In this document: positions 1-50,535 of the stretch, one piece after another | How the letters are laid out: every line of letters starts with the position of its first letter | Numbering within the stretch: position 1 is the first letter of the stretch | NCBI RefSeq assembly: GCF_903853455.1 | Contig: NZ_CAINTR010000187.1 | Location: 1 to 50,535 of the forward strand | Length of the DNA: 50,535 bases | Direction of reading: 5' to 3' | DNA from: an uncultured Magnetospirillum sp. | GTDB taxonomy: Bacteria; Pseudomonadota; Alphaproteobacteria; Rhodospirillales; Magnetospirillaceae | The notes under the pieces: generated by a model | What the model was told of the DNA's origin: nothing | Seen by the model: the letters and a program-made list of their open reading frames with translations, nothing else | Database searches by the model: none | Program-made: the position numbers and the translations under genes

Positions 1-172
1 AACTTCGCCTCGAGATCCGCAATGATCCCAACTGCAACGTGCTCAATCCCACCCATCCCACCGCCTCCGCTCGATCAAAGGGCGGAATCCTTGAATCACA
101 CACCGATTCTTTTAGGCAAGCAGAAACTGAGGGATGGTGAGCACCCATACCTTTTGTCCATGTAATCGGCTG

Positions 173-201
173 TTGTGGAGCAAAGGGAAAGTCCATATAA
201 T
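173..201 (+). promoter_or_regulatory. Sigma-70-type promoter of the MarR-family gene
   Basis: A TTGTGG -35 element (173-178) is followed after exactly 17 bases by a perfect TATAAT -10 element (196-201). Transcription should start at about 207-210, which is where the GTG start codon of the next gene lies (210). No Shine-Dalgarno sequence fits in between, so the transcript is probably leaderless. This is inferred from spacing only. Confidence 0.5.
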
Positions 202-209
202 CCCATCCC

Positions 210-674
210 GTGAACCAGCCATACTTCGACATCATCCGCCTGATCGAACGCCTGCATAGACATTTCCTCGATGTCTTGCGGACCGAGTTGCGTCGTCTCG
301 GCATTGAAGATATCAACGCCGTTCAGGCGCTGCTGCTCTACAATATCGGCGAGAACGAAGTGGTGATCCGCGACCTCAAGGATCGCGGCTACTACCAGGG
401 CTCCAACGTGTCCTACAACATCAAGGCGCTGACCGAGTCCGGTTACTTGACCCAGGAGCGGTCTCCCCATGACCGCCGCTCGGTGCGCCTGAAGCTGGCC
501 GACAAGGGCATGACGCTCTGCAACGCCGTCCGCAAGTTGCAGGACGACCTCGCCACCGCCCTCGGCGACGACGCCCAGACCCAGGGCCAGCTCGGCACCA
601 CGCTGCACACCATGCAGCGCCTGGAGCGCACCTGGACCGACTTCGTCCAGTACGGCCGCATCCGCACCCTTTAA
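210..674 (+). CDS. MarR-family winged-helix regulator, LdtR-like
   Basis: A 154-residue DNA-binding regulator. The N-terminus (QPYFDIIRLIERLHRHF) and the NAVQALLLYNIGE stretch resemble the LdtR group of alphaproteobacterial MarR proteins, which is linked in rhizobia and Liberibacter to L,D-transpeptidase and stress genes. The winged helix spans about residues 35-100, with a recognition helix near SNVSYNIKALTESGYL and a wing near SPHDRRSVRLKL. The GTG start at 210 is preferred because the family signature begins at once and the promoter leaves no room for a longer protein. A hairpin follows the gene. Targets cannot be read from this window; membership of the LdtR group rests on recognition. 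Confidence 0.85.
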   Translation: MNQPYFDIIRLIERLHRHFLDVLRTELRRLGIEDINAVQALLLYNIGENEVVIRDLKDRGYYQGSNVSYNIKALTESGYLTQERSPHDRRSVRLKLADKGMTLCNAVRKLQDDLATALGDDAQTQGQLGTTLHTMQRLERTWTDFVQYGRIRTL

Positions 675-677
675 ATC

Positions 678-701
678 AAGGCCCCGCCGGCGCGGGCCTT
701 T
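678..701. terminator. Bidirectional terminator hairpin
   Basis: AAGGCCCCGC and GCGGGCCTT form a GC-rich stem, with one bulged base, around a CGGC loop between two convergent genes. A run of T follows on the plus strand and the A-rich flank gives U residues on the minus strand. It probably serves both the MarR-like gene and the exonuclease gene. Confidence 0.6.
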
Positions 702-702
702 C

Positions 703-1350
703 CTATTTCTCGCCGAAGCTGATCGAGCGGGTGTCGTCGCTGACGAAGCCGCCTTGCATCTTCAGGAAGGCCTCGGCGGTCAGGACGGCGTCGAGCAGCG
801 CGCCGTGATGCTGGAAGCGGTCGGAGCGATCGATCCACAGCCGGTCGCACAGCACGTCCAACGATCCCGGCACGCCGGGGAAGAACTGCCGCGACAGGTC
901 CTGGGTGCAGACGAAATCATTCTCCGAGAAGATCGTCTCGTCGAAACCGCAGCGCCCCAGCCGGGCATATTCGAAATTCAGGAAATTGATCTCGTTGACA
1001 GCGCTGTGGGCCAGCAGCACGTCCTGGCCGATGAAGGTCTCGAACTCGTCCAGAACGTCGCGGAAATGGGGCGCGTTCTTCAACTCGGCTGGATTGATGC
1101 CGTGGATGGCGATGGACGCCTTGGCGATGGGGCCGTTGGGCTGAATGCGGCGCTGCCAGCTTTCCCCCGTCTTCCAGCCGTCGCCGTCGCGCAGCAACTC
1201 GACGCAGCCGATTTCGATGACGATGCCGGGCAGCCGCAGCCCCTTGGGCATCTTCTTGATCTCGGCGGCGGTGGGGATGGGAAAGCCGGTGGTCTCCGCG
1301 TCGATGGCGACCATGCGCCCCACATCCGCCAGATCATCCAATGTACGCAT
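703..1350 (-). CDS. DnaQ-like 3'-5' exonuclease
   Basis: A 215-residue protein of the DEDDh exonuclease superfamily. Motif I is visible as IDAETTGFP near residue 18. Motif II is the region around LLAHSAVNEINFLNF, and the C-terminal HHGALLDAVLTAEAFL carries the H and D of motif III. The position usually occupied by the motif II aspartate reads as Asn, and the DVLCDRLW segment is normal for the epsilon fold. A longer reading frame begins upstream at 1422, but ATG at 1350 gives the usual epsilon-like N-terminus. It stands alone, convergent with the MarR-like gene, so it is more likely an accessory nuclease than the replicative proofreading subunit. The substrate is unknown. Confidence 0.8.
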   Translation of the reverse strand: MRTLDDLADVGRMVAIDAETTGFPIPTAAEIKKMPKGLRLPGIVIEIGCVELLRDGDGWKTGESWQRRIQPNGPIAKASIAIHGINPAELKNAPHFRDVLDEFETFIGQDVLLAHSAVNEINFLNFEYARLGRCGFDETIFSENDFVCTQDLSRQFFPGVPGSLDVLCDRLWIDRSDRFQHHGALLDAVLTAEAFLKMQGGFVSDDTRSISFGEK

Positions 1351-1513
1351 GAGTCGTTTCCTTGAAATCGGCGAACGTGCTGGACGCCAGCATATCAGGC
1401 TGTGGCCGGACGGCACGATCAATTCCGAACGCGGCCCGGTTGCCCCGGTCTTCCATCACGGGCGTCGGCGTGCTATGTCCGCCTCCTCTGTTCGTTGAGG
1501 AGGCTCCGCAGCC

Positions 1514-2827
1514 ATGATCCCCCGCTATTCCCGCCCGGAAATGACCAAGATCTGGGAACCCGAGAACCGGTTCCGCATCTGGTTCGAGATCGAGGCCCAT
1601 GCCTGCGACGCCCTGGCCGAGATCGGGGTGATCCCCAAGGACTCCGCCAAGACGGTGTGGGCCAAGGGCAACATTCCCTACACCCCGGAGCGGTCGGCGC
1701 GCATCGACGAGATCGAGCGCGAGACCAAGCACGACGTCATCGCCTTCCTCACCGAGCTGGCCGAGCATATCGGCCCCGACTCCCGCTTCGTCCACCAGGG
1801 CATGACCTCGTCCGACGTGCTCGACACCTGTCTGGCGGTGCAGCTGACCCAGGCCACCGACCTGCTGCTGGCCGATCTCGACCGGCTGCTGGCCGCGCTG
1901 GAGGCCCGCGCCTTCGAGTTCAAGGACATGGTCTGCATGGGCCGCTCGCACGGCATCCATGCCGAGCCGGTGACCATGGGCCTGCGCTTCGCCGCCTTCC
2001 ACGCCGAGTTCCAGCGCAATCGCCGCCGTCTGGTGGCGGCACGGGACGACGTGGCCACCTGCGCCATCTCCGGCGCGGTCGGCACCTTCGCCAATATCGA
2101 CCCCCGGATCGAGGAGCATGTGGCCGCCAAGCTGGGCCTGACCCCCGAGCCGGTATCGACCCAGGTGATCCCGCGCGACCGTCACGCCCAGTTCTTCGCC
2201 ACGTTGGGAGTTATCGCCAGTTCCATCGAGCATGTGGCCATCGACATCCGCCACCTCCAGCGCACCGAAGTGCGCGAGGTCGAGGAATACTTCTCGCCCG
2301 GTCAGAAGGGCAGCTCGGCCATGCCGCACAAGCGCAACCCGGTGCTGACCGAGAACCTCACCGGTCTGGCCCGGCTGGTGCGCGGCATGGTGATCCCCGC
2401 CCTGGAGAACGTGGCGCTGTGGCACGAGCGCGACATCTCCCACTCCTCGGTGGAGCGCATGATCGGCCCCGACGCCACCGTCACCCTCGACTTCGCCCTC
2501 AACCGTCTGGCCGGGGTGATCGAGAATCTGGTGATCTATCCCGACGCGGTCCAGCGCAACCTCAACCAGTTGGGTGGCCTGGTGTTCTCGCAGCGCGTCC
2601 TGCTGGGCCTGACCCAGGCCGGCATGAGCCGCGAGGACAGCTACAAGGCGGTGCAGCGCAACGCCATGAAGGTATGGCAGGAGGGCGCCAGCTTCCTCGA
2701 CCTGCTCAAGGCCGACGCGGAGGTCTCCGCCCATATTCCGGCCAAGACGCTGGAGGAGCTGTTCGACCTCGGCTACCACACCAAGCATGTGGACACCATC
2801 TTCAAGCGCGTCTTCGGAAAGGCCTAA
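1514..2827 (+). CDS. purB: Adenylosuccinate lyase
   Basis: PurB catalyses two fumarate-releasing steps of purine synthesis: SAICAR to AICAR and adenylosuccinate to AMP. The 437-residue length is typical. The fumarase/aspartase-superfamily signature GSSAMPHKRNP is present near residue 270, and the catalytic-histidine regions HQGMTSSDV and GRSHGIHAEP are intact. A GAGGAGG ribosome binding site lies about 10 bases before the ATG. The small PhnA-domain gene follows within six bases, so the two are probably co-transcribed. Assignment is firm. Confidence 0.97.
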   Translation: MIPRYSRPEMTKIWEPENRFRIWFEIEAHACDALAEIGVIPKDSAKTVWAKGNIPYTPERSARIDEIERETKHDVIAFLTELAEHIGPDSRFVHQGMTSSDVLDTCLAVQLTQATDLLLADLDRLLAALEARAFEFKDMVCMGRSHGIHAEPVTMGLRFAAFHAEFQRNRRRLVAARDDVATCAISGAVGTFANIDPRIEEHVAAKLGLTPEPVSTQVIPRDRHAQFFATLGVIASSIEHVAIDIRHLQRTEVREVEEYFSPGQKGSSAMPHKRNPVLTENLTGLARLVRGMVIPALENVALWHERDISHSSVERMIGPDATVTLDFALNRLAGVIENLVIYPDAVQRNLNQLGGLVFSQRVLLGLTQAGMSREDSYKAVQRNAMKVWQEGASFLDLLKADAEVSAHIPAKTLEELFDLGYHTKHVDTIFKRVFGKA

Positions 2828-2832
2828 GCATC

Positions 2833-3045
2833 ATGGAAGAGACCAAGGACAGCAACGGCGCCGTGCTCAGCGACGGCGATGCGGTGCAGCTGATTCGCGA
2901 CCTCAAGGTCAAGAACTCGTCGCTCAACCTCAAGCGCGGCAGCACCATGAAGAACATCCGCCTGACCAACGATCCCGAGGAGATCGAGGTCAAGGACGGC
3001 AAGTCCACCCTGGTGCTCAAGACCTGCTACCTCAAGAAGGCTTGA
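2833..3045 (+). CDS. Small PhnA C-terminal-domain protein
   Basis: A 70-residue protein whose residues 10-68 match the C-terminal domain of PhnA/YjdM (GDAVQLIRDLKVKNSS, then KRGSTMKNIRL and VLKTCYLKK). It lacks the N-terminal zinc ribbon of full-length PhnA proteins of about 110 residues. The family was named for its position near phosphonate genes in enterobacteria, but no phosphonate genes are nearby here and the function is unsettled. It starts five bases after the purB stop codon and is likely in the same transcript. Confidence 0.85.
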   Translation: MEETKDSNGAVLSDGDAVQLIRDLKVKNSSLNLKRGSTMKNIRLTNDPEEIEVKDGKSTLVLKTCYLKKA

Positions 3046-3182
3046 CATATAAGATTCGGCGAATTCGCGCCAATCTCGGCGGTCGTGGCCGATTCTTAAA
3101 CTTTCGGGTAGGTGCGCAAGCGAAGTTGCCCGTCTAACATTACCCGATTGGGGAATGGGTTGGGGTACGAAGGGGACGTTCC

Positions 3183-4316
3183 GTGAGCGCACACGCATCT
3201 GTCGGACCGCTGGGCGGTGCCGACGCCTATTTCTCGCCCGGCCGTACGCTGGTGGTGATCGACCCCAGTCCGCGCCAGCGCGACGATCTGGCCAAGCTGG
3301 CGATCTCGGCCTTTCGGGTCTCTGATTTCCCCGATGTGGAATCGGCGGTGGCGCGGGTGACCAAGGCGCCGTCGGCCATCCTGGTCGGCGCGGGAGTGAC
3401 CGGCGATGCGCGCACACCCCCGATCAAGCGCCTGCGCAAGCACCCCTCCTTCGGCCGAACCCCGATCATCCGCTTCGGCGCGTCACCGGCGGCGTCCGGC
3501 CCCGCCGCCCTGGCCGATCAGGTGCCGGATGCCGAGATCCGGCTGCCGGTATCGTCACCGGAGCTGATCCGGCTGATCAGCACCCTGGCCAACAAGACGG
3601 TGGAGGAGGACTGGGCCAAATTGCCCGACGGCCCCCGCGCCGCCTTGGGCCAGACGCTGTCCCTGTTCAACGGTGTCACCGACCTGGTGGGCCAGGGCAA
3701 GCCCATCGAATTCAAGACCGTCTCCGACGCCTGCTCCCCCGTTCTCGACACCGTGCGCCAATCGGGCCATGCCTATATTTTCGAGGGGCTGCGCAATCAC
3801 AACGACATCTGGTACGTCCACTCGCTGCGGGTGGCGACCTTGCTGGCCCTGTTCGGCCACCGGATCGGACTGGACGAGGGGTCGCTGATGACCCTGGCGG
3901 AGGCCGGCTTGGTGCACGATTTCGGCAAGACCGCCTATCCCCCTCACCTCAGCGGCAAGATGGGGGCGCTCAGCCCGGAAGAACGGGCGGCGGCCCATGA
4001 TGGGCATGTCCACGACACCGTCAAATACCTACGCCAGCACACCGACGCGCCCCGCGCCGTCATCCTGGTGGCCGAGCAGCATCACGAGCGCCTGGACGGC
4101 AGCGGCTATCCCAACCGGCTGAAGAACGGCGAGATCAACGACCTCGCCCGCATGGCGGCCATCGTCGACGTGTTTTCCGCCCTGACCGAACGCCGGCCCT
4201 ACCGCGCCGCCATGGCCCCGGCCCAAGCGCTGGAGGTCATGCAGGAGCTGATGCGCGACAAGCTCGACCTGCAAATGGTCCGGATCTTCCGCAATCTGGT
4301 GGTGGAGACGGCTTAG
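3183..4316 (+). CDS. HD-GYP domain protein with a degenerate receiver domain
   Basis: A 377-residue protein, probably a cyclic-di-GMP phosphodiesterase. Residues 20-130 have the pattern of a response-regulator receiver fold, but the expected phosphoacceptor position reads AILVGAGV instead of an Asp-containing motif, so phosphorylation is unlikely. The HD-GYP core is complete: H245-D246 in VHDFGK, H300-H301-E302, and the DGSGYP motif at 305-310, followed by the family's VDVFSALTERRPYR. It starts with GTG after GAAGGGGAC. Its stop codon overlaps that of the convergent VOC-like gene (4313-4316). The signal and output pathway cannot be read here. Confidence 0.9.
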   Translation: MSAHASVGPLGGADAYFSPGRTLVVIDPSPRQRDDLAKLAISAFRVSDFPDVESAVARVTKAPSAILVGAGVTGDARTPPIKRLRKHPSFGRTPIIRFGASPAASGPAALADQVPDAEIRLPVSSPELIRLISTLANKTVEEDWAKLPDGPRAALGQTLSLFNGVTDLVGQGKPIEFKTVSDACSPVLDTVRQSGHAYIFEGLRNHNDIWYVHSLRVATLLALFGHRIGLDEGSLMTLAEAGLVHDFGKTAYPPHLSGKMGALSPEERAAAHDGHVHDTVKYLRQHTDAPRAVILVAEQHHERLDGSGYPNRLKNGEINDLARMAAIVDVFSALTERRPYRAAMAPAQALEVMQELMRDKLDLQMVRIFRNLVVETA

Positions 4317-4684
4317 ACTTTTTCCGCCAGGATGACGTATTGCCCTTCGGTCTCGACCACGGCCTCCCTGGTGCCTTCCTGGGCCAAGGCCTGTTCGACG
4401 ATGGCCGCCGTCGGAGAGAGGCTCGCCTTTGCCGCGTCCAGCGAAGCCACGTAGATGTAGGGCGTGGTGCGGTTGACCAGCAGGGCGACGGTCCAGGGGC
4501 GAAACTGGCGTTCCATGAAGGCCTGGGTCGCCAGGAGCAGATAGGTCTGGCCGGCGCGCAGGCCGACGCAATCCGGCGTTCCGGTTTCCACGGGCTCGAA
4601 CCCGAGATCAAGATATTGCTGAACCGTCGCGGAAATGTCCGGCAGCACGGTGAGTGGCGTCACCCGGCGCACCCGCTCGTCCAT
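4313..4684 (-). CDS. Small VOC/glyoxalase-like protein
   Basis: A 123-residue soluble protein. The opening VRRVTPLTVLPDISATVQQY, then LGFEPVETG and a later YIYVASLDAAKAS segment, have the beta-alpha-beta-beta-beta pattern of vicinal oxygen chelate (glyoxalase/bleomycin resistance) modules. The usual metal-binding His and Glu residues are not obvious, so a binding rather than an enzymatic role is possible. It begins five bases after the ygfZ stop codon and is probably translated from the same mRNA. The family call is moderate and the substrate unknown. Confidence 0.65.
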   Translation of the reverse strand: MDERVRRVTPLTVLPDISATVQQYLDLGFEPVETGTPDCVGLRAGQTYLLLATQAFMERQFRPWTVALLVNRTTPYIYVASLDAAKASLSPTAAIVEQALAQEGTREAVVETEGQYVILAEKV

Positions 4685-4689
4685 CCCCG

Positions 4690-5592
4690 CTACTCCCCCT
4701 CCGGGAACACCGCCCAGGACGGCTTGACGGCGGCGAGGGTGGCGGAACCACAGGTGAGGCCGACACCGCCCGAGACGCGGAACTGGTCGAGGCGGATCAT
4801 CGCCAATCCCACGGAACCGCAGCTTGACCGCATCTCGCCGGCCTCGGCCTCGCCCAGCTTGATTTCCGTCCCTGCTTCCGGCGTCGGGCCGTTGATCTCC
4901 ACCGGCATCAGGCGCTTGCGCACCAGACCGCGATACTTGGTCCGCGCCGTCAACTCCTGGCCCATATAGCAGCCCTTCTGGAAATCGACGCCGTTCAGCT
5001 CGTCGAAGCCGTTCTCCAGCAGCAGCGACTTGTCCACCGCCAGATCGCGGCTGCCGTCGGGCAGACCGAGACGGATGCGGGCCTCGTCCCACACCGCGAA
5101 CCCGGCCGGAGCGAAGTCGTTGGCCTCCAGCACCCGCGGTCCGCCATCCACCGACAGCAGCGCCCTGAGGCCGATATCGGCGAGACGGGGATCGACGAAG
5201 GCGACGCCGCCGGCGAATTCCTCGGCCGAGCCGGCCGCCACCGCGACACCCAGCGCGTCGGCGGCGCCGTCGCCCATGACGGCGAACACCGCCACGTTGT
5301 CGGCCAGGGCGATGGTCACCTTGGCGCGCAGCTTGTACATGGAGAGCTTCTTGCGGAACTCCTCCGCCCGGCCGGCCTCGGTCTCCAGCAGGAAGACGTC
5401 GCCCCTTTCCACCACGAACAGGTCGAACAGGAACTTGCCCTGCGGCGTCAGGAAGGCGCTGTAAACCGCGCGGTCGGGCGCCACCTTGGTCATGTCGTTG
5501 GAGACCAGCCCCTGCAGGAAGCTCCGCCGGTCCTCGCCGCCCACTTCGATCACCGCCCGCTGGTCGAGACGCACGAAAACCTTGTCAGCCAT
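4690..5592 (-). CDS. ygfZ: YgfZ/GcvT-family folate-binding protein
   Basis: A 300-residue YgfZ protein. In Escherichia coli this tetrahydrofolate-binding protein supports maturation of certain Fe-S enzymes, including the tRNA methylthiolase MiaB. The diagnostic motif KGCYMGQE is intact near residue 215, with the cysteine required in E. coli. FLQGLVSNDM near residue 27 and the LTPQGKFLFDLFV segment are also typical. The ATG at 5592 was chosen over a longer frame because the folate-binding fold begins directly after it. It is divergent from the glycosyltransferase unit and followed by the VOC-like gene. The intergenic side holds a dispersed repeat beginning about 19 bases upstream. Confidence 0.93.
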   Translation of the reverse strand: MADKVFVRLDQRAVIEVGGEDRRSFLQGLVSNDMTKVAPDRAVYSAFLTPQGKFLFDLFVVERGDVFLLETEAGRAEEFRKKLSMYKLRAKVTIALADNVAVFAVMGDGAADALGVAVAAGSAEEFAGGVAFVDPRLADIGLRALLSVDGGPRVLEANDFAPAGFAVWDEARIRLGLPDGSRDLAVDKSLLLENGFDELNGVDFQKGCYMGQELTARTKYRGLVRKRLMPVEINGPTPEAGTEIKLGEAEAGEMRSSCGSVGLAMIRLDQFRVSGGVGLTCGSATLAAVKPSWAVFPEGE

Positions 5593-5610
5593 GTCGCTGT
5601 TCTCCTCATA

Positions 5611-5710
5611 TTGCCCCTCAATCGCCGGGCGCCGTCTCCGACGGCTTGGCTTTCGCGGCACAAGCCGCGCCGGGCGTTGCCCGCAACTCCGAGCGAGTCA
5701 GGCTCGCTCG
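5611..5710 (+). repeat. Dispersed repeat, copy 1, with terminal hairpin
   Basis: The head, 5611-5633 (TTGCCCCTCAATCGCCGGGC onward), matches 24052-24074 and the reverse complement of 29871-29893. A shared GGCTTGGCTTTCGCG block follows, then a GC-rich palindromic segment. The element ends in the hairpin CGAGCGAG / CTCGCTCG (5690-5697 and 5703-5710, five-base loop). It lies between the divergent ygfZ and glycosyltransferase genes. Confidence 0.6.
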
Positions 5711-5797
5711 TCGGGATCAGACCACGCCAAGACGCAAAAGGTGGGACAAACCGCACCGGATGACAAGGCATCAATGCCGCCGTATAAGAGTTCCGCC

Positions 5798-6820
5798 ATG
5801 CATATCACTCTTGTCGATGATTCCATCCCCTTCGACGGCTACAGCGCGTCGAGCCGGCCGCTGGGCGGCGCCGAGAAGGCGTTCGCCGCGCTGCCCGGCG
5901 CCCTGGCGCGGCGCGGCCACACCATCGCCGTGTTCAACCGCTGCCGCTGGGGCATGTATGTGGAAGGCGCCCAGTGGGAGACCTTCGACGGCAAGAAGCC
6001 GCTGCACACCGACGTGCTGATCGCCTTTCGCAAACCGTCGCTGCTGGAATTCATCCGCCACACCGACAAGCGGGTGCTGTGGTTCACCGGCCCCGGCCGG
6101 CTACTGGAACGCCAGGTGACGCGCGACCTGCTGGCCAGCCACAAGCCGCTGATCCTGTTGACCGCTGAGGCCCAGGCCCGCGACTTTCAGGCGCGCGGCT
6201 TGCAGGCCGGCCTGCTGCCCCCGGCGCTGCGCTCCGACTTTCTCGGCGGCGAGCCGCGCCCGGTAACGCCGCCGCGCGCCATCGTCACCACCCATCCCGC
6301 CCATGGCATGGACTGGCTGCTGGATCTGTGGGTCGCCCGCATCCGCCCGCTGGCCCCCACCGCCGAATTGCACATCCACTCCACCACCCTGGCCGCCGCC
6401 GCCGATGGCGGCGAGGTCGATGCCGCCCTCAAGCCGCTGGCCGACAAGGCCCTGGCGGCGCGGGCGCACGGCGTGGTGATCAACCGGCCCCAGAGCGATT
6501 TCCTGATGGCGGTGGCCTATCAGGAGGCCAGCGTCCACCTGTTCCCCGGCCATGACGACGACATGGGCTGCTTCACCCTGATGGAGAGTCAGGCCAGCGG
6601 CTGTCCGGCGGTGCTGCGGCCGTTGGGCGCCGCCCCCGAGCGGGTGCGGGACGGCGCCACCGCCTATGTGGCGCCCGATGACGATGCCTTCGCCAATCTC
6701 GCCGCCCTGCTGCTGAACGACGCGACGGTGCGGCGGAGCATGGGCGACGAAGCCCGCGCGTTGTACAAGACCCGGACCTGGGACAGCGCGGCGGAGACGC
6801 TGGAAGGCTGGCTGAAATGA
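5798..6820 (+). CDS. Glycosyltransferase, GT4/GT-B type
   Basis: A 340-residue GT-B-fold glycosyltransferase. The N-terminal acceptor domain starts MHITLVDDSIPF and contains PLGGAEKAFAALPGALARRGH, which is usual for GT4 enzymes. The C-terminal donor-binding domain contains HLFPGHDDDMGCFTLMESQA with the conserved glutamate, followed by the nucleotide-sugar pocket near SGCPAVLRPLGAAPERV. It is the first of three overlapping genes; its TGA overlaps the ATG of the next gene by four bases. The set probably makes or decorates an extracellular polysaccharide. Donor and acceptor sugars are unknown. Confidence 0.9.
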   Translation: MHITLVDDSIPFDGYSASSRPLGGAEKAFAALPGALARRGHTIAVFNRCRWGMYVEGAQWETFDGKKPLHTDVLIAFRKPSLLEFIRHTDKRVLWFTGPGRLLERQVTRDLLASHKPLILLTAEAQARDFQARGLQAGLLPPALRSDFLGGEPRPVTPPRAIVTTHPAHGMDWLLDLWVARIRPLAPTAELHIHSTTLAAAADGGEVDAALKPLADKALAARAHGVVINRPQSDFLMAVAYQEASVHLFPGHDDDMGCFTLMESQASGCPAVLRPLGAAPERVRDGATAYVAPDDDAFANLAALLLNDATVRRSMGDEARALYKTRTWDSAAETLEGWLK

Positions 6821-7842
6821 CCCGCCTGCTCCAGGCCATGGCCGGCGCTCCCCATGGCGGCGCCGAGGCCTTTTTCGAGCGCCTCGCCCCTGCCCTGCAC
6901 CGCGCCGGCATCACGCAGCAGGTGCTGATCCGCGCCAATCCCAAGCGCGCCGCCCTGTTGCGGGCCGGCGGCGTCGAGGTGGTGGAGCTGCCGTTCGGCG
7001 GCGCGCTGGATCTGGTGACCCGTTGGCGCTTCGCCCAGGAGGTCAAGCGGTTCCAGCCTGATCTGGTGTTGAGCTGGATGAACCGGGCCAGCAAATTCGT
7101 CCCGAAAGGTGACTTCGTGACGGTCGGGCGGTTGGGCGGCTATTACGACCTCAAATACTACCGCGCCTGCGACCATCTGATCGGCAACACCCCCGACATC
7201 CGCGACTGGATCATCGGCCAGGGCTGGCCGACGGAGCGCGCCCATTACGTCCCCAACTTCGTTGCCGACACCAAGGCCAAACCAGTCTCGCGCGCCTCGC
7301 TCGACACCCCGCCGGGAGCGCCGCTGGTGGTGGCCATGGGACGCCTGCACGCCAACAAGGGCTTCGACGTGCTGTTGCGGGCGGTGGAATCGATTCACGA
7401 CTGCTATCTGTGGATCGCTGGCGAAGGCCCGTTGCGGGCCGAGTTGGAGGAGTTGGCCGCCCATCTCGCCGTCAAGCCCAGGGTGCGCTTCCTGGGCTGG
7501 CGCGACGACGTCGCCGCCCTGTACGCCAGCGGCGACGTCTTCGTCTGCCCGTCCCGCCACGAGCCGCTGGGCAACGTGGTGATCGAGGCCTGGGCCGCCG
7601 CCAAGCCGGTGATCGCCTGCGCCGCCCAGGGGCCGCGCCAGCTGATCGCCGACGGCATCGACGGAGTGCTGACACCCATCGACGACGACAAGGCCCTGGC
7701 CGCCGCCATCCGCCGCCTGCTGGCCGAGCCCGACACCGCCAAGGCCATGGCCGCCGCCGGCCGCAAGGCCTATGAGGAGCGCTTCACCGAGGCCGCCGTG
7801 GTGGCGGCCTATCTGGACTTTTTCGCCAAGGTCAAACGCTGA
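6817..7842 (+). CDS. Glycosyltransferase family 4
   Basis: A 341-residue GT4 enzyme. The N-terminal domain opens MTRLLQAMAGAPHGGAEAFFERL. The donor domain begins near residue 165 at LVVAMGRLHANKGFDVLLRA and contains the GEGPLRAELEELA helix, FLGWRDDVAALYASGDVFV and the E-x7-E-type motif in PSRHEPLGNVVIEAWAA. All three landmarks are standard for retaining GT-B enzymes. It overlaps both neighbours, by four bases upstream and one base downstream, so it is translationally coupled to the first glycosyltransferase and to asnB. The sugar specificity cannot be inferred. Confidence 0.93.
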   Translation: MTRLLQAMAGAPHGGAEAFFERLAPALHRAGITQQVLIRANPKRAALLRAGGVEVVELPFGGALDLVTRWRFAQEVKRFQPDLVLSWMNRASKFVPKGDFVTVGRLGGYYDLKYYRACDHLIGNTPDIRDWIIGQGWPTERAHYVPNFVADTKAKPVSRASLDTPPGAPLVVAMGRLHANKGFDVLLRAVESIHDCYLWIAGEGPLRAELEELAAHLAVKPRVRFLGWRDDVAALYASGDVFVCPSRHEPLGNVVIEAWAAAKPVIACAAQGPRQLIADGIDGVLTPIDDDKALAAAIRRLLAEPDTAKAMAAAGRKAYEERFTEAAVVAAYLDFFAKVKR

Positions 7843-9599
7843 TGTGCGGCATCGCCGGCCTGATGACGGTCAATTCCGCCCCCGACGAGGGGATGCTCGA
7901 CCGGCTGGCCGATGCCCTGGCCCATCGCGGCCCCGACGGGCGCGGCCGCCATGTGGACGGCAATGTGGGGCTGGTGCAGAATCGCCTGTCGATCATCGAT
8001 TTGGAGGGTGGCCGCCAGCCCATCACCGCCACCGACGGCTGCGCCATCGTCGCCAATGGCGAGGTCTACAACTACCTGGAACTCAAGTCGGACATGCCGG
8101 GGCAGGCCTTCGCCACCGGCTCCGACTGCGAGCCGCCGCTGCATCTGTACCGCCACCAGGGTCTGGGCTTCGCCCGGTCGTTGCGCGGCATGTACGCCAT
8201 CGCCATCCACGACCCCGCGCGGCGGCAACTGGTGCTGTCGCGCGATCCGTTCGGCATCAAGCCGCTCTATCTGGTGGAGACGCAGCCGGGCCTCGCCTTC
8301 GCCTCCGAGCCCCAGGCGCTGGTCGCCGCCGGTGCGGTCAAGCCCGAGATCAACCCCAAGGCCCGCGCCGAACTGTTGCAGATGCAGTTCACCACCGGCC
8401 TCGACACCATCTTCAAGGGCATCCGCCGGTTGGCGCCGGGCGAGACCGTCCTGGTGGAAGACGGCTGCATCCAGGACAGCCGCCGCCTCACCGCCCTGCC
8501 CGCCGGCGGGCCGGAACCGGGCGACCTGGACGCGTTGCTCGACCAGTTGGACGAGGTGCTGACCGAATCGGTGGACCTGCATCAGCGCTCCGACGTGCCC
8601 TATGGCATGTTCCTGTCGGGCGGCATCGATTCGTCGGCGGTGCTGGCCATGATGGCGCGGCTCAACCCGCGCGGCGTGCTGGCCTTCACCGCCGGCTTTT
8701 CCGGCACCAAGGCCCATGACGAGCGCGACCACGCCCGCGAACTGGCCCGCATCACCGGCGCCCGCCACGTGGAAGTGGACTTCACCGAAAGCGACTTCTG
8801 GTCGCTGCTGCCGCGGGTGGCGGCCTGCATGGACGACCCCGCCGCCGACTATGCCTGCCTGCCCACCTTCAAGCTGGCGCAGGAGGCCCGCAAGCAGGTC
8901 AAGGTCATCCTGTCGGGAGAAGGTGGCGACGAGTTGTTTGGCGGCTATGGCCGCTATCGCCACGCCATGCGGCCCTGGCCGTTCACCAAGCCCATGCGGC
9001 GCGGCGGCACCTTCGACGGCCTCGGCGTGCTGCGCGACGGCGTCGACGACGGCTGGCGCGACGGGATCAAGGCGGCGGAGCGGACCGAAGCCCCCAGCGG
9101 CCGCTCGGCCCTGCAACGGGCCCAGGCGGTGGACTGCGCCGACTGGCTGCCCAACGACCTGCTGACCAAGGCCGACCGCTGCCTGATGGCCAACGGCATC
9201 GAGGGCCGGGTCCCCTTCCTCGACCCGGTGGTCGCCGCCTTCGCCTTCCGCCTGCCCGATCACCTCAAGGTGCACAAGGGCCTCGGCAAGTGGCTGCTGC
9301 GCAAATGGCTGGAGACCGCCCTGCCCGCCGCCCGGCCGTTCGACAAGAAGCGCGGCTTCACCGTTCCGGTGGGAGAGTGGATCGCCCGCTCGCCCCAGAT
9401 CGGCGCCCTGGTGGCGAACCAGCCCGGCATCAATGAGATCTGCCGCCCCGGCACGGTGGAGGCCCTGTTCCGCGACGGATCCAAGGAGACCGGCTTCGCC
9501 TGCTGGACCCTGCTGTTCTATGCCCTGTGGCACCGGCGGCATGTGTTGGGAAAAATGCCGGAAGGGGATGTCTTTTCCGATCTGTCCGATCAAGTATAG
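7842..9599 (+). CDS. asnB: Asparagine synthetase (glutamine-hydrolysing)
   Basis: A 585-residue class B asparagine synthetase. The N-terminal glutaminase domain starts MCGIAGL, so Cys2 is the nucleophile, and contains RLSIIDLEGGRQPI and FGIKPLY. The synthetase domain has the ATP pyrophosphatase loop SGGIDSSAVLAM near residue 260 and VILSGEGGDELFGGYGRY near residue 355. AsnB homologues are common in polysaccharide clusters, where they may amidate sugars or peptides. Given its coupling to two glycosyltransferases, a role in modifying an envelope polymer is as likely as bulk asparagine synthesis; that part is inference. Confidence 0.92.
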   Translation: MCGIAGLMTVNSAPDEGMLDRLADALAHRGPDGRGRHVDGNVGLVQNRLSIIDLEGGRQPITATDGCAIVANGEVYNYLELKSDMPGQAFATGSDCEPPLHLYRHQGLGFARSLRGMYAIAIHDPARRQLVLSRDPFGIKPLYLVETQPGLAFASEPQALVAAGAVKPEINPKARAELLQMQFTTGLDTIFKGIRRLAPGETVLVEDGCIQDSRRLTALPAGGPEPGDLDALLDQLDEVLTESVDLHQRSDVPYGMFLSGGIDSSAVLAMMARLNPRGVLAFTAGFSGTKAHDERDHARELARITGARHVEVDFTESDFWSLLPRVAACMDDPAADYACLPTFKLAQEARKQVKVILSGEGGDELFGGYGRYRHAMRPWPFTKPMRRGGTFDGLGVLRDGVDDGWRDGIKAAERTEAPSGRSALQRAQAVDCADWLPNDLLTKADRCLMANGIEGRVPFLDPVVAAFAFRLPDHLKVHKGLGKWLLRKWLETALPAARPFDKKRGFTVPVGEWIARSPQIGALVANQPGINEICRPGTVEALFRDGSKETGFACWTLLFYALWHRRHVLGKMPEGDVFSDLSDQV

Positions 9600-9626
9600 T
9601 AACCGACATCCTTGCGGAGACCGTTC

Positions 9627-10958
9627 ATGTCCCAGACCTATGACCTGATCCTGCGCCACGGCACCATCGTCACGCCCAACGGCCGGGAACGGGCCGATAT
9701 CGCGGTGCGCGACGGGCGCATCGTCGTCATCGGCGACCTGGGATCGGCCGCCGCCGCCGAGGACATGGACCTGCGCGGCCTGACCGTGCTGCCCGGCGTG
9801 ATCGACACCCAGGTGCATTTCCGCGAGCCCGGACTGGAGCACAAGGAAGACCTGGCCTCGGGAACCGCCGCCGCCGCCCAGGGCGGCGTCGTCGCCATCT
9901 TCGAGATGCCCAACACCAAGCCGTCCACCACCACCGCCGACGCCATCAATGACAAGCTGGAGCGGGCCAAGGGCCGCGCCTGGGTGGACCATGCCTTCTT
10001 CATCGGCGCCGCCGCCGACAACGTCGCTCATCTGGCCGAGTGGGAGCGGATGCCCGGCTGCGCCGGCGTCAAGATCTTCATGGGGTCCTCCACCGGCTCG
10101 CTGCTGGTGGCCGACGACGAGACCCTGGCCGCCGTGCTGGCGCAAGGGTCGCGCCGCGTCGCCGTCCATTGCGAGGACGAGGGACGGCTGGCCGAGCGCA
10201 AGCATCTGGCCGACGAGGCCGGCCATCCCCGGGCGCACCACCACTGGCGCGACGTGGAGACGGCGCTGATGGCGAGCAAGCGGCTGATCGCCCTGGCCGG
10301 GAAGGTGCGCCGCCGCGTCCATGTCCTGCACGTCACCACCGCCGAGGAGATGGAGTTCCTGGCCGGCTACAAGGATCTGGCCACGGTGGAGACCACGCCG
10401 CAGCACCTGACCCTGGCCGCCCCGGAATGCTACGAGCGCCTGGGCACCTATGCCCAGATGAATCCGCCGATCCGGGGCATCCATCACCGCGAAGCCCTGT
10501 GGGCCGCCATTTCCAACGGCGTGGTGGACGTGCTGGGCTCCGACCACGCGCCCCACACCCGCGAGGAAAAGGACAAGCCCTATCCTCAAAGCCCGTCGGG
10601 CATGACCGGGGTCCAGACGCTGGTTCCCATCATGCTGGACCATGTCAAGCAGGGGCGGCTGACGCTGGAGCGGCTGGTCGACCTCACCAGCGCCGGTCCG
10701 GCCCGCATCTACAACATCGCCGGCAAGGGCCGGATCGCGGTGGGCTACGATGCCGATTTCACCGTGGTCGATATGAAGGCGGAGCGGGTCATCACCAACG
10801 ACTGGATCGAAAGCCGCTGCGGCTGGACCCCGTTCGACGGCAAGCGGGTGACCGGCTGGCCCATCGCCACCATCGTGCGCGGCCGCGCCGTGATGCGGGA
10901 CGGCCAGTTGCTGGGCACGCCCCAGGGGGAACCGGTGCGGTTCCAGGAAAGCCGGTAG
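9627..10958 (+). CDS. Dihydroorotase-family amidohydrolase (PyrC-like)
   Basis: A 443-residue cyclic amidohydrolase of the class I dihydroorotase type (reversible cyclisation of carbamoyl-aspartate in pyrimidine synthesis). The core features are GVIDTQVHFREPGLEHKEDL near residue 60, FEMPNTKPST, the later metal-site regions VHCEDEGR and VLHVTTAEEM, and GSDHAPHTREEKDKPYP. In the first metal motif the usual HxH reads QVH, so one zinc ligand is replaced by Gln; a subgroup of alphaproteobacterial proteins seems to share this reading. It starts 27 bases after asnB. It could be a true dihydroorotase or a paralogue with another cyclic amide substrate. Confidence 0.85.
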   Translation: MSQTYDLILRHGTIVTPNGRERADIAVRDGRIVVIGDLGSAAAAEDMDLRGLTVLPGVIDTQVHFREPGLEHKEDLASGTAAAAQGGVVAIFEMPNTKPSTTTADAINDKLERAKGRAWVDHAFFIGAAADNVAHLAEWERMPGCAGVKIFMGSSTGSLLVADDETLAAVLAQGSRRVAVHCEDEGRLAERKHLADEAGHPRAHHHWRDVETALMASKRLIALAGKVRRRVHVLHVTTAEEMEFLAGYKDLATVETTPQHLTLAAPECYERLGTYAQMNPPIRGIHHREALWAAISNGVVDVLGSDHAPHTREEKDKPYPQSPSGMTGVQTLVPIMLDHVKQGRLTLERLVDLTSAGPARIYNIAGKGRIAVGYDADFTVVDMKAERVITNDWIESRCGWTPFDGKRVTGWPIATIVRGRAVMRDGQLLGTPQGEPVRFQESR

Positions 10959-10960
10959 AT

Positions 10961-13027
10961 TTGCCACGCACCCCCAACAACCGCCGGCTGCTGATCGGGA
11001 TGTTGGGGGCACTGCTGCCCGCCTTGTGGGGCTTCGTCGGTTACTGGTCGTGGTCGCAGCATCAGAGCGTTCTGGCCTCCAGCGCCACTCTTCTGGACCA
11101 GATCGCCAGCGCCGCCGAGGAGCAGACGGTCCGGCTGTTCAAGCACGCCGAGACCTCGCTGATGGTGGCCAATCATTGGATGGGGGACCACCCCGACATC
11201 GACCCCGGCCAGGCAGCCAGTTTCATCACCCTGATCGACGAACTGCGCCAGATCTCCAACGGCCTGCTCGACATCCGCATGGTCAGCAAGACCGGCGGCC
11301 TTTACTACATCCCGAAACGGGGGACGCAGCCCCTGGCCGACGTCTCCGACCGCGATTATTTCCGCGCCCAGCAGAACAGCCGGACGCGCGGTTTCTACAT
11401 CGCCGACCCGCTCATCAGCCGGGTGACCGGACGGTGGGGGATTCCGGTCTCCGTTCCGGTCGAGCGGGCTGGCGGCAATATCGGCGTGCTGTTCGCCGCC
11501 ATGGAGCTGGACCGCATCGCCACGACCTTCGACGCCGAGCGGATCAAGCCCAGCGGCGCCATTTCCATCATGCGCGACGACGGAACCTTCCTGTTCCGCA
11601 TTCCAGCCGAAAACGCCATCATCGGCCATTCCATCGTCGGCACCTCCTCCTGGGACAAGCACATCTCCCTGGGGCTGCGCGGCGTTTATTTTTCCGACGG
11701 AAGCGCGGTGGGAATGCCGGCCAGGCTGGTGTCGTTCATCCGGCTGCGGGACTATCCGCTTTACGTGACCGTCACCACCGACATCGACGACCTGCTGGCG
11801 CCGTGGCGGCGCGAGACCGTCACCCTTGTCTCCATCGCCGCCCTGGTCACCATGGTCAGCCTGCTGCTGGCGACCTTCCTGCTGCGCGCCATGAAGGCCG
11901 AGGAACAAGCCCAGCGGGAGACCCAGCGCGCCCATCGCGACGCCCAGATGATTCTGTCCGCCGCCGGCGAAGGCATCTGCGGTATCGATTCGGACGGGCG
12001 GATCAGCTTCATCAACCCCGCCGCCAGCCGCATGCTGGGCTGGACGGAGACCAGCCTGGCCGGCCTGCCGCTGCACGCCACCTTCCACCACAGCCACGCC
12101 GACGGCACGCCCTACCCCGCCGAGCAATGCCCGATCATCCGGACCGTGACGGACGGCCAGACCCGCGAGGTCGCCGGCGAGACCTTCTGGCGCAAGGACG
12201 GAACCAGCTTTCCGGTGGAGTTCGTCGTCAGCGGCGTCGTCGAGGACGGCGCCGTCACCGGGGCGGTGCTGGTATTCCGCGACGTCGCCGAGCATCTGGA
12301 GGCCAAGCGCATCCTGGTCGCCCAGTCCACCGAACTGGCCCGGTCCAACTCCGACCTGGAACAGTTCGCCTATGTGGCCTCCCACGACCTGCGCGAACCG
12401 CTGCGCCAAGTCTCCAGCTTCGTCTCGCTGCTGGAGCGCCGCTATTCGGCCAATCTGGACGAAGACGGCCGCCAGTTCATCCGCTTCGCCCGCGACGGCG
12501 CCAAGCGCATGGACCGGCTGATCATCGACCTCCTGGAATTCGCCCGCATCGGCCACCACGCCCTGCCGACCGAATCCGTCCCCGTCGCCGAGGCGGTGGA
12601 CGCGGCCATCGCCAACCTCTCCAGCGCCATCCGCGAAGCCAGCGCCGTGGTCCAGCGCGACGACGACCTGCCCGCGATCCCGGCGGTCAGGGACGAGTTG
12701 GTCCGGCTGTTCCAGAATCTGATCGGCAACGCCCTGAAATACCGCGATCCGAGCCGCCCCCCCAGGGTGACGGTCTCGGCCCGGCCCGGCGATGCGGAAT
12801 GGATCATCACCATCGCCGACAACGGCATCGGCATCGACCCCCAGTACGGCGACAAGATCTTCGGCATCTTCCAGCGGCTACACACCCGCGACAAGTTCGA
12901 GGGCACCGGCATCGGCCTGGCCATCTGCAAGAAGATCGTCGAGCATCTGGGCGGCCGCATCTGGGTGGAATCGGAGTCCGGCCAGGGCAGCGCCTTCCAT
13001 GTCGCCGTTCCTGTTCAAAAAGCTTGA
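10961..13027 (+). CDS. Membrane sensor histidine kinase with periplasmic sensor and PAS domain
   Basis: A 688-residue histidine kinase. A first membrane helix (about residues 10-28) is followed by a periplasmic dCACHE-like sensor with DYFRAQQNSRTRGFYIADPL near residue 130. A second helix lies at about 288-310. A PAS domain follows (AAGEGICGIDSDGRISFINPAA onward), with a PAC-like end at VFRDVAEHLEAKR. The HisKA phosphoacceptor is H475 in SHDLREPL. The HATPase domain shows NLIGNALKY, DNGIGID and GTGIGLAICKKIVEHLGG. A TTG start at 10961, two bases after the preceding stop, follows CCAGGAAAGCC; ATG at 11000 is the alternative. No response regulator is adjacent. An inverted repeat GATCGCC/GGCGATC (13026-13052) covers the stop codon and may end transcription. 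Confidence 0.92.
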   Translation: MPRTPNNRRLLIGMLGALLPALWGFVGYWSWSQHQSVLASSATLLDQIASAAEEQTVRLFKHAETSLMVANHWMGDHPDIDPGQAASFITLIDELRQISNGLLDIRMVSKTGGLYYIPKRGTQPLADVSDRDYFRAQQNSRTRGFYIADPLISRVTGRWGIPVSVPVERAGGNIGVLFAAMELDRIATTFDAERIKPSGAISIMRDDGTFLFRIPAENAIIGHSIVGTSSWDKHISLGLRGVYFSDGSAVGMPARLVSFIRLRDYPLYVTVTTDIDDLLAPWRRETVTLVSIAALVTMVSLLLATFLLRAMKAEEQAQRETQRAHRDAQMILSAAGEGICGIDSDGRISFINPAASRMLGWTETSLAGLPLHATFHHSHADGTPYPAEQCPIIRTVTDGQTREVAGETFWRKDGTSFPVEFVVSGVVEDGAVTGAVLVFRDVAEHLEAKRILVAQSTELARSNSDLEQFAYVASHDLREPLRQVSSFVSLLERRYSANLDEDGRQFIRFARDGAKRMDRLIIDLLEFARIGHHALPTESVPVAEAVDAAIANLSSAIREASAVVQRDDDLPAIPAVRDELVRLFQNLIGNALKYRDPSRPPRVTVSARPGDAEWIITIADNGIGIDPQYGDKIFGIFQRLHTRDKFEGTGIGLAICKKIVEHLGGRIWVESESGQGSAFHVAVPVQKA

Positions 13028-13093
13028 TCGCCATCAAACGCCAAAGGCGATCATGGCCTTAGGATCGCGGATCAGAAGCCACAGGAGGCAGCC

Positions 13094-13399
13094 ATGATCA
13101 CCGAGACCGAAATCCGCGACGCGCTCCGTCAAGTCATCGACCCCGACATCGGGGTCAACATCGTCGATCTCGGTCTGGTCGAGCGGGTCCGCACCGCACC
13201 CGAGGGCGTCTTCGTGGACCTGATCATGACCACGCCGGCCTGCCCGCAAAGCGCCTACATCGCCGACGAATCCGAACGCATGATCCGCGCCGCGTCGAAG
13301 GATGCCGTGGCGGTCAGCGTCGAAGTCCTCGACTCGCCGTTCTGGCAGCCGAACCGCATGTCCGAATCGGCCAAGGCGATCATGGGCTGGCCGGGGTAA
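13094..13399 (+). CDS. MIP18/PaaD-family (DUF59) Fe-S assembly factor
   Basis: A 101-residue protein of the MIP18 family. TETEIRDALRQVIDPDIGVN and IVDLGLVERV open the domain, and the conserved cysteine lies in TTPACPQSAYI near residue 55. Family members such as SufT and PaaD help in Fe-S cluster assembly or maturation of Fe-S-dependent enzymes. The start is supported by an AGGAGG site a few bases upstream (13082-13087). The next gene starts five bases after its stop codon, so this small factor probably acts with that membrane protein or with an enzyme it supports. Confidence 0.9.
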   Translation: MITETEIRDALRQVIDPDIGVNIVDLGLVERVRTAPEGVFVDLIMTTPACPQSAYIADESERMIRAASKDAVAVSVEVLDSPFWQPNRMSESAKAIMGWPG

Positions 13400-13404
13400 G
13401 CGCC

Positions 13405-14445
13405 ATGACTATCACCCGCAATCGCCTTCCCCTGCTGGCCGCCGGCGGCGTGGCGCTGGTGGCCGGCATCATGGCCGGCGAGGGCCGCCTGGGCTGGCCC
13501 ACCGCCGGCGCCGATCTGATGATGGTGCACGGCCCCCTGATGATCTGCGGCTTCTTCGGCACGGTGATCGGGCTGGAGCGGGCCGTGGCGCTGGGCAAGC
13601 GCTGGGGCTACGCCTCTCCCGCCGCCACCGCCCTGGGCGGCCTGCTGCTGATCGCCGGTGTCCCGGTGGCGGGAGCCTTGGCCCTGGCCCTGGGCAGCCT
13701 GGTCTTCACCCTGATGAGCGCTGCGGTGCTGCGGCGCCAGATGGAAGTGTTCACCGCCGTGCTGGGCCTGGGCGGCGCCTGCTGGCTGGCCGGCAATCTG
13801 GTGTGGCTGGTCACCGGATCGCCGTTGGCGGCGGTGCCACCTTGGGCCGGTTTCCTGGTGCTGACCATCGCCGGCGAACGGCTGGAGCTGTCGCGTTTCC
13901 TGCCACCCTGGCGCTGGCGCACCCCGACCCTGGTTCCGGTGCTGGGTCTGCTGCTGGCCGGAGCGTCCCTCCGCAATTGGAGCCTGTTCGGCCTGGGGCT
14001 GATCGGCCTGACCCTGTGGAGCCTGCGCAACGACGTGGTCCGCCGCACCATCCGCCAGCCGGGCCTGACCCGCTATGTCGCCGTCTGCCTGCTGTCCGGC
14101 TATGCCTGGGCGGCGGTGTCGGGGGCGTTGATGCTGGGACTGGCGCTGGGCGAAGGCGGCACCCGCACCGATGCCGCCCTGCACACCCTGTTCGTCGGCT
14201 TCGTCTTTTCCATGGTGTTCGGCCATGCCCCGGTGATCCTGCCGGCGGTGCTGCGGGTGGCGGTGCCGTACAAGCCCCTTTTCTACGGCCCGCTGATCCT
14301 GCTGCACGCCTCGCTGGCCCTGCGGCTGGCCGGCGATCTGGCCGAGATCCACACATTGCGCCAATGGGGCGGATTGGCCAACGCGGTGGCGCTGGCCGTC
14401 TTCATCCTCACCATGCTGGTGACGGTGATCCGGGCGAAGCGGTAG
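13405..14445 (+). CDS. Polytopic membrane protein, NnrS-like in layout
   Basis: A 346-residue, very hydrophobic protein with about 10-12 predicted membrane helices. Histidines sit at helix positions in MMVHGPLMICGFFGTVIGLERA, HTLFVGFVFSMVFGHAPVIL and LILLHASLALRL. This arrangement resembles NnrS-type haem and copper proteins linked to nitric oxide stress in denitrifiers, but I cannot confirm membership by eye. It is coupled to the MIP18-family gene. The intergenic DNA after it holds a palindromic repeat. Functional confidence is low, membrane topology is clear. Confidence 0.7.
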   Translation: MTITRNRLPLLAAGGVALVAGIMAGEGRLGWPTAGADLMMVHGPLMICGFFGTVIGLERAVALGKRWGYASPAATALGGLLLIAGVPVAGALALALGSLVFTLMSAAVLRRQMEVFTAVLGLGGACWLAGNLVWLVTGSPLAAVPPWAGFLVLTIAGERLELSRFLPPWRWRTPTLVPVLGLLLAGASLRNWSLFGLGLIGLTLWSLRNDVVRRTIRQPGLTRYVAVCLLSGYAWAAVSGALMLGLALGEGGTRTDAALHTLFVGFVFSMVFGHAPVILPAVLRVAVPYKPLFYGPLILLHASLALRLAGDLAEIHTLRQWGGLANAVALAVFILTMLVTVIRAKR

Positions 14446-14461
14446 GCCCTTCCGACATTCC

Positions 14462-14581
14462 CCCTCTCCCAGCGGGAGAGGGTCGGGGTGAGGGAGAATT
14501 GCGTCCACGGAACCGATCTTCGGGCTGAAGATCTTCCCCCTCACCCGGCGCTTCGCGCCACCCTCTCCCTCAGGGAGAGGG
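14462..14581. repeat. Composite palindromic repeat between convergent genes
   Basis: Two strong hairpins bound the element: CCCTCTCCC/GGGAGAGGG (14462-14482) and CCCTCTCCCT/AGGGAGAGGG (14561-14581). Smaller hairpins GATCTTC/GAAGATC and GGCGC/GCGCC lie between them. It fills the gap between the membrane protein gene and hrpB, both of which end here, and is followed by ATTTTTA, so it can act as a terminator. Such GGGAGAGGG elements are widespread in bacteria. Confidence 0.7.
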
Positions 14582-14585
14582 ATTT

Positions 14586-17096
14586 TTACTTCCTCGGCTT
14601 GATCCGCGCCGTCGGTTCGGCCTGCATGGGGTCGTCGGGCCACCAATGCTTGGGGTACTGGCCCTTGAGGTCGGCCTTGACCTGGCGGTAGGCGTTGGCC
14701 CAGAAGCTGGCGAGGTCGCGGGTCACCTGTACCGGCCGCCGCGCCGGCGACAGCAGATGCAGCAGCAGCGCCACCTTGCCTTGGGCGATGCGCGGCGTGT
14801 CGGCGCAGCCGAACATCTCCTGCAACCGCACCGCCAGCACCGGCATGTCGCCGGCATAGTCGATGGCCACCCGTGATCCCGAGGGCACCTCCACATGGGT
14901 CGGGGCCAACTCGTCGAGGCGGCGGCGCTGGTCCCAATCCAGCAACCCGCCCAGGGCGGCGGCGAGGTCGAGCCGAGTCAGATGGGCACGCCGGGTGATG
15001 CCGGCGAGATAGGGCGTCAGCCACTGCTCCAGGCTCTCGGTCAAGACGGCATCGGACAGGTCGGGCCAGCCCCCCTCCGGCTCCAGGGCGCGGATGAAGG
15101 CCACCCGCCGCCGCAACTTCTCCAGATCGGGCGTCCAGGGCAGGCAGGCCAGCCCCATGGCGCGGATGCCGGCGGCCATGGCGGCGGCCAGCGCCGCCGG
15201 ATCGGCGTCGCGCAAAGGCTGATCCTCCAACGCCAGCCCCCATAGCAGCCGTTGTCGCCGGGCCTGCACCAGTTCCTCGCGCCCATCCCATTGGCAGCGG
15301 CTGACCGTCTCGATCTGGTCGGCGAAATGCTCCTCGATCTCGGCGCGGGCCAGCGGCGCCGCCATGAAGACGCGGGCCTCGCGGCGGTCGCCGTCCAACT
15401 CGGCCAGGGCCAGCCACTCCTCCGCCGCCAGCGGCTCGGGATCGGCGAAGACGGCGCCGCGCCCACTGGTCATGGCGTAGCGCGGTTCACCGCCCGGCCG
15501 GCGCCGCGCGATGCGGTCGGGATAGGCGAAGGCCAGCAGCAGGCCGGACCCGTTGGGCGAGCCTTGCTGCTCGCCGGCTTTCAATCCCAGACGACGGCGC
15601 CACTCCTTGGCCGATTGGCGGGCGCGGGCCAGCGCCCCCCGGTCGATGGCAAGGCCGTGGCGGGGATCGAAACCCTCGCCGGTGCGCAGCGCCTCAACCC
15701 TGAGGCGGATATCGCCGTCGCGGCAGCCGCGCCCGGCCCGCAGCACGTCGCGTTCCTCCAGCAGGGCGGCGAGGTCGCAGGCCAGCCCCGCCTTCCCCAG
15801 CGACTTGGCCTTCAGCGCCATATGGGCGAGGCGGGGATGCATGGGCAGCCGGGTCATGGCGCGGCCATGGCCGGTGATGCGGGCCTCACCGTCCAACGCC
15901 CCCAATTCGCGCAGCAGGTCGCGGGCCTGGGTCAGATGGGCGGCCGGCGGCGGATCGAGCCAGGCCAGGGTGGTGGCATCGGCGACGCCCCATTGGGCCA
16001 AGTCCAAGGCCAGCGGCGCCAGATCGGCCTCCAGGATCTCCGGCGAGGTCCAGGGCTGCAAGGCGCGGTCCTCGGCCTCCGACCACAGGCGGTAGCACAC
16101 CCCCGGCCCCTGGCGGCCGGCGCGGCCGCGCCGCTGGTCGGCACTGGCCCGCGAGGCCGCCAGGGTCACCAGCCGGGTCATGCCCGAGCCAGGATCGAAG
16201 CGAGCAACCCGCATCTGGCCGCCATCCACCACCAGCCGGACACCGTCGATGGTCAGCGAGGTCTCGGCGATGGCGGTGGCCAACACCACCTTGCGGCGAC
16301 CGTCCGGCGACGGCCGGATGGCCTGATCCTGCGCCTCCTGACCAAGATCGCCGTAGAGCGGCGCCACCAGCACGCCCCGCGCCGCCGGATGCTCGGCCAG
16401 CAGGGCAGCGACCCGGCGGATTTCACCGGCGCCGGGCAGGAACACCAGCACGTCGCCGTCCTCCTCATCCAAGGCGCGGACTACCGCCGCCGCCACCTCG
16501 TCGGCGAAGCGCCGGGGCTCGGGCCGGCTCAGAAAGCGGGTCTCCACCGGAAAGGCCCTGCCCTCGCTGGTGATGACCGGAACGCCCCCCATCAGTTGCG
16601 CCACCGGTCCACCGTCCAGGGTCGCCGACATAACCAGCAGTTTCAGATCGTCACGCAGCCCCTGCTGGGCCTCCAAGGCCAGGGCCAGCCCGAGATCGGC
16701 GTGCAGCGAGCGCTCGTGGAACTCGTCGAAGATCACCAGCCCGACCCCGGGCAGCGACGGGTCATCCTGGAGCATGCGGCCGAGAATGCCTTCGGTCACC
16801 ACCTCGATGCGGGTGGCGGGGCCGATGCGGGAGTCGAAGCGGATGCGCCAGCCCACCGTCTCGCCCGGCTGCTCGTTCAGGCTGGACGCCATGCGGCTGG
16901 CGGCGGCCCGCGCCGCCAGCCGGCGGGGCTCCAGCATGAGAATGCGTTGGCCGGCCAGCCAGTCGGCCTCCAGCAGGGCCAGCGGCACCCGCGTGGTCTT
17001 GCCGGCTCCGGGAGGAGCCTGCAAGACCAGACCGGACGACCGGGCGAGCGCCGCGCCGATGTCGGGAAGAACGGGATCGATGGGAAGAGATGACAT
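14586..17096 (-). CDS. hrpB: ATP-dependent helicase HrpB
   Basis: An 836-residue DEAH-type RNA helicase-like protein of the usual HrpB length. Motif I is PPGAGKTTRVPLALLE near residue 30, motif II is the DEFH box in VIFDEFHERSLHADLG, and motif III is MSATLDGG. The C-terminal helicase motifs are ATAIAETSLTIDGV and DQRRGRAGRQGPGVCYRLW. The HrpB-specific C-terminal region ends in FWANAYRQVKADLKGQYPKH. In E. coli HrpB is dispensable and its cellular role is unclear. It is divergent from the cytochrome c gene. Confidence 0.97.
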   Translation of the reverse strand: MSSLPIDPVLPDIGAALARSSGLVLQAPPGAGKTTRVPLALLEADWLAGQRILMLEPRRLAARAAASRMASSLNEQPGETVGWRIRFDSRIGPATRIEVVTEGILGRMLQDDPSLPGVGLVIFDEFHERSLHADLGLALALEAQQGLRDDLKLLVMSATLDGGPVAQLMGGVPVITSEGRAFPVETRFLSRPEPRRFADEVAAAVVRALDEEDGDVLVFLPGAGEIRRVAALLAEHPAARGVLVAPLYGDLGQEAQDQAIRPSPDGRRKVVLATAIAETSLTIDGVRLVVDGGQMRVARFDPGSGMTRLVTLAASRASADQRRGRAGRQGPGVCYRLWSEAEDRALQPWTSPEILEADLAPLALDLAQWGVADATTLAWLDPPPAAHLTQARDLLRELGALDGEARITGHGRAMTRLPMHPRLAHMALKAKSLGKAGLACDLAALLEERDVLRAGRGCRDGDIRLRVEALRTGEGFDPRHGLAIDRGALARARQSAKEWRRRLGLKAGEQQGSPNGSGLLLAFAYPDRIARRRPGGEPRYAMTSGRGAVFADPEPLAAEEWLALAELDGDRREARVFMAAPLARAEIEEHFADQIETVSRCQWDGREELVQARRQRLLWGLALEDQPLRDADPAALAAAMAAGIRAMGLACLPWTPDLEKLRRRVAFIRALEPEGGWPDLSDAVLTESLEQWLTPYLAGITRRAHLTRLDLAAALGGLLDWDQRRRLDELAPTHVEVPSGSRVAIDYAGDMPVLAVRLQEMFGCADTPRIAQGKVALLLHLLSPARRPVQVTRDLASFWANAYRQVKADLKGQYPKHWWPDDPMQAEPTARIKPRK

Positions 17097-17200
17097 GGCG
17101 GTAATACTAGGACCTAGGACTCACTTGAAATCGACACAATCCTAGGGGATAAGGGACGTATCGCGCCACCAATCCATACCTGCGCAATTGGAGATTCCTG

Positions 17201-17560
17201 ATGCTCACCACCAAGAAGCTGGGCCTCGTCCTCGGAGCCGCCCTTCTCGCCGCCCCCTTCGCCGCTTCCGCCCAGGAAGCCCCCAAGGCCTTCAACCAGT
17301 GCAAGGCCTGTCACATCATCGGCAAGAACGGCGTCGGCCCGAATCTGGTCGGCGTGTTCGGCCGCAAGGCCGGCACCGCGGAGGGCTACAAGTTCTCCGA
17401 GAACCACGTCAAGTCGGGCCTGACCTGGGACGAGGCCACTCTGACCAAGTATCTGGCCGACCCCAAGGGCACCATCCCCGGCAACAAGATGGTCTTCCCC
17501 GGCATCAAGAATCCCGAGGATCTCACCGCCGTGGTCGCCTACCTGAAGACCCTGAAGTAG
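17201..17560 (+). CDS. Periplasmic class I cytochrome c
   Basis: A 119-residue small cytochrome c. Residues 1-24 form a Sec signal peptide ending ASA. The haem motif is C34-K-A-C37-H38 and the distal ligand is probably M97 in GNKMVFPGI. Size and motif order match the small cytochrome c2/c550-like electron carriers that link the bc1 complex to oxidases or photosynthetic reaction centres. It is a single gene with a strong terminator directly downstream. Its specific partner cannot be named from sequence. Confidence 0.93.
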   Translation: MLTTKKLGLVLGAALLAAPFAASAQEAPKAFNQCKACHIIGKNGVGPNLVGVFGRKAGTAEGYKFSENHVKSGLTWDEATLTKYLADPKGTIPGNKMVFPGIKNPEDLTAVVAYLKTLK

Positions 17561-17586
17561 GACTTCAGCGGCTTTCGAGCCGATGC

Positions 17587-17625
17587 GCCGCCGTCCTCGG
17601 CCGAGGACGGCGGCGTTGCTTTTTC
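17587..17625 (+). terminator. Rho-independent terminator of the cytochrome c gene
   Basis: A perfect 14-bp inverted repeat, GCCGCCGTCCTCGG and CCGAGGACGGCGGC (17587-17614), is followed by GTTGCTTTTTC. The T run overlaps the 3' end of the convergent gene at 17624. Confidence 0.85.
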
Positions 17626-18265
17626 AGCCTTCCAACGCCGCCAGGTCGGCGACGGGATCAATGGCGCGGTGCGAGGTGACCTCCAGGTCGCCGTCGTTGA
17701 GCGGGTCGCCCCGGCAACGGCCATGTCTCCAGACCGCGACGGCGGCGTCGCGCTGGTCGATCAACTGTTCGATGGCGGGACGATAGAACGCCACCAGCGC
17801 CTCGACCCAGGCCGCCACCGGCGCCAACCGCCCTGTCGCCGCCATGCGCCAGCCGGGCAGCATGGCCTTGACCGCCGCCGCCGCGTACCAGGCCTCGCCG
17901 GTCACCCAGCGATTGGTGGTGAACAGCTCCACCGCGTCGCCGCCAGGGCCGAATCCCACCGCCACCAGATGGCAGGGCGCGTTGTCCTCGTCGGACGGAA
18001 CCAGCGGCGTCAGGCCGGCCGGCATCCCCTTGGAACGCTGGAACAGGTGGAGATGGCCGATTTCTCCGGCCCGATGAACGTGGCAGTAGAATTGGGAATG
18101 GTGGAGGGAATCATAGACGTCGCCGTCGGGATAGTGGCGATGGGGAGCCGGCCGCGCCTCCCCGGCCAACAGCAGCGACAGCGGACTGTCCCCCTTCTCC
18201 GCCATGGCGAGCCACAGCGAGCGCAGACGCAGCCCCGCCGGCTTATCGGCCGCCACCTTCACCAT
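17624..18265 (-). CDS. Uncharacterised His-rich soluble protein
   Basis: A 213-residue soluble protein I do not recognise by name. The central part is rich in histidine: PAPHRHYPDGDVYDSLHHSQ, FYCHVHRAGEIGHLHLFQR, and later DNAPCHLVAVGF. This spacing looks like a metal-binding or enzyme core. The C-terminal half is helical, with WVEALVAFYRPAIEQLIDQRD. The start at 18265 overlaps the 3' end of the TAXI binding-protein gene by 23 bases, so the two are translationally coupled and probably work together. No signal peptide is visible. Confidence 0.7.
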   Translation of the reverse strand: MVKVAADKPAGLRLRSLWLAMAEKGDSPLSLLLAGEARPAPHRHYPDGDVYDSLHHSQFYCHVHRAGEIGHLHLFQRSKGMPAGLTPLVPSDEDNAPCHLVAVGFGPGGDAVELFTTNRWVTGEAWYAAAAVKAMLPGWRMAATGRLAPVAAWVEALVAFYRPAIEQLIDQRDAAVAVWRHGRCRGDPLNDGDLEVTSHRAIDPVADLAALEG

Positions 18266-19211
18266 GAATTTTCTCCGCCCCCTCGTGCATCTTGATGGGG
18301 ATGCCGTCGTGCGACGCCTCCGACTTGGTCAATCCCTTGAGCGCCGGATGCAGCCGGGTGAAGGCCGCGAAATTGGCCCAGACCGCCTTGACCACGTCGG
18401 ACACCTCATCCACCGACAGCCGGGTGCTCACCAGCAGGGTCTTGAGACCGATGGCGGCGATATCCTCCTTCTGGCCGTCATAGGTGCCGCCCCGGACCAC
18501 GAAGCGCGCCACCGACGGAACCTTCTTCAAGAAGGAGTCCAGCGACTTGCTGCGAATGGGCACCAGGGTGGCGCCGCATTCCTCCATGGCGGTCTGCACC
18601 TCGGTCATGGGATGGATGCCGGTGAACACCGCCGCGTCGATATTGCCCTGGCACAGCTCGGCGGCCTGCTCGCTCAGATCCAACTCCACCAGCACCGACA
18701 GGTCGCCCTGGGACAGGCCCGAGGCATCGATCACGCTTTCGGCCATGGCCCGCTGGAACGAGCCGGGGCGGCCGAGATTGACCCGCTTGCCCCTGAGATC
18801 GCCCAGCGTCTCGATACCGGAGCCCGGCCGCGTCACCACCACCGCCACCTCGCCGTGCAGCGCCATCAGGTCGCGCAGGTCGGGCATGGGGCCGGCCTCC
18901 TTGAACCCCTCCTCGCCCGCCACCGCCTGTTGGGCGGCACGGGACTGCACCAGGGCGAGATCGGCCTCGCCGCTCCGCAGCAGCGCCAGATTGGCCGCCG
19001 ATCCCGATGACGGCATCACGGAACAGCTCATGCCGTGGGGATGGTCCTTGTTAATGACCCGACAGATGGCGCCGGCCACCGGGAAGTAATAGCCGGTGAC
19101 CTCGCCGCCGGCGATCACCAGCGGCCGCCGTTCCGCCGCCTCGGCGACCGGACAGACCGCCGTCAGGACCGCCAACCAGGCCCCCAATCCCAGGGTCGCG
19201 ATACATCTCAC
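18243..19211 (-). CDS. TAXI-family TRAP transporter solute-binding protein
   Basis: A 322-residue periplasmic binding protein. Residues 1-27 form a signal peptide ending AEA. GEVTGYYFPVAGAICRVIN and SSGSAANLALLRSGEADLALVQSRAA are hallmarks of the TAXI subfamily, whose members deliver carboxylates or amino acids to fused TRAP membrane proteins. A GTG start at 19211 fits best: GGAGGA lies eight bases upstream, and the longer frame lacks a site. No TRAP membrane subunit is encoded nearby, so this is an orphan. It is coupled to the His-rich gene downstream. The ligand is unknown. Confidence 0.9.
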   Translation of the reverse strand: MRCIATLGLGAWLAVLTAVCPVAEAAERRPLVIAGGEVTGYYFPVAGAICRVINKDHPHGMSCSVMPSSGSAANLALLRSGEADLALVQSRAAQQAVAGEEGFKEAGPMPDLRDLMALHGEVAVVVTRPGSGIETLGDLRGKRVNLGRPGSFQRAMAESVIDASGLSQGDLSVLVELDLSEQAAELCQGNIDAAVFTGIHPMTEVQTAMEECGATLVPIRSKSLDSFLKKVPSVARFVVRGGTYDGQKEDIAAIGLKTLLVSTRLSVDEVSDVVKAVWANFAAFTRLHPALKGLTKSEASHDGIPIKMHEGAEKIHGEGGGR

Positions 19212-19387
19212 TTCAGTCGTCCTCCAGGCTGCGGCGGCAGGCCGGAGATCATAGCCAACCGCCGCCGGAACCGAAAGGGCGGTGCAACTGAAACATTTTT
19301 GCATCCAATTTTAACAAAATAGGTTGCCATCGGCTTTTCAGATTGACACAATCGGTCCAACCAATAACCGGATGGGGGGAAAGACCG

Positions 19388-20056
19388 GTGCGGAAAGTGA
19401 CTACCCTGCTTTTGGCTGCGCTCGTATTGGCGATGCCGTTCGACGCGAAAGCCGCCCTGCAGTGCGTGACTTACGCCCGTGAAGTCACCGGCCTCAACCT
19501 CAAAGGCGATGCCTGGAAGTGGTGGGAGGCCGCCGATGGTCTTTATGACCGTGGCAACGCCCCCCGCGATGGCGCCGTGCTGGTGTTCAAGCGCCAGGGC
19601 AGCATGTCCCACGGTCACGTCGCCGTGGTGCGCAAGACCGCCAGCGCCCGCATCGTTCTGGTCGATCATGCCAACTGGGCTCCTCATCGCAGCGCCGGCC
19701 GGGGTCAGGTCTCCGAGGCGGTCCCGGTCATGGACGTCTCCCCCAACAATGACTGGAGCCAGGTTCGCGTCTGGTACCGTCCCAGCGCCGAATACGGCAG
19801 CCGCGTCTACAAGACCCAGGGCTTCGTCTACCGTCCGGGCAGCAAGTCCGCCGCCGTGGTGCCCGCCTCGCTGCGCAGCGCCCCCGTCGCCGAGTCGGTG
19901 AGCCCGTCGGCCAAGGCCGAGCCGATGGCGAAGGCGGTCGAGCCGGTGACGGCGAAGGTCGAGGCGCCCGCCCCGGTCGCCGCCACCCCGGCCAAGGCGG
20001 CCGAGCCCGTGGATAACGGCAAGTTCGACCCGCGCGCCTGGGCCGAGCAGGCCTAG
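19388..20056 (+). CDS. Secreted CHAP-domain protein
   Basis: A 222-residue exported protein. The GTG at 19388 gives a clean signal peptide (RKVTTLLLAALVLAMPFDAKA), so it is preferred to the TTG 45 bases upstream. The CHAP fold, a cysteine amidase or peptidase module acting on peptidoglycan, shows Cys26 in LQCVTYAREVTG and His77 in SHGHVAVV. The C-terminal 70 residues are a low-complexity Ala/Pro/Glu/Lys tail that may bind or span cell-wall material. It stands alone and is followed by a terminator. A cell-wall hydrolase role is likely; the bond cleaved is not known. Confidence 0.85.
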   Translation: MRKVTTLLLAALVLAMPFDAKAALQCVTYAREVTGLNLKGDAWKWWEAADGLYDRGNAPRDGAVLVFKRQGSMSHGHVAVVRKTASARIVLVDHANWAPHRSAGRGQVSEAVPVMDVSPNNDWSQVRVWYRPSAEYGSRVYKTQGFVYRPGSKSAAVVPASLRSAPVAESVSPSAKAEPMAKAVEPVTAKVEAPAPVAATPAKAAEPVDNGKFDPRAWAEQA

Positions 20057-20081
20057 ACTCACCCCCTTTTGTTACCGCATG

Positions 20082-20116
20082 GGGCCGACCTCCTCGTCGA
20101 GTGTCGGCCCTTTGTC
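20082..20116 (+). terminator. Rho-independent terminator of the CHAP gene
   Basis: GGGCCGAC (20082-20089) pairs with GTCGGCCC (20103-20110) around a 13-base loop and is followed by TTTGT. Confidence 0.7.
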
Positions 20117-20289
20117 TGTCCGGCGCCCCCAGGAATTCGGGATAGGACAGGCGTAGTATTCCGCCCCCGCCGCAGTGTAGGAAAAGTGTGGGGAACGCAT
20201 AATCAGCGTTTGCTAAATCCCCCGTAAACGGTAAGAATATGGCCCTAAGGGGCGGGGTCCGATCGGCCCTGGGGAGGGGATCAAGGTCA

Positions 20290-20919
20290 ATGGCCGTACA
20301 GCAGAGCCGACAGATCGCAATCGTCATAGCCGAAAAGAATCCGCTGCTGCAAAGCAGTCTGGTCAAGTTGTTCGCGGGCGATGACCGCTTCAGCGTCGCC
20401 GCCGTGGCGAATGACGGCGAGCGCTTCCTGGAAGTGGTCGAGAAGACTCCGTTCGACGTGGGCATCATCGGCTGGGAAATGCCCTACCTCGACGGCCGTG
20501 GCGTGCTGCAATCCCTGCGCGGCCGCGTCGATGCCCCCCGGCTGATCGTCTATACCGGAAGCCCCAATCCCGACGTGCCGCGCCAGGCCATGACGCTGGG
20601 CGCCGCCGGCTTCTGCTCCAAGCGTGAACCGCCCGAACAATTGCTCGACACCATCGTCGCCGTCGCGGCCGGCCGCATGGTCTTCCCGTTCATCGACGTG
20701 TCCAGCCTCGCCAGCGACCCCTTGGCCGGCCTGACCCCGCGCGAGCGTGAATTGCTGGCCGCCCTGGCCGGCGGGCTGACCAACCAGCAGATGGCGACCC
20801 AGCTCGACATCTCGCTCAACACCGTCAAATTCCACCTGAAGAATCTGTACGACAAGCTGGGCGTCGGCAACCGCGCCCAGGCGGTCGCCTTCTACCTCAA
20901 GGGCCGGGAATCCAGGTAG
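20290..20919 (+). CDS. LuxR-type response regulator with atypical receiver
   Basis: A 209-residue NarL/FixJ-type protein. The C-terminal LuxR helix-turn-helix is standard (LTPRERELLAALAGG, then LDISLNTVKFHLKNLYDKLG). The N-terminal receiver is unusual: the phosphoacceptor position is Gly61 in VGIIGWEMP, and the usual acidic pair reads Glu15-Lys16 in IVIAEKNPLL. The conserved lysine of the last strand is kept (GFCSKREP). It probably works without phosphotransfer or through another input. AAGGTCA before the ATG at 20290 is the likely ribosome site. No kinase gene is adjacent. Confidence 0.9.
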   Translation: MAVQQSRQIAIVIAEKNPLLQSSLVKLFAGDDRFSVAAVANDGERFLEVVEKTPFDVGIIGWEMPYLDGRGVLQSLRGRVDAPRLIVYTGSPNPDVPRQAMTLGAAGFCSKREPPEQLLDTIVAVAAGRMVFPFIDVSSLASDPLAGLTPRERELLAALAGGLTNQQMATQLDISLNTVKFHLKNLYDKLGVGNRAQAVAFYLKGRESR

Positions 20920-21037
20920 CAGACCTCCCCCCACGATGGGGTAGCCGAAGCCCCATCCTTGCGGCATACTGTGCCCTCAGCCGAGACGATGTCGCCGCCA
21001 CCCGTCGCCTCGGCATCTTGAGGAGGATGCCCGGACG

Positions 21038-21544
21038 ATGACCACGAAGGTTGCCACATTCCTCGCCCATGCGCTGGCGATGGAACAAGAGGCGGCGGAT
21101 CGTTACGACGAGCTCGCCGACAGCATGGAAGTTCACAACAACAAGGACGTCGCCGACCTGTTCCGGCAGATGTCCAAGTTCTCGCGCCTGCACGGGGCGT
21201 CGGTGGCCCAGCGGGCCACCCCCTACGAGCTGCCGCGGCTGAAGTCGTGGCAGTTCCGCTGGAATACCCCCGAGCCGCCGGAAGTGGGCGAGCCCGAGGG
21301 CAGCCATTACATGATGACGCCCTATCACGCGCTGATCTTCGCCCTCGAGAACGAGAAGCGCGGTCAGCAGTTCTATGCCTCGGAAGCATCCGGCAGCGAC
21401 GACGCCACCGTGCGCACCCTGGCCGCCGAAATGGCCGATGAAGAAGCGGAACACGTCACCGAGTTGGAAGCCTGGATCGCCCGGACGCCGAAGCCGTCCG
21501 CCGATTGGGCCGAAGACGACGACGACGCCGTGGTCGTCGATTAA
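21038..21544 (+). CDS. Ferritin-like/rubrerythrin-family protein
   Basis: A 168-residue four-helix-bundle protein. The first helix pair has FLAHALAMEQEAADRYDELAD and DVADLFRQMSKFSRLHGASV. The second pair has YHALIFALENEKRGQQFYASEA and LAAEMADEEAEHVTELEAWI. Together these give the two E-x6-Y and E-x-x-H sets of a di-iron rubrerythrin-like site. The rubredoxin-type cysteine domain is absent and the C-terminus is very acidic (EDDDDAVVVD). Related proteins act in peroxide defence or iron handling. AGGAGGATG precedes the start codon. Confidence 0.88.
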   Translation: MTTKVATFLAHALAMEQEAADRYDELADSMEVHNNKDVADLFRQMSKFSRLHGASVAQRATPYELPRLKSWQFRWNTPEPPEVGEPEGSHYMMTPYHALIFALENEKRGQQFYASEASGSDDATVRTLAAEMADEEAEHVTELEAWIARTPKPSADWAEDDDDAVVVD

Positions 21545-21553
21545 TATCGCCCC

Positions 21554-21578
21554 CCTCCCCCGGCTTCGCCGGGGGAGG
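21554..21578. terminator. GC-rich hairpin after the rubrerythrin-like gene
   Basis: CCTCCCCCGGC and GCCGGGGGAGG form an 11-bp perfect stem around a TTC loop. There is no clear T run, so it may stabilise the mRNA end or only weaken transcription. Confidence 0.55.
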
Positions 21579-21595
21579 ATTGGGAGCGTTTGGGG

Positions 21596-21637
21596 TTGAC
21601 CGGCGTCAATCCCCTTTTCACATCAGCAAAACATAAT
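21596..21637 (+). promoter_or_regulatory. FNR/Anr-type site and -10 box of the DsrC-like gene
   Basis: The palindrome TTGAC-CGGC-GTCAA (21596-21609) fits the FNR consensus TTGAT-N4-ATCAA. A CATAAT -10 box lies at 21632-21637. A start near 21644 would centre the site at about -41.5, the standard class II activating position for FNR-family proteins. Confidence 0.65.
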
Positions 21638-21673
21638 ACTCCTCACGCCACCGGAGCGGAGGAGAACTGCGTC

Positions 21674-21988
21674 ATGCCTGAACCGTTGCGCCTGGACGCG
21701 GAAGGATACCTGGTCGATCCAGCCGACTGGAATGAGGCCGTCGCCGAGGAGCTCGCCGCCCGCGAGGGCATCCAACTGACCGAGGAGCATTGGAGCGCCA
21801 TCCGCTTCATGCGGTCCTGGCTGGACGAGCGCCAAGTGGCCCCCGATGTCCGCCACGTCATCAAGCATCTGAGCCAAACCTTCGGGGCCGACCGCAACCG
21901 CCTGTTCGAGCTGTTCCCCTACGGCTATGTCCAGCAGACCTGCAAGATCGCCGGCATGCGCCGCCCGCGCTCGTGGAGCACGGGGTGA
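21674..21988 (+). CDS. DsrC/TusE-family protein lacking the last cysteine
   Basis: A 104-residue sulfur-relay-family protein. The N-terminal LDAEGYLVDPADWNEAVAEEL and the LTEEHWSAIRFMRSWLDE stretch are typical of DsrC/TusE. The C-terminal arm is GYVQQTCKIAGMRRPRSWSTG; Cys90 corresponds to the inner cysteine, and the penultimate cysteine that takes part in sulfur transfer is replaced (WSTG end). It therefore cannot form the usual intramolecular trisulfide and may be regulatory or bind another partner. The FNR-type site suggests expression at low oxygen. GGAGGAG lies before the ATG. No dsr or tus genes are nearby. Confidence 0.9.
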   Translation: MPEPLRLDAEGYLVDPADWNEAVAEELAAREGIQLTEEHWSAIRFMRSWLDERQVAPDVRHVIKHLSQTFGADRNRLFELFPYGYVQQTCKIAGMRRPRSWSTG

Positions 21989-22030
21989 AAAGAGAGATGA
22001 ACTTTCCTTTTTAAATCGAGTATCTGGTTT

Positions 22031-22040
22031 GGGGGGGGGG
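22031..22040. repeat. G10 homopolymer tract
   Basis: Ten consecutive G residues just before the left arm of the inverted repeat. Such tracts are prone to slippage. It lies outside any gene I can support. Confidence 0.9.
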
Positions 22041-22048
22041 CGCTGTTA

Positions 22049-22207
22049 TTCACCACCAAGACACCAAGAACACCAAGAGGCCTCCTGGGTGGCGCCGTTC
22101 CACCCTCCGTCCACGCAGCGGACAAGAAAATTGCTCAAGGCGGGGATGAAACGCGAAGCGATGCGGCGGCTCCGCTCTCTTGGTGTCCTTGGTGTCTTGG
22201 TGGTGAA
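22049..22207. repeat. 31-bp inverted repeat pair
   Basis: The arm 22049-22079 (TTCACCACCAAGACACCAAG onward) and the arm 22177-22207 are reverse complements with one mismatch in 31. They are separated by 97 bases that hold no gene. The arms are themselves built from ACACCAAGA-like units. It lies between the DsrC-like gene and the 3' end of aapP and looks like a non-coding mobile or REP-type element. Confidence 0.75.
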
Positions 22208-22258
22208 AAATCCGTGCCCATCCGAGATGACGTGGCTGGAAAGCCCTATCCTCTCCCC

Positions 22259-23008
22259 TCAATGCCCGATGATCTTGCCGAGGAAGCGCTTGGTGCGCTC
22301 GTTGGCGGGATGGTCGAAGAACTGGGCCGGCGGGGCGACCTCGACGATGCGGCCCTCGTCCATGAACACCATGGTGTCGGCGACGGCGCGGGCGAAGCCC
22401 ATCTCGTGGGTGACGCAGATCATGGTCATGCCCTCCGCCGCCAGCCCGCTCATGACGTCCAGCACCTCGCCCACCATCTCGGGATCCAGCGCCGAGGTCG
22501 GCTCGTCGAACAGCATCACCGCCGGCTTCAGGCACAAGGCCCGCGCGATGGCCACCCGCTGCTGCTGGCCGCCGGACAACTGGCCGGGAAACTTGCCCGC
22601 CTGTTCGGGGATGCGCACCCGCTCCAGCAGGGCCATGGCGGTGGCTTCGGCGTCCTTCGGCGCCACCCCGGCCACCCGGACCGGCGCCAGGGTCAGATTC
22701 TCCAGCACTGTGAGGTGCGGAAACAGGTTGAAGCTTTGGAACACCATGCCGACCCGGCGGCGGACCGCCTCGATGGCCTTGACGTCGTCGGCCAGTTCGA
22801 CCCCATCGACGACGATGCGACCGCCCTGATGCTCCTCCAGCCGATTGATGCAGCGGATCATGGTGGATTTGCCCGAGCCCGACGGCCCGCACACCACCAC
22901 CCTCTCGCCCTTGGCCACCTCCAGGGTCACGTCCTTCAGCACATGGAAGGCGCCGAACCATTTGTTGACGTCGCGCAGCTCGATGATGGGTTGGGACGGG
23001 CTCGTCAT
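22259..23008 (-). CDS. aapP: Amino-acid ABC transporter ATPase (AapP)
   Basis: A 249-residue ATP-binding subunit of a polar amino-acid importer. The Walker A motif is GPSGSGKST near residue 45, the signature is LSGGQQQR near residue 155, and Walker B is [13 protein letters not shown] with the H-loop in VTHEMGF. It is the last gene of a four-gene unit in the order aapJ-aapQ-aapM-aapP, the order of the rhizobial general L-amino-acid permease. Its ATG overlaps the aapM stop codon by four bases. A broad amino-acid range is expected from the family. Confidence 0.95.
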
Positions 23009-24048
23009 CGGGTTCCTTTGGCCAATTCCCGCTCCAGCCATTGACTGTAGCGGGACATGAAGAAGCAGAAGCAGAAATACACCGCCGCCGCCGCCAGATA
23101 GCCCTCCACGAAGAACGGCCGCCAGCCGGGATCGTTCAGCGCCGCCTTGGTCGCCGCCAGCAGGTCGTAGAGGCCGACGATGGTCACCAGCGAGGTGTCC
23201 TTGAAGCAGGTGATGAACTGGTTGACGATGGGTGGGATCACCAGCCGCAGCGCCTGGGGCAGGACGATCAGCCGCATACCCTGCCAGTAGGACAGGCCCA
23301 GGGCGTCGGCGGCCTCGAACTGGCCCTTGGGGATGGCCTGGAGGCCGCCGCGCACCGCCTCGGCCAGATAGGCGGCGGTGAACAGGGTCATGCCCACCAG
23401 GGCGCGCAGCACCTTGTCGATGGTGATACCCTCGGGCAGGAACAGCGGAAACATCACCGAGGCCATGAACAGCACGCTGACCAACGGCACGCCGCGCACC
23501 AGCTCGATATAGCCCACCGACAGCGCCTTGATGGCGGGCAGCTCCGACCGCCGCCCCAAGGCCAGCAGGATGGAGAACGGAAACGCCATGGCGATGGCCA
23601 GCACCGCGATCACCAGGGTCAGCGGCAGGCCGCCCCACTGACTGGTCTCCACCGGCACCAGCCCCAGCACCCCGCCCCACATCAGAATCCCGATCACCAC
23701 CACGGTCAGCAGCCAGGCCCCGCCCAACCAGGGCCGCCAGAAGCGACGGTTGGCGCTGACGGCCAACAGCGCCACGAACAGCGCCATGGCCAGCAACGGC
23801 CGCCAGTGCTGGTCATAGGGATAGACCCCGAACAGCATCAGCCGGTGCTTCTCGGTCAACAGGGTCCAGCAGGCGCCGCCGGCCCGACGGCAGGTCTCGG
23901 GATCGCCGGGGCCCCAACTGGCGCGGACCACCGCCCAATCCACCAGCGGCGGCACCACTTGGCCCAGCAGCGCCAGCGCCAGCACGGTCAGCAGCGAGTT
24001 GACCGGCGAGTTGAACAGATTGGCCTTGATCCAAGAAGAGGGGTTCAT
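23005..24048 (-). CDS. aapM: Amino-acid ABC transporter permease (AapM)
   Basis: A 347-residue inner-membrane permease. The N-terminal third holds extra membrane helices typical of AapM. The C-terminal half has the HisMQ-type core, with the EAA loop visible as [24 protein letters not shown], and the [18 protein letters not shown] segment. ATG at 24048 lies just downstream, on the minus strand, of a 23-bp copy of a dispersed repeat that fills the gap after aapQ. It pairs with AapQ as the heterodimeric channel. Confidence 0.93.
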
Positions 24049-24051
24049 ATC

Positions 24052-24074
24052 TTGTCCCTCAAGCGCCGGGCGCT
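24052..24074 (+). repeat. Dispersed repeat, copy 2 (head only)
   Basis: TTGTCCCTCAAGCGCCGGGC and the next three bases (CGCT end) match the heads of the copies at 5611 and 29893. Only the 23-bp head is present, filling the short gap between aapQ and aapM. Confidence 0.6.
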
Positions 24075-24076
24075 CC

Positions 24077-25072
24077 TCACCGCGTCACCAGGGCGACGCG
24101 CTTGTTGTACCAGTTCATCAACGCCGACAGCGTCAGACTGAGACCCAGGAACACCGCCATCACCAGCGCCACCCCCTCGACCGCCTGTCCGGTCTGGTTG
24201 ATGGCGGTGTTGGAGACCGCCACCAGATCGGGATAGCCGATGGCGATGGCCAGGGGCGAGTTCTTGGCGATGTTGAGATACTGGCTGGTCAGGGGTGGGA
24301 TGATCACCCGCAATGCCTGGGGCAGTACCACGAGGCGCAGGATCTGGCCCCGCGACAGACCCAGCGACAGCGCCGCCTCGGTCTGGCCCTTGGGCACCGC
24401 CAGGATGCCGGCGCGCACGATCTCGGCGATGAAGGCGGCGGTATAAATGGTCAGACCCGCCAGCAAGGCGGCGAATTCCGGCGACAGGGTCAGCCCGCCG
24501 ATGAAGTTGAACCCCACCAGACGGGGGATCTCCATCGCCGGCAGCCAGCCCTGGCTCCAGTCCAGCGACGGAATGACCAGGCCGCGATTGCTGAGAAAGA
24601 TGCCCGGCAGCGGGTGCAGCGCCTGACGCGCTCCCGGCAAGGCGGTCAGCACGCCGTACCAGACGAACAGCTGCAACAGCAGCGGCACGTTGCGCAACGC
24701 CTCCACGTAGAGGGTGGCCAGCTTGCCCACCAGCCAGTTGCCCGACAGCCGCGCCACTCCCACCACCGTTCCCAGGACGGTCGCCAGCACGATGCCGATG
24801 GCCGACACCACCATGGTGTTGAGCAGTCCCACCACCAGGGCGCGGGCGTAGCTGTCGGCCGGACTATAGGAAATCCAGCTTTCCGAGATGCCGAAGCCGG
24901 CTTCCCGCGCCAGGAAGCCGAAGCCGGTGGCGATTCCCCGGATCTCCAGGTTGACCAGGGTGTTGTGGACCAGCCAACCGCCCAGCGCCACCACGGCGGC
25001 GACCACCATCACCTGATACAGCACCCCGCGAAAGCGGGTGCTGCTCCAGAATCCCGCTGGTGCCGCCGCCAT
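24077..25072 (-). CDS. aapQ: Amino-acid ABC transporter permease (AapQ)
   Basis: A 331-residue permease with a HisMQ-type core. The EAA loop reads EAALSLGLSRGQILRLVVLPQ, followed by RVIIPPLTSQYLNIAKNSPL, both diagnostic for this family. It is somewhat shorter than many AapQ proteins of about 400 residues, mainly in the central periplasmic region. It starts four bases after the aapJ stop codon. It would form the membrane channel with AapM. Confidence 0.93.
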   Translation of the reverse strand: MAAAPAGFWSSTRFRGVLYQVMVVAAVVALGGWLVHNTLVNLEIRGIATGFGFLAREAGFGISESWISYSPADSYARALVVGLLNTMVVSAIGIVLATVLGTVVGVARLSGNWLVGKLATLYVEALRNVPLLLQLFVWYGVLTALPGARQALHPLPGIFLSNRGLVIPSLDWSQGWLPAMEIPRLVGFNFIGGLTLSPEFAALLAGLTIYTAAFIAEIVRAGILAVPKGQTEAALSLGLSRGQILRLVVLPQALRVIIPPLTSQYLNIAKNSPLAIAIGYPDLVAVSNTAINQTGQAVEGVALVMAVFLGLSLTLSALMNWYNKRVALVTR

Positions 25073-25076
25073 GAGG

Positions 25077-26096
25077 TCAGCGCGGCGGCATGGCGTACAT
25101 CAAGCCGCCATTGGTGTAGAGGGCGTTGAGACCGCGATCGAGCTTGAGCCGGGACTCCTTGCCGACGTTGCGCTCGAAGCTTTCGCCGTAATTGCCCACC
25201 TGCATGATGATGTTGAAGGCCCAGCGCTCGTCGAGGCCCAGCGCCTTGCCGTTGCCGGCGGTGACGCCCAGCAGGCGCTGGAGGTCGGGATCGGGCGACT
25301 TCAGCGACGACGAGACGGTCCGCGAGGTGACGCCCTTCTCCTCGGCGTAGATCATGGCGTATTGCGACCAGCGCACGACGTCCGTCCATTGCGGATCGCC
25401 CTGGCGCACCGCCGGGGTCAACGGCTCCTTGGAGATCAGGTCGGGCAGGATCACCCACTCGTCGGGATTGGCGGCCTGACCGGCCCGAATTCCGGCCAAT
25501 TGGGAGGCATCCGAGCTGAGGGCGTCGCAGCGGCCGGAGAAGAAGGCGCTGTTCAGTTCCTCGTTCTTCTCGATCACCACCGGTTTGAAGCTCATCTTGT
25601 TGGCGCGGAAGTAATCGGCCAAATTCTGTTCGGTGGTGGTGCCGGGCAGGACGCAGATGGTGGCGCCGTCCAGGTCCTTGCCCGACTTCACCCCCAGCTT
25701 CCGCGACACCATGAACCCCTGGCCGTCGAAGTAGTTGGGAGTGGTGAAATCAAGCCCGTTGGCGGTGTCGCGGGTCAGCGTCCAGGTGGTGTTGCGGGCC
25801 AGCAGGTCGACTTCGCCGGCTTGCAGGGCGGGCAGGCGCTGCTGCGCCGACAGCGGCGTGTACTTCACCTTGTTGGCGTCGCCGAACAATGCCGCGGCGA
25901 CCGCCCGGCAGACATCCACATCCAGCCCGGCCCAGTTGCCCTTGTCGTCGGGGGCGGAGAAGCCATACAGGCCGAGATTGACGCCGCATTGCACGAATCC
26001 TCGGGCCTTGACGGCGTCCAAGGTGGCTCCGGCCAGGGCCGGCAAAGCCAGAACCGACCCCACGATGGCAGTGGCGAGTGTTCGAGCAATCCTCAT
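25077..26096 (-). CDS. aapJ: Amino-acid ABC transporter binding protein (AapJ)
   Basis: A 339-residue periplasmic binding protein and the first gene of the transport unit. The ATG at 26096 gives a signal peptide (RIARTLATAIVGSVLALPALAG), so the 17 extra residues of the longer frame are unlikely. The mature protein begins TLDAVKARGFVQCGVNLGLYGFS, and the AapJ landmarks YTPLSAQQRLPALQAGEVDLL, RNTTWTLTRDT and NYGESFERN are present. It should bind a range of L-amino acids. Confidence 0.95.
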   Translation of the reverse strand: MRIARTLATAIVGSVLALPALAGATLDAVKARGFVQCGVNLGLYGFSAPDDKGNWAGLDVDVCRAVAAALFGDANKVKYTPLSAQQRLPALQAGEVDLLARNTTWTLTRDTANGLDFTTPNYFDGQGFMVSRKLGVKSGKDLDGATICVLPGTTTEQNLADYFRANKMSFKPVVIEKNEELNSAFFSGRCDALSSDASQLAGIRAGQAANPDEWVILPDLISKEPLTPAVRQGDPQWTDVVRWSQYAMIYAEEKGVTSRTVSSSLKSPDPDLQRLLGVTAGNGKALGLDERWAFNIIMQVGNYGESFERNVGKESRLKLDRGLNALYTNGGLMYAMPPR

Positions 26097-26180
26097 CCCA
26101 ACGAATCCCCGTTGTTGGTCACCCCATAAGGATGAGCATGGCATCAAGGAACCGCAACGGCAATCGGGGATGACGGGGAT

Positions 26181-26534
26181 TCAGTGGCGGAACAGGTGGC
26201 TGCGCCCCAGCAGCAGTCGTCCGATATGACGGCCGACCACTTTCATCAACGAGAAGGTCGGACGGACGAATTCGATCGCCACCCAATCGTCCTTGGCGGC
26301 GCGCACCACCGCGACCCCCTTGGCAAGCGGATTGGGATCCTCGTAGGCCGAACGCAACTCGAAGGTAAACCGGTGGCCGTTCTCAAGCTTGAACGGAGGA
26401 CGCTTGAACTTGAGCCCGCCGACGGAAATATCGACAACCTCGACCAGATGATCCTCGAACAGCATGAACAGGCCTTCGCCCTCATGCCGGTCATCGACGC
26501 GACGATCATTATCGGAGACTTTGCGACCCGCCAC
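26181..26534 (-). CDS. PilZ-domain protein
   Basis: A 117-residue single-domain PilZ protein, probably a cyclic-di-GMP receptor. The N-terminal arginine motif appears as DRRVDDRHEG near residue 10, and the D-x-S-x-x-G motif as VVDISVGGLKFKRPPF near residue 35. GTG at 26534 is preferred because AGGGGA lies seven bases upstream and the longer frame begins in unlikely sequence. The C-terminal GRHIGRLLLGRSHLFRH tail is basic. It may act with the HD-GYP protein at 3183, though no direct link is visible. Confidence 0.85.
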   Translation of the reverse strand: MAGRKVSDNDRRVDDRHEGEGLFMLFEDHLVEVVDISVGGLKFKRPPFKLENGHRFTFELRSAYEDPNPLAKGVAVVRAAKDDWVAIEFVRPTFSLMKVVGRHIGRLLLGRSHLFRH

Positions 26535-26879
26535 GTGACCATCCCCTGGCGATGAGTGTTGACGACACTCTATGCGCAACCCAGACCAATTCCAAGCGCC
26601 GCGGCACCCTCTCTCCCCGGGAAGCAAAGAAACTAGATAAAATTTTATACAAATTTATCGGCAATAATAATCGCACGTCATCAACAGTCATAATTGTATA
26701 AACAATGTAAATGAACGGGCCTACGAAGACCATCGGCTCAACTACTTAATACGATTTCGTCACCCGCCGCACCATAAGCACAGGATCATTAAAGGATCAC
26801 CCGGAGTAGGATGACTCATCGGGCAAACGAGGCGCGACGACATGCCGCGCCCAGTTAAAAGCAGTTTCTGGAGAGTACA
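26535..26879. other. Intergenic region with AT-rich centre
   Basis: This 345-base stretch between two divergent genes holds no gene I can support. The part 26630-26730 is much richer in A and T than the surroundings (AAATTTTATACAAATTTAT and ATAATTGTATAAACAATG), consistent with promoter or regulator binding DNA for one or both flanking genes. Confidence 0.5.
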
Positions 26880-27068
26880 ATGACCCAACCGTCCACCCCC
26901 GCTCCCGCCGTGACCACCTCCCAGGTGCTCATCGCCCCGGCCATCGCGGATCTGGAGCGAGCCCGGCCGCAATCGCGCCCCGGTGAAATCGTTTCACTGG
27001 TGGCCAGCCATTGGCGCGACAAGTTCATCATGACCGCCGGCTATGGCTGGCTGCGTCTGCCTGACTGA
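26880..27068 (+). CDS. Small uncharacterised protein
   Basis: A 62-residue protein with a Pro/Thr/Ala-rich N-terminus (TQPSTPAPAVTTSQVL) and a C-terminal half that looks helical, ending KFIMTAGYGWLRLPD. GGAGAG is placed seven bases before the ATG, and the codon use is GC-rich like that of neighbouring genes, which supports it as real. There is no signal peptide or membrane helix. It lies alone between the PilZ gene's upstream region and the convergent GH5 gene. I do not recognise its family. Confidence 0.6.
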   Translation: MTQPSTPAPAVTTSQVLIAPAIADLERARPQSRPGEIVSLVASHWRDKFIMTAGYGWLRLPD

Positions 27069-27080
27069 TGGTGGTTTAAC

Positions 27081-28373
27081 TTACGGGGCCGCCGCCGGGC
27101 ATTGGACCGTGCGGCGGCCGTCACTTCCCCCCAGGGACTGGATGTAGCACGGGTTGACATGGGCGTTGCCCAGGGAGATGGCGTCCAGATAGCGCCACAG
27201 GATCGCCTTGGCCTCGGCCCGGCTCAGCCCCGCCGCCTCCAGGGAGGGATCGGCCATGGAGCCCAGCGCCACGATCTTGTCCCACCCCTGGGGCGGCAAG
27301 ACCGACACCATGGCGGTGGGGGTGTCCAGGTTCTTGTAGGCCCAGAAGCTCCATCCGAAGCCGAACCGCTCGTTCAGCAGGCGAAAGGCCTGGTTCCAGG
27401 GGTCGTTGGCCTCTCCCGCCTCTCCCAGCAAGACCGGCGCCTGATAGACGGTGGAGAAGTTGATGTAGTCCTGGATGGCGTCGCGTCCGGTGGTGGACCA
27501 GAATTCGTGGTAGATGTAGACCAGATTGGGAGCGAAGGGCGCTCCGAACACGGAAATGTTCTGTCCCCACTGGGGTGAGGCCAGGAAGACGATGTGGTTG
27601 GGATCGACCTCGCGCACCGCCGCCGTCAGCTCCCGATAGAACGGCTCCAGCTGGGGATTGAGGACATCCTCGTCGTTATAGGTGGAGATGGGCTCGTTGA
27701 GCAGTTCATAGCCCAGCACCACCGGATCGTCGCGATAGCGCCGCGCGATCTCGCGCCACAGCGCCGTCGTCCTCTTGCGGTCGCGCGGCACGTAGAACAC
27801 CAAGGGAAAGCCGGTGCCGTCGTCGTGGTTGACCCCGGTCTGCCCGCCCGGCGCGGCATGCAGGTCGATGATGACCTTCAACCCCGCCTCCCGGCACCAC
27901 CCGATCAGACGATCCAGCAGCGCCCAGCCCGGCCCCTCGAACGTCACGGCTTGGTCGCTGTCGGCTCCCCATGGATCGTGCTGCCCCAGGAACAGCCCGT
28001 AATGCAGGGGAACCCGCACCGTGTTGAGGCCCGACCGCTTGATCAGCTCCATATCGTCGCGGGCCACATAGCGGTCGCGGAAAAGCTCCCAGAACCGCGC
28101 GGCATCCTCGCGCCCCACCAGGGTCTCGATCAGGGCTGAAATGGCGCGCGGGGATTTGGCCGTCTTGAACTTGAACATGTAGCCTTCGGGCATCAGCCAG
28201 TTTCCCAGGCCGATGCCGCGAACGTGGAAGGCTTCTCCCGTCTGGTCCACCAGGGCGCGGCCCTTGGTGTGGATGAACCCCGTGGGTCCATCCTGCGCCG
28301 ACGCCGCGGCCGTCCACAGGCAAAGGCCGGCGATGCCGCCGATGAAAATGCGTCGAAAGCCCATGCCCATCAC
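27081..28373 (-). CDS. Secreted glycoside hydrolase family 5 enzyme
   Basis: A 430-residue exported glycosidase. A signal peptide ends near AASAQ. The GH5 (beta/alpha)8 barrel shows RGIGLGNWLMPEGYM near residue 52, NTVRVPLHYG, VIIDLHAAPGGQTG near residue 167, the acid/base Glu227 in LLNEPIS, and the nucleophile Glu318 in LLGEAGEAND. This order is that of exo-beta-1,3-glucanase/cellulase-like GH5 members. Start codons at 28373, 28370 and 28364 are all possible. It may trim or degrade a beta-glucan, perhaps of the cell's own matrix. Confidence 0.92.
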   Translation of the reverse strand: MMGMGFRRIFIGGIAGLCLWTAAASAQDGPTGFIHTKGRALVDQTGEAFHVRGIGLGNWLMPEGYMFKFKTAKSPRAISALIETLVGREDAARFWELFRDRYVARDDMELIKRSGLNTVRVPLHYGLFLGQHDPWGADSDQAVTFEGPGWALLDRLIGWCREAGLKVIIDLHAAPGGQTGVNHDDGTGFPLVFYVPRDRKRTTALWREIARRYRDDPVVLGYELLNEPISTYNDEDVLNPQLEPFYRELTAAVREVDPNHIVFLASPQWGQNISVFGAPFAPNLVYIYHEFWSTTGRDAIQDYINFSTVYQAPVLLGEAGEANDPWNQAFRLLNERFGFGWSFWAYKNLDTPTAMVSVLPPQGWDKIVALGSMADPSLEAAGLSRAEAKAILWRYLDAISLGNAHVNPCYIQSLGGSDGRRTVQCPAAAP

Positions 28374-28442
28374 AGTACAAGAAATGCGGAACGTCAGTCC
28401 TCAAATAAGCTTTCCCATAAGGATAGGCAATGATAATAGCCA

Positions 28443-29783
28443 TTGATTGACTCTCACTCAGATGGGATCGCCTCCTTGCCCGAGTTGAACGCTTTCTATC
28501 TGCTCGCCGCTGTCGTCGTGACCGCATTCGTCACCGAGAAGTTCCGGGCGATGCCGTTTCTCGTCCTGGTCTTCGTGACCGGCCTGTACGGCGTGGCGCA
28601 GGGCGAAGCCCCCCCCTGGATCGCCAAGGAGTTCAACATCGGCTTCGGCCAGACCATCGCCGCTTCCGGCCTCGCCATCCTCGCCGGCGCCATGGTCGCC
28701 CGGTTGGCCGAATCCTCGGCCGCCATCGCCTGGTGGCGGGAGCGGTTGGCGGACAAGGCAAGATTGGCGAGTACGGCCGTCGTCGCCACCATCGCCGGCC
28801 TGGGAGGCACGCCCATCTCGGCCCTCGCCGTGCTGACGCCCATGATCCAGACGGCCGGCGCCGCCCGGACGCGGGTCGCCCTGGCGGCCAGCTTCGCCGT
28901 CAACGCCGCTCACGGCTGCCTGATCCCCTCGCCCGTTCCCATCGCCGCCTTGGCCATCCTGGGCGGCGACTGGCGCGCCGCGCTGATGTTTGGCGTGCCG
29001 GTGGCGGCGGCGCAAATCCTCCTCGGTCTGGCGCTGGCCCGCCGGGTCCCGGCGGTCGCGGTCGCAGCCCCTGATCTTCCGAATGCGCAGCCAGGGTCGC
29101 GGCGCGCCACCCTGGGGGTGATCCTCGCCCTCGTGGTGATGATCGGCTTGATCATCGGGCAATCCCTGGGACAGATTCCCAGCGAACCCCTGGGCGGCGG
29201 CCCGATCCGGGAGAACATCCTCGGCCTGGGGCGTCCCATGATCCTGCTTTGGGGCGGATTGGGCATGGTGCTGCTGGTCATCGGCGGCTTCAACCGGCGG
29301 AACCTGTCCGAGGAGGGATGGATCGGCCAGGGCGCGCGCGCGGCAACGGGCGTGTTCCTCGCCGTGGGAGCCGCCGGCGGCTTCCAGATGATGCTGCACA
29401 ACAACGGCATGGCGGAAGTGCTGTCGGAACGGCTGCTCGACCTCAGCCCCGCCTTGGGCATCGCCGTGCCGTTCCTGGTGGCGCTGGTCAACCGGTCGCT
29501 GCAAGGCTCGGCGCTGACCGCCGCGATCACCGCGGCGGGAATGATCCAGCCGCTTCTGCTCCCCCTCGGCTTGCAGAGCGGGCCCGGCCGGGCGCTGGCG
29601 GCGGTGGCGGTCGGGGCCGGCGTCATGGCCGTTCCCCATGTGAACGACGGCTATTTCTGGCTGGCGACCCACCTTGCCGGCTTGCGCCCGGTCCAGGGCC
29701 TGCGACGCGTCACCGGCGGCGCCTTGGCCCAAGGCGCGGCGGCCCTGGCCGTGCTGTCGCTTCTCGCCCTGTCCCTACCCTGA
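28443..29783 (+). CDS. GntP-family permease
   Basis: A 446-residue membrane transporter with about 12 helices. The conserved GntP features are GLGGTPISALAVLTPMIQTA, the NAAHGCLIPSPVPIAAL motif and AVPHVNDGYFWLATHLAG, the last being a strong marker of gluconate:proton-symporter relatives. The substrate in such distant members is usually a hydroxy or sugar acid. The TTG at 28443 has a weak ribosome site; TTG at 28476 is an alternative. It is divergent from the GH5 gene, so a link in sugar metabolism is possible. A perfect hairpin follows the stop codon. Confidence 0.85.
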   Translation: MIDSHSDGIASLPELNAFYLLAAVVVTAFVTEKFRAMPFLVLVFVTGLYGVAQGEAPPWIAKEFNIGFGQTIAASGLAILAGAMVARLAESSAAIAWWRERLADKARLASTAVVATIAGLGGTPISALAVLTPMIQTAGAARTRVALAASFAVNAAHGCLIPSPVPIAALAILGGDWRAALMFGVPVAAAQILLGLALARRVPAVAVAAPDLPNAQPGSRRATLGVILALVVMIGLIIGQSLGQIPSEPLGGGPIRENILGLGRPMILLWGGLGMVLLVIGGFNRRNLSEEGWIGQGARAATGVFLAVGAAGGFQMMLHNNGMAEVLSERLLDLSPALGIAVPFLVALVNRSLQGSALTAAITAAGMIQPLLLPLGLQSGPGRALAAVAVGAGVMAVPHVNDGYFWLATHLAGLRPVQGLRRVTGGALAQGAAALAVLSLLALSLP

Positions 29784-29785
29784 TA

Positions 29786-29893
29786 CCGTCTCACCCTCGA
29801 ACTGACCAGTTCGAGGGTGAGACGGCAAGGGCGAAGCCCGCCGCGCCACATGGCGCGAAAGCCAAGCGCCAGCGCCCGGCGCTTGAGGGACAA
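29786..29893 (-). repeat. Dispersed repeat, copy 3, with 19-bp perfect hairpin
   Basis: On the minus strand the head (29893-29871) matches copies 1 and 2, followed by the shared CTTGGCTTTCGCG block and a palindromic GC segment. The element ends in a perfect 19-bp stem (29786-29804 and 29807-29825) with a two-base loop. It lies between the convergent permease and CoA-transferase genes, where the hairpin may end transcription from both sides. Confidence 0.65.
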
Positions 29894-29949
29894 CGAGACG
29901 AGCAACGACAGTGGCTCGTCGGTATGAGACCCTCCCGGGTCGGCCATGG

Positions 29950-30744
29950 TCAGCCTTTCTTTCGCAGCGCGCCGGTCTGATCCACCCGGCGCAGCGCCGC
30001 CAGTTCGGATTCGGTCGGCTCGGGGACCAGATGGGCGTCGGGCGAGACCTTGAGGTCCCAGCCGGTGTTGGCCTTGATCTCCGCGACACTGGAAAAGGAG
30101 AACCAGGAGTCCAACTGGAACTCCTTGGTCTCGGGATGGGGGCGCAGGATGCCCAGGGTGGTGATGATGGCCGACGGCCCGCCGCCGGGAAAGCCGAAGC
30201 GATCCCGCGACGCGCCGCCCTCCAGATAGCCGGGCGAGCTGATATAGGTCACCTTCTCGGCGAAGCGCTTGGGCTCGTGGGTCACCATGATCACCGTGCG
30301 CTTGGCGCCGCAGGCGATGTCGTTGGCGCCGCCGGCTCCGGGCAGGCGGGTCTTGGGCGGACGATAGGTCTCGCCGATCTCGCCCTCCCAGATGCCGGTG
30401 GTGTTGACGTTGCCGAACTTGTCCACCTGGGCGGCGCCGATGATCCCCACGTCGCAGCGGCCCGACCCCACCAGGAAGCCCAGCGCGTCGAGGGCATTGG
30501 TGAAGCTGGTGGCGTTGACCGACAGCCGGTTGCACTCGATCCCCCAGGGCAGGCCGCCCACCGGGGTGGCGCCGAAGACGCCGCCCTCGGTCATGGCCCG
30601 CACATTGGGGGCGTGGTGGGCCTGGGCGAAATAGCCCGCCAGCATGGACAGGCCGACGCCGAAAATGGCCAGCTCGCCGTCCTTGATCTCGCGGCCGGTG
30701 GCGATGGCCATCATTTCCTGGCGGGTGTAGTCCAGCGCGCTCAT
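29950..30744 (-). CDS. CoA-transferase-family subunit B (GctB/IpdB-like)
   Basis: A 264-residue protein of the family I CoA-transferase beta type. ELAIFGVGLSMLAGYFAQ opens the fold, GRCDVGIIGAAQVDKFGNVN is the typical central motif, and LPGAGGANDIACGAKRTVIM follows. Related proteins are glutaconate CoA-transferase subunit B and the ring-cleaving hydrolase subunit IpdB. The ATG overlaps the subunit A stop codon by four bases, so the two form one enzyme. The substrate is probably an acyl-CoA of a ring or branched-chain degradation route; nothing here fixes it. Confidence 0.9.
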   Translation of the reverse strand: MSALDYTRQEMMAIATGREIKDGELAIFGVGLSMLAGYFAQAHHAPNVRAMTEGGVFGATPVGGLPWGIECNRLSVNATSFTNALDALGFLVGSGRCDVGIIGAAQVDKFGNVNTTGIWEGEIGETYRPPKTRLPGAGGANDIACGAKRTVIMVTHEPKRFAEKVTYISSPGYLEGGASRDRFGFPGGGPSAIITTLGILRPHPETKEFQLDSWFSFSSVAEIKANTGWDLKVSPDAHLVPEPTESELAALRRVDQTGALRKKG

Positions 30745-31736
30745 TGGGCGTCTCCCTTGGCCGTAAGCCGCGCCACGTCGTCGGGCGATAAAATCCACGG
30801 ACGATAGGGATCGAGCAGGAAGGCGGTCTCGGTCCGGGCCAGTTCGGCCAGCCGGTCGCGGCCGATCAGATCGAGATAGGAGTCGCGATCGCCATAGCTC
30901 TCCACATAGTCCGCGAGGTACTGGGCGGTGCCCGCCTCGGTGGCCAGGGCCTTGTTCATCAGGTTCATGTGCTCCTCGTCCACGTCGTACATGCCGGGCG
31001 AGCTTTGCGGCCAGGCGGCGAAGGGCCAGTACACCACCGCCTCGACGATGATGTCGGGAATGCGGACCAGATTGGGGAATTGGCGGATGCAGCCGGGATC
31101 GACGATGGCGTCGGCGATGATCACCACCCGCTTCGCCGCCCGCGACAGCTCGAACCGGCTCCACTCGGTGCCCAGCATGATGGAATTGCCCCGCACATCC
31201 GCCAAGGTGACGTGGATGGCGGCCAGATCGGGTTGCAGCGGGCGAAAGGCGCCGATCGCGCGACCGCTGAAGGGATCGATCACGGTGGGGATCTTGGTCT
31301 GGGCGGGGTATTGGTCGGGGGCGAAGGCGCTGCGGTATTGCAGGTCGGAGCCGATATTGGTGGTGGCCGGCACGAATGGCCAATTGAGCGCGCCCCCCAG
31401 ATAGCGCAACGGCATGGCCAGATTGGAATAATCCTCCAGCGCCAGCCGGCCGCCCTCCACCGCCCGGCGCAGGCCGTTGGCGAAGCCGAACACTTCCAGG
31501 CCGGTGAAGCCGCACTCGGCCTTGGTCGCCGCCCCCGCCCCGGCCAGCAGGTTCAGTTGCTGGCTGCTGCAATGGAAGATGGCGTGCAGATCCCGGCGTC
31601 CCTGCCGCAGCAATTCGCGGCCGAAGGCGACGGCGTCCGAGCCGATGGGCAGCGCCGCGCCGCTGGCATATTGCATGCCGTCCCAGGTGTAGCGGCGCAC
31701 CGCCTCGGCCAGCGGGATCAGTTTGTTCTGTGTCAT
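30741..31736 (-). CDS. CoA-transferase-family subunit A (GctA/IpdA-like)
   Basis: A 331-residue alpha-type subunit. Landmarks are YASGAALPIGSDAVAFGREL, FGFANGLRRAVEGG, the PFVPATTNIGSDL segment, IDPFSGRAIGAFRPLQPD and AIHVTLADVRGNSIMLG. The length is close to that of glutaconate CoA-transferase subunit A. It is the first gene of a two-gene minus-strand unit and is divergent from the crotonase gene. The shared upstream region holds a palindromic operator, so both directions are likely to respond to the same repressor. Confidence 0.9.
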   Translation of the reverse strand: MTQNKLIPLAEAVRRYTWDGMQYASGAALPIGSDAVAFGRELLRQGRRDLHAIFHCSSQQLNLLAGAGAATKAECGFTGLEVFGFANGLRRAVEGGRLALEDYSNLAMPLRYLGGALNWPFVPATTNIGSDLQYRSAFAPDQYPAQTKIPTVIDPFSGRAIGAFRPLQPDLAAIHVTLADVRGNSIMLGTEWSRFELSRAAKRVVIIADAIVDPGCIRQFPNLVRIPDIIVEAVVYWPFAAWPQSSPGMYDVDEEHMNLMNKALATEAGTAQYLADYVESYGDRDSYLDLIGRDRLAELARTETAFLLDPYRPWILSPDDVARLTAKGDAQ

Positions 31737-31777
31737 GACGATTGGCGTATCCCCGGAAGTGAAGCGGCGACGACATT

Positions 31778-31797
31778 AGTCTATAAACTAGTAGACT
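31778..31797. promoter_or_regulatory. Palindromic operator A of the acyl-CoA cluster
   Basis: AGTCTATAAACTAGTAGACT has six-base perfect outer arms and matches operator B (34842-34861) at 15 of 20 positions. It lies in the divergent region between the two CoA-ester operons and fits the size of a TetR- or MarR-family binding site. No such regulator gene is adjacent. Confidence 0.6.
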
Positions 31798-31858
31798 GCA
31801 TTGCATTCCTCACATGGCTGGGATACCGTCCGGTCCTTCAACCAGCCCCGGAGATCCG

Positions 31859-32602
31859 ATGACCACCGAAGCCGTCACCTACGATGTCCAAGACCGCATC
31901 GCCATCATCACCATCAACCGCCCGGACAAGCGCAACGCCCTGACCAAGGAGGTGGTGGAGCTGCTGCACCAGGCCTGGCACCGCTTCAATGCCTCGGACC
32001 AGCGCGTCGCCATCATCACCGCCACCGGCGACGTCGCCTTCACCGCCGGGGCTGACCTGAACGACATCCCCCACGACCTGTGGCGGGCCATTCCCGGCAT
32101 CGGCGTCGAGGTGGACAAGCCGGTGATCGCGGCGGTGGCGGGCTGGGTGGTGGGCGGCGGGTTGCTGTTCGCCCAGTATGCCGACCTGCTGGTGGCGGCC
32201 GACAATGCCTGCTTCGTCTATCCGGAAGCCAAGGTGGGGTTCAGCGGCGGCCTGATCTCGTCTCTGGTGGCCCGCATCCCCCACAAGGTGGCGATGGAGC
32301 TGTTGCTGGTGGGCGAGGCCTTGACCGCCCAGCGCGCCTACGAGGTCGGACTGGTCAACAAGGTGGTGGCGGTGGGTCAGCAATTGGAGGCGGCGCTGGA
32401 CTACGCCCGCAAGCTGGCCGACAACGCGCCGCTGGTGCTGGCCCAACTCAAACGCTTCATCGGCCGCACCCTCCCCAAGGGACCGAGCGAACTGGCCGGC
32501 ATCGCCCGCCGCGAGGTGGACACGGTGAGCAACAGCGCCGATCTGACCGAAGGAATCGCCGCCTTCCGCCAGAAGCGCCCGCCGCACTTCCAGGGACGGT
32601 GA
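31859..32602 (+). CDS. Enoyl-CoA hydratase/isomerase (crotonase family)
   Basis: A 247-residue crotonase-fold protein. The N-terminal RIAIITINRPDKRNALT, the oxyanion-hole segment AFTAGADLNDIP near residue 60, GWVVGGGLLFAQYADLLVAA near residue 98, and a Glu in the second active-site region (YPEAKVGFSGG) are present. These allow hydratase, isomerase or ring-hydrolase activity. ATG at 31859 is used because the fold begins there, although an upstream in-frame ATG exists. It is coupled to the next CoA-transferase-like gene by a one-base overlap (TGATG). Confidence 0.92.
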   Translation: MTTEAVTYDVQDRIAIITINRPDKRNALTKEVVELLHQAWHRFNASDQRVAIITATGDVAFTAGADLNDIPHDLWRAIPGIGVEVDKPVIAAVAGWVVGGGLLFAQYADLLVAADNACFVYPEAKVGFSGGLISSLVARIPHKVAMELLLVGEALTAQRAYEVGLVNKVVAVGQQLEAALDYARKLADNAPLVLAQLKRFIGRTLPKGPSELAGIARREVDTVSNSADLTEGIAAFRQKRPPHFQGR

Positions 32603-33411
32603 TGACCTCGAAACGGTCGTCCCTGGGCGAACTGGTCGCCCAGATTCCCGACGGCGCCTTGCTGGCCATTCCCGCCGACTATTCCGGGGTGGCCATGGCG
32701 GCGACCTTCGAACTGATCCGCCAGGGCAAACGGGGGTTGCGGCTGGTGACCGCCCCCACATCGGGCCTGCAAGCCGATCTGCTGATCGGGGCCGGTCTGG
32801 TGGCGGAGGTGGAAACCGCCGGCATCGCCTTGGGAGAATACGGAGCGGCCGAGCGCTTCCGCGCCGCCTGGGCGGCCGGGAGCATGGTCATCAAGGATGC
32901 CACCTGCCCGGCGCTGCATGCCGGATTCCAGGCGGCGGAGAAGGGGGTTCCCTTCCTTCCCCTGCGCGGCATCCTGGGCAGCGACCTGCTGTCGGCACGC
33001 CCCGACTGGAAGGTCATCCAGAACCCGCTGGCGGAGAGTCCCGACCCCATCGTGCTGGTCCCCGCCATCCGCCCCGATGTGGCGCTGTTCCACGTCGCCT
33101 TGGCGGACCAGCACGGCAACGCCTGGGTCGGGGTACGGCGGGAGCTGGCCACCTTGGCCCATGCCTCGGCCCGCACCCTGGTGACGGCGGAGGAGATTCA
33201 CCCCGGCAACCTGCTGGAGGACCCGCTGCTGGCGCCCGGCACCCTGCCCCATCTTTACGTGGACAAAGTGGCCTTGGCGCCGCGCGGCACCTGGCCGTTG
33301 GGTTTCCTCGACCAGATTCCCGCCGACGACAGCGCGCTGTCTCGCTATGCCGAGGCGGCCAAGTCGCCGCTGCGCTTCGCCGCCATCCTGGGAGAGTGGC
33401 TGCATGCCTGA
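32602..33411 (+). CDS. Second CoA-transferase-family subunit A
   Basis: A 269-residue protein of the alpha type, shorter than and divergent from the copy at 30741. IPADYSGVAMAATFELIRQGK opens it, and PDVALFHVALADQHGNAWVG is the conserved central motif; a TAEEIHPGNLLEDP segment follows. It overlaps the crotonase gene by one base and the next gene by eight. It should pair with the beta-type subunit that follows, but that gene is chimeric and lacks the end of its fold, so the pair may be inactive. Confidence 0.85.
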   Translation: MTSKRSSLGELVAQIPDGALLAIPADYSGVAMAATFELIRQGKRGLRLVTAPTSGLQADLLIGAGLVAEVETAGIALGEYGAAERFRAAWAAGSMVIKDATCPALHAGFQAAEKGVPFLPLRGILGSDLLSARPDWKVIQNPLAESPDPIVLVPAIRPDVALFHVALADQHGNAWVGVRRELATLAHASARTLVTAEEIHPGNLLEDPLLAPGTLPHLYVDKVALAPRGTWPLGFLDQIPADDSALSRYAEAAKSPLRFAAILGEWLHA

Positions 33412-34267
33412 CCCCCGTTTCCTCGCCGCCACCCTCGCCGACGCCGTGGCCGGATCGCGCACCATCGCGGTGGGGACCAATTCCCCCATTCCGGCGGCGG
33501 CGGCGCTGTTGGCGCAAAGACGCCAACCGGCGACGGTGGTCTCCATCCTGGGCTCGACCCGGCACAATCCGTTCACCGACGGCGGGCGCGAACTGTTCGA
33601 CTTCGCGGCGCAAGGCCGCCTGGACAGCTTCTTCCTGGGCGGCGGCCAGATCGACGGGGCCGGCAACGTCAACCTCGTCCAGGCGGGAAGTACCCGTTTT
33701 CCCGGCAGCTACGGCTCGGCCTATCTCATGGCGCTGGTGCCCAACATCGTGCTGTTCCGCGAGGAACACAGCCCCCGTGTCCTGGTGCCCCGGGTGGAAT
33801 TTATCAGCGCCGCCGGCCAACCGCGACGACTGGTCACCGGCCGGGCGGTGTTCCACTTCGTGGAAGGCCGCTTCGTCCTGGTCTCGGCCCATCCCGGCGA
33901 GAGCGCGGACGGCATCGTCGGCGGCGGCTCGGCCGGATGCGTCCTGGCGGTGCGCGCCAGCCAGCCCGACGCCGCCGGCAAGCAGCCCGAGCTGTTCCGC
34001 TCTCCCACCGGGGTGATGGCCGATTCCTCCTGGCGGGGGCAAGCCGCCTACGACCCCGGCCGCATCACCGCGCCGACGCTGATCATTCGCGGCGAGTGGG
34101 ACGAGTTGACGCCGCGCGCCATGTCGCAGTCCCTCTTCGGCCAGTTGCGCAACGCCAAGCTGCGCACCCTGACCGAGATTCCGCGCGCCAGCCACTTCAT
34201 CATCGCCGAGACCGGCCGTGACGCCCTGTTCGCCGAAGTGCAGGCCTTCCTGGCGCGGCAACGATGA
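33404..34267 (+). pseudogene. In-frame chimera: CoA-transferase subunit B, GMC-like fragment, alpha/beta-hydrolase end
   Basis: An open 287-codon frame built from unrelated pieces. Residues 1-167 are a CoA-transferase beta subunit (SILGSTRHNPFTDGGRELF; FFLGGGQIDGAGNVN) that stops before the normal C-terminus. Residues about 168-186 read DGIVGGGSAGCVLAVRAS, which is the FAD-binding start of GMC oxidoreductases. Residues about 195-287 are the C-terminal part of an alpha/beta hydrolase with its Asp (GEWDELTP, D233) and His (ASHFI, H264), but no nucleophile elbow. This fits two internal deletions in an older gene array, with the frame kept by chance or selection. It overlaps both neighbours. Confidence 0.8.
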
Positions 34268-34848
34268 AAGCGGTGCTGCGTGGAACCGGGCTGCTGGTGG
34301 CGGGCTACCATGCCGCCTTGCTGGCCGGTGCCGCCGCCCGCTTCGGCCAGTGGCCCGACTATGTCCGCCTCCATCCCTGGGGCGAGAATGTCTGGAGCGT
34401 GCTGACCGGCTTTCCCAGCCTCGCCCTGGCCTGGCCGGTGGCGTTGCGCGAGCCGTGGATCGAGGTCGGGCGCGCCGTCCCCGACCTGCCCATGGCGGAA
34501 TGGAGCGTGCAGGTTCTTCCCGCCAACCTTGTCGTCGTCACCGTGGTGGCGCTGTTGCTGGCGATTCATTGGCGGCTGGCGCGGGAGAGCTGCCATCCCG
34601 CCGGCGCTATCCTCGCCGCCACCGGCTCGGTCGGCAGCGCCCTGGCCTCGGCCAGCCTGACCTGGGTGGCCTGCTGCGCCACCCCCAGCTGGGTGGTGAT
34701 CCTGGCCATGCTCGGGCTGTGGATTCCCACCGCGCTGGAGCTGGAACCCTATGGTTCGGCGCTGGTCGGGATCGGTCTGGTCCTGCTGGTGGCCGGGATC
34801 GCGATCCAGATCGGCCGCCCCCGGCTCACCTCCGCCCATTTAGTCTAG
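34264..34848 (+). CDS. Uncharacterised four-helix membrane protein
   Basis: A 194-residue integral membrane protein with about four hydrophobic helices: LLVAGYHAALLAGAA, LVVVTVVALLLAIHW, a Gly/Ala/Ser-rich helix ending TWVACCA, and a C-terminal SALVGIGLVLLVAGIAIQI. The loop between helices 1 and 2 is long and periplasmic or cytoplasmic (WPDYVRLHPWGENVWSVL). I do not recognise the family. Its ATG overlaps the stop codon of the chimeric gene, and its own stop lies inside operator B, so it ends the crotonase operon. Confidence 0.75.
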   Translation: MKAVLRGTGLLVAGYHAALLAGAAARFGQWPDYVRLHPWGENVWSVLTGFPSLALAWPVALREPWIEVGRAVPDLPMAEWSVQVLPANLVVVTVVALLLAIHWRLARESCHPAGAILAATGSVGSALASASLTWVACCATPSWVVILAMLGLWIPTALELEPYGSALVGIGLVLLVAGIAIQIGRPRLTSAHLV

Positions 34849-34861
34849 TTTCTACTAGACT
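34842..34861. promoter_or_regulatory. Palindromic operator B of the acyl-CoA cluster
   Basis: AGTCTAGTTTCTACTAGACT is a perfect inverted repeat with eight-base arms and a four-base centre. It lies 55 bases upstream of the SDR start codon and matches operator A at 15 of 20 positions, including both outer six-base arms. Confidence 0.65.
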
Positions 34862-34916
34862 TTAGTTAATTGCTGGTGTTTTGTAGTGTGATCACTCGGA
34901 GGGAGGGCCGACACGG

Positions 34917-36077
34917 ATGTCGTTCACGGATAAAGTCGCGCTGGTCACCGGCGCATCCTCGGGCATCGGGCGCGAAATCGCGCTCGGTTTCTCCCGCCAA
35001 GGCGCCAAGGTGGTGGTCAACGGCCGCGATCACGACCGGGTCGAGGCGGTCGCCGCTGAGATCCGCGATCTGGGACGCGACGCGGTGGGCATTCCCGCCG
35101 ATGTTTCCGACAAGGCCCAGGTGACAGCGTTGATCGAGGGCGCGGTCAGGACCTTCGGCCGCATCGACGTGCTGGTCAACAATGCCGGCGGCAGTTCGGG
35201 CGCGCGCACCGTCGAGGGGCTGACGGAAGAGGACTGGGACCGCGTCATCGCCACCAACCTGAAAAGCGTGTTCCTGGTGTCGCAGGCGGTGCTGCCGATC
35301 CTGAAGCGCCAGGGCGGCGGCAAGATCGTCAACATCTCGTCCCAGGCCGGACGGGCGTTGACCATTCTGGCCGGGCCGCACTACTCCGCCGCCAAGGCGG
35401 GCGTGCAGGCCTTCATGCGTTCCAAGATCATCCCGTTCGCCCTCGCCCTTCTGCTCGCCGCGCCGGCCGCCATGGCCGCGCCGGGGCATGACGACTGCGC
35501 CGCACCGACCAAGTCGGCGCTGCTCGACGAGGGCTGCAAGACGCTGGACAGGTTCCTCTCCCGGCCCGACGGCAGCGTCGTCACCGACTCGAAAGAGGCG
35601 GCGCGACTGGTGCGATCGCTTGGGCTGGGAGTGGAAAAGCGGCCCCCCGCCACCGGTCTGGCCCTGGGGGGCGTCATCGCCCGCCGCCGGCTGGACCCGG
35701 CCGACGCGACGGCCATTCTCGCCGCCAACGCCCCCAACCTTCCCCCCGGCCATGCCGGAAGCGACGTCATCGCCCTGTTCCCCGACACGGCCGGGCTGGA
35801 CGACATCCTGGCCGCCTTCCACCGCTGCCACACCCATTCCGACGACGAGGTGCGCTTCATCCTGGCCGGCGAAGGGGTGTTCGGCTTCGTCCTGCCCGAT
35901 GGCGATCAGATCGAGGTGACGGTGGAGCCGGGCGACCTTGTCAGCGTCCCCGCCGGAACCGAGCATTGGTTCCGCCTCGGCCCCCGGCGCGTCGTGGTGG
36001 CGATCCGGCTGTTCTCCGCCAATCCGTCCTGGGCCGCCGCCTATACCGGCACCCCGATCCGCTTCGCCCCTGCTTGA
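34917..36077 (+). pseudogene. In-frame chimera: SDR, signal peptide, acireductone dioxygenase
   Basis: An open 386-codon frame. Residues 1-166 are a short-chain dehydrogenase with cofactor motif TGASSGIG, NNAG, Ser141 and the catalytic Y156-x3-K160, cut off just after AGVQAF. Residues 167-187 are a perfect signal peptide (RSKIIPFALALLLAAPAAMA). Residues from about 218 to the end form an acireductone dioxygenase cupin with metal ligands H305, H307, E311 and H350 ([18 protein letters not shown]). The SDR lacks its substrate loop and should be inactive. Translation from ATG 35415 could still give an exported dioxygenase-like protein. GGAGGGAGGG precedes the SDR start. Confidence 0.8.
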
Positions 36078-36090
36078 GAGACTGTATTTC

Positions 36091-37053
36091 ATGACCAGCA
36101 CCAGCCGGCCCGGTCGCGGCCGCACCTATGACGACATCACCCAGACCATCGGCGACACGCCACTGGTGCGCGTCAACCGTCTGGCCGCCCAGGCCGGGGC
36201 CAAGGCCACCGTCTACGCCAAGTTGGAGTTCTTCAATCCGCTGGCCTCGGTCAAGGACCGCATCGGTCTGGCCATGGTCGAAGCCGCCGAGGCCGACGGC
36301 CTCATCACCCCCGGCCGCACCGTGCTGGTGGAGCCCACCTCGGGCAATACCGGCATCGCCCTGGCCTTCGTGGCGGCGGTGAAGGGCTATCGCCTGATCC
36401 TGGTGATGCCCGACAGCATGTCGCTGGAGCGGCGCAAGATGCTGCTGCTGCTGGGGGCCGAATTGGACCTGACCCCGGCGGCCAAGGGCATGACCGGCGC
36501 GGTGGCCCGCGCCAAGGAACTGGCGTCGCAGCTGCGCGACGCGGTGATCTTGCAGCAGTTCGAGAACATCGCCAATCCCCTGGTCCATCGCGCCACCACC
36601 GCCGAGGAGATCTGGACCGACACCGGCGGCAACGTGGATGTGGTGGTCGGCGGCGTCGGCACCGGCGGCACCCTTACCGGCATCGGCCAGGCGCTGAAGC
36701 CCCGGCGGCCCGGCCTGCGCATCGTCGCGGTCGAGCCGGAGGCCAGCCCGGTTCTGTCCGGCGGCCCGCCCGGCCTGCACAAGATTCAAGGCATCGGCGC
36801 CGGCTTCGTGCCCTTGATCCTCGATCGCGGCATCATCGACGAGATCCTGACCATCTCCAACGAGACCGCGTTCGAAATCGCCCGCAAATCGGCCAAGCTG
36901 GAGGGCATTCCGGTGGGCATTTCCTCGGGCGCGGCCCTGGCGGCGGCGCTGGAAGTGGCGGCTCGCCCGGAGATGGCGGGCAAGACCGTGGTCGCCATCA
37001 TCCCGTCCTTCGCCGAGCGCTACCTGTCCACCGCCCTGTTCGAGGGGCTTTAG
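36091..37053 (+). CDS. cysK: Cysteine synthase (O-acetylserine sulfhydrylase)
   Basis: A 320-residue PLP enzyme making cysteine from O-acetylserine and sulfide. The PLP lysine is K55 in [11 protein letters not shown]. The substrate loop TSGNTGIAL lies near residue 83, the phosphate-binding [12 protein letters not shown] near residue 190, and [13 protein letters not shown] near residue 280. Length and motifs match CysK. It starts 13 bases after the preceding chimeric gene and is followed by a putative sulfate exporter, a sensible sulfur-metabolism neighbour. Confidence 0.95.
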
Positions 37054-37158
37054 CCGCGGACGCTCTCATGGGGGGCGGACATTCAAGGACTCTGGATTAT
37101 GATGCCCTCGCCGGAAGCCATTCATCCCCCAAGAGGCGCCACGATTCTCTGTAAGCCG

Positions 37159-37201
37159 GTCCGGCCCCCGCGTTTCCGCCAAGGCGGCGCGGGGACCGGA
37201 C
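37159..37201 (+). promoter_or_regulatory. Long leader hairpin upstream of the sulfate exporter
   Basis: A 14-base arm 37159-37172 (GTCCGGCCCCCGCG) pairs with 37188-37201 with one mismatch, and an inner CCGCC/GGCGG stem continues it. It ends about 12 bases before the GAGGAGA ribosome site of the exporter gene. It could be a leader or attenuator structure; no T run follows. Confidence 0.45.
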
Positions 37202-37225
37202 AGGTGACCACATGAGGAGAACTCC

Positions 37226-38677
37226 ATGTCCACCACCACTGAAACACCGCCTCGTATAAACGAGGACTGGCTGTCGCTGGGAATCGGCGTCGCCATCTTC
37301 CTTCTCGCCCTGCCCGGCATGGCCGGAATCGACCTGTTGGGCTGGGTGGTCACCACCTCGGTCTGGACCGACATCACCAAGGCGCTGGGGACGGCGTCCA
37401 AGGGCTATGCCGGCCTGGGGGGAATCGGCGCCTTCATCACCACCTATCTGGTGCTGCTGGCGGTTCTGACGGCGAGCGCCGCCGTGCTGAAGCTCGATCC
37501 CAAGCGGTTCGCCCTCGCCTTCTCGGCGGTGTTCTGGATCGCCTATGGCAGTTGGGTGGTCGGCAGCTACGCCTATGTGGCGGCGGTCACCCCCGCCGAC
37601 CTGCAAAAGTTCGGCATCGGTTGGTCGCTGAAACTGACCAACGAGGCCGGCTTCCTGGTCGCCCTGGTCTCGGGGCTGGTCATCGCCAACGCCTTCCCCC
37701 GCTTCGCCGAGTGGCTGAAGGAGGCCATCCGCCCCGAACTCTACATCAAGATCGCCATCGTCATCCTGGGCGGCGCCCTGGCGGTCACCGTGGCTGGCAA
37801 GCTCAATCTGGCGTCGTCGCTGCTGCTGCGCGGCCTCGCCGCCATCGTCGAGGCCTACCTGATCTATTGGGCGGTGGTCTATTACCTGGCCCGGCGCTAT
37901 TTCGGCTTCTCGCGCGAATGGGCGGCGCCGCTGGCGTCCGGCATCTCCATTTGCGGCGTGGCGGCGGCCATCACCACCGGCAGCGCCATCCGCGCCCGGC
38001 CAGCGGTGCCGGTGCTGGTGTCGTCGCTGGTGGTGATCTTCGCCGTAGTCGAAGTGCTGGTGCTGCCCTTCCTGGCCCAGACCTTCCTGTCCGACGAACC
38101 GCTGGTGGCGGCGGCATGGATCGGCCTGGCCATCAAGACCGACGGCGCGGCGGTGGCCGGCGGCGGCATCACCGAATCGCTGATCCTGGCCAAGGCGGCG
38201 GCCCAAGGCATCCATTACCAGCCGGGTTGGCTGTTGGCCACCACCGCCACGGTCAAGGTGTTCATCGACGTCTTCATCGGAATCTGGGCCTTCATCCTTG
38301 GCTATATCTGGACCAACCACATCAACAAGGAAGAGGGCGACAAGGCCAAACCCATCGAGATCTGGCAGCGTTTCCCCAAATTCATCCTGGGCTACGTCGC
38401 CACCTTCGCCCTGGGTCTGGCCATCGCCCTTTGGGCGCCCCAGGACATCGCCGCCAAACTGCCGGCGGCGGTGGGCGAGGCCAGCACCTTCCGGGTGATC
38501 TTCTTCATCCTGACCTTCTTCTCCATCGGCATCCTGTCCAATTTCAAGACGCTGTGGAGCCAAGGCATCGGCAAGCTGGCGGCGGTCTATGTCCTCAGCC
38601 TGTTCGGCTTCGTCATCTGGGTCGGCCTGTTGATCTCGTGGCTGTTCTTCAGCGGCATCAAGCCGCCGCTGGTATAA
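37226..38677 (+). CDS. Putative sulfate exporter family protein (UPF0324/YeiH-like)
   Basis: A 483-residue protein with about 12 membrane helices. The central SGISICGVAAAITTGSAI is the signature of the UPF0324/YeiH family, annotated as putative sulfate exporters and linked to sulfur metabolism in several bacteria. A charged loop (HINKEEGDKAKPIEIWQRF) separates two helical halves. It lies downstream of cysK and directly before a 50-residue membrane protein with which it is likely co-translated. The transported ion is inferred only from family naming. Confidence 0.85.
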   Translation: MSTTTETPPRINEDWLSLGIGVAIFLLALPGMAGIDLLGWVVTTSVWTDITKALGTASKGYAGLGGIGAFITTYLVLLAVLTASAAVLKLDPKRFALAFSAVFWIAYGSWVVGSYAYVAAVTPADLQKFGIGWSLKLTNEAGFLVALVSGLVIANAFPRFAEWLKEAIRPELYIKIAIVILGGALAVTVAGKLNLASSLLLRGLAAIVEAYLIYWAVVYYLARRYFGFSREWAAPLASGISICGVAAAITTGSAIRARPAVPVLVSSLVVIFAVVEVLVLPFLAQTFLSDEPLVAAAWIGLAIKTDGAAVAGGGITESLILAKAAAQGIHYQPGWLLATTATVKVFIDVFIGIWAFILGYIWTNHINKEEGDKAKPIEIWQRFPKFILGYVATFALGLAIALWAPQDIAAKLPAAVGEASTFRVIFFILTFFSIGILSNFKTLWSQGIGKLAAVYVLSLFGFVIWVGLLISWLFFSGIKPPLV

Positions 38678-38689
38678 GGATAACCGAAA

Positions 38690-38842
38690 ATGTCGCAGTC
38701 CAACCTTGTCGAAGAACTGAAGAAGGCTCCGGTCGAGCCGCTTCTGCCCATCGAAAAGAAGCTGATCCTGTGGAGCCTGGGGACCGGAATCACCCTGCTG
38801 GTGCTCCTGGGGCTGCTGGGGAAATACGTCTTCCCAGCCTGA
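38690..38842 (+). CDS. 50-residue single-helix membrane protein
   Basis: A small protein: a charged N-terminal half (SQSNLVEELKKAPVEPLLP), then IEKKLILWSLGTGITLLVLL as one membrane helix, ending GKYVFPA. It starts 12 bases after the exporter stop codon with AAGGATAACC as ribosome site and GC-rich codons, so it is likely real. Small membrane subunits often modulate larger transporters, so a role as partner of the exporter is plausible. It has no family I recognise. Confidence 0.65.
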   Translation: MSQSNLVEELKKAPVEPLLPIEKKLILWSLGTGITLLVLLGLLGKYVFPA

Positions 38843-38897
38843 TCTCCCACCTTTACCCGCGGTCCCGCCCTGTCGGCGGGGCCGATGGGGCGTAGGT

Positions 38898-38947
38898 TTG
38901 GCGCGCCCTACTGGATTCGAACCAGTGACCTGCCGCTTAGAAGGCGG
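38898..38947. repeat. attL: 50-bp direct repeat of the tRNA-Arg 3' half
   Basis: These 50 bases are identical to 49938-49987 and correspond to the 3' half of tRNA-Arg(UCU), from the encoded CCA to the 5' arm of the anticodon stem. The copy is followed at once by unrelated sequence and the integrase gene, so it is the left attachment site of the island. Confidence 0.92.
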
Positions 38948-39120
38948 TAACCGCGCGACTTCTCGTTATAACGATCGGGGTAACAAAAGGCTCATCGCAC
39001 CCGCTATGAACGGCCTGAACCATAGCTTTTTATCGAAACGTTGCCTATAGTTAGTAACGAGAGGTTACGACCGCTAACCGCCCAGGTTAGTTACCCCGCG
39101 TTACCCCGGAGGCAGCGGCA

Positions 39121-40422
39121 ATGCCGGTCAAGAAGTTAACCGAGTTCACCGTCAGCAGCGCAAAAGCACCTGCGGCGGGGCGCCTTGAACTGTGGGACAC
39201 GATCCTACAGGGGTTCGGTTTGCGGATAACCGACAAGGACGCCCGCTCATGGTTCGTCATGTACCGCATCGATACGCCCGAGGGCCGAAAGCAGCGGCGC
39301 ATGACGCTTGGTAACGCCAAGATCATCAGCCTAGCCAAGGCCCGCGAGGATGCCCGCGAGGCGCTTCAACTGGTCGAGCGGGGGATTGACCCGGTGGGGG
39401 TAAAAGCTGCTCCGCCGCTTGCTGTGGTGGCGCCAATCACCTTTGGTGAAGTTGCCGACCAGTACCTTAAAAAATACGTCAAGCGGAACACCCGGCCGAG
39501 TACATATAAAGAAACCAAACGCATCCTTGACGTGGACGTCCTGCCCAAGTGGAAGGACAAGCCCGTGGTTGAAATTCGCCGCAGGGATGTCGATGAACTT
39601 CTAGATACGATTGCCGATCGTGGTGCAGACGTCCAAGCAAACCGGACATTGGCGAGGCTTAAAACCCTGTTCAATTGGGCGGAGGAGAAGGAGTTCGTCA
39701 CGGCGTCACCGGTCCTACGGATGAAGGCCCGGACCAAAGAACGCGGGCGGGAACGCGCATTGACGGATCAGGAAATCAAATGGTTCTGGAAAAGCTGCGA
39801 TAACCTTGGGCAACCGTTTGGCCCCCTCTTCAAGCTACTGTTGCTGACAGCGCAGCGCCGGGATGAAGTCGCCACAATGGAGTGGAAAGATGTCGACCTT
39901 GAGAAGAGCGCCTGGACAATCCCCCGCCACAAGGCAAAGAACGACAGGGCGCACGGGGTTGCATTGTCCGATGTTGCCGTGAAGATCATTGGAACTCAGC
40001 CCAAGATCGTGGCGGCCAATTCCGAGGGCGAGGAAATCACGGTCCAGCAGCACTTCATCTTCACCACAAACGGCATAACGCCGGTGTCCGGGTTCAGCCG
40101 CGCCAAGGAGCGCCTGGACAAGTCCATGAACTCTCTGCGCCAGAAAGAATTAAAACTGAAGGAGGGGGAATCCGGAATTGAGGAATTCATCTTGCACGAC
40201 CTCCGCCGAACAGCTGCGACAGGTATGGCAAAACTCAACATTCCACCGCATGTGGTAGACAAGATTTTGAACCACGTCAGCGGTACAATTCGCGGCGTTG
40301 CAGCAGTTTACAATCGCCACGCCTACACGGATGAGCGAAGCGCCGCCCTGGAAACCTGGAGCAACTACATCATGGCTCTGGTCGAAGGAGCGCCTAGCAA
40401 TATCGAAGCGATGAGGGAATAG
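39121..40422 (+). CDS. Tyrosine integrase, P4/IntS type
   Basis: A 433-residue tyrosine recombinase. The N-terminal arm-binding DUF4102-type domain is seen as PVKKLTEFTVSSAKAPAAG and WDTILQGFGLRITDKDARSW. The core-binding domain covers about residues 115-195. The catalytic domain has an Arg in LLLTAQRRDEVATMEW near residue 245 and the H-x-x-R box in LHDLRRTAATGMAKL, with the tyrosine in AAVYNRHAY. It lies 173 bases from attL, as usual for tRNA-integrating islands, and probably catalysed the insertion. Confidence 0.96.
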   Translation: MPVKKLTEFTVSSAKAPAAGRLELWDTILQGFGLRITDKDARSWFVMYRIDTPEGRKQRRMTLGNAKIISLAKAREDAREALQLVERGIDPVGVKAAPPLAVVAPITFGEVADQYLKKYVKRNTRPSTYKETKRILDVDVLPKWKDKPVVEIRRRDVDELLDTIADRGADVQANRTLARLKTLFNWAEEKEFVTASPVLRMKARTKERGRERALTDQEIKWFWKSCDNLGQPFGPLFKLLLLTAQRRDEVATMEWKDVDLEKSAWTIPRHKAKNDRAHGVALSDVAVKIIGTQPKIVAANSEGEEITVQQHFIFTTNGITPVSGFSRAKERLDKSMNSLRQKELKLKEGESGIEEFILHDLRRTAATGMAKLNIPPHVVDKILNHVSGTIRGVAAVYNRHAYTDERSAALETWSNYIMALVEGAPSNIEAMRE

Positions 40423-40427
40423 AGGCT

Positions 40428-40991
40428 ATGAGTTATGCGCAAAGTTCGCTCTACATTTCGTTGGCAGATGCCATTTCCCATATTGCTGAGACAGATAATG
40501 ATGGAGATCAAGTGGAGGCTTTACAAGATTTTGCTTGTGCTGCACGTGAATCTTCTGTCGCAACCATCGGTGACTGTGGAAACGGCCATGACAAAATCCC
40601 CCCTAAATACTGGCACCTTACACGCGGCAGGGTGGAGATAAACAATAACAAGCTCATGATAATAGACTACAATGGAGAAACACGCACATGGCGCAGTATA
40701 GAGGTTCTTAGAGAGGACATTTTCCGAATTTGGCCAAAACATACAGAAAATATATTGCGGAATTCGACGGAACTTGAAGCAGAAGAAGAAATAAAGCGCG
40801 CAAAGGGGCCTAAGCCGCAAAAAATCAATAATGTAATTTCGAAAATGAAACTTGATATTGTAAGTCGCAAGCTCACTGTGGACGATTTAAGAACAATGAC
40901 GGACAAAGAACTTGTAACGAATTATGGATCTGAAGCAGGAAAAACAACGTGCAGGGCGGCGCGAGATATCGTCGTCAAAAAGCCGGAATAA
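40428..40991 (+). CDS. Uncharacterised island protein
   Basis: A 187-residue soluble protein with markedly AT-rich codons, unlike the integrase before it. It starts five bases after the integrase stop codon. The middle is charged (ELEAEEEIKRAKGPKPQK) and the C-terminal part (KLTVDDLRTMTDKELVTNYG, then GKTTCRAARDIVVKK) looks like a small helical DNA-binding-type domain. I do not recognise a family. A hairpin terminator overlaps its end. A role in excision control or as cargo are both possible. Confidence 0.7.
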   Translation: MSYAQSSLYISLADAISHIAETDNDGDQVEALQDFACAARESSVATIGDCGNGHDKIPPKYWHLTRGRVEINNNKLMIIDYNGETRTWRSIEVLREDIFRIWPKHTENILRNSTELEAEEEIKRAKGPKPQKINNVISKMKLDIVSRKLTVDDLRTMTDKELVTNYGSEAGKTTCRAARDIVVKKPE

Positions 40992-41046
40992 GCCGCAATT
41001 AAAATTGCGTCTTTCTCCGGGAAAAGATAAATAGCGGCTTTTTTAT
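40990..41046 (+). terminator. Terminator after the integrase operon
   Basis: AAGCCGC (40990-40996) pairs with GCGGCTT (41034-41040), followed by TTTTAT. A nested inverted repeat GCAATT/AATTGC (40995-41008) lies inside. Confidence 0.7.
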
Positions 41047-41112
41047 AGTTACCGATAATAGCTCCGCAACGAACGACTACGAGTTAGTCACCCGTAATAA
41101 CGGAGTAAATTC

Positions 41113-41358
41113 ATGCCACATAACATTCATACTGAGAAACTCCACGCAAATCCTTCAATCACAAACCTTTCCGACGACTATCTACTGAACAGTGGTGCCG
41201 TTCGAACCATTTGCGGCGACATCAGTGATATGAGCCTGTGGCGCTGGCTCAACAACCCCACCATGAACTTCCCTCAGCCGATCCAGATCAGCCGACGCAA
41301 TTACTGGCGTCGGGGGGATATCCGCGCTTGGTTGGCTTCTCGTCGGGAGGCTAAATAG
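41113..41358 (+). CDS. AlpA/excisionase-like DNA-binding protein
   Basis: An 81-residue MerR-like winged-helix protein of the AlpA/Xis type. The domain runs from GAVRTICGDISDMSLWRWLN through FPQPIQISRRNYWRRGDIRAWL, ending SRREAK. AlpA proteins activate excision of P4-like elements. Its stop codon overlaps the start of the primase fragment by one base, so both were part of one transcript, as in other satellites. Confidence 0.85.
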   Translation: MPHNIHTEKLHANPSITNLSDDYLLNSGAVRTICGDISDMSLWRWLNNPTMNFPQPIQISRRNYWRRGDIRAWLASRREAK

Positions 41359-42155
41359 TGAAGAACATACAAGCAGCGACACCGGGCGAGGTCGTAGACC
41401 TTGCTGTCGAGCGCGTTACCAAATTACTGAAGGCGGCGAAGCCGGCCAAGAAAGACCACCCCTACCTTCAGCGCAAGCGCGTGGCCCCGTCGCCCGCCCT
41501 GCGCGAGTTGCCGGCATGGGATGTAGCCCGACTTATAGGGTATCATCCGAAAGCCGAGGAACGGAAAAGGAAGGGCAAAGCGCGCGGAAGGACGCAAGCG
41601 GTCGAACCAGAAATGGTTCCCCTCGTCGGTCGTATCCTTCTTGCACCGGTTCATCTCAACGGCAACATCAACTCGGTCGCCATGATCGACGAAAACGGCC
41701 TCAAATCGTGCCTAGCCGGTGGGGTGGTCAAGGATGGGGCTTGGTATTCCAAGCCGCTCCCCAAGGGCAACTGCGAGGGAGTGACCTTCGCCATCGGTGA
41801 GGGCGTTGCCACGGTATTAACCGTAACGGACATCATGGGCTGGTTCGGCGTTGCCGCCCTGTCCTGTTGGAATCTGCCGGCGGTGGCCGAATACCTGCAG
41901 CAGAAATTTCCCATGGCGCGTCGAGTTATCCTGGCCGATATCGGCAATGGCGAAGCCGACGCTTGGAAAGCAGCAATGGCTGACCAACAGCTTCTTCGGA
42001 CACGAGGACAAGGGGTTAACAAACCGGCTGCTGGCGGAACTTCCCGGCATCTTAAATTGGGCTGTCGTCGGCTGGCAGCGCCTCCAACGGCGCGGCTATC
42101 TCGAACAGCCAAAATCGTCACACGAGGCAATGGAGGAATTGGAGGCCCTCGGTAG
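41358..42155 (+). pseudogene. Primase (Toprim) fragment, P4-type, out of frame with its C-terminus
   Basis: A GTG-started frame of 265 codons. Residues 1-205 fit the N-terminal part of phage or satellite primases: HPYLQRKRV near residue 33, a central beta region, and a Toprim domain with IGEGVATVLTVTDIMGW and ARRVILADIGNGEADAWKAA. After about 41985 the frame runs into sequence that codes in another frame for a P4 helicase C-terminus, so its last 55 residues are meaningless. The helicase core is missing. This is the remnant of a primase-helicase gene with a large internal deletion. Confidence 0.8.
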
Positions 42156-42450
42156 TCCGATCGGCGCTTTCGTCAAGGATTGTTGCCGCACTGCGCCGGG
42201 CGCTATGGTCGAATGTGATGCGCTGTATCGCAAATGGGTAGAATGGTGCAAGGAGCAGGGCCGCGATCACCCAGGTTCGCTACAGACTTTTGGTCGCGAT
42301 CGGCGTGCGGTTCTCCCGGCCATTGGAACTACCCATCCCGCAGCCAAGGCAGGAACGCGCCGGATTCGCTACTACACGGGTGTCGCAGTAGATGACAGGG
42401 GCGAAAAGGCAGTCAACCGCCGGGGAAAATTCTCCCGCGTTGCGGGGTAA
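41985..42450 (+). pseudogene. P4-type helicase C-terminal fragment
   Basis: In the +1 frame relative to the Toprim fragment, the translation contains FFGHEDKGLTNRLLAELPGI, then LNWAVVGWQRLQRRGYLEQP and a DALYRKWVEWCKEQG segment. This is the usual end of D5/P4-family primase-helicases. No start codon or ribosome site precedes it and the ATPase core is absent. It is a deletion remnant joined to the Toprim part. Confidence 0.8.
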
Positions 42451-42613
42451 TCCATTCGGCCCCAACCCCGCCAATGCGGGGGGCAGCGGCGGTGAAGGAA
42501 CGCGTCGGGACGCGTACCGCTCGATTGCATTCTTAGCTTTCGATATATTTATACGAATTGGAAGATATACCTACAATAACGCCGAACGCGGGCTGCCGCG
42601 TTCCGGCTTGCCT

Positions 42614-43288
42614 TTACGTCACAGCGCGTTTCAGCAAGTTACCGACGCTGGCCGGGTGCCACTGCCGCCCCCGTGGCGTCGCGACCCCACGAGCGGTCAG
42701 TTCCTCGGCGATGCCGGCCAAGCTGGTCACACCACTGGCCCGGATTTTCTCTACCACCGGGAGGACGTTCGCGGCGAAACGCTCCGCCTCTGCGGCATTC
42801 GCCGCCGCGCCCTTCGCTTGGGCCTCAGCGAGGTTTGTCCGGTTGCCGAGCTTGCCGCCAGCCGCCTTCTTAGCGGCCAGTGCGGCAGTGGTCCGCTGCG
42901 AGATCAGCGCCCTTTCCTTCTCTGCCAGAGCCGCGTAAAGGTGCAGCATGAACGGGTCCGCCTCGGCCCCCAGTTCGGCGACGATGAACGGCACCTTGTG
43001 CGTCATCAGGCCGGAGATAAAATGGACGTCACGGGAAAGCCGATCCAACTTAGCCACTACCACCGGGCATTTGGCCTTTCGCGCAGCGGCCAGGGCGGCT
43101 GCAAGCTGCGGGCGCCGCTCCAGGGCATCGGCCCCCTTGCCAGTTTCCACCTCGACATATTCGGCGGTTACGTCCAGCCCCTCGGCTTCGGCAAACTTTG
43201 CGAGTGCCGACCGTTGGGCTTCCAACCCGAGACCGGACTTGCCCTGGCGATCCGTTGAAACCCGAAGGTAGGTGATGATCGGCTTCAT
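42614..43288 (-). CDS. Serine recombinase (resolvase/invertase family)
   Basis: A 224-residue small serine recombinase. The catalytic serine is in [19 protein letters not shown] near residue 10, and [18 protein letters not shown] near residue 78 carries the conserved arginines. The C-terminal helix-turn-helix-type region has [21 protein letters not shown]. Length and layout match DNA invertases and resolvases. It is GC-rich, unlike the adjacent Mrr-like gene, so it probably joined the island separately. It may act in rearrangement of the element; no inverted target sites were recognised. Confidence 0.92.
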
Positions 43289-43442
43289 AATGGAACGGCT
43301 CCCGGCTGCATAAAAAGACTATACGCCGGTTTAGTGATTATATATACCCAATAAGAGATTATCATTACATAATACGCATCTTTTAATTTGGGGGCGTTGG
43401 AAATATGAAGTTCAGTTCAGTGAAGCGGATCGCCTCCAAGGA

Positions 43443-44432
43443 CTATGGGAGTTTTTTCAGCAACCAGCCCCCAAGACCAAGCTCAACAATTAGCGCTGCA
43501 ATTTTTTTAGATGTCCAAACCTGTAACTCCGGCATATCATCAGGCTCTTCTAAGATTCCGCATGGTTTATGGACCGCAAATATCATTCTATCTCTCAGCC
43601 CAGAACGCCGTTCTTTGAATTTTTCGATATACTCTTTAAGAGTTTGTTGATCTGCCTTGCTCTTTACTTGTATAAAAACCCGCCCATCCAACGCAGAATT
43701 AATCGCAACCACATCGAAGCCCTCCTCAGTGGCGCCAAGACGAGAGACGCGAGTTAGGCCGCACCTGTTGCAAATCAAGTCAATAATTAACTCAAAGTCT
43801 TTCCAGCCAATATCACCTATTGCGATTTCGATTTCTTTTTCATATCGCAGCTTTGTGGCTGATAGAATTGCCTTCCCCTCGCTAACCTCTCCACGTATTG
43901 CGTGCAGTATTGGTTTCTGCTCTGATGGGGCACAGACTGTGGCGCGAAAACCGGCAACAACTCCGACAGGTCCAGGAAGGTCAATTACGGCAAGCCGGTT
44001 GCCGGTTAATGACTTATTGGTCCATTGGCGATCACAGGTAAGCCAGAAATGGCCCCGATAATCATCCTCGCCCTCACGAGCGCCAATATCATCGATAACG
44101 GTACACCACCACAAATCCCCATTTTCGAAAGTTATCCAGAGATGTTGGCTCGGATTACAAATTAAACCCCTTAATTGGTTAATGTCATTTGTTGCAGTTC
44201 CCTCTGGCATTCTAGATTTCCTATACTCTCCTCTCAATAATTTCTCAATTTCATCAAATTTTTCGCAGCACAGAAGCTCCGGGGGGACCTCTTTCCACCC
44301 TCCGTATATCCGCCCCTCATCCTTAGCCATTGGCCACCACTTCCCTCCCCGCCCATTCTTCACATACCGGACAGTGGAGATTGTCGGAGGTAGGACTGAG
44401 GGCAGAGACACCTCCCCTTCATCAGCGCTCAT
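43443..44432 (-). CDS. Candidate restriction endonuclease with Mrr-like C-terminus
   Basis: A 329-residue AT-rich gene. Residues about 215-285 have a PD-(D/E)xK nuclease pattern of the Mrr type: DFELIIDLICNRCGLTRVSR, then GFDVVAIN as the acidic position and VFIQVKSKADQQ as the QxK motif. The N-terminal half (GKWWPMAKDEGRIYGGWKEV; SQHLWITFENGDLWWCTVI) looks like a separate recognition domain that I cannot place. No methyltransferase is nearby, so a type IV, modification-dependent enzyme is the best guess. A divergent XRE gene may control it. The restriction role is inferred. Confidence 0.7.
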   Translation of the reverse strand: MSADEGEVSLPSVLPPTISTVRYVKNGRGGKWWPMAKDEGRIYGGWKEVPPELLCCEKFDEIEKLLRGEYRKSRMPEGTATNDINQLRGLICNPSQHLWITFENGDLWWCTVIDDIGAREGEDDYRGHFWLTCDRQWTNKSLTGNRLAVIDLPGPVGVVAGFRATVCAPSEQKPILHAIRGEVSEGKAILSATKLRYEKEIEIAIGDIGWKDFELIIDLICNRCGLTRVSRLGATEEGFDVVAINSALDGRVFIQVKSKADQQTLKEYIEKFKERRSGLRDRMIFAVHKPCGILEEPDDMPELQVWTSKKIAALIVELGLGGWLLKKLP

Positions 44433-44589
44433 CTTGATGCTCCGGCGCAGTATTCCAGAATTGCGGCGCTTTCGCGCGGCTACTTCTGTGAGCCCCCATT
44501 AGGCCGCTGCCCTATCCTAACATCCCGTAAGTGGATAGAAACTACCCATTTGATGGCAAGTTAATCCCAATTATCATCTACCTCTGGGG

Positions 44590-44838
44590 ATGGTTACGTC
44601 CCGCGAAGTCCGTGCTGCAAGAGCATTCCTTGGATGGACCCGTCAGCAATTGGCTGATCGGGCCGTCGTTTCGCTGAACTCCATAATCCGATTTGAACAA
44701 GGCGTTGTGGATTCGCGCACAAGCACCGCAAACGCCATCCGCAAAGCATTCGAGAAGGCGGGAATTGAGTTCTTGTCATTGCGCGGAGATGATGGCGAAG
44801 GAATAAGAAACAACAAAACGCCATTTATAAAGTTATAG
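44590..44838 (+). CDS. XRE-family helix-turn-helix regulator
   Basis: An 82-residue single-domain regulator. The helix-turn-helix is VRAARAFLGWTRQQLADRAV followed by SLNSIIRFEQGV. GGGG precedes the ATG. It is divergent from the Mrr-like gene with 157 bases between, an arrangement common for controllers of restriction genes. A 12-bp palindrome ATACTATAGTAT lies 51 bases after its stop codon. Its target is inferred from position only. Confidence 0.85.
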   Translation: MVTSREVRAARAFLGWTRQQLADRAVVSLNSIIRFEQGVVDSRTSTANAIRKAFEKAGIEFLSLRGDDGEGIRNNKTPFIKL

Positions 44839-44888
44839 AAGCAGGAGCACCCGCCGCCGCGCCACATATTCGCGCCACTCATCGAGAA

Positions 44889-44900
44889 ATACTATAGTAT
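44889..44900. promoter_or_regulatory. 12-bp perfect palindrome
   Basis: ATACTATAGTAT lies in a gene-free 216-base stretch (44839-45054), between AAGCAGGA near 44841 and TCCTGCTT near 44905, which are also inverted. It may be an operator for the DUF5681 gene or a relic; nothing else was seen in the stretch. Confidence 0.35.
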
Positions 44901-45054
44901 GTTTTCCTGCTTTATATTAAACTTGTAGCGCTTGAATTTTGTATGGCCGCATTTATCCATGCGCTTTGATCGCATAGTCATGATATCGCGGAACAAGTCT
45001 TGGAAGTCCAGCTATCAAAATTCTGCCATGCTTGAATGTGCCTGGAGATCACTG

Positions 45055-45624
45055 ATGACTGCCCGTACTCCGCCTAATAACGCGCCGAAAACGCGGGGAC
45101 GCCCTTTCCCACCGGGCAACCCAGGCCGGCCGAAGGGCTCCCGTCACCGATTGACGGTATTGGCCGAGAAGTTGATGGAAGACGATGCAGAAGAAGTGGT
45201 GCGAGCCGTTATCGCAGCGGCCAAGGGCGGCGACATGACCGCCGCCCGTCTGGTGCTGGAGCGCATATCCCCTCCCCGCAAGGGCAGACCGGTGACGTTC
45301 GATCTTGCGCCGGGGGAAACTGCAGACGACATCCTAACTGCCCTAGGCGGTGTTGTCCGCGCTGTTGCTGGGGGAGACCTTACATGTAGTCCGGCTCTTC
45401 CTGGCCGCGCTTGCAGGCGATGTACCGTGGAATCTGGTCCATGGGGCCGGGGCGGTACAGCGCCACCACCGCGATCAGATCCTCAAACCGATCAGGTTTC
45501 ACCTCCTCCAATATCTTGCGCATGCCCGACGATTCCAGTTGGAATACTCCCGCAGTGTCGCCGTGCGCCACTAACGCATATGTCGCGGGGTCGTCCAGCG
45601 GCAGCACAGATAGGTCGATGTTGA
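45055..45624 (+). pseudogene. Truncated DUF5681 protein
   Basis: The first 108 residues (to about 45380) match DUF5681 proteins, found near phage terminase genes: RGRPFPPGNPGRPKGSRHRL, then DDAEEVVRAVIAAAKGGDMT and ARLVLERISPPRKGRPVTF. At AVAGGDLT the frame runs into the antisense of the convergent exonuclease-polymerase gene and the last 80 residues are meaningless. GGAGATC precedes the ATG at 45055. The 3' end of the gene was lost at a recombination junction near 45380. Confidence 0.75.
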
Positions 45625-48322
45625 TGCCCTTGCGTTCTTTGATAAAACCCATTGTCGCGGCGAGGGCGGTTAATACTTGTAACGGCCAAAAGACAAAAGA
45701 CTCAACCCCAGCGCAAAAAGCGTCGTATACGCGAAATTGAGTGATTGCTATCTTGTATTGAGAGTCGCAATAGACAGGGACCAATTCGTCAATCGGCCGC
45801 CCGCAAATTGCGATGTTGGCGGGATTGGGGCGAACTTCCCGAATTACCCCCTCCAGCTTTATGGCGATGTCCACGACATGCGATGCCGTCCTATCGTTCT
45901 TGCTTGCCGCTTGCAGCCGTGAATCGCCGTCCAAGAGGAAGCACCACCCCCAACGATTGCTCGGCACTTTCCTGCAAAGACGGGTGAGTTTGTCCGATGG
46001 CATCTGCAATGTTCGGCCGACGCTGCGGATCAGTTGCCTTCCCCCGTAGTCATTGACGCCGCTGATTAACGCCACATGGCGATCACCGTATTTGGTATGG
46101 ACGTAGAGAATGACCTCGTCACGCCGTTCCTGGCAGAAGTCGATGTCGAAGTAGGGCATGGAGACGCGTTCGGGATTGAGGAATCGCTCGAACAGCAGCC
46201 CCCAGCGCAGCGGGTCAATTTCGGTGATGGTGAGCGCCCAGGCCACCGCAGAACTGGCGCTCGGTCCCCGCCCTGGACCTACCAGAATGCCTTGAACCTT
46301 AGACCACTGGATGAAGTCGGCCACGATCAGGAAGTAGCCGGAAAAGCCCATCTGCTCGATAACGTTGAGCTCGAACTCCACCCGCTTACGATAGGGCTTG
46401 GCAGCGTACTCGCGCTCGTCGGCGGTCATGCCGGGCTGGAAGACATGCTTCAACAACCGCTTCTCCAACCCTTCCAGAGTCTTGGCCCGCAAGACCTCCG
46501 CCTCGGTCATGCCGTCCGTGGGAAATGACGGCAGGATCGGCTTGCGCTTGCTAATCGTGAAGGCGCATCGCCGGGCGATCGCCAGCGTGTTGTCGCAGGC
46601 TTCCGGTAGGTCTGCAAACAGGGCGCGCATCTCGGTTGGCGACTTGAAGTAATGCTCCGGGGTGAACTGGCTTCGGCGACCTTCAAGGGAAGCGCGGGCT
46701 CGTTCGCCCATCCGGATCAGGACATCATGAGCTTCATACATTCCAGGATCGGCAAAGAATGGCTCATTGGTTGCCACCAGCGGCAAGCCGTTGCGACGGG
46801 CTAACTCCACAAGCGCCGGCTCTATCCGGAGTTCACTTTCCATGCCGTGACGCATTAGCTCTACATAGAGGCGGCCTGGGAACATGACAGCCAATCGCAA
46901 TAACGCGGCTTCCGCCTTGTCGGCGCCTCCCTCGTAGAGGAGACGCCCGACCGCTCCAGCAGGACCGCCGGTGAGGGCAATCAGCCCCGCCGCATGTGAC
47001 GCAATGTCGGCTTCACTCACCTGGAGGGTGCCGCGAGGTCCGCCCACCCAGGAAGCTTTGGCCATCAGTCGCAGAAGGTTGGAATAACCCTCTTCGTTCT
47101 GGCACAATAGTACCAGTTGATCAAATCCCCGCCGCCGTCCTCTCGTTGAACCTCGATCTTCACGACGCACAGCTAGCTGACACCCGATTATTGGCTGTAT
47201 GCCCGCATCGACACAGGCTGTCGAAAACTTCAGCGCCCCGGTAAGATTGGCGGTATCCGTGATTGCCGCTGCCGGCATCGCCATGCCCCTGCACAGCTTG
47301 ACGAGTTGCTTAGGTCTGATCGCGCTCTCGCCAAGCGAGTAGTCGGTGTGGACATGCAGGTGAACAAAATCAGCACGCGGCATGACATCATTGTCTCGCA
47401 AAGTCGTGGATAAAACATTGGAGGCTTCAACATCCAGCGAAGACACCCTCTGGCAGGTCAAGCGCAACTGCCCGTCCTCCAGCTTGGCGTCCACCTCGAT
47501 CAGCAACGGGCCGCCGGCATCGAGCAATTCGCACGACACCCCAAAGACCTCGGAAAAGCAGACGACCTCGAATTTGCCAGAGGCGTCGGAGAACTCCAGG
47601 AAGGCGTAGCGCGAGCCCTTGGCCGAGACCCGCTCCTGTATGGATAACAGCGACCCCGCCAGCTTGACCTGGCCCTTGCCGCCTGATTGCAGGTGCCGGG
47701 GCAATTCCATGAACTTCAAGACGCCCAGGCGCTTCATGCTCCTGGCATAGGCATCCAACGGGTGGGCCGACATATAAGTCGTGGACAGAACCTCCTTCTC
47801 GGCACCTACCGGGTTGAGCGCGACAAGCTGAAGATAGACCTTGGCCAGCAATTCGGCATCAAGCAGGGCGCCATGCAGGGTGCGGAGGCTCGTGTTAATG
47901 TTGAAGCGGTGGCACAGCGCGTCAAGATTTGCTTCGGCACCAGGAAATCGCTGTCGCGCCATGGCTACCGTGTCGATGAAACGGCTCATGGGCAGGGTCG
48001 AACGCCCCAGCCGCACCAGCTCGGCATTGATGAAACGCATATCAAATTCGGCGTAGTGGATCACCAGCGGCGCATCGCCGATAAAAGCCAGGAACTCCTC
48101 CGCCACCTGGGCGAACAGCGGCTTGTCCGCCAGGAACTCAGCCGATAGGCCGTGGACCTCGAAAGCATCCTCCGGTATGTCCCGCTCGGGATTGAGGTAG
48201 CTGTGGAACACCTCGCCGGTGGGCAGGTGGTTGATCAGCTCGACACAGCCAATTTCGATGACACGGTGACCGGATTGCGGATCAAATCCGGTAGTTTCTG
48301 TATCAAGTATAATTTCGCGCAT
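45380..48322 (-). CDS. Fusion of DEDDh exonuclease, DnaE C-terminal OB part, PHP domain and inactive DnaE core
   Basis: A 980-residue protein. Residues 1-175 are a DnaQ-type exonuclease with all catalytic residues (D7, E9, D94, H150, D155). Residues 180-300 match the usual C-terminus of alphaproteobacterial DnaE (MSAHPLDAYARSMKRLGV and an OB domain, KLAGSLLSIQERVSAKGSRY). A PHP domain starts at 319 (HLHVHTDY), followed by the DnaE core. The core lost key residues: PDFDIDF reads PYFDIDF (Tyr724), KFDFLGL reads SFVFWPL (Val877), and GRGSGAGS reads GRGPSASS. It ends early at RGQEEPDYM, after the family's RPGPMD. ATG 48322 gives a normal epsilon start; 48358 is an alternative. It follows a small membrane-protein gene. 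Confidence 0.85.
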   Translation of the reverse strand: MREIILDTETTGFDPQSGHRVIEIGCVELINHLPTGEVFHSYLNPERDIPEDAFEVHGLSAEFLADKPLFAQVAEEFLAFIGDAPLVIHYAEFDMRFINAELVRLGRSTLPMSRFIDTVAMARQRFPGAEANLDALCHRFNINTSLRTLHGALLDAELLAKVYLQLVALNPVGAEKEVLSTTYMSAHPLDAYARSMKRLGVLKFMELPRHLQSGGKGQVKLAGSLLSIQERVSAKGSRYAFLEFSDASGKFEVVCFSEVFGVSCELLDAGGPLLIEVDAKLEDGQLRLTCQRVSSLDVEASNVLSTTLRDNDVMPRADFVHLHVHTDYSLGESAIRPKQLVKLCRGMAMPAAAITDTANLTGALKFSTACVDAGIQPIIGCQLAVRREDRGSTRGRRRGFDQLVLLCQNEEGYSNLLRLMAKASWVGGPRGTLQVSEADIASHAAGLIALTGGPAGAVGRLLYEGGADKAEAALLRLAVMFPGRLYVELMRHGMESELRIEPALVELARRNGLPLVATNEPFFADPGMYEAHDVLIRMGERARASLEGRRSQFTPEHYFKSPTEMRALFADLPEACDNTLAIARRCAFTISKRKPILPSFPTDGMTEAEVLRAKTLEGLEKRLLKHVFQPGMTADEREYAAKPYRKRVEFELNVIEQMGFSGYFLIVADFIQWSKVQGILVGPGRGPSASSAVAWALTITEIDPLRWGLLFERFLNPERVSMPYFDIDFCQERRDEVILYVHTKYGDRHVALISGVNDYGGRQLIRSVGRTLQMPSDKLTRLCRKVPSNRWGWCFLLDGDSRLQAASKNDRTASHVVDIAIKLEGVIREVRPNPANIAICGRPIDELVPVYCDSQYKIAITQFRVYDAFCAGVESFVFWPLQVLTALAATMGFIKERKGINIDLSVLPLDDPATYALVAHGDTAGVFQLESSGMRKILEEVKPDRFEDLIAVVALYRPGPMDQIPRYIACKRGQEEPDYM

Positions 48323-48367
48323 TTTGTCACCATTACTCTCAGATACCGATAATAACATACTAATCTG

Positions 48368-48670
48368 CTACCTGTTCTCGGCAGTATCAAGCATGCTGTC
48401 GTGCTCTGTAATTTGTTCGTCGTCTAAATTCCGGAGCAAAGACGGCGCCGGAAGTTCTTCAACTTCGATCTGACTTTCGAACACACGGGGCACGTATTCT
48501 GTCTCTGGTAAATTTACGACAGGCGCTAGGGGTGGTGGCGGGGATTCCTTCGCTACATTGTAAAAACCGGCACAAAGCGCGGCGATAACGAGCAATGCTA
48601 TCAGCCCGCGAAACGCCCGAGACATCAGGAACAGCCCGCCGGCTGCAAGTGTGAGAATGAGCGTTGCCAT
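48368..48670 (-). CDS. Small membrane protein upstream of the exonuclease-polymerase fusion
   Basis: A 100-residue protein with two short hydrophobic helices (MATLILTLAAGGLFLM and GLIALLVIAALCAGFYNV), then an acidic, proline-rich soluble tail (ESPPPPLAPVVNLPETEY; LPAPSLLRNLDDEQITEHDS). GGGGGAAGG precedes the ATG. It is the first gene after the palindromic operator and ends 45 bases before the fusion gene, so both should share one transcript. I do not recognise it; membrane anchors or effectors of this size occur in defence operons, but that is speculation. Confidence 0.7.
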   Translation of the reverse strand: MATLILTLAAGGLFLMSRAFRGLIALLVIAALCAGFYNVAKESPPPPLAPVVNLPETEYVPRVFESQIEVEELPAPSLLRNLDDEQITEHDSMLDTAENR

Positions 48671-48790
48671 GCCTTCCCCCCGATTGACCGAGCATTTATG
48701 CAGGAACCCTTCTTCAAAGGCAGCGGCAAAGGTATGGACACCGCCCCCATTCTACGGCACCCTTTTGCATCCATATTGTGGACGCTTTGG

Positions 48791-48827
48791 TGCCATAACG
48801 TATCTATAAACTAGATGCGTTATGGCA
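48791..48827. promoter_or_regulatory. 37-bp inverted repeat operator between the WYL gene and its divergent operon
   Basis: TGCCATAACGTATCTA (48791-48806) and TAGATGCGTTATGGCA (48812-48827) are reverse complements with one mismatch in 16, around TAAAC. It lies in the 188-base divergent region. WYL regulators of the BrxR/CapW type bind such repeats in the promoters they repress. Confidence 0.8.
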
Positions 48828-48858
48828 TAAAGTCAATCTTCTTTCTGGGAGTATTTTT

Positions 48859-49713
48859 GTGCGCTGGGGACCGGAAAAAAGGCTGGAATTCATCGAGGCC
48901 CGCCTATTTTGGGAGGGCATCATCAACCGTGGCGATCTGATCGAGGTGTTCGGCATCTCGGCGCAGCAGGCCAGCGCCGACTTCGCACGCTATCTGGAAA
49001 TAGCCCCGAACAACGCAATCTACGACCGCTCACTCAAAAGCTACGTTGCCGCCGAGGGCTTCCGTCCTGCCGTGACCCAACCGGATGCGGGGCGCTACTT
49101 GGCCCAGCTTAGGCTTGTTGGAGAGGGCGCCATAACGGAAGACAGCATCGACCTACCGTTGCCCGCGTTCGACGTGGTGCCCGGCCCAACGCGCAAAATC
49201 GGCGCGAGTGTTCTGCGATCCATTCTGGCGGCGATACGGGGACGGATGGCGGTCGAAGTGTTGTACCAATCGATGTCGCAACCCGAGCCTTCGTGGCGCT
49301 GGATCGCTCCCCACGCCGTAGCCTTTGACGGCTTCCGATGGCATGCGCGCGCCTTTTGCGACAAGGATCGGGCTTTCAAAGACTTTGTTCTGGCAAGGGT
49401 TCGGGAAACCGGCTCGTCCCGGCCCTCAGACGTGAACTCAGCAGCAGATCGCGGTTGGCACGAGCGCGTCCGGGTTATTTTTGGCCCCCATCCCGGCATG
49501 TCCGAGGGGCAGCGCAAGGCAGTTGAGGCAGATTACTCAATGACCGGGGGCGTATCGGTCATCGATGTTCGGCGGTGCTTCCTGTTCTATTTTCTCAAGA
49601 TGTACGGCCTAGACATTGACGCCAAACAGCGGCGGCCGCAGGACCAGCACATCGTGTTGCTCAACGATGAGGATGTGATGGCGGCGCTGGTGAAGGAGCG
49701 GGGCGTGGTGTGA
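48859..49713 (+). CDS. WYL-domain transcriptional regulator, BrxR/CapW-like
   Basis: A 284-residue regulator. The N-terminal winged helix shows RLEFIEARLFWEGIINRGDL and VFGISAQQASADFARYLEIA. The WYL domain covers about residues 130-200 (EVLYQSMSQPEPSWRWIAPH, then FDGFRWHARAFCDKDRAFKD). A WCX-type C-terminal domain follows, with FLFYFLKMYGLDI. This order is that of BrxR and CapW, repressors of BREX and CBASS systems. GTG is preceded by GGGAG at eight bases. It faces the membrane protein and fusion gene across the palindromic operator, so it probably represses both that operon and itself. Confidence 0.9.
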   Translation: MRWGPEKRLEFIEARLFWEGIINRGDLIEVFGISAQQASADFARYLEIAPNNAIYDRSLKSYVAAEGFRPAVTQPDAGRYLAQLRLVGEGAITEDSIDLPLPAFDVVPGPTRKIGASVLRSILAAIRGRMAVEVLYQSMSQPEPSWRWIAPHAVAFDGFRWHARAFCDKDRAFKDFVLARVRETGSSRPSDVNSAADRGWHERVRVIFGPHPGMSEGQRKAVEADYSMTGGVSVIDVRRCFLFYFLKMYGLDIDAKQRRPQDQHIVLLNDEDVMAALVKERGVV

Positions 49714-49860
49714 TGGTGTTTCGCGGCATGTTCAGCTGGTTGGGACGATCTGCCGACGGTGAAGGCGTAGGGCGGGGATCAATGATTGCTCAAGCCCCCC
49801 CAGCCACCGTGGGTGTGAAACAATATCGAAGCGGAAACTCGGAATAACGCCGGCGGTTTC

Positions 49861-49881
49861 GTTACCCTGAACGTTACCCCG
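49861..49881. repeat. Candidate integrase arm-type sites near attR
   Basis: GTTACCCTG (49861-49869) and GTTACCCCG (49873-49881) are direct copies of a motif also present near attL at 39090-39098 and 39100-39108 and inverted at 38976-38984. The rest of 49714-49937 holds no gene I can support. Confidence 0.45.
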
Positions 49882-49937
49882 AGATGGGATTTCCTCTTTC
49901 GATTGCCTTCAAAGTCCAAGATAACCCATTGAAATGA

Positions 49938-49987
49938 TTGGCGCGCCCTACTGGATTCGAACCAGTGACCTGCCGCTTAGAAGGCGG
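49938..49987. repeat. attR: 50-bp direct repeat inside tRNA-Arg
   Basis: These 50 bases are identical to 38898-38947. This copy is joined to the 5' part of the tRNA gene, so it marks the right junction where the tRNA was kept whole. Confidence 0.92.
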
Positions 49988-50015
49988 CTGCTCTATCCAA
50001 CTGAGCTAAGGGCGC
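49939..50015 (-). tRNA. tRNA-Arg (anticodon UCU), CCA encoded
   Basis: On the minus strand a full cloverleaf is seen: acceptor GCGCCCT/AGGGCGC, D-stem GCTC/GAGC, anticodon stem GCCGC/GCGGC with loop CTTCTAA giving anticodon TCT, T-stem ACTGG/CCAGT with TTCGAAT, discriminator G and an encoded CCA. It reads AGA arginine codons. It is the integration target of the island and was left intact. Confidence 0.96.
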
Positions 50016-50063
50016 TTCCCGTGGGCCTTCCTAGCACCACTTCCGCACCGGCGGCAATACACC

Positions 50064-50402
50064 TCAGGGGATGACGCAATCGGCCGGCAGGGTCACCGTC
50101 ACGATGGTGCCGCGCCCCAGGACGCTTTGGACCTCCAGCCCACCGCCGAGGGATTCGGCCAGATGCTGGCTGAGGGGCAGTCCGAGGCCGGTCCCTTCGT
50201 ATTTGCGGGCCAGCCGGCTGTCCACTTGGCCGAACAGGGTCAGCGCCTTGGCGATGCCCTCGGCATCCATGCCGATGCCGTTGTCGGCGACGACGAAGCG
50301 GACGCCGCCGGCTTCGCTGCCTTGCACATGGAGGGTGATTTCGCCGCCCTTGGGGGTGAACTTGACCGCGTTGCCGAGCAGGTTGATGAGGATCTGTGGC
50401 GC
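50064..50402 (-). pseudogene. Histidine kinase C-terminal fragment, 5' end cut off
   Basis: The HATPase domain of a sensor kinase: QILINLLGNAVKFTPKGGEI, VADNGIGMDAEG, the lid FGQVDSRLARKYEGTGLGLP and LGRGTIVTVTLP at the end. Reading upstream, kinase-like sequence stops at about 50400 and meets the repeat-bearing DNA that follows, so the HisKA and sensor domains are missing. The boundary is good to a few bases only. Confidence 0.8.
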
Positions 50403-50535
50403 GCGACAATTACGGTGGCCGGTCAGCGACAATTAGGATGACCGGTATGAGACACCGTCGAGTAGCACCTATACCGCTATCACAAGCAAGCATTGCTCAG
50501 CAATAAGGAAGTGCAGCGACAATTACGGTAATTGT
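50403..50535. mobile_element. Probable insertion sequence end with repeated GCGACAATTA motifs
   Basis: GCGACAATTACGGTGGCCGG (50403), GCGACAATTAGGATGACCGG (50426) and GCGACAATTACGG (50516) are direct repeats of one unit, the first two also sharing the GACCGG or GGCCGG end. Multiple short terminal repeats of this kind are typical of IS21-family ends. The element continues beyond the window and no transposase is visible. Confidence 0.5.

What the first reader, a model, noticed from the sequence alone, without database searches (positions are those of the whole stretch)
45380..49713. Candidate undescribed WYL-controlled module: small membrane protein plus exonuclease/inactive-polymerase fusion
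The right end of the tRNA-Arg island holds a compact unit. A BrxR/CapW-like WYL repressor is divergent from a two-gene operon, with a 37-bp palindromic operator between. The operon codes for a two-helix membrane protein and a 980-residue DnaQ-DnaE-derived protein whose nuclease site is intact and whose polymerase site is not. WYL repressors of this type control several phage-defence systems, and the island carries another restriction-type gene. A nuclease guided by a polymerase-like DNA-binding body, held silent until infection, would fit. The defence role is inference.
Basis: partly seen in the sequence, partly recalled or inferred. Interest (0 to 1): 0.85.

Follow-up and report, generated by a model that had tools for sequence, protein, structure and literature searches.

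The report
WYL-controlled operon of dead replisome proteins
A small mobile island in a bacterium carries a defence-type switch gene beside inactive copies of the cell's own DNA-copying enzymes, which may be turned on during virus attack to jam DNA replication.

Summary
On an 11-kb island bounded by a 50-bp tRNA-Arg repeat, a CapW/BrxR-type WYL regulator lies divergent, across a 37-bp palindrome, from a small membrane-protein gene and a 992-codon gene. That gene joins an intact DnaQ exonuclease, the OB domain of DnaE moved from its C-terminus, and a DnaE PHP-polymerase part that has lost two of three catalytic aspartates and ends just inside the fingers. A second locus, in another genus of the family, keeps regulator (80%), membrane protein (81%) and intergenic region, but begins the operon with a DnaB helicase whose Walker A lysine is threonine; its fusion gene lacks the exonuclease and runs off the contig. 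The regulator's paralog in the window's own genome sits at a BREX locus. The fusion is a patchwork: exonuclease and OB are nearest to the resident host's genes, PHP and palm are divergent. Best reading: an inducible operon of replisome mimics that blocks replication on infection (inferred, about 0.35). Main rival: a decaying chimera, since only two loci were found and both fusion genes are cut. Eight literature searches listed no such system.

The parts
38898..38947 (.). left att repeat of the island (copy of the tRNA-Arg 3' end)
   Evidence: exact 50-bp direct repeat with 49938-49987
39121..40422 (+). tyrosine integrase of the island
   Evidence: Pfam Phage_integrase 1.7e-18; phrog_1
45380..48358 (-). 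DnaQ-OB-PHP-dead polymerase fusion, 992 codons (980 aa from Met13)
47798..48322 (-). DnaQ exonuclease domain (residues 13-187), DEDDh residues kept
   Evidence: 79% to own host DnaQ; D19 E21 D106 H162 D167
47387..47776 (-). OB domain (residues 195-324), in the host near the DnaE C-terminus (residues 961-1093)
   Evidence: 76-77% to own host DnaE
46643..47377 (-). PHP part (residues 328-572), divergent
   Evidence: 56-69% nt identity to own host dnaE; branches beside, not inside, the genus-family group
46118..46642 (-). segment 573-747, close to the genus's dnaE
   Evidence: 82-90% nt identity to own host dnaE
46151..46153 (-). Y736, at the place of catalytic D401 of E. coli alpha
45488..46117 (-). 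palm/thumb part (residues 748-957), very divergent
   Evidence: 48-64% nt identity to own host dnaE; end branch 3.09
45692..45694 (-). V889, at the place of catalytic D555 of E. coli alpha
45383..45487 (-). segment 958-992, close to host dnaE; DnaE homology ends here
   Evidence: 93% nt identity to own host; no DnaE match beyond host residue 671 in the 550 bp around the end, apart from chance-level hits
48368..48670 (-). small membrane protein, 100 aa
   Evidence: 81% homologue at the second locus; dN/dS 0.118
48791..48827 (.). 37-bp palindrome, likely WYL operator
48859..49713 (+). WYL regulator of CapW/BrxR type
   Evidence: CapW 7tb6 E 2.8e-62, BrxR 7t8k E 2.2e-43; dN/dS 0.074 against the second locus
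49938..49987 (.). right att repeat, in tRNA-Arg(TCT) 49939-50015

Best explanation
The locus is an inducible operon of replisome mimics on a mobile island. Shown: a CapW/BrxR-type regulator faces, across a palindrome, a short operon that codes in the window for a membrane protein and an exonuclease-OB-PHP-dead polymerase chimera, and in a relative for a Walker-A-mutated DnaB helicase, the same membrane protein and the same chimera's OB-PHP part. Inferred: the regulator silences the operon until infection or replication stress gives it a ligand. The products then enter or compete with the replisome: the ATPase-dead helicase as a subunit that cannot unwind, and the polymerase-dead chimera as an occupant of primer ends whose exonuclease trims the 3' end but cannot extend it. 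Replication of phage, and probably host, DNA stops. The membrane protein may tether the complex.
For: Pieces of three replisome subunits (DnaQ, DnaE, DnaB) meet in one operon type across two genera; both motor enzymes are disabled while the nuclease is intact. Regulator and membrane protein are under purifying selection between the two loci (dN/dS 0.074 over 280 codons with dS near saturation at 1.89; 0.118 over 99 codons). The intergenic region is shared (68% over 139 bp, E 3e-10). The regulator's paralog in the same genome stands before BREX genes, and 5 of 25 distinct WYL loci examined have a Brx gene in the stretch held. In the divergent PHP and palm parts the frame stays open and codon-structured (identity by codon position 0.75/0.75/0.41 and 0.53/0.68/0.41); neutral simulations kept the frame open in 19 of 2000 and 14 of 2000 draws. 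A second dead DnaB (lysine to threonine, with an HD-like extension, beside an ADP-ribosylglycohydrolase gene) occurs in a congener.
Against: Only two loci hold the module. The window's locus has no DnaB and its chimera stops just inside the fingers, so the clamp- and tau-binding parts of alpha are absent; the DnaQ part lacks the host DnaQ's C-terminal tail, which in E. coli binds alpha (recalled). The second locus lacks the exonuclease. In the palm part dN/dS against the host is 0.45 and 0.54 in two windows and not measurable (pN/pS 0.43) in a third, which relaxed or no selection on the chimera could give. The palindrome is degenerate at the second locus. No sigma-70-type promoter was found. 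The cargo matches no full PADLOC system. A fold of the chimera without relatives failed (mean pLDDT 33.6). Nothing here tests defence or toxicity.
Confidence: 0.35

Rival explanations
1. A decaying chimera. Extra copies of host replication genes were captured by the island, recombined with the resident genes, lost catalytic residues and are being whittled away by deletions; only the regulator and perhaps the membrane protein still matter.
For: The chimera's DnaE homology stops at the 3' end, where a DUF5681 gene fragment ends from the other side; DnaB gene absent from the window's island; exonuclease and most of the OB absent at the second locus; sharply uneven identity along the gene; palm end branch 3.09; a congener holds a dnaB 3' end plus HD domain without the rest of the helicase.
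Against: The 992-codon frame is intact with all exonuclease residues; open frames under neutral drift were rare in simulation (19 and 14 of 2000); third codon positions differ most; the Walker A lysine is threonine in both dead DnaBs found, each in an open frame.
Confidence: 0.3
2. Bait or decoy. The inactive copies imitate DnaB and Pol III so that phage proteins that seize or inhibit the host replisome bind them instead; the joined exonuclease (or the HD domain in the congener) is the effector.
For: Segments very close to the resident host genes are kept (exonuclease, OB, 573-747, 958-992); lambda P is thought to sequester DnaB in a dead-end complex (PMC4926192, abstract); in a congener a dead DnaB is joined to an HD-like domain (HD by its G010 relative, below Pfam's cut-off).
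Against: No phage partner is known for these hosts; high-identity segments could equally be gene conversion without selection; no bait protein of this kind stood in the lists.
Confidence: 0.2
3. Membrane-linked phage-DNA nuclease: the polymerase-like part binds phage DNA and the exonuclease degrades it, perhaps at the membrane.
For: Intact DEDDh site and a linked membrane protein; defence-type regulator.
Against: Does not explain the dead DnaB in the sister operon nor the absence of the exonuclease there; a 3'-5' exonuclease gives no self/non-self choice by itself (general knowledge).
Confidence: 0.08
4. Replication or maintenance genes of the island itself.
For: The island carries a primase-like gene and a small DNA-binding gene.
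Against: The polymerase and helicase active sites are lost, which such a role would need. Plasmid-borne dnaQ/dnaE pairs looked at for comparison have separate genes and intact polymerase motifs (2 of 2).
Confidence: 0.05

Closest known systems
BrxR / CapW WYL repressors of BREX, CBASS and other defence loci (PMC9122601, PMC9122588)
   Same: Sequence (CapW 7tb6 E 2.8e-62; BrxR 7t8k E 2.2e-43); palindrome with a 5-bp spacer, as for BrxR of pEFER (11-bp arms, 5-bp spacer; passages); Brx genes beside 5 of 25 relatives
   Different: Here the regulator is divergent from its operon, whereas its BREX paralog lies upstream of brxA in the same direction; the cargo is replisome mimics
DNA polymerase III alpha (DnaE1) and epsilon (DnaQ)
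   Same: 63% and 77% identity to the host's own proteins over the matching parts
   Different: One chain in the order exonuclease-OB-PHP-polymerase, two catalytic aspartates lost, most of fingers and the rest of the C-terminus missing
Plasmid-borne dnaQ/dnaE neighbours (Microvirga sp. VF16, Erythrobacter aureus)
   Same: exonuclease and dnaE genes side by side or one gene apart, 36-38% identity to the fusion
   Different: Separate full-length genes, polymerase motifs intact, no WYL gene in the stretch shown
PolC
   Same: Exonuclease and polymerase in one chain
   Different: PolC's exonuclease lies inside the PHP region (recalled); best models here are DnaE1 and proteobacterial DnaQ
Replicative helicase DnaB
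   Same: P0004 is 61% to the window host's DnaB
   Different: Walker A lysine to threonine, glutamine of the SQLSR motif to arginine
PADLOC candidate PDC-S48 and the CRISPR-associated DEDDh exonuclease
   Same: DEDDh exonuclease domain only
   Different: No match outside residues 16-183

Membership tests
BrxR/CapW WYL regulators | full-length sequence similarity to CapW/BrxR | tested here: met
   query 1-279 on CapW 7tb6 9-289, E 2.8e-62; BrxR 7t8k E 2.2e-43; Pfam WYL 2.1e-10
BrxR/CapW WYL regulators | palindromic site in the controlled promoter region | tested here: met
   16/5/16 palindrome, 0 of 500 shuffles as good; degenerate at the second locus; promoter itself not found
BrxR/CapW WYL regulators | repression of the operon, relieved by a ligand | not testable with these tools
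   needs a reporter assay
known phage-defence system (PADLOC models) | cargo proteins match a described system | tested here: not met
   P0002, P0004 and the congener's DnaB-HD: no model; fusion: exonuclease domain only
functional DNA polymerase III alpha | three catalytic aspartates | tested here: not met
   D401->Y736, D555->V889; intact in 28 of 28 DnaE checked
DnaQ 3'-5' exonuclease | DEDDh residues | tested here: met
   D19 E21 D106 H162 D167; TIGR01406 259.3 bits against cut-off 222.7
functional DnaB helicase (P0004, second locus) | Walker A lysine | tested here: not met
   GRPSMGTT; lysine in 30 of 31 other DnaB sequences aligned, the exception being the congener's second copy
abortive-infection / anti-phage system | protection against phage | not testable with these tools
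   needs plating assays

The most novel reading that the evidence does not exclude
A class of bacterial immunity in which inactive copies of the cell's own replisome (dead DnaB, dead Pol III alpha) are kept silent under a CapW/BrxR-type switch and released on infection to jam or bait DNA replication, with an attached exonuclease or HD enzyme as effector, and in which the copies are refreshed by recombination with the resident genes so that they stay compatible with the host replisome.
Probability: 0.25. Interest if true: 0.92.

Novelty: categorically new. Interest (0 to 1): 0.72.

Why it matters
Known inducible defences mostly cut, modify or deplete something (general knowledge). An operon whose cargo is disabled copies of the cell's own replication enzymes would be a dominant-negative way to stop phage DNA synthesis, or a bait for replisome-hijacking phage proteins. 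It would also give natural dead-subunit proteins for studying the replisome, and a case where recombination with essential genes shapes an immune gene. If the decay reading is right, it is instead a clear view of how islands capture and dismantle essential genes.

Tried and rejected
Plasmid, phage and viral-contig searches with the fusion found dnaE/dnaQ-like matches or nothing confirmed. In plasmids 9 of 3188 matching records had one place covering at least 80% of the query; of the 20 rows listed, none names a single fused gene. Two rows with an exonuclease gene near dnaE were opened: the genes are separate and the polymerase motifs intact; a third such row (Sphingosinicella) and the records not listed were not opened. 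The membrane protein was not found in viral contigs or plasmids. In the collection of one genome for each of 84,980 species the only confirmed locus was the second locus, but that scan uses two short peptide patterns and may leave out the window's own genome. In the order 2 of 317 genomes have it, the window's own included. In the family search one further match was weak (G054, E 6.6e-4), and a 30% match at G000:C189 was looked at and left. One weak WYL match (L038, 26%) was dropped before the count of 25.

Assembly artefact was considered: an intact 992-codon frame made of pieces that are not identical to the host's own genes makes it unlikely, but reads were not available. A dead-DnaB pattern gave 0 of 385 genomes of the class, a sample that held neither positive genome, and 2 of 317 of the order, the two already known; the pattern sees only lysine codons changed to ACN, AGN or ATN in GC-rich wording. 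The rest of the second locus's fusion was sought in that genome and not found. The viral-contig scan with the dead DnaB gave one 28% relative, not examined. AlphaFold on the fusion alone gave mean pLDDT 33.6 and pTM 0.24, of no use; no structure search was run on it. A dead-DnaE pattern over the order was planned but not run, the last search having gone.

The dN/dS figures compare the chimera with a live host gene, so they average over a constrained branch. The trees are quick ones with flagged long branches.

Full report
Anatomy. The window holds an island bounded by an exact 50-bp direct repeat of the tRNA-Arg(TCT) 3' end, 38898-38947 and 49938-49987. A tyrosine integrase (39121-40422) stands at its left end. 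Then come a hypothetical gene, a small DNA-binding gene (AlpA-like by eye), a primase-like gene, a resolvase and a weakly Mrr-like gene. At the right end lies the unit in question: fusion 45380-48358 (-), membrane protein 48368-48670 (-), palindrome 48791-48827 and WYL gene 48859-49713 (+). The palindrome has 16-bp arms and a 5-bp spacer; none of 500 mononucleotide shuffles of the intergenic stretch did as well.

The fusion. Against the window's own genome it matches three separate places: dnaQ (77%, residues 11-189), the C-terminal OB part of dnaE (76%, residues 194-324) and the PHP-polymerase part of dnaE (63%, residues 327-992). So the order is exonuclease-OB-PHP-polymerase, with the OB domain moved from the far end of DnaE to the front. 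The exonuclease residues are present (D19, E21, D106, H162, D167). Of the three catalytic aspartates of E. coli alpha, D401 and D555 are Y736 and V889, and D403 is kept. The aspartates at both places are intact in 28 of 28 DnaE proteins, from the window's genome and 27 relatives, and in the second locus's own genome. DnaE homology stops at host residue 671, just inside the fingers; nothing above chance follows. A DUF5681 gene fragment on the other strand meets the fusion there.

Patchwork. Nucleotide identity to the host's dnaE runs 77-81% (195-314), 56-69% (328-572), 82-90% (573-747), 48-64% (748-957) and 93% (958-992); over the first 700 codons the host dnaE is 80-94% identical to two congeners, without such steps. 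Trees by segment put the exonuclease and OB nearest the resident host's own genes (79% and 82% identity), the middle segment inside the genus-family clade, and the PHP part beside but outside it; the palm sits on an end branch of 3.09 and cannot be placed. I read this as an old, inactive DnaE copy that has recombined with the resident dnaE and dnaQ (inference). Against the host, dN/dS in the PHP part is 0.13 and 0.17 in two windows of 60 codons and saturated in two; in the palm part 0.45 and 0.54 in two and saturated in one. The comparison averages over a constrained host branch, so the palm figures are compatible with relaxed selection. Codon positions differ as in coding sequence, and neutral simulations left the frame open in 19 of 2000 and 14 of 2000 draws.

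The second locus. Among 55 genomes of the family, the membrane protein has one strong relative (81%), in G031, whose contig also holds the closest WYL relative (80%). The contig is CAIYCT010000086.1, titled uncultured Rhodospirillaceae bacterium isolate AlinenLipids_bin-2225. The layout is WYL divergent from an operon of DnaB-like gene, membrane protein and fusion. The intergenic regions are homologous, 68% over 139 bp. The DnaB-like protein (484 aa; Pfam DnaB_C 1e-80) has GRPSMGTT for GRPSMGKT and SRLSR for SQLSR; of 31 other DnaB proteins aligned, 30 have the lysine (these 31 are the loci kept from a longer match list). It is 61% to the window host's DnaB and 56% to its own genome's. The fusion gene there begins in the OB domain: exonuclease and most of the OB are absent, and the contig ends in the PHP part. 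The rest was not found elsewhere in that genome. The window's island holds no DnaB match above chance. So the two loci are reduced in different ways, and neither shows the whole operon.

A wider theme. The congener G005 holds another inactive DnaB, GRPYMGTT and SKLSR, 677 aa with an HD-like extension, directly beside an ADP-ribosylglycohydrolase gene. G010 keeps only a dnaB 3' end followed by the HD part, near an integrase. A degenerate dead-Walker-A pattern found these two dead genes in 2 of 317 genomes of the order; 0 of 385 genomes drawn from the class had it. As far as this pattern sees, inactive DnaB is rare and found only in this family.

Regulator. The WYL protein's best solved relatives are CapW and BrxR. 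Its 75% paralog in the same genome stands upstream of brxA, brxB and brxC. Of 25 distinct WYL loci examined (14 from the family search, the window's included, and 11 viral), 5 have a Brx gene within the stretch held, many of which reach only 1.5 kb. BrxR of pEFER binds 11-bp arms with a 5-bp spacer (PMC9122601, passages); CapW binds palindromes overlapping the -10 site (PMC9122588, passages). A sigma-70 scan found no promoter in the window's intergenic region.

Mechanism. Shown: the parts, their linkage in two genera, the loss of polymerase and helicase catalytic residues, the intact exonuclease residues, selection on regulator and membrane protein (dN/dS 0.074 and 0.118). Inferred: silence until infection, entry into or competition with the replisome, replication arrest. 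The poison model explains why DnaB and DnaE are the mimicked proteins and why both are dead. The bait model explains the same with phage proteins as the partner; lambda P is thought to sequester DnaB (PMC4926192, abstract). The decay model explains the truncations best and is the strongest rival.

Literature. Eight searches of the held library listed no report of inactive DnaB or DnaE copies in a defence locus; most lists were capped and most subscription papers are not held. A 2026 census of bacterial DNA polymerases (PMC12926913, passages) describes DnaQ within Pol III alpha or as a separate protein; the passages shown mention no DnaQ-OB-PHP chain.

Verdict. The defence reading is partly supported by regulator and linkage, and unproven. 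Two loci, both incomplete, are the main weakness.

Noticed in passing
L061 6935-8968 and 8975-9760 (G005:C33): A DnaB with Walker A lysine changed to threonine and a C-terminal HD-like extension, directly beside an ADP-ribosylglycohydrolase gene; separate from the WYL module.
   Followed up: partly
L140 6105-6770 (G010:C1): A dnaB 3' end runs into an HD-domain ORF next to an integrase gene, as if most of a G005-like dnaB had been deleted.
   Followed up: partly
L027 4917-11333 (G000:C186): The window's genome carries BREX genes (brxA, brxB, brxC found) downstream of a 75% paralog of the window's WYL gene.
   Followed up: yes
window 44932-45385: DUF5681 gene fragment meets the fusion's 3' end where its DnaE homology also stops: probably a recombination junction.
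   Followed up: partly
L048 503-715 (G000:C189): 70-aa ORF with 29-30% identity to the window's membrane protein, after an ORF that looks by eye like the end of an AAA-type ATPase.
   Followed up: partly
window 43443-44432: Weak Mrr-type restriction endonuclease domain (Pfam Mrr_cat, 21.4 bits against cut-off 21) on the same island.
   Followed up: no
L049 7501-11999 (G005:C33): The 63% WYL relative is followed in the same direction by ORFs that look by eye like an ankyrin-repeat protein and an HSP90-type ATPase.
   Followed up: no
L163 3965-8044 and L164 3992-9362 (plasmids): Plasmid-borne exonuclease/dnaQ and dnaE genes side by side or one gene apart, with intact polymerase motifs; accessory Pol III cores of unknown role.
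   Followed up: partly
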